A DNA stretch of 37,169 nucleotides from contig JAPKCA010000011.1 in assembly GCA_028823145.1 (NCBI GenBank), positions 1 to 37,169 of the forward strand, in the 5' to 3' direction. A model generated the notes under the pieces. That model was not told where the DNA came from. It searched no databases and was given only the letters and a program-made list of their open reading frames with translations. Positions 1-37,169 of this stretch are shown here, piece by piece. Position 1 is the stretch's first letter; every line of letters begins with the position of its first letter. Source of the stretch: Flavobacteriales bacterium. GTDB lineage: Bacteria > Bacteroidota > Bacteroidia > Flavobacteriales_D > Sanyastnellaceae. Position numbers and translations under genes: made by a program.

Positions 1-1
1 T

Positions 2-424
2 CGTAGTCAACTCCAAAAATATCCCATCCAACTCCAACGGCGTCAGGCATTGGCTGACATTTATCACACCTTGCTATCGGAGCATGCATGGTACATCGCT
101 CCACCGCTGACCAACCAAGAAAGAACTTCCTCCTTCCACCTGTTTTCCATGCGCATTGCATCATTTCAAGCAGAACAGCGGGATTTACTGATGACAGCGC
201 TCCGCGAAGATGGCATCGCAACGAATGTTCATTTCATGCCGTTGCCCATGCTGACACTTCACAAAAACAGAGGGGAAAACCTGGAAGAATATCCTGACAG
301 CGAGCGTTGTTTCAACGAACAAATCAGTTTGCCCATTCATCTTCAACTGAGCGACGAGGATATCCATTGGATTGTTGAGCGTGTCGTATTTCATGTTTCG
401 ACTTTACTCCATCAGAAGCCATGA
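2..424 (+). CDS. DegT/DnrJ/EryC1 family PLP-dependent aminotransferase, C-terminal part
   Basis: This is the last 140 codons of a gene that begins before the window; the frame is open to base 2. The family (DegT/DnrJ/EryC1, fold type I, PLP-dependent) aminates nucleotide-linked keto sugars for surface polysaccharides. The visible part is the C-terminal small domain, with the family's pattern of a conserved NVHFMPLP turn, a YPDSERCFNEQISLPIH stretch and a closing segment like SDEDIHWIVERV. The PLP lysine lies upstream and is not seen. A TTG at 50 could be mistaken for a start, but in-frame codons upstream continue the domain. The stop overlaps the ATG of the next gene by four bases (ATGA), so the two are translationally coupled in one polysaccharide operon. 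Substrate cannot be told from this fragment. Confidence 0.85.
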   Translation, partial: RSQLQKYPIQLQRRQALADIYHTLLSEHAWYIAPPLTNQERTSSFHLFSMRIASFQAEQRDLLMTALREDGIATNVHFMPLPMLTLHKNRGENLEEYPDSERCFNEQISLPIHLQLSDEDIHWIVERVVFHVSTLLHQKP

Positions 425-1008
425 AACGCGCATTTGACCTATCCTTTGCTGGCGTCGCTTGCGTGTTGCTTAGTCCTTTGATGCTGCTTTTGGGAATCGC
501 CATAAGATTGGACAGTCGTGGAAAAGCTATTTACCGACAAACGAGAATTGGTCAATACGGCTTACCCTTTCAACTCCTGAAGCTTCGCACCATGCGCTCC
601 GGGGAAATCGGCCCAGGGATTACAATGGGAGCGTCAGACACGCGGATTACCCGAATCGGTCAATTTTTGCGACGCACCAAATTGGATGAACTGCCCCAGC
701 TTTGGCATGTGGTTCGTGGTCAAATGAGTTTGGTGGGGCCTCGTCCTGAAATCCCGGAGTACGTTGCGCTCTACACGGAGGAGCAATTGCATGTATTGGA
801 TGTGAAGCCTGGGTTGACAGACCCGGCAAGCATCGATGCCTTTGATGAAGGTGCGCAACTGGAGGCACAAGAAAATCCTGAGACGTACTATCGGGAGGTT
901 ATCCTTCCCGAAAAGCTAGCTAAGCAACTAGCTTATGCCCAATCTGCTTCCCTCCTATCAGATGGACGAGTGATCATTCGGACCTTGACCCGAATCCTCC
1001 GAGGATGA
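421..1008 (+). CDS. Small initiating sugar-phosphate transferase (PglC/WcaJ-type bacterial sugar transferase)
   Basis: This 195-residue enzyme should transfer a sugar phosphate from a nucleotide sugar to undecaprenyl phosphate at the inner membrane, the first step in building a surface glycan. It has one N-terminal hydrophobic segment (about residues 10-28, the re-entrant helix of the family), the LKLRTM motif near 54, the KLDELPQLW segment with the Asp89-Glu90 catalytic dyad, then SLVGPRPE and KPGLTDPASI. The short length matches the minimal PglC group rather than the long multi-spanning WbaP/WcaJ group. It starts on the ATGA overlap with the aminotransferase; together they resemble the PglE/PglC pair of amino-sugar pathways, but the sugar is not known. 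Its last 17 codons overlap the end of the opposite-strand gene. Confidence 0.9.
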   Translation: MKRAFDLSFAGVACVLLSPLMLLLGIAIRLDSRGKAIYRQTRIGQYGLPFQLLKLRTMRSGEIGPGITMGASDTRITRIGQFLRRTKLDELPQLWHVVRGQMSLVGPRPEIPEYVALYTEEQLHVLDVKPGLTDPASIDAFDEGAQLEAQENPETYYREVILPEKLAKQLAYAQSASLLSDGRVIIRTLTRILRG

Positions 1009-1893
1009 AATGAGGGGACGAAAAGCTCCTAGCAGGGCATCTCCCCTTTCTTCCTCTCCCGATTCTTTCAATGAAAAAGCGACATGCTGTACCAAGCGCT
1101 GGATGATTTCCGGTGAACCACTCGGCTTCCACTGTCGCGCTGTCTCTTTTTCGTCCATCGGACTAAGAAATTCCGAAACTTCCACAGGGCCAATCACGGT
1201 TCCGTCGCTAAACGGATTGATGTAGAAAAGAATTCCTGCTTGGGCAATGGTCGATCGCTCAGATTGAACGTGGGCCTCATCACAATAAGCCAGGACAAAA
1301 TGATTGGGAAGATTGACACCTCGAATCGGCAACCCCAGGGCCTCTGCAATGGACAAATACAATATCCCTAACCCCAGCGAATTTCCTCTTCCTTGAGACA
1401 AAACCGCAGCAGGCAGGGAGTCGGCCGGACTATGAGGCATCTTACGAACACTCTCCAATTGCTTGACGCTAAACAAAATGTGGTTGATGATTCTCACTTG
1501 CTCCAGCGCCGTAAGTTCATCATTCAACTCCAACCATATCTCCCGGCGCAATTGATCAAATTCAGCTTGCGCCGAAACAAAATCCCACTGGGGGTCAAAA
1601 GCTCGATGAACCAACATCGCTCCTTCCCACAATCCCCGCTCTCCAATTCCTGTCCATTCCGACACCGCCGTTCGGATGTCAGTTCGTTGTAAATCAACCC
1701 TCAATTCTTCCAACCGTTCTAGAAACAGCTCACACGAGGGAGCCTTTGAAACCTCCGCTTCCACATATGGCAACACATCTTTCCCCTTGGACAACAATTG
1801 CCCGCGTACGTGCAGGAAAACTGAATCATCAGGATCATCAAGCAAAGCCAACAAGGCGTGAATTTCTGCTACACTCATATATTTCTCATTCAT
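958..1893 (-). CDS. SirB1-type transglutaminase-like protein
   Basis: A 311-residue protein of the SirB1/transglutaminase-like family found across bacteria. Residues about 45-260 carry the family pattern: a helical N-terminal part, then SQGRGNSLGLGILYLSIAE followed by LPIRGVNLPNHFVLAY, where the family usually has a Gly-Asn/Pro-Ser turn and a Pro-x-His-Phe motif. The biochemical role of the family is not established. The last ~20 residues are Ser/Glu/Asp-rich and look like a read-through tail; this tail overlaps the end of the sugar-transferase gene on the other strand by 51 bases. The start at 1893 was kept; a second Met five residues later (1878) is possible. No Bacteroidota promoter box lies close to either start. 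Confidence 0.75.
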   Translation of the reverse strand: MNEKYMSVAEIHALLALLDDPDDSVFLHVRGQLLSKGKDVLPYVEAEVSKAPSCELFLERLEELRVDLQRTDIRTAVSEWTGIGERGLWEGAMLVHRAFDPQWDFVSAQAEFDQLRREIWLELNDELTALEQVRIINHILFSVKQLESVRKMPHSPADSLPAAVLSQGRGNSLGLGILYLSIAEALGLPIRGVNLPNHFVLAYCDEAHVQSERSTIAQAGILFYINPFSDGTVIGPVEVSEFLSPMDEKETARQWKPSGSPEIIQRLVQHVAFSLKESGEEERGDALLGAFRPLISSSEDSGQGPNDHSSI

Positions 1894-2016
1894 TGGACGA
1901 ACCCCAAAGCGCGGTCGTCAGCGTTTCAAATCTATGCGCGCGCATGCCCCATCTTCAGCGTAATCAAATCACTTTTCCAACTCCACTTGTTGAAGCATTG
2001 CATCCTCCATTTCTGT

Positions 2017-2024
2017 TACCTTTA
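2017..2024 (+). promoter_or_regulatory. -7 promoter box, leaderless type
   Basis: TACCTTTA matches the Bacteroidota TAnnTTTG box with one mismatch (final A). It ends 4 bases before the ATG at 2029, the same spacing seen before several other genes here. Confidence 0.5.
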
Positions 2025-2028
2025 CATC

Positions 2029-2847
2029 ATGCGCCCTTCAAGTCAAGCATTGCAAACCCGTTGGAATCCAGGGATTCCCGATCGCAATCGTTTGTTCTAT
2101 GCACTTTGGACGACCGGTTTATTTATTGTGCTGATCTGGGGTGTCTACGGAATAAATGAGGCGTTCGAACTGAATTGGAGACGTTTCGGGAATCATCCGA
2201 GGGATTGGAATGCGTGGCACGGAGTACTCACGTTTCCCTTTCTGCATGGTGACTTAGAACACCTCTGGAACAACACCGCTACCTTTTTCACACTCAATGG
2301 CCTCCTCTTTTATTTTTACCGTTCCATTGCTTTGAAACTGTGGTGCGGACTTTTCTTGCTTTCAGGCATCGGCCTTTGGATTTTTGCTGAAGGAGGAAAT
2401 CACATTGGAGCAAGCGGCTTGATTTATGCCTTGGCTGCTTTTCTCTTTTTATCCGGAATCATCCGGAAATCACGGCTCTTGCTTCGCGTAACTCTCGTAG
2501 TTGCCTTTTTGTATGGCGGCATGGTTTGGTGGATGCTCCCGATTGACGCCCACATTTCATGGGAAGGGCATATATCCGGAGCTGCCAGCGGGGTAATCCT
2601 GGCCATTTTGTTTCGGAAAAAGGGACCACTTCCCGATGCCGATGTCTATCCCGACGATCTTCCAGCAGAGCCTCTCCCAAAGTGGTGGGCAGAAGCACAT
2701 CCAAACCATCCCGACGTGATTGCACAGCGCGAGTTTGACGCCACCAATTCACCTTCAAACGCCGAATCCGCCACCTCCCATGAGGGTTGGATCGACATTG
2801 AATACCGAGTGATTCCTCAACCCGACAATCCTGATACGGAGGATTGA
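2029..2847 (+). CDS. Rhomboid family intramembrane serine protease
   Basis: A 272-residue multi-spanning inner-membrane protein. Rhomboids cut transmembrane substrates with a Ser-His dyad. The sequence shows HGDLEHLWNN at residues 73-82 (oxyanion His and Asn), the GASG motif with Ser129, and the dyad His181 in SWEGHISG, all placed in hydrophobic segments in the normal order. A hydrophilic acidic C-terminal tail of about 70 residues follows the last helix. The reading frame extends 57 codons further upstream, but that stretch resembles intergenic sequence and overlaps the divergent gene. The ATG at 2029 is chosen because it sits 4 bases after a TAnnTTTG-like box. It ends 65 bases before the convergent dnaN gene, with a shared terminator between. 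Substrate unknown. Confidence 0.88.
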   Translation: MRPSSQALQTRWNPGIPDRNRLFYALWTTGLFIVLIWGVYGINEAFELNWRRFGNHPRDWNAWHGVLTFPFLHGDLEHLWNNTATFFTLNGLLFYFYRSIALKLWCGLFLLSGIGLWIFAEGGNHIGASGLIYALAAFLFLSGIIRKSRLLLRVTLVVAFLYGGMVWWMLPIDAHISWEGHISGAASGVILAILFRKKGPLPDADVYPDDLPAEPLPKWWAEAHPNHPDVIAQREFDATNSPSNAESATSHEGWIDIEYRVIPQPDNPDTED

Positions 2848-2866
2848 ACCTGTTGAGTTTGGGCAT

Positions 2867-2897
2867 AAAAAAAGCGGGGAATGAGCCCGCTTTTTTT
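2867..2897. terminator. Bidirectional intrinsic terminator
   Basis: A 12-bp inverted repeat: seven A plus GCGGG (2867-2878), a 7-base loop, then CCCGC plus seven T (2886-2897). It has a U-tract in both directions and lies between the convergent rhomboid and dnaN genes. It is the same as the terminator at 21490-21523 except for an 11-base internal segment and the flanking A/T tract. Confidence 0.9.
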
Positions 2898-2911
2898 CAT
2901 GCCGATAGAGA

Positions 2912-4030
2912 TCAGGCGTTCAACATCACTGGCATAACCAACATCAACACATCCTCCCCCGCTTCTTCAGGTTCTGAAGGACGAATGATTCCTGCACGAT
3001 TCGGCGCAGACAACTCCAAGGAGATTTCTGTGCTGGAAAGGTTATTCAGCATGTCCATTAGGAAACGACTATTGAAACCAATTTCCATGTCCTCCCCTGT
3101 ATAGCTGCAGCTCAGTCGTTCGTTGGCCTCGTTCGAAAAATCCAAATCCTCCGCACTGACATGCAGTTCACTGCCCGCAAGCTTCAATCGAACCTGGTGC
3201 GTTGTTTTATTCGCGAAAATGGAAACCCGTCGGATGGCTTGTAAAAAGCTTTGACGGTTGATGACCATTCGGTTGGGGTTCTCCTTTGGAATCACCGCCT
3301 CATAGTTGGGATACTTTCCTTCAATCAAACGGCAAATGATGGTCACCTCGTCAAATCGGAAACAAGCATTGGATTCGGTGTAGCTCATGGAAACGCGTTC
3401 CGCCTGGGATGCCGCATTTTTCAATAAATTCAATGGCTTCTTAGGGACAATGAATTGTGCGCTTGAGCCCGCCTGAACATCATTCCGTGCATACCGAACC
3501 AACCGATGTGCATCGGTTGCGACGAAGCGGACATTGTCTTCATAAAACTCGAAATAAATACCAGACATCACCGGGCGAAGATCATCGTTGCCTGCGGCAA
3601 AGATTGTTCGGTTAATGGCCGTAATCAACGTCTTTGCTTCAACATCAAAGGTAGCCGCATCCTCCAGCATCGGCGACTTGGGGAACTCGTCTCCATTGGC
3701 ACCGGTCAGTTTGTATTTGCCCGCATCACTAGTCAATTCAATCCCAAACGTCGCCGGATCTATTTTAAACGTCAACGGAATATCTGGAAAAGCCTTCAGG
3801 ATATCCAATAGCATTTTGGCTGGCACGGCAATGGCTCCAGTATCCTCTGTCTTGACTTCCAACTTGGTCGTCATGGTCGTTTCCAAATCACTTGCTGAGA
3901 TAATCGCTTCACCTGGACCAAGTTCAATCAAGAAGTTGTCCAGAATGGGCAGGGTATTGGAGCTATTCAATACGCCGCTGAGCGATGATAGATGGCGAAG
4001 CAATTGGCTGCTTGAAACAATAAAATGCAT
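2912..4030 (-). CDS. dnaN: DNA polymerase III beta subunit (sliding clamp)
   Basis: A 372-residue protein of normal clamp length. The clamp is a ring-shaped dimer that holds polymerase III on DNA. The three clamp domains can be followed: the N-terminal domain (about 1-120) with SNTLPILDNFLIE and a SDLETTM segment, the middle domain with GIYFEF and a FVATDAHRLVRYA motif, and the C-terminal domain ending in the typical hydrophobic VLMLVMPVMLN tail. It is not next to dnaA or recF here, as is common in Bacteroidota. The ATG at 4030 is the clear start; a CATCTTTG box lies 17 bases upstream. The gene ends 14 bases from the shared terminator with the rhomboid gene. Confidence 0.98.
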   Translation of the reverse strand: MHFIVSSSQLLRHLSSLSGVLNSSNTLPILDNFLIELGPGEAIISASDLETTMTTKLEVKTEDTGAIAVPAKMLLDILKAFPDIPLTFKIDPATFGIELTSDAGKYKLTGANGDEFPKSPMLEDAATFDVEAKTLITAINRTIFAAGNDDLRPVMSGIYFEFYEDNVRFVATDAHRLVRYARNDVQAGSSAQFIVPKKPLNLLKNAASQAERVSMSYTESNACFRFDEVTIICRLIEGKYPNYEAVIPKENPNRMVINRQSFLQAIRRVSIFANKTTHQVRLKLAGSELHVSAEDLDFSNEANERLSCSYTGEDMEIGFNSRFLMDMLNNLSSTEISLELSAPNRAGIIRPSEPEEAGEDVLMLVMPVMLNA

Positions 4031-4047
4031 GTGTTCTAAATGTCTTT

Positions 4048-4055
4048 CAAAGATG
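4048..4055 (-). promoter_or_regulatory. -7 promoter box of dnaN
   Basis: On the minus strand the sequence reads CATCTTTG, one mismatch from TAnnTTTG, and ends 17 bases before the dnaN ATG. This would give a short leader rather than a leaderless transcript. No clear -33 element is seen. Confidence 0.45.
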
Positions 4056-4152
4056 CTTCAACATCTGCTCATTTTCATGCCTTTATCCCTTTTTCCAATG
4101 TGATTTTTCCACACCCCGCCCACCATGATTTCAACCATGGCGACGAATGCCG

Positions 4153-4160
4153 TATTTTTC
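4153..4160 (+). promoter_or_regulatory. -7 promoter box, leaderless type
   Basis: TATTTTTC, one mismatch from TAnnTTTG, ends 4 bases before the ATG at 4165. A TTTC lies about 20 bases upstream (4129-4132) and could be the -33 element. Confidence 0.5.
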
Positions 4161-4164
4161 CTAC

Positions 4165-4518
4165 ATGAAAACAGCAATTTTGACCACCATTTTGGCTTTG
4201 ACTACGGGTTTTGGATGGGCCCAAACCGCAGAATCGTCTGTGGCAACATTGGACTTGCACATCACGCAAGAGACTTCTCGGGCGGACCTAGCTGAAATGC
4301 AGCAAGTCATGCGAGTTCAGGGAGTCGGATTTCGTTATGATCTAATCAACTGGCAAGATGACCTATTGCAATCTATTCGATTGGCAGTTCGCTTAACCGA
4401 TGGAACGCTCGAAAACAGAGAATTCCCTTCTCTTTCGCCGGAAACAGACATTCGCATCTTATTGATCGGACAAGGAGAAGAACGTGTGTTTTGCGTGGGG
4501 GTAGATTGCCCCGAGTAG
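4165..4518 (+). CDS. Small exported protein of unknown function
   Basis: A 117-residue protein with a clear signal peptide (residues 1-20, basic start, hydrophobic core, cut near GFGWAQ). The mature part, about 95 residues, starts with an alternating strand LDLHITQETSRADLAEMQ and looks like a small alpha/beta domain. By eye this resembles the short C-terminal domain that ends some Bacteroidota M56/TonB-linked regulatory proteins (a strand, a helix labelled DLxxxxxxL, then GVGFRYD), but the similarity is too weak to name it. Two Cys near the C-terminus (FCVGVDC) may form a disulphide in the periplasm. Start chosen at 4165, not the upstream ATG at 4147, because of the box 4 bases before it. Convergent with the next gene, 12 bases apart. 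Confidence 0.7.
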   Translation: MKTAILTTILALTTGFGWAQTAESSVATLDLHITQETSRADLAEMQQVMRVQGVGFRYDLINWQDDLLQSIRLAVRLTDGTLENREFPSLSPETDIRILLIGQGEERVFCVGVDCPE

Positions 4519-4530
4519 CCCCCGAATAGA

Positions 4531-5565
4531 TTAAGTGGGTTCGTTCAGCAATTCGTCAATGGCCTCGCCCACTTGACGAACTTGAACACCTGTACCACAG
4601 CGGAAGTGCTGTTCGGGACAGCTCGGATGACCATGCAAACCACACGGACGGCATGGCAATGCCTCAGTTGTTTCCACCACCCGAGAATGGGTAGCCAATG
4701 GGCCAAATCCAAAATCAGGAGATGTCGAGCAAAAAATGGCCACCGTTGGAGCATTGACCGCACTCGCCAAATGCAATGGACCACTGTCATTGGTCACCAC
4801 CGCACGAGCTCTTTTCATCAAAGCCGCAGCTTCCAACAATCCCCATCCTGCAACAACGTTGACTTGCGGAAGACACAAACGGTCAGCAAACGCATCCAAT
4901 TCCAACGCGTCTTGCCTTCCACCCATTAGGACAATCTTCCACTGCGGATGTTCTTGGTTGACTTGCAAAATCAATGCCTGCCATTGTTCCAGAGGCCATT
5001 GCTTGGTACCCCATTGACTCAATGGTGCAAAGACAACCCCAGAATCATGATCAGCTAAAACGGTCGCTGCGCGCTCCAGATCGAGGGGATTCGGGTGCAA
5101 TCTTGGAAGGTCTTTCCCTTCGACCCAAGGCGCAATGAGTTCGTGGTTCCGGTCTACCTCATGCCATCCAGCCTCCATTCGGTGGGGAACCAAGTGGGTC
5201 ATTGCTTTGGCCAAAGGATGGCTTGAAAATGCCGAGCGGATGTTGGCGCCACTGAACACCGTCAACCAACCTGATGAAGCATGACGATGTGGCGTAAATA
5301 CCGCATCAAATGCTCTTTGCCGAATCCTTCTCGCCAATTGAAATAGTTTGCAATAACGCGAAACCACCCCCCCTTTTTTGTCCCAAACCCAGACCTCATG
5401 GACAAAAGGATGACCCCGAAACAAGCCTTCATTGCCTTTTCGAACACAAACGTGAATCTCATCGTTGGGATGAGCAGCACTCCACGACTCCACCATAGAG
5501 GTCATCAAAATGGCATCCCCGATGAAAGCAGTCTGAATAAACAACACCCTGAGGCAAGACTCCAT
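4531..5565 (-). CDS. Glycosyltransferase family 9 (heptosyltransferase-like)
   Basis: A 344-residue GT-B enzyme of the ADP-heptose:LPS heptosyltransferase family, which adds sugars to the lipid A core on the inner face of the membrane. Seen directly: the N-terminal VLFIQTAFIGDAILMTSM, where the family has a conserved Gly-Asp, the PLSQWGTKQWPLEQW segment that matches the family's donor-site Lys/Trp block, and TNDSGPLHLASAVNAPTVA, the most diagnostic motif. Whether the sugar is a heptose is not shown. The frame allows a start five codons earlier (5580), but those codons form the TATCTTCG box, so the ATG at 5565 is preferred. It is divergent from yqgF with 46 bases between the starts. Confidence 0.88.
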   Translation of the reverse strand: MESCLRVLFIQTAFIGDAILMTSMVESWSAAHPNDEIHVCVRKGNEGLFRGHPFVHEVWVWDKKGGVVSRYCKLFQLARRIRQRAFDAVFTPHRHASSGWLTVFSGANIRSAFSSHPLAKAMTHLVPHRMEAGWHEVDRNHELIAPWVEGKDLPRLHPNPLDLERAATVLADHDSGVVFAPLSQWGTKQWPLEQWQALILQVNQEHPQWKIVLMGGRQDALELDAFADRLCLPQVNVVAGWGLLEAAALMKRARAVVTNDSGPLHLASAVNAPTVAIFCSTSPDFGFGPLATHSRVVETTEALPCRPCGLHGHPSCPEQHFRCGTGVQVRQVGEAIDELLNEPT

Positions 5566-5569
5566 GCCG

Positions 5570-5577
5570 CGAAGATA
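5570..5577 (-). promoter_or_regulatory. -7 promoter box, leaderless type
   Basis: On the minus strand TATCTTCG, one mismatch from TAnnTTTG, ends 4 bases before the ATG at 5565. It decides the start of the glycosyltransferase. Confidence 0.45.
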
Positions 5578-5598
5578 CAAGGCGAATGAGATGCTATG

Positions 5599-5606
5599 TA
5601 ACTTGC
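5599..5606 (+). promoter_or_regulatory. Possible -7 box of yqgF
   Basis: TAACTTGC has two mismatches to TAnnTTTG and ends 5 bases before the ATG at 5612. The position fits the pattern, but the match is weak. Confidence 0.3.
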
Positions 5607-5611
5607 CCCTT

Positions 5612-6028
5612 ATGGCAAGATGGATTGGAATTGATTATGGTTTGGCGCGCACAGGTCTAGCAATTACGGACAACCAAGCCATGATGGCTTTTCCACACGA
5701 AACCGTACCCACCTCTGGCATATGGGAAGCTTTGGAATCCCTCGTTATGGCTGAACCTTGTGCTGGGTTTGCATTGGGTATGCCCGACGCTTGGGAACTA
5801 AAGTCCTCCTCAACGGATAGCACAGCAGCCATCCACACCTTTCAAAAGCAACTGGAAAAAAAATGGCCGAACCTCGCGGTTCATATCGTCGATGAATCCT
5901 TTACGAGCCGAGAAGCTCGTCAAGCGATGGTCATCGGAGGCATGAAGAAAAAGAAACGCGAAGTCAAAGGCGCAATGGATCGAATAGCCGCCGCCCTGAT
6001 CCTTCAACGTTTTTTAGAAACCCTCTAA
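5612..6028 (+). CDS. yqgF: YqgF/RuvX family Holliday-junction resolvase-like nuclease
   Basis: A 138-residue RNase H-fold protein, the usual length. YqgF is proposed to be a pre-16S rRNA processing nuclease and, in some species, a Holliday-junction resolvase. The first strand carries IDYGLARTGLA with the catalytic Asp8. The middle has FALGMPDAWELK where the family has a GxP motif, then DESFTSREA with the second acidic site, and the end has AMDRIAAALILQRFL with the third Asp. The upstream in-frame ATG at 5564 would add 16 residues before the domain; the start at 5612 puts the first strand at the normal place. It is convergent with the HAD phosphatase gene, 10 bases apart and with no clear terminator. 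Confidence 0.92.
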   Translation: MARWIGIDYGLARTGLAITDNQAMMAFPHETVPTSGIWEALESLVMAEPCAGFALGMPDAWELKSSSTDSTAAIHTFQKQLEKKWPNLAVHIVDESFTSREARQAMVIGGMKKKKREVKGAMDRIAAALILQRFLETL

Positions 6029-6038
6029 TCTAGGAGCT

Positions 6039-6494
6039 TCAAGACTTCTTGAATACCTGGATTTCGGCTTGTTCCTGAATCAACTCAGAAAACGTTCCTT
6101 CGTAGCGCGTGGCACGGACGATGTGGTTGTCTATCCAATGGTAATTTCCGCCACGTGGCTTGCCCATGAGCAATCCATGGTATAAGAAGCCATGTTTATC
6201 CAACCATGCTTCCGTCACAGCACGATGCCCCTCGGTACGAGAAGTGAAAAAGGTGATGACATGCCCCTCGCCATGCCAGCGATTTAAGGTTTCCAGCGCA
6301 TCGGGAAACGGCTCACACGTCGACATCCTTTCTGGCTCCTCATTGGGCACATCTTCGGTGATGGTGCCGTCGATATCAATTAAATAATTTTTGACCTCTT
6401 CAGGGAGTTGGGGCGATGCGGCAAGGCCCTGTTCATCTGTCGCTTCCTGCAAACTCAACTTCGCAGGACCCGGTCGACCAGTGGAATCGTTCAT
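6039..6494 (-). CDS. HAD-superfamily phosphatase-like protein
   Basis: A 151-residue protein with the HAD core: YLIDIDGTITED (nucleophile Asp40 and Asp42), FFTSRTE as motif II, GKPRGGNY with the motif III Lys, and YHWIDNHIVRATRY with the acidic motif IV position. There is no room for a cap domain. Close relatives are widespread in Bacteroidota and, from memory, are often labelled phosphoheptose isomerase or LNS2-like; nothing in the sequence looks like an SIS isomerase fold, so a phosphatase or phosphotransferase is the better call. The first ~33 residues are variable and precede the domain. The start at 6494 is supported by an exact TAAATTTG box 4 bases upstream. Substrate unknown. Confidence 0.8.
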   Translation of the reverse strand: MNDSTGRPGPAKLSLQEATDEQGLAASPQLPEEVKNYLIDIDGTITEDVPNEEPERMSTCEPFPDALETLNRWHGEGHVITFFTSRTEGHRAVTEAWLDKHGFLYHGLLMGKPRGGNYHWIDNHIVRATRYEGTFSELIQEQAEIQVFKKS

Positions 6495-6498
6495 TGGA

Positions 6499-6506
6499 CA
6501 AATTTA
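6499..6506 (-). promoter_or_regulatory. -7 promoter box, leaderless type (exact)
   Basis: On the minus strand TAAATTTG is an exact TAnnTTTG and ends 4 bases before the ATG at 6494. It lies in the 39-base gap after bshC, so the HAD gene probably has its own promoter. Confidence 0.6.
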
Positions 6507-6533
6507 ACCCACCCCATTGACACGTGAAAGGAA

Positions 6534-8069
6534 TCAAAACAAAAGGAATTGAGGCTCTTCTGCCCCAGCAACACTTTCCAGCCATGCCCTCTTCCAATCA
6601 GACCATCCTCCTTTGCACTGTGCCAAAACAAGAGCATTCAACTGGCGTTCCTGTGGCAATCCGTTGGGAGTAATCCATTTGTCAAACGATTCTTCCAATG
6701 CCTGGCAATACCCCGCATGGCGCAAACGCACCTGTTTTCTCCACTTTTTCTTCAATGCCAACAATTCCTTTTCCATTTGAACCAACGTCCCCTTTGTCGC
6801 AGGCAATGACTCCCGTCCGACTCCTGTCGCATAGGCTTGCAATGCGCTTTCCCAATCCTTCCAAGCCGATTGCAATGATGATTCCGATGCCAATTGGGAC
6901 GACACCCATGCGGCGCTCGCTTCAGGTCCACGCCACCATCCCTTTCGAGGGTCCCACCCCAACTTCCCCACAAGTTCCGAGGCCGTATCAGACAGAACCA
7001 ACCCTCCATCCCGCATCAACAAAGCCGGATGGTTCAGGCCATGAAACTGAAATGCTTCGCCCAATTGCAACCAATAAGCCACTTCACCGGGCCCACCGAC
7101 AACTGCCGCGCTCTCCAATAAAAACTCTTGATACAATGGACGCAAGGATGCATTTGGGCTCCATTCCACAGGAGAAATCGATCGCCAAGCGTCGGTAGGC
7201 TGGTTGGTTGCCCATCGATCCGCGCGCGTCCGCTCCCCGCTGTTACTGAGGTGAAAGACATTGTTCACTTGCGGTTTCAGTTGTGCCTTCCAACCCTGTG
7301 CCTCGAGGGCACTGGTGGCTGACACGACTGATGGCGCTATGCCCTCGCCTGCCCATTCAGCGACAAAAAGATGATTTGCCAAACCCTTCAATGTTGGGTC
7401 GTCTCCGTCCAAAATCAACACTCCCTCGTCGCCAAAAAAGTCATGCACCCACCGCCTCACACGAGTTGCCAAGGTTTCATCTACTCCAATCGCCTCTTCA
7501 CTTGAATCGATTCCTTGGGACAACATCCAATCATGAAGTCCCCTTTCGTCATCGGCCGTCCAAGGCATCCGTCCCACTGCACAGTGTGGCGAAGCGCTCG
7601 CTGGGCGATTCCACACAAAGGACTCCGCACTGGCTCCATGAACTGCCGAAATCTCAACGAAATCATGATCTTCAGAAGCCATCCAAAAAACCGGGACGGC
7701 CGCATGGCCTTTTGCCTGAAGCTGTTTTGCCCATCGGATAGAAGACAGGATTTTGTAATGAAAATAGGCCGGGCCTCCCATCAATTGCAATTGATGGCCG
7801 GTCGTCACGGAATGAGCTCCTTGTTCGAATGCTGTGAGCGAATCTGGCGGCGACAACCCCGCTTGAAGGTACTGTTTCCGAATGACCTCAGATACGGATT
7901 TTCGCCGATCTATGTTCAATGAATGTCCCTGATTGATGCTGGAAACCACCCCTTCCATCGATGAGCCAAACGGCCAAAATGACTCAAGGCTCTTTTCTTT
8001 CGACACCCAAGCTCTCGCGAGTGAATCGCGGCCGAGTACTTCCACTTGTGGAATTCGAGTGACCTTCAT
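6534..8069 (-). CDS. bshC: Bacillithiol biosynthesis cysteine-adding enzyme BshC
   Basis: A 511-residue protein of the BshC family, which adds cysteine to glucosaminyl-malate in the last step of bacillithiol synthesis, the low-molecular-weight thiol used by Firmicutes and many Bacteroidota. The diagnostic region is residues 87-140: SVTTGHQLQLMGGPAYFHYK followed by VPVFWMASEDHDFVEI. A coiled-coil segment lies near residues 420-460, as in the family. The reading frame runs 10 codons further upstream to 8099, but an exact TAGATTTG box ends 5 bases before the ATG at 8069, so the shorter form is taken. BshA and BshB are not in the window. It sits in a same-strand run after the T9SS cargo gene (40-base gap). 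Confidence 0.95.
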   Translation of the reverse strand: MKVTRIPQVEVLGRDSLARAWVSKEKSLESFWPFGSSMEGVVSSINQGHSLNIDRRKSVSEVIRKQYLQAGLSPPDSLTAFEQGAHSVTTGHQLQLMGGPAYFHYKILSSIRWAKQLQAKGHAAVPVFWMASEDHDFVEISAVHGASAESFVWNRPASASPHCAVGRMPWTADDERGLHDWMLSQGIDSSEEAIGVDETLATRVRRWVHDFFGDEGVLILDGDDPTLKGLANHLFVAEWAGEGIAPSVVSATSALEAQGWKAQLKPQVNNVFHLSNSGERTRADRWATNQPTDAWRSISPVEWSPNASLRPLYQEFLLESAAVVGGPGEVAYWLQLGEAFQFHGLNHPALLMRDGGLVLSDTASELVGKLGWDPRKGWWRGPEASAAWVSSQLASESSLQSAWKDWESALQAYATGVGRESLPATKGTLVQMEKELLALKKKWRKQVRLRHAGYCQALEESFDKWITPNGLPQERQLNALVLAQCKGGWSDWKRAWLESVAGAEEPQFLLF

Positions 8070-8074
8070 GGATG

Positions 8075-8082
8075 CAAATCTA
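8075..8082 (-). promoter_or_regulatory. -7 promoter box, leaderless type (exact)
   Basis: On the minus strand TAGATTTG is an exact TAnnTTTG and ends 5 bases before the bshC ATG at 8069. It lies inside the frame of the longer annotation, so it argues against the 8099 start. Confidence 0.6.
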
Positions 8083-8108
8083 CAGCCCGCATTGGGCAAT
8101 GTCTTAGC

Positions 8109-9161
8109 TCAGCGAATCAAATTGATGGATCCCGAACGAGTCAATATGGTTCCGTTCAGTTCTTTCGCCTCCAATTTCCAGATGTACATACCGGGTGTGG
8201 CCTGCTTCGCCCCTAAAACATTTCCATCCCACCCTCTATCTTCGCCCGCCTCCATGTTCCACATCAACTCTCCCCAGCGGCTGAACACGTCAAAACGGAC
8301 CAAGTCCAAGTTGCTCAAAACTGGCTTAAACCAATCGTTTTCGCCATCTTGGTTTGGCGTAAAAGCATTGGGCACAAACCAAGAAGCTTCCGTGTCCAAA
8401 TCAATGGTGACCGTTTGTGGCTTGATGGATGGACCTCTGACCATTTCTTCATCCGATTCTATATCCATGGATATAATCTCGATTTGAAACGCATCCACAA
8501 AATAATAGGCCATTTGTGGGTTGGCCCCATCGTGAATTTCCATCGCATGCATCGCATCCGCACCAAAAAGGCCACACGTGAAATGCGTTGCCGGTTCATG
8601 GGCGGTAAATGAATATGCGACTTCTTGCCACTCACGGTCGTAAAAAACTTGCGTCATGGAAAAGGCCGGAATGACATTCAGTGGTTCCAAGTCAGTTTGG
8701 GTGAGACTTCCCTCGGAAAAGTGTATTCCCAAGCCATTTACCCCGTAGCCCGCTAAAGAAAAGACCGTCGGACTTCCATTCGTCATTGACCAAGTCATCC
8801 GATAACGAACGCCAGGTATCAACGATTCTGAAAAAGTCCCTGTGAGGTATTCTCTTCGATTTGCGCCAGGGGTTCCCGACGCCATAAAACCTGCAATCGC
8901 CATGCCCTGGAATGGTGCCACGATTGCAACAGGAGTTTCTGGTAAATCTCCTCCTCCAATTCCCCCTACGTGGTAAACATCAGGGTCGGCAACTGCGCTC
9001 GACGCATTGCTCCATCCGGCAGCCAATGACCATTGACCCGTGTTGGAAGGAAGGTCCGACAACGTTTCAAATCCACCATTGACAACCGATTGACCCCAAG
9101 ACGGGTTCGCCATCATCAGGCCACACAACATGCAGGCTAACAAAGATTTAAGTATTGCCAT
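8109..9161 (-). CDS. Secreted protein with type B T9SS (gliding-motility C-terminal) sorting domain
   Basis: A 350-residue exported protein. Residues 1-24 are a signal peptide (cut near SWGQS). The mature start VVNGGFET and following Gly/Pro-rich region look like a jelly-roll-type domain seen at the N-terminus of many Bacteroidota surface proteins. The last ~90 residues are a CHU_C / gliding-motility-associated domain: FVPNAFTPNQDGENDWFKP, then FDVFSRWGELMWN, then GWDGNVLGAKQATPGMYIW. This domain directs export through the Por (type IX) secretion system and surface placement. The longer frame to 9236 is not used because the signal peptide begins at 9161 and a TACCTTAG box lies 16 bases upstream. 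It is the fourth gene of a run that begins with an ECF sigma factor. Confidence 0.85.
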   Translation of the reverse strand: MAILKSLLACMLCGLMMANPSWGQSVVNGGFETLSDLPSNTGQWSLAAGWSNASSAVADPDVYHVGGIGGGDLPETPVAIVAPFQGMAIAGFMASGTPGANRREYLTGTFSESLIPGVRYRMTWSMTNGSPTVFSLAGYGVNGLGIHFSEGSLTQTDLEPLNVIPAFSMTQVFYDREWQEVAYSFTAHEPATHFTCGLFGADAMHAMEIHDGANPQMAYYFVDAFQIEIISMDIESDEEMVRGPSIKPQTVTIDLDTEASWFVPNAFTPNQDGENDWFKPVLSNLDLVRFDVFSRWGELMWNMEAGEDRGWDGNVLGAKQATPGMYIWKLEAKELNGTILTRSGSINLIR

Positions 9162-9177
9162 AGGGTGATTCACCTTC

Positions 9178-9185
9178 CTAAGGTA
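9178..9185 (-). promoter_or_regulatory. -7 promoter box with short leader
   Basis: On the minus strand TACCTTAG, one mismatch from TAnnTTTG, ends 16 bases before the ATG at 9161. It lies in the 43-base gap after the upstream gene. Confidence 0.35.
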
Positions 9186-9204
9186 GTGACTTTGATTGCA
9201 ATAT

Positions 9205-10149
9205 CTATGCATGATTCCAGATCCATTTAGCAACAAGTCTCAGCCATACAGGTTGTGGTGAGTTGGGTTGCCACCTTCCTCGGATTCCCACCTCACCGAA
9301 CCCATGGGCTCTCGAAAGGTTGGCCATCCATTTCCTGTGCAAACCGCATTCGATAAAAGGCAAGACACTTGCCTTACTCCAGCTGTTTTCCTCGAAAGCA
9401 TATCCGCGATCCAACGCAGGCTCAAACAAGCGCTGCTCTTGGATTTCGTTTAGGAGAATTGAAAAGCCTGTCGAAAAATGAGCAGAAACCAACTGGTTGA
9501 TGTCCCAGTTTCCTCCAAACCCCATGGTGGCTGAGTACAGCCACAACCGGTCTGAGGAAATGGCAAGCGTATCGGTCTCGACTCCAATTGGGAACCTGGA
9601 GTATGTGATGGCTAAAAGAGATTGGTCCAGGTCCGCCAATGCAAAACCAATCAGGGAGTCCGGAAGCAAATCCACATCCATAGCCCGCATGCTGCTCGCT
9701 TCCAATGACAACGAATATTCGATCGTGAATGGATTGGAGCGGGCAATCCCCGCTCGTCTCTTCGGGGTTTTGCTCATCCCCCATTGCACTTGGATGCTTT
9801 GATTTTGGCCTTGACCCCATGATCGAAATGCCCGTCCATCATCCGCCAATTGATCCATTCCCCAACCCAATCCAACCATTGCAAAAGGATTTCCAACCTG
9901 GGGTTGATTCCGGGTGCGACTCAACCTTCCATGGGTGTTTGAACTCTGCCCAACCGACACCGAATCAAATTTTACCTGAGCGTCAACTATGAGCAATCGT
10001 CCATCTACTCGAATGGTATCCAAAGGGATTTCAGCACATGCCACACCTTGCCATCCAACCACACCAGAGGCCAAAAGCAGCGTGCAAAGGACAACAGCAA
10101 GACTGAATGAAAAGTGGGGGCTCCATGTTTTTGGCAAGTCAATGGACAT
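9205..10149 (-). CDS. Predicted outer-membrane beta-barrel protein, function unknown
   Basis: A 314-residue exported protein that I do not recognise. Residues about 14-39 form a signal peptide (hydrophobic LAVVLCTLLLASGVVGW, cut near GVACA). After a polar N-terminal stretch, the second half shows repeated amphipathic strands with aromatic girdle residues, for example FTIEYSLSLEAS, LLAITYSRFPIGV, LWLYSATMGFGGNW and PVWLRLVAKWIW near the end, as expected for a small outer-membrane barrel. The upstream gene ends 11 bases before the ATG at 10149; the longer frame from 10197 would overlap it by 37 bases. It sits directly after a sigma/anti-sigma pair, an arrangement common for envelope-stress modules, so it could be a target or sensor part. 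That is inference. Confidence 0.65.
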   Translation of the reverse strand: MSIDLPKTWSPHFSFSLAVVLCTLLLASGVVGWQGVACAEIPLDTIRVDGRLLIVDAQVKFDSVSVGQSSNTHGRLSRTRNQPQVGNPFAMVGLGWGMDQLADDGRAFRSWGQGQNQSIQVQWGMSKTPKRRAGIARSNPFTIEYSLSLEASSMRAMDVDLLPDSLIGFALADLDQSLLAITYSRFPIGVETDTLAISSDRLWLYSATMGFGGNWDINQLVSAHFSTGFSILLNEIQEQRLFEPALDRGYAFEENSWSKASVLPFIECGLHRKWMANLSRAHGFGEVGIRGRWQPNSPQPVWLRLVAKWIWNHA

Positions 10150-10155
10150 TGCACG

Positions 10156-10163
10156 GAAAGTTA
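10156..10163 (-). promoter_or_regulatory. Possible internal -7 box
   Basis: On the minus strand TAACTTTC, one mismatch from TAnnTTTG, overlaps the stop codon of the upstream gene and ends 6 bases before the ATG at 10149. It may be chance, since the gene could be read through from upstream. Confidence 0.3.
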
Positions 10164-10673
10164 GTGCTTCAGCTTTACCACAACAGGAATCACCCAATGA
10201 TCTTCCGTTTTGACCTGAATATTTCCCGAATCCAGATCGGCTGTCCCAAGCGATGAAGCTGGAATCGTTTGGATCGTTTCGAGCTGTTCTGTCGAATTTG
10301 AAGGCATCTCCTGGGCCACATGTGGTTGAGTGAATGGTGGAGAAACCGCGTGGGTTGAAATCGTTGAAGGGAGCGCCACCTGTTCCAAAACCTCCGGTTC
10401 GGCAACGGCTTCATCCACTCTGGATTCCTCCTGCGCAGCAACCACTTCTTGCATGATGGAAGTCTTTTCTACGGCCTCTTCGATTTGACTGTGTGCCAAA
10501 CCCCAATATCCGGCACCGACCACTGAAACCATCAAAACAGCAACCACCGCTCTTTGCGTCCAACGCATTCGATTCAAATGCCCAAACACCGCATCTTCCA
10601 GACCTGCTGGAGGAACGACTGATTCGCCTTCGTACATCCCACGGATGTGTTGATCAAATTGTTCAAGACTCAT
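10161..10673 (-). CDS. Candidate membrane-bound anti-sigma factor
   Basis: A 170-residue protein with one membrane span (about residues 41-60, AVVAVLMVSVVGAGYWGLA). The first 40 residues would be cytoplasmic and the remaining 110, rich in Glu, Val, Ser and Pro, periplasmic. No zinc-type HHCC anti-sigma motif is present. The call rests on position and topology: its start overlaps the end of the ECF sigma gene by 11 bases, the usual coupling of sigma and anti-sigma genes, and the N-terminal part begins like other Bacteroidota partners (FDQHIRGMYEGESVVPPAGLED). It could instead be an unrelated membrane protein of the same operon. Confidence 0.6.
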   Translation of the reverse strand: MSLEQFDQHIRGMYEGESVVPPAGLEDAVFGHLNRMRWTQRAVVAVLMVSVVGAGYWGLAHSQIEEAVEKTSIMQEVVAAQEESRVDEAVAEPEVLEQVALPSTISTHAVSPPFTQPHVAQEMPSNSTEQLETIQTIPASSLGTADLDSGNIQVKTEDHWVIPVVVKLKH

Positions 10674-11232
10674 GTGACTCTTTCTTCTTCGCTCTTTGTG
10701 ACATACCGACCAACACTTCTTGTAAGAAGCGCCGAGCCCGGCTCAATTGACTCTTCGATGTATTGATATCAATACCAAGCAGCTCTGCAATTTCTTTGTG
10801 CTTCAGCCCGTCTATGATATACATCTTAAAAACCATTCCATACCCAGGAGGCAGTTGCTCGATCGCGCGATCCAATTCCTCTTTGGTGTATTCTACTTCC
10901 TTGAACGCATCCAAGTCCCGAGGGGTTGCACGGACCTCATCAACATCCACGTGATAAGCGTGCTTTAAATTTTTTCTATAGTGCGTAATCGCCGTATTAA
11001 CGACAATTCTACGCAACCACCCCTCAAAACTATTGTGCTCCGAGAATGACTTGAAATGACGGAAAACTTTCACCCAGGATTCTTGCAAAACATCTTCCGC
11101 ATCGACGCGGGTGTTGGTGTACCGGATGGCTACGGCAAACATAATTCCACTGTATTGCGCATACACTTGTCGCTGTGCCGATGGCTCACCGCGCTTGCAC
11201 GCTTCAATCAGATCAATTTGCTTTTGTTCCAT
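10663..11232 (-). CDS. ECF-type RNA polymerase sigma factor
   Basis: A 189-residue sigma-70 family protein of the extracytoplasmic-function type. Region 2 spans about residues 24-90 and shows the core-binding and -10 recognition helix DAEDVLQESWVKVFRHF followed by FEGWLRRIVVNTAITHYRK. Region 4 spans about 119-172, with IEQLPPGYGMVFKMYIIDG, then the helix-turn-helix HKEIAELLGIDINTSKSQLS. Such factors switch on envelope or stress genes when released by a membrane partner, here probably the overlapping downstream gene. The start ATG at 11232 fits the family length. A weak TTG and TAAATGGA pair upstream may be a promoter, but the match is poor. A 76-base gap separates it from the ACMSD-type gene. 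Confidence 0.95.
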   Translation of the reverse strand: MEQKQIDLIEACKRGEPSAQRQVYAQYSGIMFAVAIRYTNTRVDAEDVLQESWVKVFRHFKSFSEHNSFEGWLRRIVVNTAITHYRKNLKHAYHVDVDEVRATPRDLDAFKEVEYTKEELDRAIEQLPPGYGMVFKMYIIDGLKHKEIAELLGIDINTSKSQLSRARRFLQEVLVGMSQRAKKKESHES

Positions 11233-11308
11233 AAGTCCCTACGTCCATTTAACCAACGCGAATCACCCTTTCAAGGTTGCTCCACATCCTCCTTTCCTTC
11301 TTGAAAAT

Positions 11309-12322
11309 TCACCGGTCGAAATGCGTTGCCGGCACATCCAACCATTCGAGTGCCGCTCCAGCGAACAAATCCTTCAATTGGGTCTCTGACAACCCCATGT
11401 TCTCCATGTATTTCCCAAGCTCCAAATCACCCAAAGGAAACGGATAATCCGAGCCCATGCAGATCCGTTTGGACCCCTGAAGAGCCAATACGTATCGCAA
11501 CAAGTCCGCGTCATGGGTAATGCTGTCGACCCAAAATTTACCGACATATTCCCGCGGATTGATCGGATTGTCAATGGCCACCAAGTCAGGGCGGCAATTG
11601 AATCCGTGTTCCAAGCGACCGAGCGTCGTTAAAAATGATCCGCCAGCATGGCTTAGCATCACCCGCAATCCCGGCAACCTCTCTAGAACACCCCCAAATA
11701 CCAATGAACTACCCGCACGAGAAGTTTCAGCCGGCATACCCACCAACCAAGGCAACCAATAACGTTCCATCTGCTCGCTCCCCATCATATCCCACGGATG
11801 AATCATGACCGCCATACTCAAACGCTCACACGCTTCGAAAAAAGGGAAAAATCGGTCATCTGACAGATTCAACCCGTTGATGTTGGACCCAATTTGCACA
11901 CCCAACAACCCCAGCGATTTGGCTCGTTCCAATTCTTGAATGGCCAGATCCGTATCCTGCATGGGCACCGTCGCAAGCCCGGCATAGTGCGCTGAATCAT
12001 CGGCCACCATTTGCCCCAGATGATCGTTCAAAAATTGACCGATTTCCAAGGCGTCCTTGGCTTGGGCGTCATAGCTAAACATGACCGGGATGGTACACAC
12101 CACTTGAACTTGTGTGTCCAATGCGGCATATTCCGATTTGCGCAATTCAGCATCCCAGCAATTGGATTCTATTTCGCGAAAAAACTTCCTTCCCTGCATC
12201 ATTCGGGCAAAACCATCCCTCGGGCTATCCTCGAGATGAATAAACTGGCCGTAACCAAATTTTTCCGTCCACCGCGGCATATTTCGCGGAATGATATGGG
12301 TGTGGCTGTCGATTCTGAGCAT
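11309..12322 (-). CDS. ACMSD-type metal-dependent amidohydrolase (aminocarboxymuconate-semialdehyde decarboxylase family)
   Basis: A 337-residue TIM-barrel enzyme. ACMSD decarboxylates 2-amino-3-carboxymuconate-6-semialdehyde, diverting tryptophan breakdown from NAD synthesis. The metal site is complete: IDSHTHIIP (His7, His9), MIHPWDMMG (His175), LSHAGGS (His225, proposed acid/base) and MGSDYPFPLG (Asp292). Arg49 lies where the substrate-binding Arg of the Pseudomonas enzyme would be, with the same spacing to the metal ligands as I recall it. Length equals the animal and bacterial ACMSD. No other kynurenine-pathway gene is in the window, so a different decarboxylase or hydrolase role cannot be excluded. 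The solute-binding lipoprotein gene lies 48 bases upstream on the same strand. Confidence 0.85.
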   Translation of the reverse strand: MLRIDSHTHIIPRNMPRWTEKFGYGQFIHLEDSPRDGFARMMQGRKFFREIESNCWDAELRKSEYAALDTQVQVVCTIPVMFSYDAQAKDALEIGQFLNDHLGQMVADDSAHYAGLATVPMQDTDLAIQELERAKSLGLLGVQIGSNINGLNLSDDRFFPFFEACERLSMAVMIHPWDMMGSEQMERYWLPWLVGMPAETSRAGSSLVFGGVLERLPGLRVMLSHAGGSFLTTLGRLEHGFNCRPDLVAIDNPINPREYVGKFWVDSITHDADLLRYVLALQGSKRICMGSDYPFPLGDLELGKYMENMGLSETQLKDLFAGAALEWLDVPATHFDR

Positions 12323-12370
12323 GGGCTAAAATTGTCTGATGGACAAGTTACGGGATGTCCAATGAAGTCT

Positions 12371-14002
12371 TTAATCCCTCTTCCGGACGCGTCTCAAATC
12401 CAATCGGTTGGTCGGGCTAATAGACCAGCCTGAAATTTCATGGCGAATGAAATGGGTGACCTGGTCATGAAACAAGGGGATCACCGGCAATTCATCTGCA
12501 ACCATGGCGTCCAACTCTCGGTGCAAAGCATCCCGTTGATCCGGATTCCTCTCCTTCATGGCTCGTTGGAAAACTGCGTCATAACGGGGTGATGAAAAAT
12601 GGGTGTAATTCGGTCCCCCTGGAGCAAAATTTCTACTGGCAAACAAGGCCAAAAAATTCTCAGCATCAGCATAGTCCGCCAACCAGGATTTTCGGAACAT
12701 CATGGCATCGCCTTGGGCCACGCGTTCCCGATGCACCGTGGCTGAAAGCACTTCGATTTCAACATCAAGCCCGATTTCTTTCCATTGAAATTGCAATGCT
12801 GCACACAAATCCGTGTAGTCCGATGTCGTGGATAACAAAAGAGATGGCCAGCTTTCTGTGTGATCCGCTTTGACCGAATCGACCAACAGTCTTGCTTCAG
12901 AAAGTCGCCGCACTGGCTCCTCTCTTTTATGCTGCAACCCCAAAAGTCCTGGAGGAACAAAATGATCCGTTGGAACCACCGCCCCGCGGCGCAAATGCCG
13001 GGCCAATCCCTTTCGGTCGATGGCCCACGACATGGCCCTCCGAATCCGCGAGTCCTGGGTGGGATTCCAGTTGTTTTCATCATTGACCTCACCCAAGAAC
13101 AACCCAATGTAATCCGTCTTTAGAAATGGGACTTTTTCCAGCCGAATCGTGCCCTGATGTTCTGGTCTCAACTGCCCCGAATCATCCAACAATTCTTCCA
13201 TGTAAGCTGCGTGAAGGCCACTCATGAAATCATATCTCCCCTGTAAAAGACCCTGATATTCAGCCCCCATGTCCAAGGCGAAATCGATGTGGACCGCCTC
13301 CAAATAAGGCAAAGATTGTCCGGAAGAGTCCTTCTCCCAATAGCTTGGATTGCGATGCAGAACACAGGCCACATCTTCCACCCACCAAGCCAGTCGAAAA
13401 GGGCCAGTGCCCACTGGGTGAGAACGGAAATCCACCCCAAAATGACGCACGGCTTCTGGAGCGACGATGTTGGCATAAGACGTAGTCAACAACCCCAAAA
13501 ACGGAGGAAAAGGAGATTTCAGCGTGATGACCACGGTATCGATTCCTATCGCTTGAATGCCTCCAAATGGCGCCTCGGAATCTACCGACTCCAAAATCCA
13601 CTGACCACTTGACGCCACATCCAGATCGCGCAACCGTTCCAAACTAAAGACCACATCTTCTGCGACCAGCCGTCGATCCTTTTCAAGACCCGGAATTCCC
13701 GGTGTTCGTGGAAAAAACACGTCATCCCTCAAAACAAACTCCCAAATGGTTCCCGAACTATCTACTTCAAAGGATTGGGCAATCAGCGGAGCCACCTTTA
13801 ATTCGGAAGTGAGCTCGACCAAGCCATCGAATATTTGATCCGTTACCCACATAGGCTCGAGGCTTCGAGCATGCGCCGGGTCGAGGGATGTGAGGTTCGC
13901 ACTTTCGTTGTATCGAAATACACGGGGATTTCGCTCATCACCCAAGCTGCAACCGCCCAAGACGGTCCAAATAATCCCTGCAAATGCAACCTTCCATTTC
14001 AC
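12371..14002 (-). CDS. Family 5 extracellular solute-binding lipoprotein (DppA/OppA type)
   Basis: A 543-residue peptide/nickel-type substrate-binding protein. It begins with a short lipoprotein signal, VLGGCS, with the lipidated Cys at residue 18. The mature part starts with RYNESANLTSLDPAHARS and continues through VTDQIFDGLVEL, DVVFSLERLRD and VGTGPFRLAWW, the typical family 5 landmarks, to IPLFHDQVTHFI near the end. Family 5 proteins normally deliver oligopeptides to an ABC importer, but no permease or ATPase gene of that type lies in the window, so the protein is an orphan here. The start codon is GTG; a GTACTTTG box ends 5 bases before it. Divergent from the TonB-dependent receptor gene, 82 bases apart. 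Confidence 0.88.
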   Translation of the reverse strand: MKWKVAFAGIIWTVLGGCSLGDERNPRVFRYNESANLTSLDPAHARSLEPMWVTDQIFDGLVELTSELKVAPLIAQSFEVDSSGTIWEFVLRDDVFFPRTPGIPGLEKDRRLVAEDVVFSLERLRDLDVASSGQWILESVDSEAPFGGIQAIGIDTVVITLKSPFPPFLGLLTTSYANIVAPEAVRHFGVDFRSHPVGTGPFRLAWWVEDVACVLHRNPSYWEKDSSGQSLPYLEAVHIDFALDMGAEYQGLLQGRYDFMSGLHAAYMEELLDDSGQLRPEHQGTIRLEKVPFLKTDYIGLFLGEVNDENNWNPTQDSRIRRAMSWAIDRKGLARHLRRGAVVPTDHFVPPGLLGLQHKREEPVRRLSEARLLVDSVKADHTESWPSLLLSTTSDYTDLCAALQFQWKEIGLDVEIEVLSATVHRERVAQGDAMMFRKSWLADYADAENFLALFASRNFAPGGPNYTHFSSPRYDAVFQRAMKERNPDQRDALHRELDAMVADELPVIPLFHDQVTHFIRHEISGWSISPTNRLDLRRVRKRD

Positions 14003-14007
14003 TTGCC

Positions 14008-14015
14008 CAAAGTAC
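14008..14015 (-). promoter_or_regulatory. Possible -7 box before the GTG start
   Basis: On the minus strand GTACTTTG ends 5 bases before the GTG at 14002. It matches TTTG fully but the TA half is shifted by one base, so the call is weak. Confidence 0.25.
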
Positions 14016-14072
14016 GGCCCAACAAATCCTAAATCCAGGTGTTATTTTTCAAAACGACCTCAAAGTCCATCG

Positions 14073-14080
14073 TATTTTTG
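14073..14080 (+). promoter_or_regulatory. -7 promoter box, leaderless type (exact)
   Basis: TATTTTTG is an exact TAnnTTTG and ends 4 bases before the ATG at 14085. A TTTC about 22 bases further upstream may serve as -33 element. Confidence 0.65.
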
Positions 14081-14084
14081 TCGC

Positions 14085-16478
14085 ATGTATTTTTCACCAA
14101 GGAGATTTCCGAGAACGTTGGTTTTTTTGGGAATCTTGTTCTTCAGCAGCGTAACACAAGCTCAAGATGAGTGGAGCTGGAGTGGCCGGGTCCTCGATGC
14201 ATCTACTGGAGAAACGATCATTGGAGCAAACATCATCCCTGTTGGGATGACACGGGGATCCTCGAGCAACGGCTACGGTTTTTTCAGCATGACGTTGCCT
14301 GAAGGTGAGTATACCATGCGAGTCTCCTTTATTGGATACACCACACGGGAATTTCTCCTTCCCCTGTATAAAAATCAAAACACCAATCTCGAATTGCAGC
14401 CTGCGGTGGTGATGTTTGAAGAAGCAGCCACGGTTGTTGGTGAGCGCAGCAATCGGACGGAAAGCACCGATTTAGGAAGGGAGTCCGTTGAGGTAGAACA
14501 AATCAAAACCTTGCCGGCTCTATTGGGCGAGGTGGATGTGCTCAAAGTCATCCAATTCTTGCCAGGAATTTCTGGCGCAGGAGAAGGCAATGCGGGGTTT
14601 TATGTGCGGGGCGGCGGGCCAGATCAAAATTTGATTTTGCTCGACGATGCGACCGTGTACAACGCATCGCACTTGTTAGGATTCTTCAGCGTTTTCAATG
14701 CCGATGCCATCAAACATGTCGATATCATCAAGGGAGCGATGCCAGCCGAATACGGTGGCCGGGTCTCTTCAGTCTTGAATATTGCCCTGAAAGAAGGCAA
14801 CTCCAAAGAATGGAAAACCACCGGTGGCATTGGGTTGATCAGTTCCCGACTGACGGTCGAAGGCCCTCTGGTCAAAGACAAAAGCAGCATCATTCTCTCG
14901 GGAAGGAGAACCTACATCGACATCCTCACACGGCCTTTTCTCAAGGGCGGCGCATTCGAAGGGACCGGCTATTATTTCTATGACCTTAACGCCAAAGCAA
15001 ACGTGCACCTTTCGGACAAGGATCAACTTTTCTTGTCCGGCTATTTCGGACAGGACGTTTTCAACTTCAGCAGTGCAGATGCGGGATTTTCCACACGCAT
15101 TCCATGGGGCAACACCATGGCTTCCGTTCGGTGGAATCGAATCCTCAATGATCAGATGTTTCTGAACACTGGCATAACCTATTCCGCTTACACGTTTTCG
15201 TTTATGGCCGGGCAAGAAGAATTTGAATTTGGCTTTGAAAGTGGGATCAAAGATTGGTCAGGAAGAAGTGAATGGACCTGGTATCCCAATCCCCGGCATG
15301 TCATCAAAGCAGGAGTGGATTACGTTTATCACGACTTTATCCCGACAGATTTTAGCGCGCGCAGCGGAGATACCGAATTTGACATGGGAACTTCAGAGCA
15401 AACCTTTAGCCACGAAGCGGCAGGGTATGTGCAAGATGACTTTGACATCAGCGAGCGGGTGCAAATCCATACCGGATTGCGTTGGTCTGGATTTTGGCAT
15501 GTCGGTCCCTTCATCCGCTATGGCATGCCAGACCCGCTGAATCCACTTGATGTTCCAACACCCATTCAATATTCAAAAGGAGATTTGGTCAAGTTTTACA
15601 ATGGCTTTGAACCTCGTGTAGCCCTTCGGGTCAAATCAGGACGCCAAGCGAGCTTCAAGGCTGGTTATAGTGAAAATTACCAATACGTTCATTTGACCTC
15701 CGTGGGCTCTTCTTCTTTGCCCGGAGACATTTGGCTACCGAGCACCGATCGAGTCAAACCGCAATATGGCAGACAAGTCAGCTTCGGATATTTCCAGGAC
15801 ATCGGAACAGAGCGCAATTGGGAATGCTCTGCGGAAGTCTATTGGAAGGATTTGGAGAATTTAGTGGCCTATGCTGAAAACAGTTTGCCCGATGACAACA
15901 TCGGCAACAACGTGGACAACAACTTGGTCTTCGGAGAAGGCTCATCGTACGGTTTGGAATTGTTTCTCAAAAGACGGCTGGGAGACATCACGGGATGGCT
16001 AGGGTATACTTGGAGTAAAACCGATCGGCAATTCGATGAACTGAACCAAGGAATTGCCTTTCCTTCAAAATTCGATCGCCGTCATGACCTGAGCATAGTC
16101 GTCGATTGGAGATTGAGTGAGAAGTGGCGTTTCGGAGGGGCATTTGTTTATGCCACAGGGAATTCCTTGACCCTGCCAGTGCAACGATTCATCTACGAAG
16201 GCCGAATCACCGATGTGTATGGAGAGCGCAACGGTTACCGCATGGCTGCCTATCACCGAGCAGACATCAGTGCTACTTTGACCCCCTCGAACCGGAAAAA
16301 CAAAGCCATCCAAAGTACCTGGACATTCGGCTTTTACAACGTGTACAATCGAAGCAACCCCTATTTCATTTACTTTTCGAACGAAGGCGATCTGCAGAAT
16401 GGATCCCTCGATTTGCAAGCCAATCAAGTGAGCTTATTCCCCATCATCCCATCTGTCACCTGGAACTTTAGCTTCTGA
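14085..16478 (+). CDS. TonB-dependent outer-membrane receptor with carboxypeptidase-regulatory-like N-terminal domain
   Basis: A 797-residue outer-membrane transporter. Residues 1-26 are the signal peptide (cut near VTQAQ). Residues about 30-110 are the beta-sandwich CarboxypepD_reg-like domain (WSGRVLDASTGETIIGANI and MRVSFIGYTTREF). The plug follows, with LPALLGEVDVLKVIQFLPGI, AGFYVRGGGPDQNLILLDD and IDIIKGAMPAEYGGRVSSVL-like segments, then a barrel of about 22 strands ending in WNFSF. The frame extends 65 codons upstream, but an exact TAnnTTTG box 4 bases before 14085 and the signal peptide set the start. It is followed after 5 bases by an ABC exporter gene. No SusD gene is present, so this is not a classical glycan locus; the ligand is unknown. 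Confidence 0.93.
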   Translation: MYFSPRRFPRTLVFLGILFFSSVTQAQDEWSWSGRVLDASTGETIIGANIIPVGMTRGSSSNGYGFFSMTLPEGEYTMRVSFIGYTTREFLLPLYKNQNTNLELQPAVVMFEEAATVVGERSNRTESTDLGRESVEVEQIKTLPALLGEVDVLKVIQFLPGISGAGEGNAGFYVRGGGPDQNLILLDDATVYNASHLLGFFSVFNADAIKHVDIIKGAMPAEYGGRVSSVLNIALKEGNSKEWKTTGGIGLISSRLTVEGPLVKDKSSIILSGRRTYIDILTRPFLKGGAFEGTGYYFYDLNAKANVHLSDKDQLFLSGYFGQDVFNFSSADAGFSTRIPWGNTMASVRWNRILNDQMFLNTGITYSAYTFSFMAGQEEFEFGFESGIKDWSGRSEWTWYPNPRHVIKAGVDYVYHDFIPTDFSARSGDTEFDMGTSEQTFSHEAAGYVQDDFDISERVQIHTGLRWSGFWHVGPFIRYGMPDPLNPLDVPTPIQYSKGDLVKFYNGFEPRVALRVKSGRQASFKAGYSENYQYVHLTSVGSSSLPGDIWLPSTDRVKPQYGRQVSFGYFQDIGTERNWECSAEVYWKDLENLVAYAENSLPDDNIGNNVDNNLVFGEGSSYGLELFLKRRLGDITGWLGYTWSKTDRQFDELNQGIAFPSKFDRRHDLSIVVDWRLSEKWRFGGAFVYATGNSLTLPVQRFIYEGRITDVYGERNGYRMAAYHRADISATLTPSNRKNKAIQSTWTFGFYNVYNRSNPYFIYFSNEGDLQNGSLDLQANQVSLFPIIPSVTWNFSF

Positions 16479-16483
16479 AGCCC

Positions 16484-18415
16484 ATGCGCGAACTTTTGAA
16501 GCTCAATCCGTTCTTTTGGAAATACCGGCTACTCCTGTTCGGAGGATTGGCCTTTATTGGTTTGACCAATTTGTTCGCGGTATATGCTCCTGCTCTCATT
16601 GGCGAAGGGGTCAATGCGCTTCGGGATGCAGACCAAGAATTCTTGGCTCCTCTTCGAGATGGCACTTCAGCTTCGGAAGTGTTCGGGGAAGGACAAACCC
16701 GGAACTGGCCTCACTCTTTGGAATTCATTCGTGAATGGACAGGGGTCCAGTCTGGAAATGACGCATTGCACAGCAAGGAAGATGTGTTTCGATGGATTGC
16801 TTTGATTGCCTTCTTCCAAGCGGGGTTGTTTATGCTTACCTATTTGATCAAAGGCATCTTTTTGTTTTTTACCCGCCAAACCATCATTGTCATGTCCCGG
16901 CGCATTGAGTTCGATCTCAAAGCACAGATTTTTGATCAATACCAGCGCTTGGATGCAGCATTCTACAAGGTCAATGACACAGGCGATTTAATGAATCGCA
17001 TTAGCGAAGATGTCAGCAAAGTGCGTATGTACTTGGGGCCTGCCGTCATGTACACGTTGAACTTGGCCGTTTTGATTTTTCTCGTAGTGGGGGTCATGCT
17101 TTACATCGATGTGCAACTCACCCTATTCGCACTGCTTCCCCTACCGTTCATGTCCTTGGCGATTTATCGGGTCAGCTCAAAAATCCATCATCAAAGCGAA
17201 GCGGTGCAGAAGCGACAAAGTGGCTTGAGCACGTTTGTTCAACAGCACATTGCGGGCATTCGGATTTTGCAATCCTTTCACCGCGAGGAGGATGCCGCAG
17301 AGCGTTTTGAAACTCGCGCTGATGATTACAAAAGCCATGTGTTACGCTTGGTCAAAACCGAAGCACTGTTCATGCCCATCATTGTATTGCTTGTGGGGTT
17401 GAGCACCATATTAACGGTTTATGTAGGGGGAAGAAGGGTCATCGCAGGCGAATTGGAATTGGGCCACATTTTTCAATTCGTCTTTTACGTGAATTTATTG
17501 ACCTGGCCTTTCGCATCCGTCGGATGGGTCACGTCCTTGGTACAGAAAGCGGAAGCCTCCATGAAGCGAATCAATGCTTTTCTGGAAGTGGAGCCAGCCA
17601 TTCATTCTTCATCCCTACCCAAGGATCCTATTCCTTCAGGAAATCCAACCTCCAACTCTGGCGAAATGGTTTTTCATGAGGTGTGTTTCACGTATCCTGA
17701 AACGGGCATTGAAGCCCTGAAAGGAATTTCATTCTCAGTCAAGCCCGGAGAAATTGTTGGCATCACTGGAAGAACCGGAAGTGGGAAATCTACGGCAGCC
17801 CAATTGGCCATGCGCATATTCGATCCGACAGGCGGAACCATTGCCCTCGGCAATCAACCTGTGAAGGAATGGCCCATGCATCAATTTCGAGAAATGACAG
17901 GCTACGTTCCCCAAGAGGTGTTTCTGTTTTCCGATACCATCGCCAATAACATTGCCTTTGGTTTGGAATCCGCTGAAGCTTCGGATGAAATGATTTCAAA
18001 CGCGGCGACCGACGCACATGTCGCACACAACATTGACGGTTTCAAACACGGCTACGACACTCTATTGGGTGAGCGGGGGGTGAACCTGAGCGGGGGCCAG
18101 AAGCAGCGGATTTCCATTGCACGCGCTTTGATCCGGAAGCCTCAATTGTTGATCCTGGATGATTGCTTGTCCGCCGTCGACACCGAGACCGAGGATTTTA
18201 TCCTGAAATCCATCCGCCAAGAAGGCCAATCATCTGCGATATTGATGGTGTCACACCGGATTTCCTGCCTGCGCGGTGCAGACCGTGTGGTGGTGTTGGA
18301 CCAAGGGGAAATGGTCGAATATGGGACTCCGGAAGAGTTGAGTCAAGCCGGCGGATTGTACGCCAGCATGGTAGCGCAACAAGCTTGGGGCACGGACCCG
18401 GATGTCACTCCGTAA
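16484..18415 (+). CDS. ABC exporter, fused membrane and ATPase domains (MsbA/MdlB-like)
   Basis: A 643-residue half-transporter that would act as a dimer in the inner membrane. The N-terminal part has six membrane spans. The loop between span 1 (about 14-36) and span 2 (about 101-125) is unusually long, near 60 residues and polar. The ATPase has GRTGSGKST (Walker A, about 428-436), YVPQEVFLFSDT (Q-loop), LSGGQKQR (signature, about 535) and LLILDDCLSAVD (Walker B, about 555-566) with SHR for the H-loop. The catalytic Glu after Walker B is Asp or Cys here: the site reads DDCLSAVD, where most exporters have DE or DD. The gene follows the TonB-dependent receptor after 5 bases, so both are probably co-transcribed. 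It overlaps the end of the convergent gene by 11 bases. Confidence 0.92.
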   Translation: MRELLKLNPFFWKYRLLLFGGLAFIGLTNLFAVYAPALIGEGVNALRDADQEFLAPLRDGTSASEVFGEGQTRNWPHSLEFIREWTGVQSGNDALHSKEDVFRWIALIAFFQAGLFMLTYLIKGIFLFFTRQTIIVMSRRIEFDLKAQIFDQYQRLDAAFYKVNDTGDLMNRISEDVSKVRMYLGPAVMYTLNLAVLIFLVVGVMLYIDVQLTLFALLPLPFMSLAIYRVSSKIHHQSEAVQKRQSGLSTFVQQHIAGIRILQSFHREEDAAERFETRADDYKSHVLRLVKTEALFMPIIVLLVGLSTILTVYVGGRRVIAGELELGHIFQFVFYVNLLTWPFASVGWVTSLVQKAEASMKRINAFLEVEPAIHSSSLPKDPIPSGNPTSNSGEMVFHEVCFTYPETGIEALKGISFSVKPGEIVGITGRTGSGKSTAAQLAMRIFDPTGGTIALGNQPVKEWPMHQFREMTGYVPQEVFLFSDTIANNIAFGLESAEASDEMISNAATDAHVAHNIDGFKHGYDTLLGERGVNLSGGQKQRISIARALIRKPQLLILDDCLSAVDTETEDFILKSIRQEGQSSAILMVSHRISCLRGADRVVVLDQGEMVEYGTPEELSQAGGLYASMVAQQAWGTDPDVTP

Positions 18416-20483
18416 TTTCAGGGCACGGATCACCGAAGACCGCTAGGAATCCAAGCAAATCGCCAATGTTGACGATGCCATTGCCATCCAAATCTGAAAA
18501 GCAATCGATGGTGCAACCGAAATCCCCCAAGAAAATCAACAAATCGGCCACGGAAATAGACCCATCCAAGTTGAAGTCACCGGGACATAAAGACATCTCA
18601 TCTCCTTCAATTGTACCGTTGCAGTCGTTGTCAAGCCCTTCTCCAGTGCCCGCAGCTCCCGGATATATGGCATTGGAAGCATCGTTGCAATCATCTGCAT
18701 TGTCAACATACCCCATGGGTGCCACACAGGCCTGAATCGTAGAGCTACCAGAGCCATACCCGTCTTCATCGGCGTCCATATAAAACATCGTCAAGGCCAT
18801 CCCCTCATCGATGCTATTGTCGCAATCATTGTCCATGTTATCGCAAAGCTCTGGCGCACCCGGATAAATCACCGCCGATGCATCAGAACAATCGGAACCG
18901 TCCGCCACAAATCCATCTGGCGCATCGCAGGCAAACTGTGGCGCATTGCCATTGCCTAAGCCATCGCCATCCGCATCGGGATACCAAATCGTACCCGGTT
19001 CCACCGTGAACTCCAATGGCTCCTCCACGACATTGAGCGCTGATTCCAACCGGATACGTAGTTCAAGCGCGCCCGACACCGCATCCAATCCAGACATGGT
19101 AAATACAAAATCACCCGGCGATTCCATGGTTTCTTGAAACCCGTTCAAGGTCACACCCGCTGGCAGATCTGGAATGCTCAATGCATACGGGGGCAACAAG
19201 CCGTCCATGACATGCACCATCACAATCAAATCATTGCCGCTGCAAACCATCTCATTGACGGCCGACACTTCCATAAACCGCGGACGGACCACAAAGATTC
19301 CACCTTCAATCGATGTGACCACCACCAAGCCCGATTCGAAATACGGATAATTGGACCAGGTGCCTGAAAACAATGCCGCATTGCTGTTGGGGTCTACATC
19401 AAAATATCCAATTTCCGACAACTCCCCTTCCGCGACATCGGTCAGTGAAAGCATGCGCAAACCGGCTCGGTAATTGGATTGAAACAAGAGGTTTCCCACG
19501 ACGTATTGGTTGTGGTCGATGGCCTCCACTTCCGAAAAATGTTCTCCCAGCAAAAATGGGTTTTCCAAGTCTTGCACGTCCCAGATCATTGTCCGTGTAT
19601 TGAATCCCTGGTTCTGTTCATCCAATTCGTCTCCAAGCAAGAGATATCGGTGATCTTCCGTAAGCCAACACTGATGGGTATAGGACAAACTCGAATAGGT
19701 GGTCGTGCTCAAAGAACCAATATCTGCCGGGTCAGTGACGTCCAAAATGACCAACTTGTTCGCATTCGCACCAAAAACAATCGGCTTCCCGATGTGCGGC
19801 GTGTCCGGCCCATGGTAAACCACCGCTTGCGCGTCGTGGGTGTATCCACCTTCACTGTAATCCCCCAACAACTGCGGATTGGCCGGTTCGCTGATGTCAT
19901 ACACCACCAGCCCTCCGCTGGCCAAATTCGTTCCTACCGCATAAAGCAATGCAGATTCCTCGTCGATAATCACGTTGTGGGCATCACTGAAAGAACCAAC
20001 CCACGTGGTGGGTTCCAGCGTTTGTGGCGGGGACGTGATATCCCGCAATTGGTTCAAATCCAAGACTTGAAGTCCATGGTTACCCGCTTCCGAAACCACA
20101 TAGACGTGATCTGCATACACCTTCATGTCTCGCCAAGAGCTGCTGGATGTTTGGGTGTCCATGAAAGCAACGAGCAAAGGATTGTAGGGATCGCTCAAGT
20201 CCACCATGGCCAAGCCTTGGCGCTCGCCAATCAAGGCGTATTCCGTCCCGGTCACGGGATCCTTCCATCCCCAAATATCATTGGCGCCCGTGCCTTGCAA
20301 TTCAGCGTTGCTCATTTGCGACAACAGGTCAAAGCGGTCGCAAGGAAATCCATCGGCAAAACCATCCACACACAAGGATTGTCCCATCGCCGATAAACCG
20401 ACGAACGCCAATCCAAGCATCCCAAAACACCGCATTGCTCCTCTTGAAACTGAACAATCGATTTGAAGAATAAAACGTTTCAT
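18405..20483 (-). CDS. Large secreted LVIVD-repeat protein with MopE-like metal-binding and dockerin-like repeats
   Basis: A 692-residue exported protein. After a signal peptide (cut near SAMGQS, about 33-35) residues 40-400 form a choice-of-anchor-B / LVIVD beta-propeller, with repeats such as GLAMVDLSDPYNPLLVAF, GLVVYDISEPANPQLLG and KLVILDVTDPADIG. Next is an Ig-like stretch. Residues about 500-630 hold two MopE-like metal-binding units: DADGDGLGNG then GSDCSDASAVIYPGAPELCD with NDCD, and DADEDGYGSG then DDCNDASNAIYPGA with DNDC. The end has two dockerin-like EF-hand loops (DFNLDGSISVADLL, DLDGNGIVNIGDLL). It is surface or secreted and likely calcium-loaded. No standard T9SS sorting domain is seen at the very end, so the export signal is unclear. 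An alternative start is the Met at 20435. Confidence 0.88.
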   Translation of the reverse strand: MKRFILQIDCSVSRGAMRCFGMLGLAFVGLSAMGQSLCVDGFADGFPCDRFDLLSQMSNAELQGTGANDIWGWKDPVTGTEYALIGERQGLAMVDLSDPYNPLLVAFMDTQTSSSSWRDMKVYADHVYVVSEAGNHGLQVLDLNQLRDITSPPQTLEPTTWVGSFSDAHNVIIDEESALLYAVGTNLASGGLVVYDISEPANPQLLGDYSEGGYTHDAQAVVYHGPDTPHIGKPIVFGANANKLVILDVTDPADIGSLSTTTYSSLSYTHQCWLTEDHRYLLLGDELDEQNQGFNTRTMIWDVQDLENPFLLGEHFSEVEAIDHNQYVVGNLLFQSNYRAGLRMLSLTDVAEGELSEIGYFDVDPNSNAALFSGTWSNYPYFESGLVVVTSIEGGIFVVRPRFMEVSAVNEMVCSGNDLIVMVHVMDGLLPPYALSIPDLPAGVTLNGFQETMESPGDFVFTMSGLDAVSGALELRIRLESALNVVEEPLEFTVEPGTIWYPDADGDGLGNGNAPQFACDAPDGFVADGSDCSDASAVIYPGAPELCDNMDNDCDNSIDEGMALTMFYMDADEDGYGSGSSTIQACVAPMGYVDNADDCNDASNAIYPGAAGTGEGLDNDCNGTIEGDEMSLCPGDFNLDGSISVADLLIFLGDFGCTIDCFSDLDGNGIVNIGDLLGFLAVFGDPCPEITE

Positions 20484-20573
20484 AGTGGGCGATTTTGATT
20501 TTATTAAGTTACAAAAAACCTAGTGACTCCAACTGAAAGACAACATTTTGGACCGAAGAGTTGTTTCATATAC

Positions 20574-21491
20574 ATGGAAAAGCGTTGGGTGGTTGTAACC
20601 GGTGGAACAGGAATGATTGGCCAAGCAGTCTGTAAACAGCTGCACAAGCGCGGTTACGCTGTAAGGGTCTTATCGCGTATGGCCCGGGAACCATCCGCTG
20701 ACGTTGATGATTTCGCTGTTTGGGATCCGTCCAGTCGCGTTTTGCCCATCGATGCCATTCGGGGTGCCGAGGCCATTGTCCATTTGGCCGGTTCACCCAT
20801 TGCCAAGCGATGGACCGCTTCTCAGCGAACCAACATCTTGGACAGCCGAATTCAATCCTCGCAAACTTTATTGGAAGCACTGGGCAAGTTGGATCCCCAT
20901 GAACGCCCGCCATCCATCATCAGCGCCAGTGCCATCGGATGGTATCCAAACTCCGATGAAACCTGGGATGAATCTTCCGCAGCAGGAGCGGGATTTGTCA
21001 GCGAAGTGGTTCAACAATGGGAGAGCACCATTCGTCAAGCTTCAGACTTGGGATGCCGAACAACGTGTTTGCGTATTGGGCTCGTGTTGTCCCTCAAAGG
21101 CGGTGTCTTGAAATCCTTGTCTCCTGTTTTCTCCCTGGGTTTGGGCTCTCCTATTGGCAACGGAAGTCATTGGCAGTCTTGGATTCACATCGACGATTTG
21201 ACGCGCATGATCTGCTGGGCAATTGAAACCCCTTCGGTCTCCGGCCCAGTAAATGCCGTTAGTCCTCAGCCGGTGACCAACCGCGCGTTTTCGAAAGCAT
21301 TCGCAAAAGCGATGCACCGCCCCTTTTTCACTCCTTCTGTCCCACGGTGGATCCTTCAACTGATTTTTGGAGAGATGAGTTCCATTCTTTTTGCATCCAA
21401 CAGGATTGAACCGGGGGTTGCCACTGCATGCGGTTTTGAATTTCATCATCCAAAAATTGAGGAGGCCATGGAGTCCCTCTATCAGGCATAA
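20574..21491 (+). CDS. TIGR01777-type NAD(P)-dependent epimerase (SDR39U1 family)
   Basis: A 305-residue atypical short-chain dehydrogenase. The N-terminus has the Rossmann nucleotide-binding loop VVTGGTGMIGQAVCKQL. The family signature region follows: IVHLAGSPIAKRWTASQR, then SASAIGWYPN, and GNGSHWQSWIHIDDLTRM, then PVNAVSPQPVTNRAF. The C-terminal 50 residues match the DUF1731 tail (FTPSVPRWILQLIFGEMSS). Family members exist in nearly all bacteria and plants, but their substrate is not known, so no reaction is claimed. The frame starts 17 codons earlier (20523), but the ATG at 20574 places the Rossmann loop at the normal position. The stop codon runs into the A-tract of the following terminator. 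Confidence 0.9.
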   Translation: MEKRWVVVTGGTGMIGQAVCKQLHKRGYAVRVLSRMAREPSADVDDFAVWDPSSRVLPIDAIRGAEAIVHLAGSPIAKRWTASQRTNILDSRIQSSQTLLEALGKLDPHERPPSIISASAIGWYPNSDETWDESSAAGAGFVSEVVQQWESTIRQASDLGCRTTCLRIGLVLSLKGGVLKSLSPVFSLGLGSPIGNGSHWQSWIHIDDLTRMICWAIETPSVSGPVNAVSPQPVTNRAFSKAFAKAMHRPFFTPSVPRWILQLIFGEMSSILFASNRIEPGVATACGFEFHHPKIEEAMESLYQA

Positions 21492-21523
21492 AAAAGCGGG
21501 CCCATTCCGAAGAATGAGCCCGC
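21490..21523 (-). terminator. Intrinsic terminator of the FAS1 protein gene
   Basis: Stem GCGGGC pairs with GCCCGC and CATTC pairs with GAATG, closing on a CGAA loop (21496-21523), with one C/A mismatch. On the minus strand it is followed by six T (21495-21490), so it terminates the gene at 21544-23037. The plus-strand side has only a poor T-tract. The core equals the terminator at 2867-2897 plus an 11-base insert. Confidence 0.85.
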
Positions 21524-21543
21524 TGATTATTTCAACTTTCTAT

Positions 21544-23037
21544 TTACTGGACAATCAGAGAAACCGTTTGACGGGTCAATCCTGAAAGCACCGTCGCTGA
21601 ATACATTCCCACTGGAAGACCTTCAACATTCCATGTATGCGTACCACTTGACATCGGCTGGCTGAATACCAAGCGACCTGAGGCATCACAAACAACCAAC
21701 GTCGATCCTGCATCCCAATTCCCTGTCAATTGAACCATGTCTTGGCTAACTGGGTTTGGGAACAATTGCAATGCCAATCCCTTCTCCGCCTCTTCTATTC
21801 CGGAAATCGTTGGCAACAAAACGGCATCAATAACATGGACAACCCCATTATCTGCGGTTAAGTCTGGAACGATCACCATCGCATCATTGACATGAACCAT
21901 ATCCGTTCCTTCCATGATGGTAAACACCAAATCGTCACCAATCAATGAACTGAGGATGGTTCCTTCTGGTAAATCAGCCGCCAAATACAAACCGTCAACA
22001 ACATGGTGCTGCAAAATTTCAGACAAGTTGGGACTTGCCAACAAACCTGAAACAGTCACGCCCAATGCCGTCGCAAGTGCCTCAAAAGCAGCGTCCGTTG
22101 GAGCAAACACGGTCAAGGGCCCCTCAGAGCTCAATGCTCCCTCCAGTCCTGCTTCAACAATTGCAGCCTGCAGGGTCGTATGGCTATCACTGGCATTGAT
22201 GATGTCCAAAACGGTGGTCATCTGATCTGGAGTAGGCAATAGCACTTCATCAATGACATGCACAACACCGTTGTCAGCTGACAAATCCGGCTCAGTAACA
22301 ACGGCGTCCTGGTTGACTGTGACTAGATCTCCATTGATATTGATCAAAACGAAATCTCCTTGGAGCATTTCGATGCTCTGGTTGTCAGACAAGTCTGAAC
22401 TCATCACGAGGCCGCCCGCCACGTGGTATAGAAGGATGTTGCTCAACATAGGTGAGGCCAACAATTCTTCCGCTGTTATACCCAGAGTACCCAACAATGA
22501 AGTAATCGCGTCATCGGTTGGAGCGAACACGGTCAATGGACCTTCGCCATTCAAAGCATCGTCCAGTCCTGCTGCCAAGATTGCAGCTTCGAGCAAGGTA
22601 TGGTCGTCACTTCCAGCAATGATATCCATCACAGTGGTGACAGGAGGAGGAGGGCTTGTGACCACAACTGTGGCTACCATGCCGTTTTGGGCATGGTTAC
22701 CAATCGAACAATCATAATCGTAAATACCTTCCATTGTGAAGGTGTGCGACCCGATGCATACCCCTTCTGAATTTCCAACAACTGCTCCAAATGAGAACGT
22801 CTCAGGATTGTTCCATGACTCTCCAATACTGCTATCAACACCATTTACATCATGTGTGCCCTGCACATTGACCCAGACTACCGTTTGGCCCATTTCAATT
22901 TCAACATTTGAAGGAGTAAATTGAGTACTTGAAGCCTCAACAACAACTCCTTCGACACCACACGGATTGTCTTGCCCAAAAACCAGCGATCCGCTAGCTA
23001 GCATGAAAAACCCTAAGACCATTAAAAACTGCTTCAT
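21544..23037 (-). CDS. Secreted cupredoxin-FAS1-FAS1 protein with type A T9SS sorting domain
   Basis: A 497-residue secreted protein. Residues 1-21 are the signal peptide (cut near LVFGQD). Residues about 25-127 are a cupredoxin (plastocyanin/azurin-like) domain with a full set of likely copper ligands: His62 in GTHDVNG, and Cys110, His115 and Met120 in DYDCSIGNHAQNGM, with azurin-like C-x4-H spacing. Two fasciclin (FAS1) domains follow at about 134-268 and 273-410, each with GPLTVFAPTD, a YH or HH motif and DNGVVHVID. The tail from about 422 is a T9SS type A sorting domain (LQLFPNPVSQDMV to the end). The start at 23037 is fixed by the signal peptide and a TAAATTTA box 6 bases upstream. A terminator lies after the gene. 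Confidence 0.92.
   Translation of the reverse strand: MKQFLMVLGFFMLASGSLVFGQDNPCGVEGVVVEASSTQFTPSNVEIEMGQTVVWVNVQGTHDVNGVDSSIGESWNNPETFSFGAVVGNSEGVCIGSHTFTMEGIYDYDCSIGNHAQNGMVATVVVTSPPPPVTTVMDIIAGSDDHTLLEAAILAAGLDDALNGEGPLTVFAPTDDAITSLLGTLGITAEELLASPMLSNILLYHVAGGLVMSSDLSDNQSIEMLQGDFVLININGDLVTVNQDAVVTEPDLSADNGVVHVIDEVLLPTPDQMTTVLDIINASDSHTTLQAAIVEAGLEGALSSEGPLTVFAPTDAAFEALATALGVTVSGLLASPNLSEILQHHVVDGLYLAADLPEGTILSSLIGDDLVFTIMEGTDMVHVNDAMVIVPDLTADNGVVHVIDAVLLPTISGIEEAEKGLALQLFPNPVSQDMVQLTGNWDAGSTLVVCDASGRLVFSQPMSSGTHTWNVEGLPVGMYSATVLSGLTRQTVSLIVQ
21808..22638 (-). repeat. Tandem FAS1 domain duplication
   Basis: Two FAS1 units lie end to end inside the gene. They share long matching stretches in DNA as well as protein, such as GGAGC(A/G)AACACGGTCAA (about 22095-22120 and 22518-22540), and both end in ADNGVVHVID. 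This points to an internal duplication. Confidence 0.7.
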
Positions 23038-23043
23038 TTTCGA

Positions 23044-23051
23044 TAAATTTA
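23044..23051 (-). promoter_or_regulatory. -7 promoter box, leaderless type
   Basis: On the minus strand TAAATTTA, one mismatch from TAnnTTTG, ends 6 bases before the ATG at 23037. Confidence 0.45.
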
Positions 23052-23165
23052 TTTTCGTTTCTCTGATAACTGCAAGTATCGGAACTTGTTCAATAACCGA
23101 ACACATTTTGATTTGATTTTGTTGCAGCGTCAAACAAATTGTAGTCCGCAGCTGTCATATCTACC

Positions 23166-24512
23166 ATGACGCATGAAACTTTGCAGCCCACTGCCATTCA
23201 TTGGATGCGCCGGGATCTCAGATTGGAAGACAACCGGGCGCTTCAAGCTGCGCTAAAAAGTGGTTTACCGGTCATCTGCGCTTTCATTTTCGATCGAGAA
23301 ATCCTAGATCGTTTAAATAATCGGGCGGATCGGCGGGTCGATTTTATTCACCGCGAGCTGCAACGAATTTCGAAGGAACTCAAGAAACATGGCGGTTCGT
23401 TGTTGGTCTCCCATGGCTGCGTCGATGAGGTTTGGGGAGAATGGCAATCCCAATTGGCTGATTCGGGATACCGCATTGCCCAGGTTCATATTGGACGAGA
23501 CTACGAACCGGAAGCACAAAAACGGGATCAGCGCATGCTCGATTGGTTTTCGAAAGAAGGCATCATGTTTCGAAGCGTAAAGGAAAACGTGCTCCTGGAA
23601 AAATCGGAAGTTGTGAAAAAAGACGGCTTGCCCTACACCGTTTTCACACCGTACAGCAACCAATGGAAATCCGTCATTCAGGCAGATGATTTCGCTAAGT
23701 CTCCTTCCCTTGAGAATTTGGATGCTTTGATCGAGGGGTGGGTCGCACCAAAAATCCCTTCTCTAGAAGACATGGGCTTTGAAGCCGCTGCAGATTTTGA
23801 TGAATGCATTCCTCCACGAAACGTCTCTTCTGATGTATTGCAGAAATATGGTATGCAACGGGATTTTCCCGCGATTGATGGAACTAGTCGACTTTCGTTG
23901 CACCTGAGGTTTGGGACCGTGAGCATTCGTGCCGCATACCGACAAGGCATCCAAGTCAGTGAGAAATGGATCAATGAGTTGATTTGGCGCGATTTTTATC
24001 AATGCGTCATGTTTCATTTTCCGCATTCAGAGAAGTCGGCATTTCGTCCAGCTTACGACCGCATTCCCTGGTCGAACAATGAAGACCATTTCCATGCATG
24101 GTGTGAAGGGAAAACGGGGTATCCCTTGGTCGATGCAGGAATGCGAGAGTTGATGTCCACCGGATTCATGCACAACCGAGTGCGTATGGTCGTCGCGAGC
24201 TTTCTGTGCAAGCACTTGCTGCTGGATTGGCGCTGGGGAGAACGGCATTTCGCAGCACATTTATTGGACTTCGACTTGGCGAGCAATGTCGGTGGATGGC
24301 AATGGGCGGCGGGTTCAGGATGCGACGCCGCTCCGTATTTCAGGGTATTCAACCCCACAGCACAACAGGCCAAATTCGATGGCCAGGCCCAGTACATCCG
24401 GAAATGGGTTCCTGAATTTGGAACGTCCACCTACCCCAATCCCATCGTCGATCATCCAACAGCGCGCATTTTGGCAATCGAAACGTACAAAGCCGCACTC
24501 AAACCTGAATAA
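23166..24512 (+). CDS. phr: Class I cryptochrome/DNA photolyase
   Basis: A 448-residue flavoprotein. Photolyases repair UV-induced pyrimidine dimers using blue light; some relatives act as light sensors. The N-terminal antenna domain opens with IHWMRRDLRLEDNRAL and AFIFDREIL. The FAD-binding C-terminal domain has GTSRLSLHLRFGTVSIR, LIWRDFYQCVMFHFP, GYPLVDAGMRELMSTGFMHN and DFDLASNVGGWQWAAG followed by GCDAAPYFRVFNP. These are the conserved Trp, Asn and Asp residues of class I CPD photolyases. It is divergent from the cupredoxin-FAS1 gene, with 128 bases between the starts. Only 19 bases separate it from the next gene, so they may be co-transcribed. A cryptochrome without repair activity is possible. 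Confidence 0.93.
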   Translation: MTHETLQPTAIHWMRRDLRLEDNRALQAALKSGLPVICAFIFDREILDRLNNRADRRVDFIHRELQRISKELKKHGGSLLVSHGCVDEVWGEWQSQLADSGYRIAQVHIGRDYEPEAQKRDQRMLDWFSKEGIMFRSVKENVLLEKSEVVKKDGLPYTVFTPYSNQWKSVIQADDFAKSPSLENLDALIEGWVAPKIPSLEDMGFEAAADFDECIPPRNVSSDVLQKYGMQRDFPAIDGTSRLSLHLRFGTVSIRAAYRQGIQVSEKWINELIWRDFYQCVMFHFPHSEKSAFRPAYDRIPWSNNEDHFHAWCEGKTGYPLVDAGMRELMSTGFMHNRVRMVVASFLCKHLLLDWRWGERHFAAHLLDFDLASNVGGWQWAAGSGCDAAPYFRVFNPTAQQAKFDGQAQYIRKWVPEFGTSTYPNPIVDHPTARILAIETYKAALKPE

Positions 24513-24531
24513 GTCCGCTTAATTTCACGGC

Positions 24532-25632
24532 ATGTCACATTCGAATCGAGCGATGGAGCGGGTGCGCGTTTTGGAATTGGCCAGTGTGCTCGCCGGGCCA
24601 CTCGCTGGAACGGCACTTTCCGAACGAGGAGCGCAAGTCACCAAGGTGGAATGCCCTCCTCATGGCGATGTCACCCGCAGTTGGCGAAGCGCTGGAGAAT
24701 CAACCTCATCTCCAACCTCAGCGTATTACGAGGCCGCCAATGGAAAAAAGGAATTGGTGTGGATGGACTTGCGGACAACCGAAGGCTTGTCCTGGCTGGA
24801 TGACGCTTTGGCGAACCACGATGTTTTACTCGAAAACTTCAAAGCTTCGGACTTGGCGCGATTCGGACTAGAACCAGCGGATTTGGCGCGCCGCCACCCC
24901 CATCTCATCCACGTGCGGTTGATCGGGTTTGCTTCAGACCCTTCTCGTTTGGCGTATGATGTTGTGGTGCAAGCCGAAGCGGGCTTTATGCACATGAACG
25001 GCCATCCAGATCAGCCACCCACCAGAATGCCCGTTGCACTCATGGACATCTTGGCATCGCAACAGATGCTCACAGCCGTGCTCGAAGGATTGCTCGAACG
25101 AGCCACCGGAAAAACAGGAATCTTTGCGGAGGTTTCTCTTGAAGAGTGTGGCATTGCCGCCCTTGCCAACCAAGCCACGAATTGGCTAATCAATGGTCAG
25201 TCACCCAAACGGAACGGAAGCGGCCACCCCAATATCGCTCCTTATGGCGATGTTCTTCCGTGCACGGAAGGCTGGATTGTTTTGGCTGTTGGGAATGACC
25301 GACAATTCGCGGCCTTGTGTCAGGTTTTGGGCTGCTCTTCGTTAACCGAAGACGCACACTTCCAAACGAATGCGGATCGGGTAATCAACCGAGGCAACCT
25401 TGTATCGCTGCTTGCCCTAGCAACAAATAGCTGGGAAAAGGAGGCGCTCGAATTGGCCTTGCGGAAGGCCGGAGCTCCAGCAGGCGTGGTTCGTTCGCTT
25501 CCCGAAGTGTTTGCTGAAGGGACGGTTGGCGCAGCTCGGTTGCAGCAGAATCCGTCGGGTCAAATGCGCGCACCGGTTAACGGATACCGCATGGAATTTC
25601 TAGGAGGTGTCAGCGGAAATTCAGTGGACTAA
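24532..25632 (+). CDS. CaiB/BaiF family III CoA-transferase (alpha-methylacyl-CoA racemase-like)
   Basis: A 366-residue enzyme of the family III CoA-transferase/racemase group. Visible landmarks are VLELASVLAGPLAGTALSER at the start, KKELVWMDLRTTEGL, DVLLENFKASDLARFGL, then PPTRMPVALMDILASQQML with the likely catalytic Asp172, and the C-terminal NGQSPKRNGSGHPNIAPYGD region. Such enzymes move CoA between carboxylic acids or epimerise 2-methylacyl-CoA; the substrate cannot be told. It follows the photolyase gene after 19 bases. A weak TTAATTTC box lies 5 bases before the ATG. Its last 12 bases overlap the end of the convergent cysQ gene. Confidence 0.9.
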   Translation: MSHSNRAMERVRVLELASVLAGPLAGTALSERGAQVTKVECPPHGDVTRSWRSAGESTSSPTSAYYEAANGKKELVWMDLRTTEGLSWLDDALANHDVLLENFKASDLARFGLEPADLARRHPHLIHVRLIGFASDPSRLAYDVVVQAEAGFMHMNGHPDQPPTRMPVALMDILASQQMLTAVLEGLLERATGKTGIFAEVSLEECGIAALANQATNWLINGQSPKRNGSGHPNIAPYGDVLPCTEGWIVLAVGNDRQFAALCQVLGCSSLTEDAHFQTNADRVINRGNLVSLLALATNSWEKEALELALRKAGAPAGVVRSLPEVFAEGTVGAARLQQNPSGQMRAPVNGYRMEFLGGVSGNSVD

Positions 25633-26409
25633 AAACCACGCATTCAGCAATTCCGGACGATTGTAAAGCATGGTTTTTTTGGTGCTCCAATCCAGCACAT
25701 CAAACCCCGCGTGCATGCAGATGGCCTGCCCCGCAGCGGTATCCCATTCCATGGTTGGCGCAAAACGCGGGTAACAGTCGGCTAGCCCCTCAGCGACCAT
25801 GCAAAGCTTGAGTGAACTGCCTTTGGAAATCAAGGCGACTTCGCCATGCTCGGCACGCATTTTAGCCACATAGCCTTCTGTTTCTGGAGACATGTGCGAG
25901 CGACTAGCCACGATCGTGTAGGGCCGACCTGAACGATCCTTAGGCAGCTTGACGCCGGCTTGCATCCATTGTTCGGCTGAGTCAAAGCCGTCATCAGCTT
26001 CCACCTTAAATGCCCCCCCATCACGGGTGGAGAAATACAATTCACCCGTTGCCGGAACGAAGATGACACCCAACACCGGCACCTGATTCTCCACCAGGGC
26101 GATGTTCACCGTGAATTCGCCATTTCGTTTGATGAATTCCTTGGTTCCATCAATGGGATCGACAATCCAAAGCTGGTCCCAATTCTTGCGCTCATCAAAG
26201 GGTATGCCTCGGCCCTCCTCTGATAACACGGGAATGCCCGTAGGTTCCAAGTGAGTCATGATGACTTCATGCGATGCGACATCGGCCCGGGTCAGAGGAG
26301 AATCATCTCCTTTGGTGGTGACATCAAAATCACCCGTTTCATAAATCGACATAATCGACTCTCCAGCCTCCAAGGCGGCTTTTATCGCCATGGTTAACAA
26401 TCCCTTCAT
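25621..26409 (-). CDS. cysQ: 3'(2'),5'-bisphosphate nucleotidase (CysQ, inositol monophosphatase family)
   Basis: A 262-residue metal-dependent phosphatase. CysQ hydrolyses 3'-phosphoadenosine 5'-phosphate to AMP, recycling a by-product of sulfate assimilation and sulfation. The lithium-sensitive phosphatase motifs are complete: LSEEGRG (Glu64, Glu65), WIVDPIDGTKEF (Asp84, Asp87) and APTMEWDTAAGQAI near the C-terminus. FIKRNGEFTVNIALVE is typical for the CysQ branch. The start overlaps the stop of the lytic transglycosylase by four bases (ATGA), so it is translated as part of that operon, an unusual pairing. It overlaps the convergent CoA-transferase gene by 12 bases, with no terminator seen between them. 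Confidence 0.93.
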   Translation of the reverse strand: MKGLLTMAIKAALEAGESIMSIYETGDFDVTTKGDDSPLTRADVASHEVIMTHLEPTGIPVLSEEGRGIPFDERKNWDQLWIVDPIDGTKEFIKRNGEFTVNIALVENQVPVLGVIFVPATGELYFSTRDGGAFKVEADDGFDSAEQWMQAGVKLPKDRSGRPYTIVASRSHMSPETEGYVAKMRAEHGEVALISKGSSLKLCMVAEGLADCYPRFAPTMEWDTAAGQAICMHAGFDVLDWSTKKTMLYNRPELLNAWFLVH

Positions 26410-27344
26410 CTTGGCAACAAGACAGCAAGTGAATCACCCGGAACAGAGGTCAACTGGTCTCTTCGAAGCCAAGGATTCAAGGTCTTCAAAGCTTTGAGAT
26501 TGGAACCTTCGGCCCGAGCAAATGCAGCCCAATCGGCTATCCGTTCCCGCACCCAAAGCGTCCTTGTTTCGTAGGGATGATACAATGCATCTTTATGTAA
26601 ATCGAACCCAAACGAACCCGGAGATTCGAAAATGGCCTTGATGGCAAGTAAGCGATACACGTAGCGTGCTGTTTCCGAATTGAGATGCAAATCCCAGTAC
26701 GTACTGACCCCCTGCTCTTTCAATTCCCTTCGAACTCCGGCTTTTCCCATGTTGTAGGACGCAGCAGCCAATGCCCAACTCCCGAATTCCTCCTTAGACT
26801 CTCGCATGTAGGCGCAGGCCGCTCGTGTCGCCTTTTCTACGTGGTAACGCTCATCCACTTCTGCATTCACGAAAAGACCGTACTCAGGGGCGGTGCCTTT
26901 CATGAATTGCCAGAAACCAGCTGCTCCAGCTGGAGATACCACCTGATCCAAGCCGCTCTCAATCACCGCCAAGTACTTCAGGTCCTCTGGAATTCCTTCT
27001 TCCTCTAGAATCGGTTCAATGACAGGAAACCAGCGAGATGCACGCTTGAGGTACATCATGGTTGAACTGTGGTGGTAGGTGTTCACCACCAATTCCCGGT
27101 CCAATTGCTCCTGTACACCAAAGGCATCCATGGGCACGGCTTCACCTGCTATGTCTTCTTGGTTGGGGATTCGAGGCGCACGGTTTTGGACCCACACTTC
27201 CGCTTCCAAAACCACGGGCTGAAAATGGGCATCCGATGAGGAAGGCGAAGATGCTGTGGATAGAATACCCAGGGCCAAAAACAAGGAGGTCAGCAGCCAC
27301 TGGGAACGCGAAATGCGGGAGGCTTTCAAAGGAGAATAAGGCAT
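26406..27344 (-). CDS. Lytic transglycosylase (SLT domain, MltD-like)
   Basis: A 312-residue exported protein that would cut peptidoglycan glycan strands in the periplasm. It has an N-terminal hydrophobic segment (about 14-31) and no lipobox. The SLT domain is at about 105-250: YLAVIESGLDQVVSPAGAA with catalytic Glu129, GFWQFMKGTAPEYGL, then ACAYMRESKEEFGSWALA and AASYNMGKAG. The last 60 residues may be a short LysM-like or linker region, but no clear LysM repeat is visible. The stop overlaps the cysQ start. The frame starts at 27344 with a TAATTTCA sequence 4 bases upstream, a weak match to the box pattern. A 103-base gap separates it from rfbC. Confidence 0.9.
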   Translation of the reverse strand: MPYSPLKASRISRSQWLLTSLFLALGILSTASSPSSSDAHFQPVVLEAEVWVQNRAPRIPNQEDIAGEAVPMDAFGVQEQLDRELVVNTYHHSSTMMYLKRASRWFPVIEPILEEEGIPEDLKYLAVIESGLDQVVSPAGAAGFWQFMKGTAPEYGLFVNAEVDERYHVEKATRAACAYMRESKEEFGSWALAAASYNMGKAGVRRELKEQGVSTYWDLHLNSETARYVYRLLAIKAIFESPGSFGFDLHKDALYHPYETRTLWVRERIADWAAFARAEGSNLKALKTLNPWLRRDQLTSVPGDSLAVLLPR

Positions 27345-27447
27345 GGTGTGAAATTAGCATCACCCTTTTCATCGCGCCACATTTATCATCGCCCCAATTT
27401 GGGAATTATACACAGGGTACGTTCAGAAATTCGTCTTCCAGCACCTT

Positions 27448-28014
27448 TCAGAACGGCATGTCGATATCGCGCAAAAGCGGCGCAGTGGCATCTTTGCCGG
27501 ATAACACCGGACCGGATGAAGGGAATTCCATCCCACTTTGGCTCCAGTCAATCCCTATGTCTGGATCATCCCAACGGATGCTCCCTTCGGATTCAGGGCT
27601 GTACATCGCTGTGCATCGATACTCCACCACACTTTGATCTTCCAAAGCCAAGAAGCCATGTGCGAATCCTGAAGGCACCCACAATTGGAGGCCGTTGGAA
27701 ACGGACAATACACACCCATGCCATTGTCCTCGGGTTGGTGAATCTGCACGCAAATCCACCGCGACGTCAAAGATGCTTCCCGAAGCTGCGCGGACCAGCT
27801 TGCCTTGGGCATGCGGCGGACGTTGGAAATGCAGTCCACGAAGAACCCCTCGGGCTGATACAGACAAGTTATCCTGCACAAAAACCAAGGGCTGGCCTTG
27901 GTCATCGCTCATCATGCCTTGCCGCCATGTTTCCCAAAACACTCCCCGATCATCCACAAATTTCCGTGGAGCCACTATTTTCAACCCTTGCAAGGATGTC
28001 TCTCGGATTTCCAT
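27448..28014 (-). CDS. rfbC: dTDP-4-dehydrorhamnose 3,5-epimerase family protein
   Basis: A 188-residue cupin-fold sugar epimerase of normal RmlC/RfbC length. RfbC turns dTDP-4-keto-6-deoxyglucose into the L-rhamnose precursor; relatives act on other keto sugars. Landmarks are FVDDRGVFWETW, the LRGLHFQRPPHAQGKLVRA block with catalytic His62 and Lys72, VAVDLRADSPTRGQW, WVPSGFAHGFLALED and the YSPESEGSIRWDDPDIGIDW end with Tyr138. No rfbA, rfbB or rfbD lies in the window. It begins one base after the stop of the Wza-like lipoprotein gene, so it is in the same transcript, tying it to polysaccharide export. Confidence 0.92.
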   Translation of the reverse strand: MEIRETSLQGLKIVAPRKFVDDRGVFWETWRQGMMSDDQGQPLVFVQDNLSVSARGVLRGLHFQRPPHAQGKLVRAASGSIFDVAVDLRADSPTRGQWHGCVLSVSNGLQLWVPSGFAHGFLALEDQSVVEYRCTAMYSPESEGSIRWDDPDIGIDWSQSGMEFPSSGPVLSGKDATAPLLRDIDMPF

Positions 28015-28015
28015 A

Positions 28016-28840
28016 TCAGTTGGGGCTGATAATGAAAGCGTACAGCAAAGTCAGCGTGGAAATCAAAGTCGCGATGGGACTCAAGCTTTCGGTGGCTTCC
28101 CGGACCAATTGAGGCAACGGCTCGACGTAAACAATGTCATTGGCCTGAACCACCAATCGCGCGGACTCCAAACCGTCAATGGTCGAAAGATCCATGAGGT
28201 ATACGTCATTTCCGGTGTCCGTTTTGCGGATCAACTTGACCTTGGAAGCATTTCCTCGCGAACCAATGCCACCCGCTAAAGCAAGCACTTCAAGCAAGGT
28301 GGTATTCATGTTCTCCAAGGTGATGACCTGGGCCTTACCTGAATCACCTGGAAACAAGAGCACCCGGTTGTTGGTGACCCTTAATACGGCATATGGGAAG
28401 TTGTAGTAGCTGCTGTATGCTTCTTCGAGCAACGATTCTGCTTCATCCAAGGTCAATCCCTCCAAACGAACCGTTCCGATTTCAGGCAATTCCAAGATGC
28501 CATCTGGCCGAACGAGGTAGGTCAATTGGTTGTTTTGCTGCATTTGCTGCATGTTGTTGCCGCCTTTCGAATCCGTACTTCCGGCAGTAATGGCCAGCAA
28601 ACGTTGTCCGTTGTTGGAATAGAGCTGAAAGGTCAACAGGTCATTGGGAGCAATGCGGTAGCCCGGGGAAGCAATGTCTTCCAAATCCATAAAGTCATAA
28701 TCCACGCCCGTCTTGAACATGATGTCCCGGTTGATGGTGCAACCTGCTAGAAATAACACGCCCATCAAAAGCGCAAAAAAAGGCCATCCCGAAAAAGACC
28801 ATTGCTGCTGTGAACCCGGTATGTGCGATGCTCTATTCAT
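28016..28840 (-). CDS. Wza-like polysaccharide export lipoprotein
   Basis: A 274-residue outer-membrane lipoprotein of the polysaccharide biosynthesis/export family. The lipobox LAGC puts the lipidated Cys at residue 34. The Poly_export domain begins near residue 55 (GYRIAPNDLLTFQLYSNNGQ) and an SLBB-like domain follows at about 160-230 (ALRVTNNRVLLFPGDSGKAQ, then VLALAGGIGSRGNASKVKLI). The C-terminus ends in a hydrophobic helix (LISTLTLLYAFII), which would anchor or close the pore, as in other Bacteroidota versions. No Wzc kinase gene is adjacent. The frame starts 18 codons earlier, but the ATG at 28840 fits the signal length and leaves a 77-base divergent gap to the acetyltransferase gene. 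Confidence 0.88.
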   Translation of the reverse strand: MNRASHIPGSQQQWSFSGWPFFALLMGVLFLAGCTINRDIMFKTGVDYDFMDLEDIASPGYRIAPNDLLTFQLYSNNGQRLLAITAGSTDSKGGNNMQQMQQNNQLTYLVRPDGILELPEIGTVRLEGLTLDEAESLLEEAYSSYYNFPYAVLRVTNNRVLLFPGDSGKAQVITLENMNTTLLEVLALAGGIGSRGNASKVKLIRKTDTGNDVYLMDLSTIDGLESARLVVQANDIVYVEPLPQLVREATESLSPIATLISTLTLLYAFIISPN

Positions 28841-28905
28841 GTGGAGTATTTGCCTTGAATGCGGACGCAAATTACCAAGAAAAGAAAGACACATGGCAAG
28901 CAGGG

Positions 28906-28913
28906 TATCTTTG
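28906..28913 (+). promoter_or_regulatory. -7 promoter box, leaderless type (exact)
   Basis: TATCTTTG is an exact TAnnTTTG and ends 4 bases before the ATG at 28918. No clear -33 element is visible upstream. Confidence 0.6.
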
Positions 28914-28917
28914 CACC

Positions 28918-29454
28918 ATGTTGGAAAATGAAACCCACCGGCTGCGGGCTATGGAACCTCATGATTCTAAATTGCTTTTCAGTTTAGAGAATATGCCGTC
29001 GGAATGGTGGCTTGGAGCAACGATGCACCCCATCGGCAAAGAGGCGCTGGTCAATTTCGCATCAGGCCAACATGATATTTGGCGCGATTTGCAATTGCGT
29101 CTGATGATTGAAACACGCGGAGCCGATGCCAAAACCGTTGGTGCGGTCGATCTGTATCATCTTGACCCTCGCAATAGCCGTGCGGGTATTGGCGTGGTGA
29201 TCACGGAGAACGAGCGGAGACAGGGGCATGCCGAAGCGGGCATTGCCCTGCTGGCATCGTATGCGTTTTATCACCTTGGACTGCATCAATTGTGGGCCGA
29301 AGTGCCTGGGAACCACGCAGCAAGCTTGGGTCTATTCGAAGCCTGCGGATTCACCAAAACCGGACACATGAAAGATTGGATTCGAAAAGGCGATGATTGG
29401 GTGGACATCCACACCATGCAACTCATTCGCCCTGACAAAGTATCTCTCCCATGA
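28918..29454 (+). CDS. GNAT family N-acetyltransferase (RimJ/RimL/SpeG-like)
   Basis: A 178-residue acetyl-CoA-dependent acetyltransferase. The GNAT core shows VGAVDLYHLDPRNSRAGIG, the acetyl-CoA loop ENERRQGHAEAGIALL, YAFYHLGLHQLWAEVP and the closing NHAASLGLFEACGF strand-helix. This order matches the RimJ/RimL/SpeG branch, which acetylates protein N-termini or polyamines; the substrate is unknown. The longer frame to 28810 would cross the divergent gene and the promoter box, so the start at 28918 is taken. Its stop overlaps the MltG start by four bases (ATGA), so both proteins are made from one transcript. Confidence 0.9.
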   Translation: MLENETHRLRAMEPHDSKLLFSLENMPSEWWLGATMHPIGKEALVNFASGQHDIWRDLQLRLMIETRGADAKTVGAVDLYHLDPRNSRAGIGVVITENERRQGHAEAGIALLASYAFYHLGLHQLWAEVPGNHAASLGLFEACGFTKTGHMKDWIRKGDDWVDIHTMQLIRPDKVSLP

Positions 29455-30410
29455 GTTGGAAACGTGTTGCTTTTTTCGTTGCGACGGGATCCATGGCATG
29501 TGCAGCCCTTTGGGCATGGCCGAAATACGCCATGTGGCATGAGTTGGTGGGAGAATCCAATGGGAATTGGTGCATCGAAATTGGACCGGACGATGCGGAG
29601 TCCAGCACGGGATATTCCGCGGTGGATGACATCATCACCTGGCGAGGTTGGAGGATTCGGCCGGGCCGATATTGCCACATCGGCCAAGTCGAAGCACACG
29701 TCATAGCGCGGCGCATTGGCTCTGGGGAGCGAGCGGAAGTCAACGTGACTGTGCCAGCCAAACGGACGGTAGCAGATTTGGCCGGGGCCATTGCCCCCAA
29801 AGTTTGGGCGGATAGCGCTTCCCTCCACCTGCGACTCGCTGCGGACAGCGTGCAATGGCAAATCATTCCGAATACGTACCGGATGTATTGGGAAGCGTCG
29901 GCGGATGATGTGTACAGACGTTTGATCGTGGAAAGTCAAAAATGGTGGAACAGGGACCGCTTAAAAACGGCTTCGGACATGGGCATGACCGCCCGTGAAG
30001 TTGTCATTTTGGCATCCATTGTCCAAGAAGAAACTGCTCGCGTTGATGAAGCACCAAGGGTCGCTGGACTGTACCTGAACCGCCTCAAGAAAGGCATGTT
30101 GTTGCAAGCGGACCCCACCCTCAAATTTGCGCTCGGAGATTGGAACATCCGGCGCTTGCTCGACCAGGACAAGCTGGTTGATTCTCCTTACAACACCTAC
30201 CGAAACCCCGGACTTCCTCCCGGACCTATTCGCATCCCCGAAGCAGCGTACATCGATGCCGTTTTGAATGCAGAGAATCACCATTACTTGTATATGTGTG
30301 CCAAACCCGATGGTTCGGGAACTCATGCCTTTGCTGCGAGCTATGCTCAGCACCTGCGCAATGCTCGAGATTACCAGCGCATGTTGAACCGCGAACAGAT
30401 CTATCGATAA
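29451..30410 (+). CDS. mltG: Endolytic transglycosylase MltG (YceG family)
   Basis: A 319-residue inner-membrane enzyme that cuts nascent peptidoglycan strands and so sets their length. One N-terminal span lies at about 5-24. The LysM-like subdomain follows (VPAKRTVADLAGAIAPKVW), then IPNTYRMYWEASADDVYRRL and the catalytic ILASIVQEETARVDE with Glu194 at the position of the catalytic Glu of E. coli MltG (as I recall its sequence). YLNRLKKGMLLQADPTLKFA, then NTYRNPGLPPGPIRIPEAA and YLYMCAKPDGSGTHAFA complete the family pattern. It is coupled to the acetyltransferase gene by the 4-base overlap. The next gene has its own promoter. Confidence 0.95.
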   Translation: MSWKRVAFFVATGSMACAALWAWPKYAMWHELVGESNGNWCIEIGPDDAESSTGYSAVDDIITWRGWRIRPGRYCHIGQVEAHVIARRIGSGERAEVNVTVPAKRTVADLAGAIAPKVWADSASLHLRLAADSVQWQIIPNTYRMYWEASADDVYRRLIVESQKWWNRDRLKTASDMGMTAREVVILASIVQEETARVDEAPRVAGLYLNRLKKGMLLQADPTLKFALGDWNIRRLLDQDKLVDSPYNTYRNPGLPPGPIRIPEAAYIDAVLNAENHHYLYMCAKPDGSGTHAFAASYAQHLRNARDYQRMLNREQIYR

Positions 30411-30467
30411 ACCTGTTCTTTCGCCCATGGCCCTTTCAGTTTTTTTAACAAAAATACACTACTGTGC

Positions 30468-30500
30468 TTTGCATAGTACTAAGTTTGACCAAGATATTTG
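30468..30500 (+). promoter_or_regulatory. Full Bacteroidota-type promoter (-33 and -7)
   Basis: TTTG at 30468-30471 is followed after 21 bases by GATATTTG at 30493-30500, one mismatch from TAnnTTTG. The -7 box ends 4 bases before the ATG at 30505. It is the clearest two-part promoter in the window. Confidence 0.6.
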
Positions 30501-30504
30501 CAGC

Positions 30505-32865
30505 ATGAGACTTTTCATTCTTGGCCTGGTGGCCCTGTGCAGCACAAGCTATTCGCTTGCCCAAGAGCCGGCTAAACGATCCATCGAAGCCGTTCGTTTT
30601 GTTGCACCCGTGCAAATTGATGGTCGTCTGAACGACCTGGGCTGGGAGGGGATTCCTGTGGCAAGTGACTTTACCCAATTGTCTCCAAACCCCGGAGCAA
30701 ATCCAAGCCAACAAACCGAAGTTCAATTTGGGTACGACGATGCGGCTTTGTATATCGCTGCCCGCATGTGGGACAGCGCACCCGATTCCATCCTCCACCA
30801 ACTGAGTCAACGCGACCAACGACTCAACACCGATGACTTTGGTGTTTGGTTCAGCACCTTTAACGACGGCGTGAATGCCGTTCGTTTTGGCACGACGCCC
30901 GATGGGGTGCAGAGCGACGAGCAACTTTCTGCAGGAAGTTTTGACGACTCATGGGACGCCGTTTGGGATGTTGCCTGCCGAATAGACTCCGCGGGCTGGA
31001 CCGCTGAATTTCGCATTCCGTGGATGGCCTTTCGATTTCCTGCACAAGAAGAACAAGTTTGGGGCATCAATTTTTTCCGCGGCATCCGCAGAAAGCGCGA
31101 AGAAAGCGTCTGGAATGCCATGGACCCAACTCAAGAAACTCTAAATCAAGGGGGGATTCTTACAGGAATTCAAGGCATTGAGCCTCCTTTGCGCTTGAGC
31201 TTATTTCCGTATATCAGCGCTTATGGAACGGCAGCAGACGGCGAAAGTGCTGCGACGTACAACGGAGGGATGGACCTGAAGGTGGGGCTCGGGAATGCCT
31301 TTACGTTGGACATGACCCTCATTCCTGACTTTGGTCAGGTTGTTTCAGATAACCTTGTGCTCAATTTGTCCCCGTTCGAGATCCAGTTCGACGAAAACCG
31401 TCAATTCTTCAAAGAGGGAACCGAGTTGTTCAACAAGACCGGTATCTTGTATTCGCGCAGAATTGGAGAAGACGCCCGGTTGCTAAATGCCACCAAGATT
31501 TCGGGAAGAACAAAAGGAGGAACGGGCGTTGGAATCATGCAGGCTTTGGCAAGGGAAAATTCAGACTCTTCCATGACGTCTTATTCCGTTGCGGTATTGG
31601 ACCAAAATCTACCGAACAATGGATTCGTTACAACAGCCGGAACCCTGGTTGCTCGAGAGGGGGAACGCTACGACGCCTGGGTTCAATCGGCGATGTTTGA
31701 AGTGCGTGACAAAAAGAACCTCTGGAGTTTAAGCGGAGCGGGAAATATCAACCGAAAATTCCAAGCCACAGAGGATGAAAGCGATGAAGGCGATGCATGG
31801 TTCATCATGGCCAGTCGGATGGCGGGGAGCCTCACCTATGCCATTGGCCATTATGAAAAATCCGCCAACTTTGACCCCAACGACTTGGGCTACCTCGAAG
31901 CTCCCAACGAAGTCGGGACCGTAGGAGAATTGAACTATGACATTTACGAGCCGTTTGGCCGTTTCAACCGAATGAGCTGGTCCTTGGAAACCTCTTACAA
32001 CCAAATCGAAACGCCCCGGATGTTCAATTCTTGGATGTTGGGAGCCGAGTGGCGAGGGACCACTAAATCCTTCAACACGTGGAACGTGGGAATTCGCAGC
32101 CAACCTACCGAAGGAAACGACATCTTCGTTTCACGTATCGATGGCCTGACCTGGAAGCAGCCGGCCTGGTACGCCATTGAAGGTTGGTACAGCAGTGATT
32201 ATCGCAAACGACTGGCATTCGACATTGGAGGCTGGTACGCGGCCGGTGACGTTTACCCAGATTGGAAGGAAAAGACCCTTCGCATTGCCCCGAGAATTCG
32301 GATCAATGACCGGATGATGCTGACCTATGTTTGGAAGCTCATCCGAAAGGAGCATGAACGCGGATGGGCGGATTTATTATTCTCTCCCCCTTCTGTTCCG
32401 GCCCAGCCTGAAGAAAGCTTATTCGGAGACCGGGACAACACTGAGCTAACCCAAGTGCTCAACTTGAATTATATTTTCAACAACCGCATGAGCCTATCGG
32501 GAAGGGTTCGGCATTCGTGGAGCCAAGTGCGTTATCATTCGTTTTACACCTTGCCCGCAAACGGCGTTTTGGAACCAACAGAACTGGTGCCTGAAGGCTC
32601 GTCCGAATACGATATGAATTTCAATGCATGGAGTGTTGACCTTGTGTACCGATGGATTGTTGCTCCTGGTTCCGAAATCAACGTGGTCTGGAAGAACAAC
32701 TTGCTGCAAGACGACCAAGGGATCGCACTCCCGTCTAACTACCGAGACAACTTTGAACTAATGCTCGAAGAACAGTTCGTTAACAGCCTGTCAATCAGAG
32801 CTATATTCTTTATTGACTACAGCAGATTTAAGCAAGGATTACGGGGATTTCAGGATGCTGAATAA
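30505..32865 (+). CDS. Outer-membrane DUF5916 protein with CBM9-like N-terminal domain
   Basis: A 786-residue exported protein. The signal peptide covers about residues 1-19 (cut near YSLAQE). Residues about 30-225 resemble a carbohydrate-binding family 9-like domain: VQIDGRLNDLGWEGIPVAS at the start, VQFGYDDAALYIAARMWD, and WTAEFRIPWMAFRF with a GINFFRGIRR end. The remaining 550 residues match DUF5916, a barrel-like outer-membrane region with LTLDMTLIPDFGQV-type and FFKEGTELFNKTGILYSRRI segments and a terminal strand. The function of the family is not known; proteolysis-linked or glycan-linked roles have been suggested by its context elsewhere. The start at 30505 follows the promoter box by 4 bases; the frame otherwise reaches 30427. 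Convergent with the M23 gene, 12 bases apart. Confidence 0.88.
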   Translation: MRLFILGLVALCSTSYSLAQEPAKRSIEAVRFVAPVQIDGRLNDLGWEGIPVASDFTQLSPNPGANPSQQTEVQFGYDDAALYIAARMWDSAPDSILHQLSQRDQRLNTDDFGVWFSTFNDGVNAVRFGTTPDGVQSDEQLSAGSFDDSWDAVWDVACRIDSAGWTAEFRIPWMAFRFPAQEEQVWGINFFRGIRRKREESVWNAMDPTQETLNQGGILTGIQGIEPPLRLSLFPYISAYGTAADGESAATYNGGMDLKVGLGNAFTLDMTLIPDFGQVVSDNLVLNLSPFEIQFDENRQFFKEGTELFNKTGILYSRRIGEDARLLNATKISGRTKGGTGVGIMQALARENSDSSMTSYSVAVLDQNLPNNGFVTTAGTLVAREGERYDAWVQSAMFEVRDKKNLWSLSGAGNINRKFQATEDESDEGDAWFIMASRMAGSLTYAIGHYEKSANFDPNDLGYLEAPNEVGTVGELNYDIYEPFGRFNRMSWSLETSYNQIETPRMFNSWMLGAEWRGTTKSFNTWNVGIRSQPTEGNDIFVSRIDGLTWKQPAWYAIEGWYSSDYRKRLAFDIGGWYAAGDVYPDWKEKTLRIAPRIRINDRMMLTYVWKLIRKEHERGWADLLFSPPSVPAQPEESLFGDRDNTELTQVLNLNYIFNNRMSLSGRVRHSWSQVRYHSFYTLPANGVLEPTELVPEGSSEYDMNFNAWSVDLVYRWIVAPGSEINVVWKNNLLQDDQGIALPSNYRDNFELMLEEQFVNSLSIRAIFFIDYSRFKQGLRGFQDAE

Positions 32866-32877
32866 CTCCCTTTTTGG

Positions 32878-34638
32878 CTAAGGGAATTGCACCCAACCCG
32901 ACCAAGTTGTTTCGTTTCCGACAGCATCTTCGACAGAAATATAGAGGGCGGACCTCGCCCCTTTGGCATGACGTTCATCCCCCAATTCATACCAAATCCG
33001 TTCGCGCTTGGGATCCCAGCGGATTAAGATCCACTCCCCATCAAGTTGCCCTTGAATTTTCTTGATTCCCGACAAGGCATCGGACGTATTGAATCGCAAT
33101 TCAGATCGCGAACCCATCCGCAGAACATCCGGCTCTCCTGCGCTAAGATGCTGCTTTTGAGGTGTCAGTTGAGGCGGAACGGTGTCTTGTCGCAGCTCAT
33201 ATGTTCCGCAGGTTTTCGTCTCAAAAACGAACTCTGAGCCGGAGACTTCTCCGGTGTACACCCCGTCTACCTCTCCAGACTCATCCATCACGGCAGCCAA
33301 CCAGACCCCATTTGGAACCTCCCGCCCAAAAGCTGTGTCCGATGGAAGTGGCAGCCGAACCGTTAAGGATTTGCGAGCAGGCTGCCCCGGATCACCTACG
33401 AGCCAACGCCCTCCTTCCAAGACGTTCAATTCAAAGCCATAATCTTCATAAAACGCATAGGACGGAATCTGCACGCGCCCTCCTGATGCGCCCTGAACAA
33501 CGCCTTTTTGATTGTAGGGATAAAGACTCCCCTTTGCTGCCAATGGCTCAACCACACTCTGTTCGACCCCTTTGCACCACCAGGTTCGCTCTGTTTGATT
33601 TCCATGGATGTCAGTTGCCACCACCTGAATTTCAGCCGATTCACCCGGGGTCAGAACCAGAGCATTGGTCATGGACTCAGAACGATACACTGGAAGCCGA
33701 TTGCCTGGCAACCGGTGAAGTCGATGAACTTGGCTTCCTTCCCTGGCCCAAACTGGATAATAGGCATGCGCATTCATATCGCGATTCACCGAGAAATCCA
33801 ACGTGTCTATCCGCCACGAAAACCAAGGCTCTCCATCCAAATTCACGGCCAATCCATAAACACCACATCGGTTGTTGGCAGCATCCAGTCGATCCATCGC
33901 TTCAGCGGCAAACCGAACTTCGCCCGCAATTTTTAAGGTGTCCTTTTGATGGACTGCCCGAAAAGGCCGGGATTTGCCTTGAATCTCCGCGCCCTGCATG
34001 GGGAGCACCCACAAAGCATCCAATTGCGGAGCCACATGGTCTTCCACGGGGAAATCCCACAACAACGGGTTGATCGGGCGCTCGGTCGCCGTCTCACGCA
34101 CTTCGAAGTGCAGGTGCGGGCCTCCACTGCTACCCGAATTTCCCGACCAACCAAGGGTGTCGCCCTGCTGAAAAGCAAATGCGCGTTTTGGAAATAAGTC
34201 AACAGAAAAGCGCTCTAGACGGTATTGTTCCTTCAAAATCCAGGTTTCCAACGCTGGTGAAAACCGACGCAAATGCGCATACACGGTCGTGAGTCCATTC
34301 GGAGAATTCATGTAAACGGCACGACCGTATCCAACCGGAGAAACCTTGACCCGGGCCACCACACCATCCGCTGCGGCAAGCACGGGAAAGCCTTCTCTTC
34401 CCTGGGTCTTAAAATCCAAACCGGTGTGGAAATGATCCGGGCGCAGCTCCCCAAAATTTCCAGCCAAAACCAAGGGAATGGACAAGGGAGCAATCAACTC
34501 AGTTCGCGAGCGAAGGGAGTCCTGACCCCACGACGTAGCCGACCCACACAGCAGGATCCCAACCCACAGCGCTCGGGAATTCAGTAAACCGCAAAACCCG
34601 TGCATCGAGAACAAGAAAAAAGATGGATTCATCAACAT
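32878..34638 (-). CDS. M23 family metallopeptidase (LytM-type endopeptidase) with large C-terminal region
   Basis: A 586-residue exported protein. The signal peptide is at about 20-39 (hydrophobic LWVGILLCGSATSWG). The peptidase domain is at about 60-190 with the full zinc site: HTGLDF (His71, Asp75), VYAHLRRF (His122) and PHLHFEV (His175, His177). M23 enzymes cut peptide cross-links in peptidoglycan. Here the domain is split by a ~25-residue insertion between YAHLRRF and QQGDTLGWSGNSG. The C-terminal ~390 residues are beta-rich and of unknown function, perhaps for binding or regulation. The frame starts with TTG at 34668, which I reject; the ATG at 34638 or 34632 follows an exact TAGTTTTG box. 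Divergent from the ZapA operon. Confidence 0.88.
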   Translation of the reverse strand: MLMNPSFFLFSMHGFCGLLNSRALWVGILLCGSATSWGQDSLRSRTELIAPLSIPLVLAGNFGELRPDHFHTGLDFKTQGREGFPVLAAADGVVARVKVSPVGYGRAVYMNSPNGLTTVYAHLRRFSPALETWILKEQYRLERFSVDLFPKRAFAFQQGDTLGWSGNSGSSGGPHLHFEVRETATERPINPLLWDFPVEDHVAPQLDALWVLPMQGAEIQGKSRPFRAVHQKDTLKIAGEVRFAAEAMDRLDAANNRCGVYGLAVNLDGEPWFSWRIDTLDFSVNRDMNAHAYYPVWAREGSQVHRLHRLPGNRLPVYRSESMTNALVLTPGESAEIQVVATDIHGNQTERTWWCKGVEQSVVEPLAAKGSLYPYNQKGVVQGASGGRVQIPSYAFYEDYGFELNVLEGGRWLVGDPGQPARKSLTVRLPLPSDTAFGREVPNGVWLAAVMDESGEVDGVYTGEVSGSEFVFETKTCGTYELRQDTVPPQLTPQKQHLSAGEPDVLRMGSRSELRFNTSDALSGIKKIQGQLDGEWILIRWDPKRERIWYELGDERHAKGARSALYISVEDAVGNETTWSGWVQFP

Positions 34639-34647
34639 TGGAATTGG

Positions 34648-34655
34648 CAAAACTA
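34648..34655 (-). promoter_or_regulatory. -7 promoter box (exact) for the M23 gene
   Basis: On the minus strand TAGTTTTG is an exact TAnnTTTG. It ends 9 bases before the ATG at 34638 and 15 bases before the in-frame ATG at 34632; the latter spacing fits the short-leader class. Confidence 0.5.
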
Positions 34656-34703
34656 ACGTGTGATTCAACCGGTTTCATATGTTCAACACAGCTCCTATTG
34701 TGC

Positions 34704-34711
34704 TAAATTTG
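34704..34711 (+). promoter_or_regulatory. -7 promoter box (exact) for the coiled-coil/zapA operon
   Basis: TAAATTTG is an exact TAnnTTTG and ends 16 bases before the ATG at 34728, giving a short leader. Confidence 0.55.
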
Positions 34712-34727
34712 TACAGAACCGCATTTT

Positions 34728-35147
34728 ATGCCAGAAGAACAGAACAAGCAAGCAAATTCTGCCTCCAGCAGCACAAACTTTGACCAACTCCTCGATCGGG
34801 TTGAGACCATGGTTTCTGCTTACGAGCGCCAGAGCGAGCATGTTCGATCTTTGGAAACGGCCCTGAAACAAGAGTGCCTCTACACAGACAAGGAACGCAA
34901 CAGAGCGGACCGTGCAGAGGCTTTGTTGCAACAGAAAGCAAAACAGGAGAAGGAAAAATTGCCTTCAGGATTATTGCCATTTCCAAGCAAAGAGCAGCCT
35001 TTACAAGCTGCAGATGAAAATGCGAGTTCATCTTCATCATATTCACCCCAATCATCAAACAATCAAGACATCCAAGCCCTCGACTCTCAAGTCGTTCAAG
35101 CGCTTTTGAATGAAATTGATTCTTGCATTTCTCTACTCGAACACTGA
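34728..35147 (+). CDS. Small coiled-coil protein, candidate ZapB-like partner of ZapA
   Basis: A 139-residue soluble protein that I do not recognise by name. Residues about 15-75 form one continuous charged coiled coil (FDQLLDRVETMVSAYERQSE and onward). A Ser/Pro-rich linker follows (about 95-115), and the last 25 residues form a short helix LNEIDSCISLLEH. The C-terminal helix and its place just before zapA recur in Bacteroidota as far as I recall. The gene ends two bases before zapA, so the products are probably made together, and a role in Z-ring assembly is likely but inferred. An exact -7 box lies 16 bases upstream. Confidence 0.75.
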   Translation: MPEEQNKQANSASSSTNFDQLLDRVETMVSAYERQSEHVRSLETALKQECLYTDKERNRADRAEALLQQKAKQEKEKLPSGLLPFPSKEQPLQAADENASSSSSYSPQSSNNQDIQALDSQVVQALLNEIDSCISLLEH

Positions 35148-35149
35148 TT

Positions 35150-35446
35150 ATGGAAAACATCCGCATCGAAATCGCCGGTCGCGAATATCCGCTGAGCATT
35201 CAATCGTCAGAAGTGACGAATGTGAAGGCCGCTGCGGATAAAGTGTCGGCCCAGGTGGAAGTTTTTCGCAAACAATTTTCCGTAGAAGACCGCATTGACT
35301 TACTGGCGATGACTGCTCTGCAGTTCGCTACTCAAACCAACGCAAATGCCCCAACGGATTTCTCATCAAATTCTGGACTCAATCCCCATCAAAGTGAACG
35401 AGCAAATCACGTGCTCGAACGTCTGAATCATGTGCTAGATGCTTGA
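35150..35446 (+). CDS. zapA: Cell division protein ZapA
   Basis: A 98-residue protein of ZapA length. ZapA binds FtsZ and bundles the division ring. The N-terminal half carries the beta-alpha unit IRIEIAGREYPLSIQSSE, then the helix NVKAAADKVSAQVEVFRKQF and the DRIDLLAMTALQFATQ helix that is the family signature. The C-terminal helix ends in RANHVLERLNHVLDA and would form the dimer coiled coil. The frame reaches 35123, but the ATG at 35150 is two bases after the stop of the coiled-coil gene and starts at the normal first strand. RNase Y follows after 18 bases. Confidence 0.88.
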   Translation: MENIRIEIAGREYPLSIQSSEVTNVKAAADKVSAQVEVFRKQFSVEDRIDLLAMTALQFATQTNANAPTDFSSNSGLNPHQSERANHVLERLNHVLDA

Positions 35447-35464
35447 TTTCTGAAAAGAAATCTC

Positions 35465-37006
35465 ATGGAACCTACATCGATCATTATTGGATCCCTTGCC
35501 GGTCTCGCCTTAGGAGCTGGTCTCGGCTACGCATTATTTAACCGCTTATTAACCAAACAAGCGGAAGACATCTTGGCGAAAGCAGAGCAAAAGGGAGAAA
35601 ACGTCAAGGAGAAAAAAATTCTCCAAGCCAAAGAGAGATTCATTCAACTGAAGGAACAGCACAACGTTGAACTGAAAGAGCGCGCTGCCAAGACCCAATC
35701 TCGGGAAGACAAGGTGCGCAATGAATTGAATAATCTGCAGAAGGACCAGGACCGGGTCAAAAACCGGGAACAGCAACTGAGCAAGGAACAGGAGAAAGTA
35801 GAGCAACGACTGGAAGCGCTTGACAACAAAGGCAAGGAGCTCGATAAGAACCGTGCGAAATCTGTAGAACTCCTCGAAAAAATCAGCAACATGTCAGCCG
35901 ACGACGCGAAGAATGCGTTGCAGGAACAGATCCTTCAGGAGGCGAAGGTGCTAGCATCATCACAGGTTCAAGACATCCTCGACGAAGCCAAAGCCAAGGC
36001 CAATCAGGATGCTAAGAAAATTGTAATCCAAACCATTCAGCGTGTTGCAACTGAGCACAGCGTAGAGAATTCGGTTTCGGTGTTTAACATCGCCAATGAT
36101 GACATCAAGGGCCGGATTATCGGTAGAGAAGGACGGAATATCCGGGCGCTGGAAGCGGCGACTGGAGTTGAATTTATTGTAGACGATACGCCTGAGGCAA
36201 TCATCCTCAGTTGCTTCGATCCAGTACGCCGAGAAATTGCTCGCCTCTCGCTTCACCAACTGGTGACGGATGGCAGGATTCACCCCGCGCGGATTGAAGA
36301 AGTGGTCGCGAAGGTGATCAAGAAGATCGAAGAGGAGATCCTCGAACTTGGAAAGCGGACCTGCATTGACCTCGGCATTCACAACATGAAAACTGAGTTG
36401 GTCCGCATGGTCGGACGGATGAAATACCGTTCATCCTATGGGCAAAACCTGTTGCAACACAGCCGAGAAGTCTCGAACCTCTGTTCAACGATGGCTGCAG
36501 AACTTGGCTTGGACACGAAGGCTGCAAAGCGTGCTGGATTGCTGCATGACATTGGAAAAGTGAGCGATGAGGAAAGTGAACTTCCGCACGCATTGCTCGG
36601 AATGAAATTGGCTGAGCGTTTCGGAGAAAAACCTGACATCTGCAATGCCATCGGAGCACACCACGATGAAATCGAAATGACCACCCTCCTATCCCCTATC
36701 ATCCAAGTTTGTGATGCCATCTCAGGCGCACGACCTGGTGCACGTCGGGAAATGGTAGAAGCGTACGTTCAGCGTTTGCGCAACTTGGAGAATTTGGCTT
36801 TGGAATACCCTGGTGTTACCAAGTCATATGCGATTCAAGCTGGCCGCGAATTGCGGGTGATGGTCGAAAGTGATCAAGTCACGGATGAAGCTGCCGATCA
36901 ATTGTCGGTGGACCTTTCGCAGCGAATCATGAGTGAAATGACCTATCCAGGTCAAGTGAAGATCACCGTAATCCGCGAAAAGCGTTCAGTGAGCATCGCA
37001 CGCTGA
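35465..37006 (+). CDS. rny: Ribonuclease Y
   Basis: A 513-residue membrane-anchored endoribonuclease that starts mRNA decay; the Bacillus enzyme is about 520 residues. Visible in order: one N-terminal membrane span (about 5-27), a long charged coiled coil (about 35-150), the KH RNA-binding domain ([20 protein letters not shown], about 217-236) and the HD domain with [11 protein letters not shown] (about 330) and the metal-binding LLHDIGKVS (about 359), then IGAHHDEIE. All catalytic His/Asp residues are present. It follows zapA by 18 bases and its stop overlaps the flippase start by one base (TGATG), so the four genes from 34728 likely share a transcript. Confidence 0.97.
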
Positions 37007-37169
37007 TGAACCAAGGGCAGCTACCACCATTCGCTCAATCCATTCGTTGGCAAACGGTCAACGTGGTTACGCAGGTGGTGCTGCAATTGGCTTTCATTTC
37101 CCTTTTGGCACGCATTCTGGAGCCAGCAGATTTCGGGGTGATGGCCATTGCCCTCGTGGTGGTTGGATT
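37006..37169 (+). CDS. Polysaccharide flippase-like membrane protein, N-terminal part
   Basis: The first 54 codons of a gene that runs off the window. They read as [20 protein letters not shown] followed by TQVVLQLAFISLLARILEPA, then a DFGVMAIALVVVG segment. This is the start of the Wzx/MOP-type polysaccharide transporter family (first helix, then the LARxLxPxDFGxxA motif). It begins on a one-base overlap with the RNase Y stop (TGATG). It would move lipid-linked sugar units across the inner membrane. Only the first span is seen, so the exact subfamily is open. Confidence 0.75.
   Translation, partial: MNQGQLPPFAQSIRWQTVNVVTQVVLQLAFISLLARILEPADFGVMAIALVVVG

Follow-up and report, generated by a model that had tools for sequence, protein, structure and literature searches.

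Four neighbouring genes of a Flavobacteriales bacterium (assembly GCA_028823145.1, contig JAPKCA010000011.1), encoding an ECF sigma factor, a membrane anti-sigma factor, an outer-membrane barrel and a type B T9SS cargo, probably make up a single sigma/anti-sigma switch that spans the envelope and serves type B T9SS surface proteins, a split version of the dual membrane-spanning anti-sigma (Dma) design. They were analysed in the window, the whole stretch of 37,169 nucleotides (positions 1-37,169, forward strand). The gene set and order, the domains, the structural models, the promoter footprint, the shared anti-sigma domain and the natural fusions were computed directly; we infer the docking of the anti-sigma tail on the barrel, the proteolytic release, the signal, the sigma that reads the promoters and the physical relay as a whole. 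How T9SS bacteria tune cargo production to outer-membrane conditions is largely an open question, and in this module all parts are adjacent, with a predicted promoter and a predicted regulon member, while fusions in relatives point to parts that should touch.

The four genes and their products

All four genes lie on the minus strand in a single run, and the coordinates, overlap and gaps given in the earlier note proved exact: the sigma and anti-sigma genes overlap by 11 bases, the barrel gene follows after a further 11 bases and the cargo gene after 43. They are presumably transcribed as a single operon. The sigma factor P0001 (189 aa, 10663..11232) matched both sigma regions in Pfam (Sigma70_r2, 1.5e-16; Sigma70_r4_2, 9.1e-18) and was also assigned by alignment and by its family clade (support 0.99); its score against TIGR02985 was 98.3 bits, under the cut-off of 126.4.

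The earlier note had found no recognised family for the two genes that follow, and indeed no Pfam or NCBIfam model scored above cut-off for either. By profile comparison the first of them, P0002 (170 aa, 10161..10673, minus strand), is a predicted membrane anti-sigma factor: its N-terminal domain gave hhalign values of 96-98% against three layouts of relatives (controls 0.9%), including 97.6% against the barrel-fused set B, which is Dma-like by layout only (L327 and L344, with repeated N-termini, were left out). A single transmembrane helix is predicted at residues 42-60 (10494..10550; hydropathy maximum 2.0 at residue 42), so that P0001 adjoins a protein with the anti-sigma N-terminal domain and one helix, as in an ECF pair. 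The stretch between helix and tail shows little conservation and many Pro, Glu, Ser and Thr residues. The last 12 residues (10164..10199) form a strand-like tail, one of three recurrent C-terminal tails; such a tail was recognised in 47 of the 57 named anti-sigma orthologues, and none was recognised in the other 10.

The second, P0003 (314 aa from its ATG, 9205..10149, minus strand), is an outer-membrane beta-barrel by predicted structure. Its AlphaFold2 model (mean pLDDT 81.6) consists of a signal helix, a weak N-terminal hairpin and a small OmpA-like barrel, and the best Foldseek matches were all outer-membrane barrels, with varied strand numbers. The barrel domain (residues 87-311, 9217..9891) has eight strands of at least 11 residues plus shorter ones. 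The hairpin (residues 44-54 around DTIRVDG, 9988..10020), presumed to be periplasmic, is weakly predicted (strands 45-48 and 51-54, block pLDDT 60-66), and its D44 is invariant in the barrel alignment. A PorP/SprF identity was rejected for P0003: PorP/SprF proteins are outer-membrane barrels whose binding partner is a type B CTD protein, and PorP-like barrels are described as FadL-like with 14 strands (PMC9143113), whereas the model has eight long ones, and hhalign gave 0.2% to one PorP-like protein.

The cargo P0004 (350 aa from its ATG, 8109..9161, minus strand) combines an N-terminal helix, a CBM-like jelly roll and a C-terminal CHU_C domain (residues 263-334, 8160..8375); the latter scored above cut-off in both Pfam (PF13585, 2.1e-11) and NCBIfam (TIGR04131, 6.3e-10), as in type B cargo. 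In the model the N-terminus is hydrophobic with a helix at residues 2-16. Outside the family, L192-L200 were discarded as cargo relatives, being distant domain matches only.

Conservation of the order and the predicted promoter

The earlier note had staked its reading on the order recurring in relatives, and it does: sigma, anti-sigma, barrel and cargo follow one another in 54 of the 55 named Flavobacteriales loci whose upstream DNA reaches far enough, which appears to go far beyond chance. In the fetched stretches, a sigma gene, a partner-sized gene, a barrel and a cargo are all present in 14 genera of the family (L084-L123 and L124-L191 have many genomes in common, and their counts were not summed). 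None of the named loci had the anti-sigma and barrel profiles in one open reading frame.

Ahead of the sigma gene lies a predicted ECF promoter, GCAACC-N17-GTT (11255..11280, minus strand, letters checked), which starts 48 bases ahead of the sigma ATG. In 36 of the 56 named loci GCAACC-N17-GT stands ahead of the sigma gene, where about 0.008 would be expected in each stretch searched, and the letters of the spacer are not conserved. The exact promoter is absent in 20 of the 56, and still in 13 if GCAACG and GCAACT are allowed (the seven loci with these variants were picked by eye among the misses); in all 13 the preceding gene ends at most 24 bases from the called sigma start. A second copy was found 63 bases (G032) and 46 bases (G028) ahead of the called cargo start, in two genera. 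The gene set, the order and the predicted promoter are well supported, and the unit is best taken to include the promoter.

It may also include bshC (bacillithiol synthesis; 6534..8069, minus strand; Pfam BshC 1.1e-56), a putative operon member whose ATG lies 39 bases past the cargo stop and which directly follows the cargo gene in 64 of the 65 named loci. These include L147, in which the cargo and bshC are kept and the sigma, anti-sigma and barrel are missing. One might therefore suppose that the conserved pair is cargo and bshC and that the switch lies upstream by accident of history, but this is very unlikely: the four-gene order persists where the flanking genes vary, promoter footprints stand before the sigma gene and also, for two genera, before the cargo gene, and in 23 genomes of other families the roughly 1-1.5 kb upstream of bshC gave no match to the sigma, anti-sigma, barrel or cargo.

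Fused and split relatives

Related sigma factors outside the family were surveyed at the 28 best loci out of a much larger number of sigma matches, with no genome represented more than once. In 11 of the 28 class-wide loci the anti-sigma is fused to CHU_C (all 11 above the Pfam cut-off), in nine it carries a barrel-like end like the published Dma proteins, and in six it is followed by a separate secreted gene. The six separate genes all extend past the fetched DNA, as do five of the nine barrel-fused cases, and these five were judged by sequence only. Pfam barrel models matched three of the four complete fused cases (one above cut-off) and two of the five separate genes tested (one above cut-off). 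In L333 the gene after an anti-sigma-like one seems unrelated, and L346 gave no readable partner. L122, the second sigma of G030, was considered as a fused Dma and left out because the gene after it has PKD and no more than a weak CHU_C match (0.012).

Since anti-sigma factors are fused to CHU_C or to a barrel-like end in these relatives, the two proteins that follow the anti-sigma in the window would correspond to its C-terminal part elsewhere. This comparison of separate and fused genes gives the strongest indication of joint action by the parts. P0003 itself gave no profile match to relatives' barrels, whether fused or split, or to the one PorP-like protein (hhalign 0.2-1.6%), so the split-Dma label rests on layout. 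At the CHU_C-fused loci, a same-strand CHU_C cargo is next or next but one in eight of 11, as found with a home-made CHU_C profile that included the anti-sigma ends (three of the eight Pfam-confirmed); no PorP-like gene was found near the CHU_C-tailed anti-sigmas with one query in the 11 stretches.

Alternatively, the sigma, anti-sigma and barrel might be a general outer-membrane stress pair, with the cargo as one regulated output that takes no part in sensing. The own promoter copy of the cargo in G032 and G028 is what a mere target would have, L147 retains a cargo without the switch, and a barrel-fused sigma/anti-sigma pair in Phocaeicola is described as toxin-induced, likely via envelope stress (PMC9308784). 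We regard this as possible but distinctly less probable than a dedicated switch, because the cargo adjoins the switch in nearly all loci and because like anti-sigmas are fused to CHU_C itself.

Proposed relay, known systems and predicted regulon

In the dedicated switch that we favour, the anti-sigma would retain the ECF sigma at the inner membrane and span the periplasm via its Pro/Glu-rich tether, and its strand-like tail would dock from the periplasm onto the separate outer-membrane barrel, with strand-pairing to the N-terminal hairpin as the likeliest contact. At its outer face the barrel may be coupled to the condition of the type B cargo or of the membrane itself; if the contact were lost or changed, the anti-sigma would become open to proteolysis and the sigma would be freed to fire GCAACC-N17-GT promoters, which would serve its own operon, the cargo gene and one or more further CHU_C surface proteins. 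The surface-signalling module proposed in the earlier note is partly supported, by the conserved order, the promoter, the anti-sigma and the barrel; sensing would run from cargo to barrel to anti-sigma.

In Bacteroides, the Dma paired with the Das sigma, its cognate of group ECF21, is described as an anti-sigma with an N-terminal domain, a transmembrane helix, a long tether and an outer-membrane barrel end (PMC13088901). As in the accounts of Dma/Das (PMC13088901) and of the similar pair in Phocaeicola (PMC9308784), the ECF sigma in the window adjoins an anti-sigma with an N-terminal domain and one transmembrane helix. It differs in that the barrel is a gene of its own and not part of the same protein, the anti-sigma ending in a short strand-like tail, and in that a T9SS cargo lies within the unit; the likeness is one of published description and layout, with no detectable barrel homology to fused relatives. 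The comparison suggests that a single signalling design occurs in three or more layouts, of which the published Dma proteins are one.

In TonB-dependent surface signalling (Fec, Fox), an outer-membrane protein is reported to touch the C-terminal part of an inner-membrane anti-sigma in the periplasm (PMC11637429). In contrast, the barrel in the window is small in its model, not 22-stranded, and since P0003 has no Pfam family it would have no plug or STN domain; signalling of the TonB type was rejected for it, the model also being without a plug. The PorA to PorXY-SigP pathway of Porphyromonas gingivalis, in which a T9SS CTD protein signals into an ECF sigma pathway, uses a two-component link, whereas here the sigma, anti-sigma and cargo are adjacent genes; PorA homologues are reported there only in Porphyromonas (PMC7712824). 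The surface-to-inner-membrane link is missing in PorA-SigP, and the module in the window could, as a compact unit, provide a link of this kind. The SM6 promoters of Flavobacterium psychrophilum share a motif that is predicted to be of the ECF type and has CGT as its -10 box, and SM6 genes are described as including an ECF sigma/anti-sigma pair, T9SS parts and a small RNA (PMC9723704).

The earlier note would have yielded had the sigma regulon excluded these genes; so far the predicted footprints stand before the sigma and, in two genera, the cargo. They also extend to a choice-of-anchor-L CHU_C gene (CHU_C 1e-15 and choice_anch_L 1.9e-54 in the window's genome), which has GCAACC-N17-GT at most 130 bases ahead in 25 of 30 loci (30 genomes), the window's genome included; other permutations of the hexamer occurred there in at most one of 30 each, and other spacings in 0 to 6. 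These sites might be read by a different ECF sigma, as ECF sigmas can share a motif and the choice-of-anchor-L locus holds another ECF sigma gene (RpoE-type) in 27 of 30. This seems improbable, because the site stands directly ahead of the present sigma gene across genera and the 831 bases ahead of the RpoE-type open reading frame in the window's genome have no GCAACC; P0001 would be the reader.

Genome-wide motif counts were discarded as proof of a regulon: in the window's genome the loose motif occurred 47 times and its reversed control 61 times, which is no excess, and a stricter motif gave a weak excess in four other genomes (34 against 22 for the control). The predicted regulon is therefore drawn from footprints in orthologues. 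An LTD/CotH protein was rejected as a general member, with the motif in eight of 30 loci and none in the window's genus.

We tentatively propose, as a doubtful but possible generalisation, that across Bacteroidia ECF anti-sigmas are wired to T9SS via the CHU_C sorting domain, which would test the occupancy of the secretion machinery or of a barrel partner and so let secretion status control cargo expression, much as FlgM does in flagella; in the present family, CHU_C and the barrel would be separate operon genes, with a candidate small RNA in part of it. Rfam gave no gathering-score match in six sources. The candidate small RNA lies behind an ECF-like promoter in the same stretch in part of the family.

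Conservation of the four-gene set

The set is encoded on the minus strand and comprises an ECF sigma gene with Pfam regions 2 and 4 (10663-11232), a partner of 170 aa (10161-10673), a barrel protein of 314 aa (9205-10149) and a cargo of 350 aa (8109-9161), the type B sorting domain of which is matched by CHU_C and TIGR04131, each above cut-off; bshC (6534-8069) is the next gene after the cargo. Re-reading of the window reproduced the spacing stated in the earlier note (an overlap of 11 bases, then gaps of 11 and 43 bases), and the partner and the barrel are, as it said, without a recognised family (zero matches above cut-off in Pfam and NCBIfam).

Simple searches found the barrel in 25 of 100 related genomes, of which 21, counting the window's own, belong to the window's genus; for the partner the figure was 23 of 100 (20 of that genus). 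Full-length cargo matches extended to further genera beyond this range (the cargo search figure of 60/60 also takes in CHU_C-only matches), and profiles made from neighbouring stretches widened the range in which the barrel was recovered. In 14 genera of the family all four are present together: sigma, a gene of the partner's size, barrel and cargo. A search through named genomes yielded 77 loci, 68 of which (L124-L191) represent this system; L192-L200 were rejected as members because they are distant domain matches only. The order was counted in the 55 of the 68 loci whose sequence reaches 2.7 kb or more beyond the cargo on its upstream side: sigma, a partner-sized gap, barrel and cargo follow each other on one strand in 54 of them, and conservation of the order in relatives, which the earlier note had proposed to check, thus holds. 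Identity to the window protein (22 to 25 aligned rows) ranged from 44 to 81% in sigma and from 33 to 57% in the cargo; barrel and partner had values of 13-31% and 9-31%, respectively. In one species, three genes are inserted between barrel and cargo (L091:8339-9949), encoding a protein of 130 aa without family match, a YceI-like protein and a cNMP-binding regulator. In another locus pair from one species (L103:8431-10044 and L138:7902-9515), the cargo reading frame is unusually long (~540 aa) and its match to the window cargo ends at about residue 332, perhaps because the frame changes close to the CHU_C terminus.

The gene directly after the cargo is bshC in 64 of 65 named loci, and a connection with thiol redox control is possible. 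In L147 cargo and bshC stay together in the absence of sigma, anti-sigma and barrel. The ~1 to 1.5 kb fetched upstream of bshC from 23 genomes belonging to other families of the order contained no match to any of sigma, anti-sigma, barrel and cargo, and in two of the 23 a cargo-profile (CHU_C-type) gene lies downstream, facing bshC.

Protein models and anti-sigma layouts in the class

In the partner, a short N-terminal region precedes a hydrophobic stretch at residue 42, a poorly conserved tether and a C-terminal tail. Its N-terminal region aligned with those of other predicted anti-sigma factors at an hhalign probability of 96-98% (0.9% for the controls, the N-termini of barrel and cargo). 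The tails of 57 orthologues were WVLPA-like in 31, LPLTL-like in 12, PVKV-like in 4 and none of these in 10. Modelling of the barrel protein from 61 sequences (mean pLDDT 81.6, pTM 0.71) gave a long initial helix, as in a signal sequence, a hairpin at residues 45-54 (block pLDDT 60-66) and a barrel with eight strands of at least 11 residues besides shorter ones. Among PDB structures, its top matches were outer-membrane barrels of differing size (best E 3.7e-4), and the small barrels OmpA, Ail and NspA gave target TM-scores of 0.53-0.60. The cargo was modelled from 48 sequences (mean pLDDT 91.6) as a jelly roll plus CHU_C domain, the jelly roll being nearest in structure comparison to the carbohydrate-binding modules CBM4, CBM22 and CBM16.

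At 1e-30, 108 of 119 genomes had a match to the sigma profile, and the next gene was tallied at the best 28 loci outside the family, with at most one per genome. At 11 of the 28 (L324, L328, L330, L331, L332, L336, L339, L344, L345, L349 and L350) it encodes an anti-sigma-like protein with a transmembrane stretch starting at residues 39-80 and, in all, a C-terminal CHU_C above the Pfam cut-off; several carry PKD domains, and TIGR04131 was above cut-off in three of the four tested (34.7 against 35 in the fourth). On longer stretches, a CHU_C cargo is the first or second gene after the anti-sigma, in the same orientation, at 8 of these 11 loci (3 of the 8 confirmed with Pfam), and one query found no PorP-like gene near the eleven. 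At nine loci the anti-sigma-like protein has a long tether and ends in a barrel-like part; of the four complete cases, three match Pfam barrel models, one above cut-off. Six have an anti-sigma-like gene and then a separate secreted gene (five tested, all cut by the locus end; barrel above cut-off in one, weak in one). The remaining two comprise one followed by a seemingly unrelated gene and one without readable partner. Both proteins that the window encodes after the anti-sigma thus occur elsewhere within an anti-sigma of the same kind. In the sigma tree the layouts are intermixed, and the window's family forms a single clade (support 0.99).

The published Dma class combines an anti-sigma domain, a TM helix, a disordered tether and a barrel, and acts via the adjacent sigma (PMC13088901). 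The window's system has these parts, with the barrel on its own gene; a fused barrel was tested for and is not present, so membership in the Dma class is not claimed. With moderate confidence we suggest that the system works like a Dma: the anti-sigma tail would pair with the barrel hairpin, the cargo or the membrane state would alter this contact, and the freed sigma might then raise expression of the operon that encodes it and of further CHU_C proteins. Further analogues, for which sameness of system is likewise not claimed, have been published: a Phocaeicola pair resembling Dma that a toxin induces, likely via envelope stress (PMC9308784), TonB-type signalling, in which contact with an outer-membrane protein shields the anti-sigma from proteolysis (PMC11637429), a type B cargo that binds an outer-membrane barrel of a different kind (PMC9143113), a Porphyromonas CTD protein feeding an ECF sigma pathway (PMC7712824), and F. 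psychrophilum promoters that carry a predicted ECF motif and lie ahead of T9SS genes, of a sigma/anti-sigma pair and of a small RNA (PMC9723704). Among openly licensed papers, screened by title and opening of the abstract or by passages, none describes this operon or a T9SS sorting domain on an anti-sigma.

Predicted promoter and regulon

GCAACC followed by GT after exactly 17 bases lies upstream of the sigma gene in 36 of the 56 named loci that extend far enough upstream (background 0.008 per equal-sized window; spacer sequence unconserved), in the window as a predicted ECF promoter at 11255-11280. By eye, GCAACG or GCAACT was read at the same spacing in 7 more. The other 13 loci have no site, and in all of them the preceding gene reaches to within 24 b of the called sigma start or runs into it. 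A second copy precedes the called cargo start by 63 b in genome G032 and by 46 b in G028.

A loose motif gave no excess in the own genome (47 versus 61 for the control); a stricter one, searched in four genomes from other genera, had 34 sites (22 with the reversed control), and the genes after these sites include sigma, cargo and pairs of homologous secreted proteins across genera. Two secreted-protein families were taken further. The choice-of-anchor-L protein (~1,080 aa) has the motif within 130 b in 25 of 30 loci, the own genome among them (other hexamer permutations at most 1/30; other spacings 0 to 6), and the own-genome protein carries CHU_C at its C-terminal end. Another ECF sigma gene is present in 27 of the 30 loci, so the motif there may instead be read by that sigma; GCAACC is, however, absent from the 831 b before its ORF in the own genome, and this explanation remains a rival to control by the window's sigma. 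In the own genome, the choice-of-anchor-L CHU_C gene (L386:1884-5720; ORF 1090 aa) stands directly after the other ECF sigma gene, with a GCAACC-N17-GTT site between them. For the LTD/CotH-like protein, the motif occurs within 300 b in 8 of 30 loci (within 130 b in 7), none of them in the window's genus. The same motif also follows a gene with a CHU_C-like end in L388:767-3001 and L389:834-2999, where it precedes a small secreted protein (~140-150 aa), with a PKD/P-domain protein next in L388.

A candidate small RNA before the cargo gene

Gap sequences before the cargo drew attention to an element with a conserved 18-base core, present in 23 of the 68 named loci (one mismatch allowed) and inverted in L141. 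No match at gathering score was obtained in Rfam for six sources, and a 17-base core was absent from 22 genomes of the window's genus; it was found in 12 of 80 genomes, which represent 10 genera, one of these from another family (reversed control 0). An alignment of 18 of the 23 shows a core without variation from AGTTG onward, and in the hairpin that follows it all 12 predicted pairs vary on both sides. (A/G)CAACA-N17-GT precedes the element in 19 of 23 loci (other spacings 0 to 4). The core, the covarying hairpin and the ECF-like promoter, all read from sequence, make the element a candidate small RNA, located at L146:7715-7864 and in 22 further named loci.
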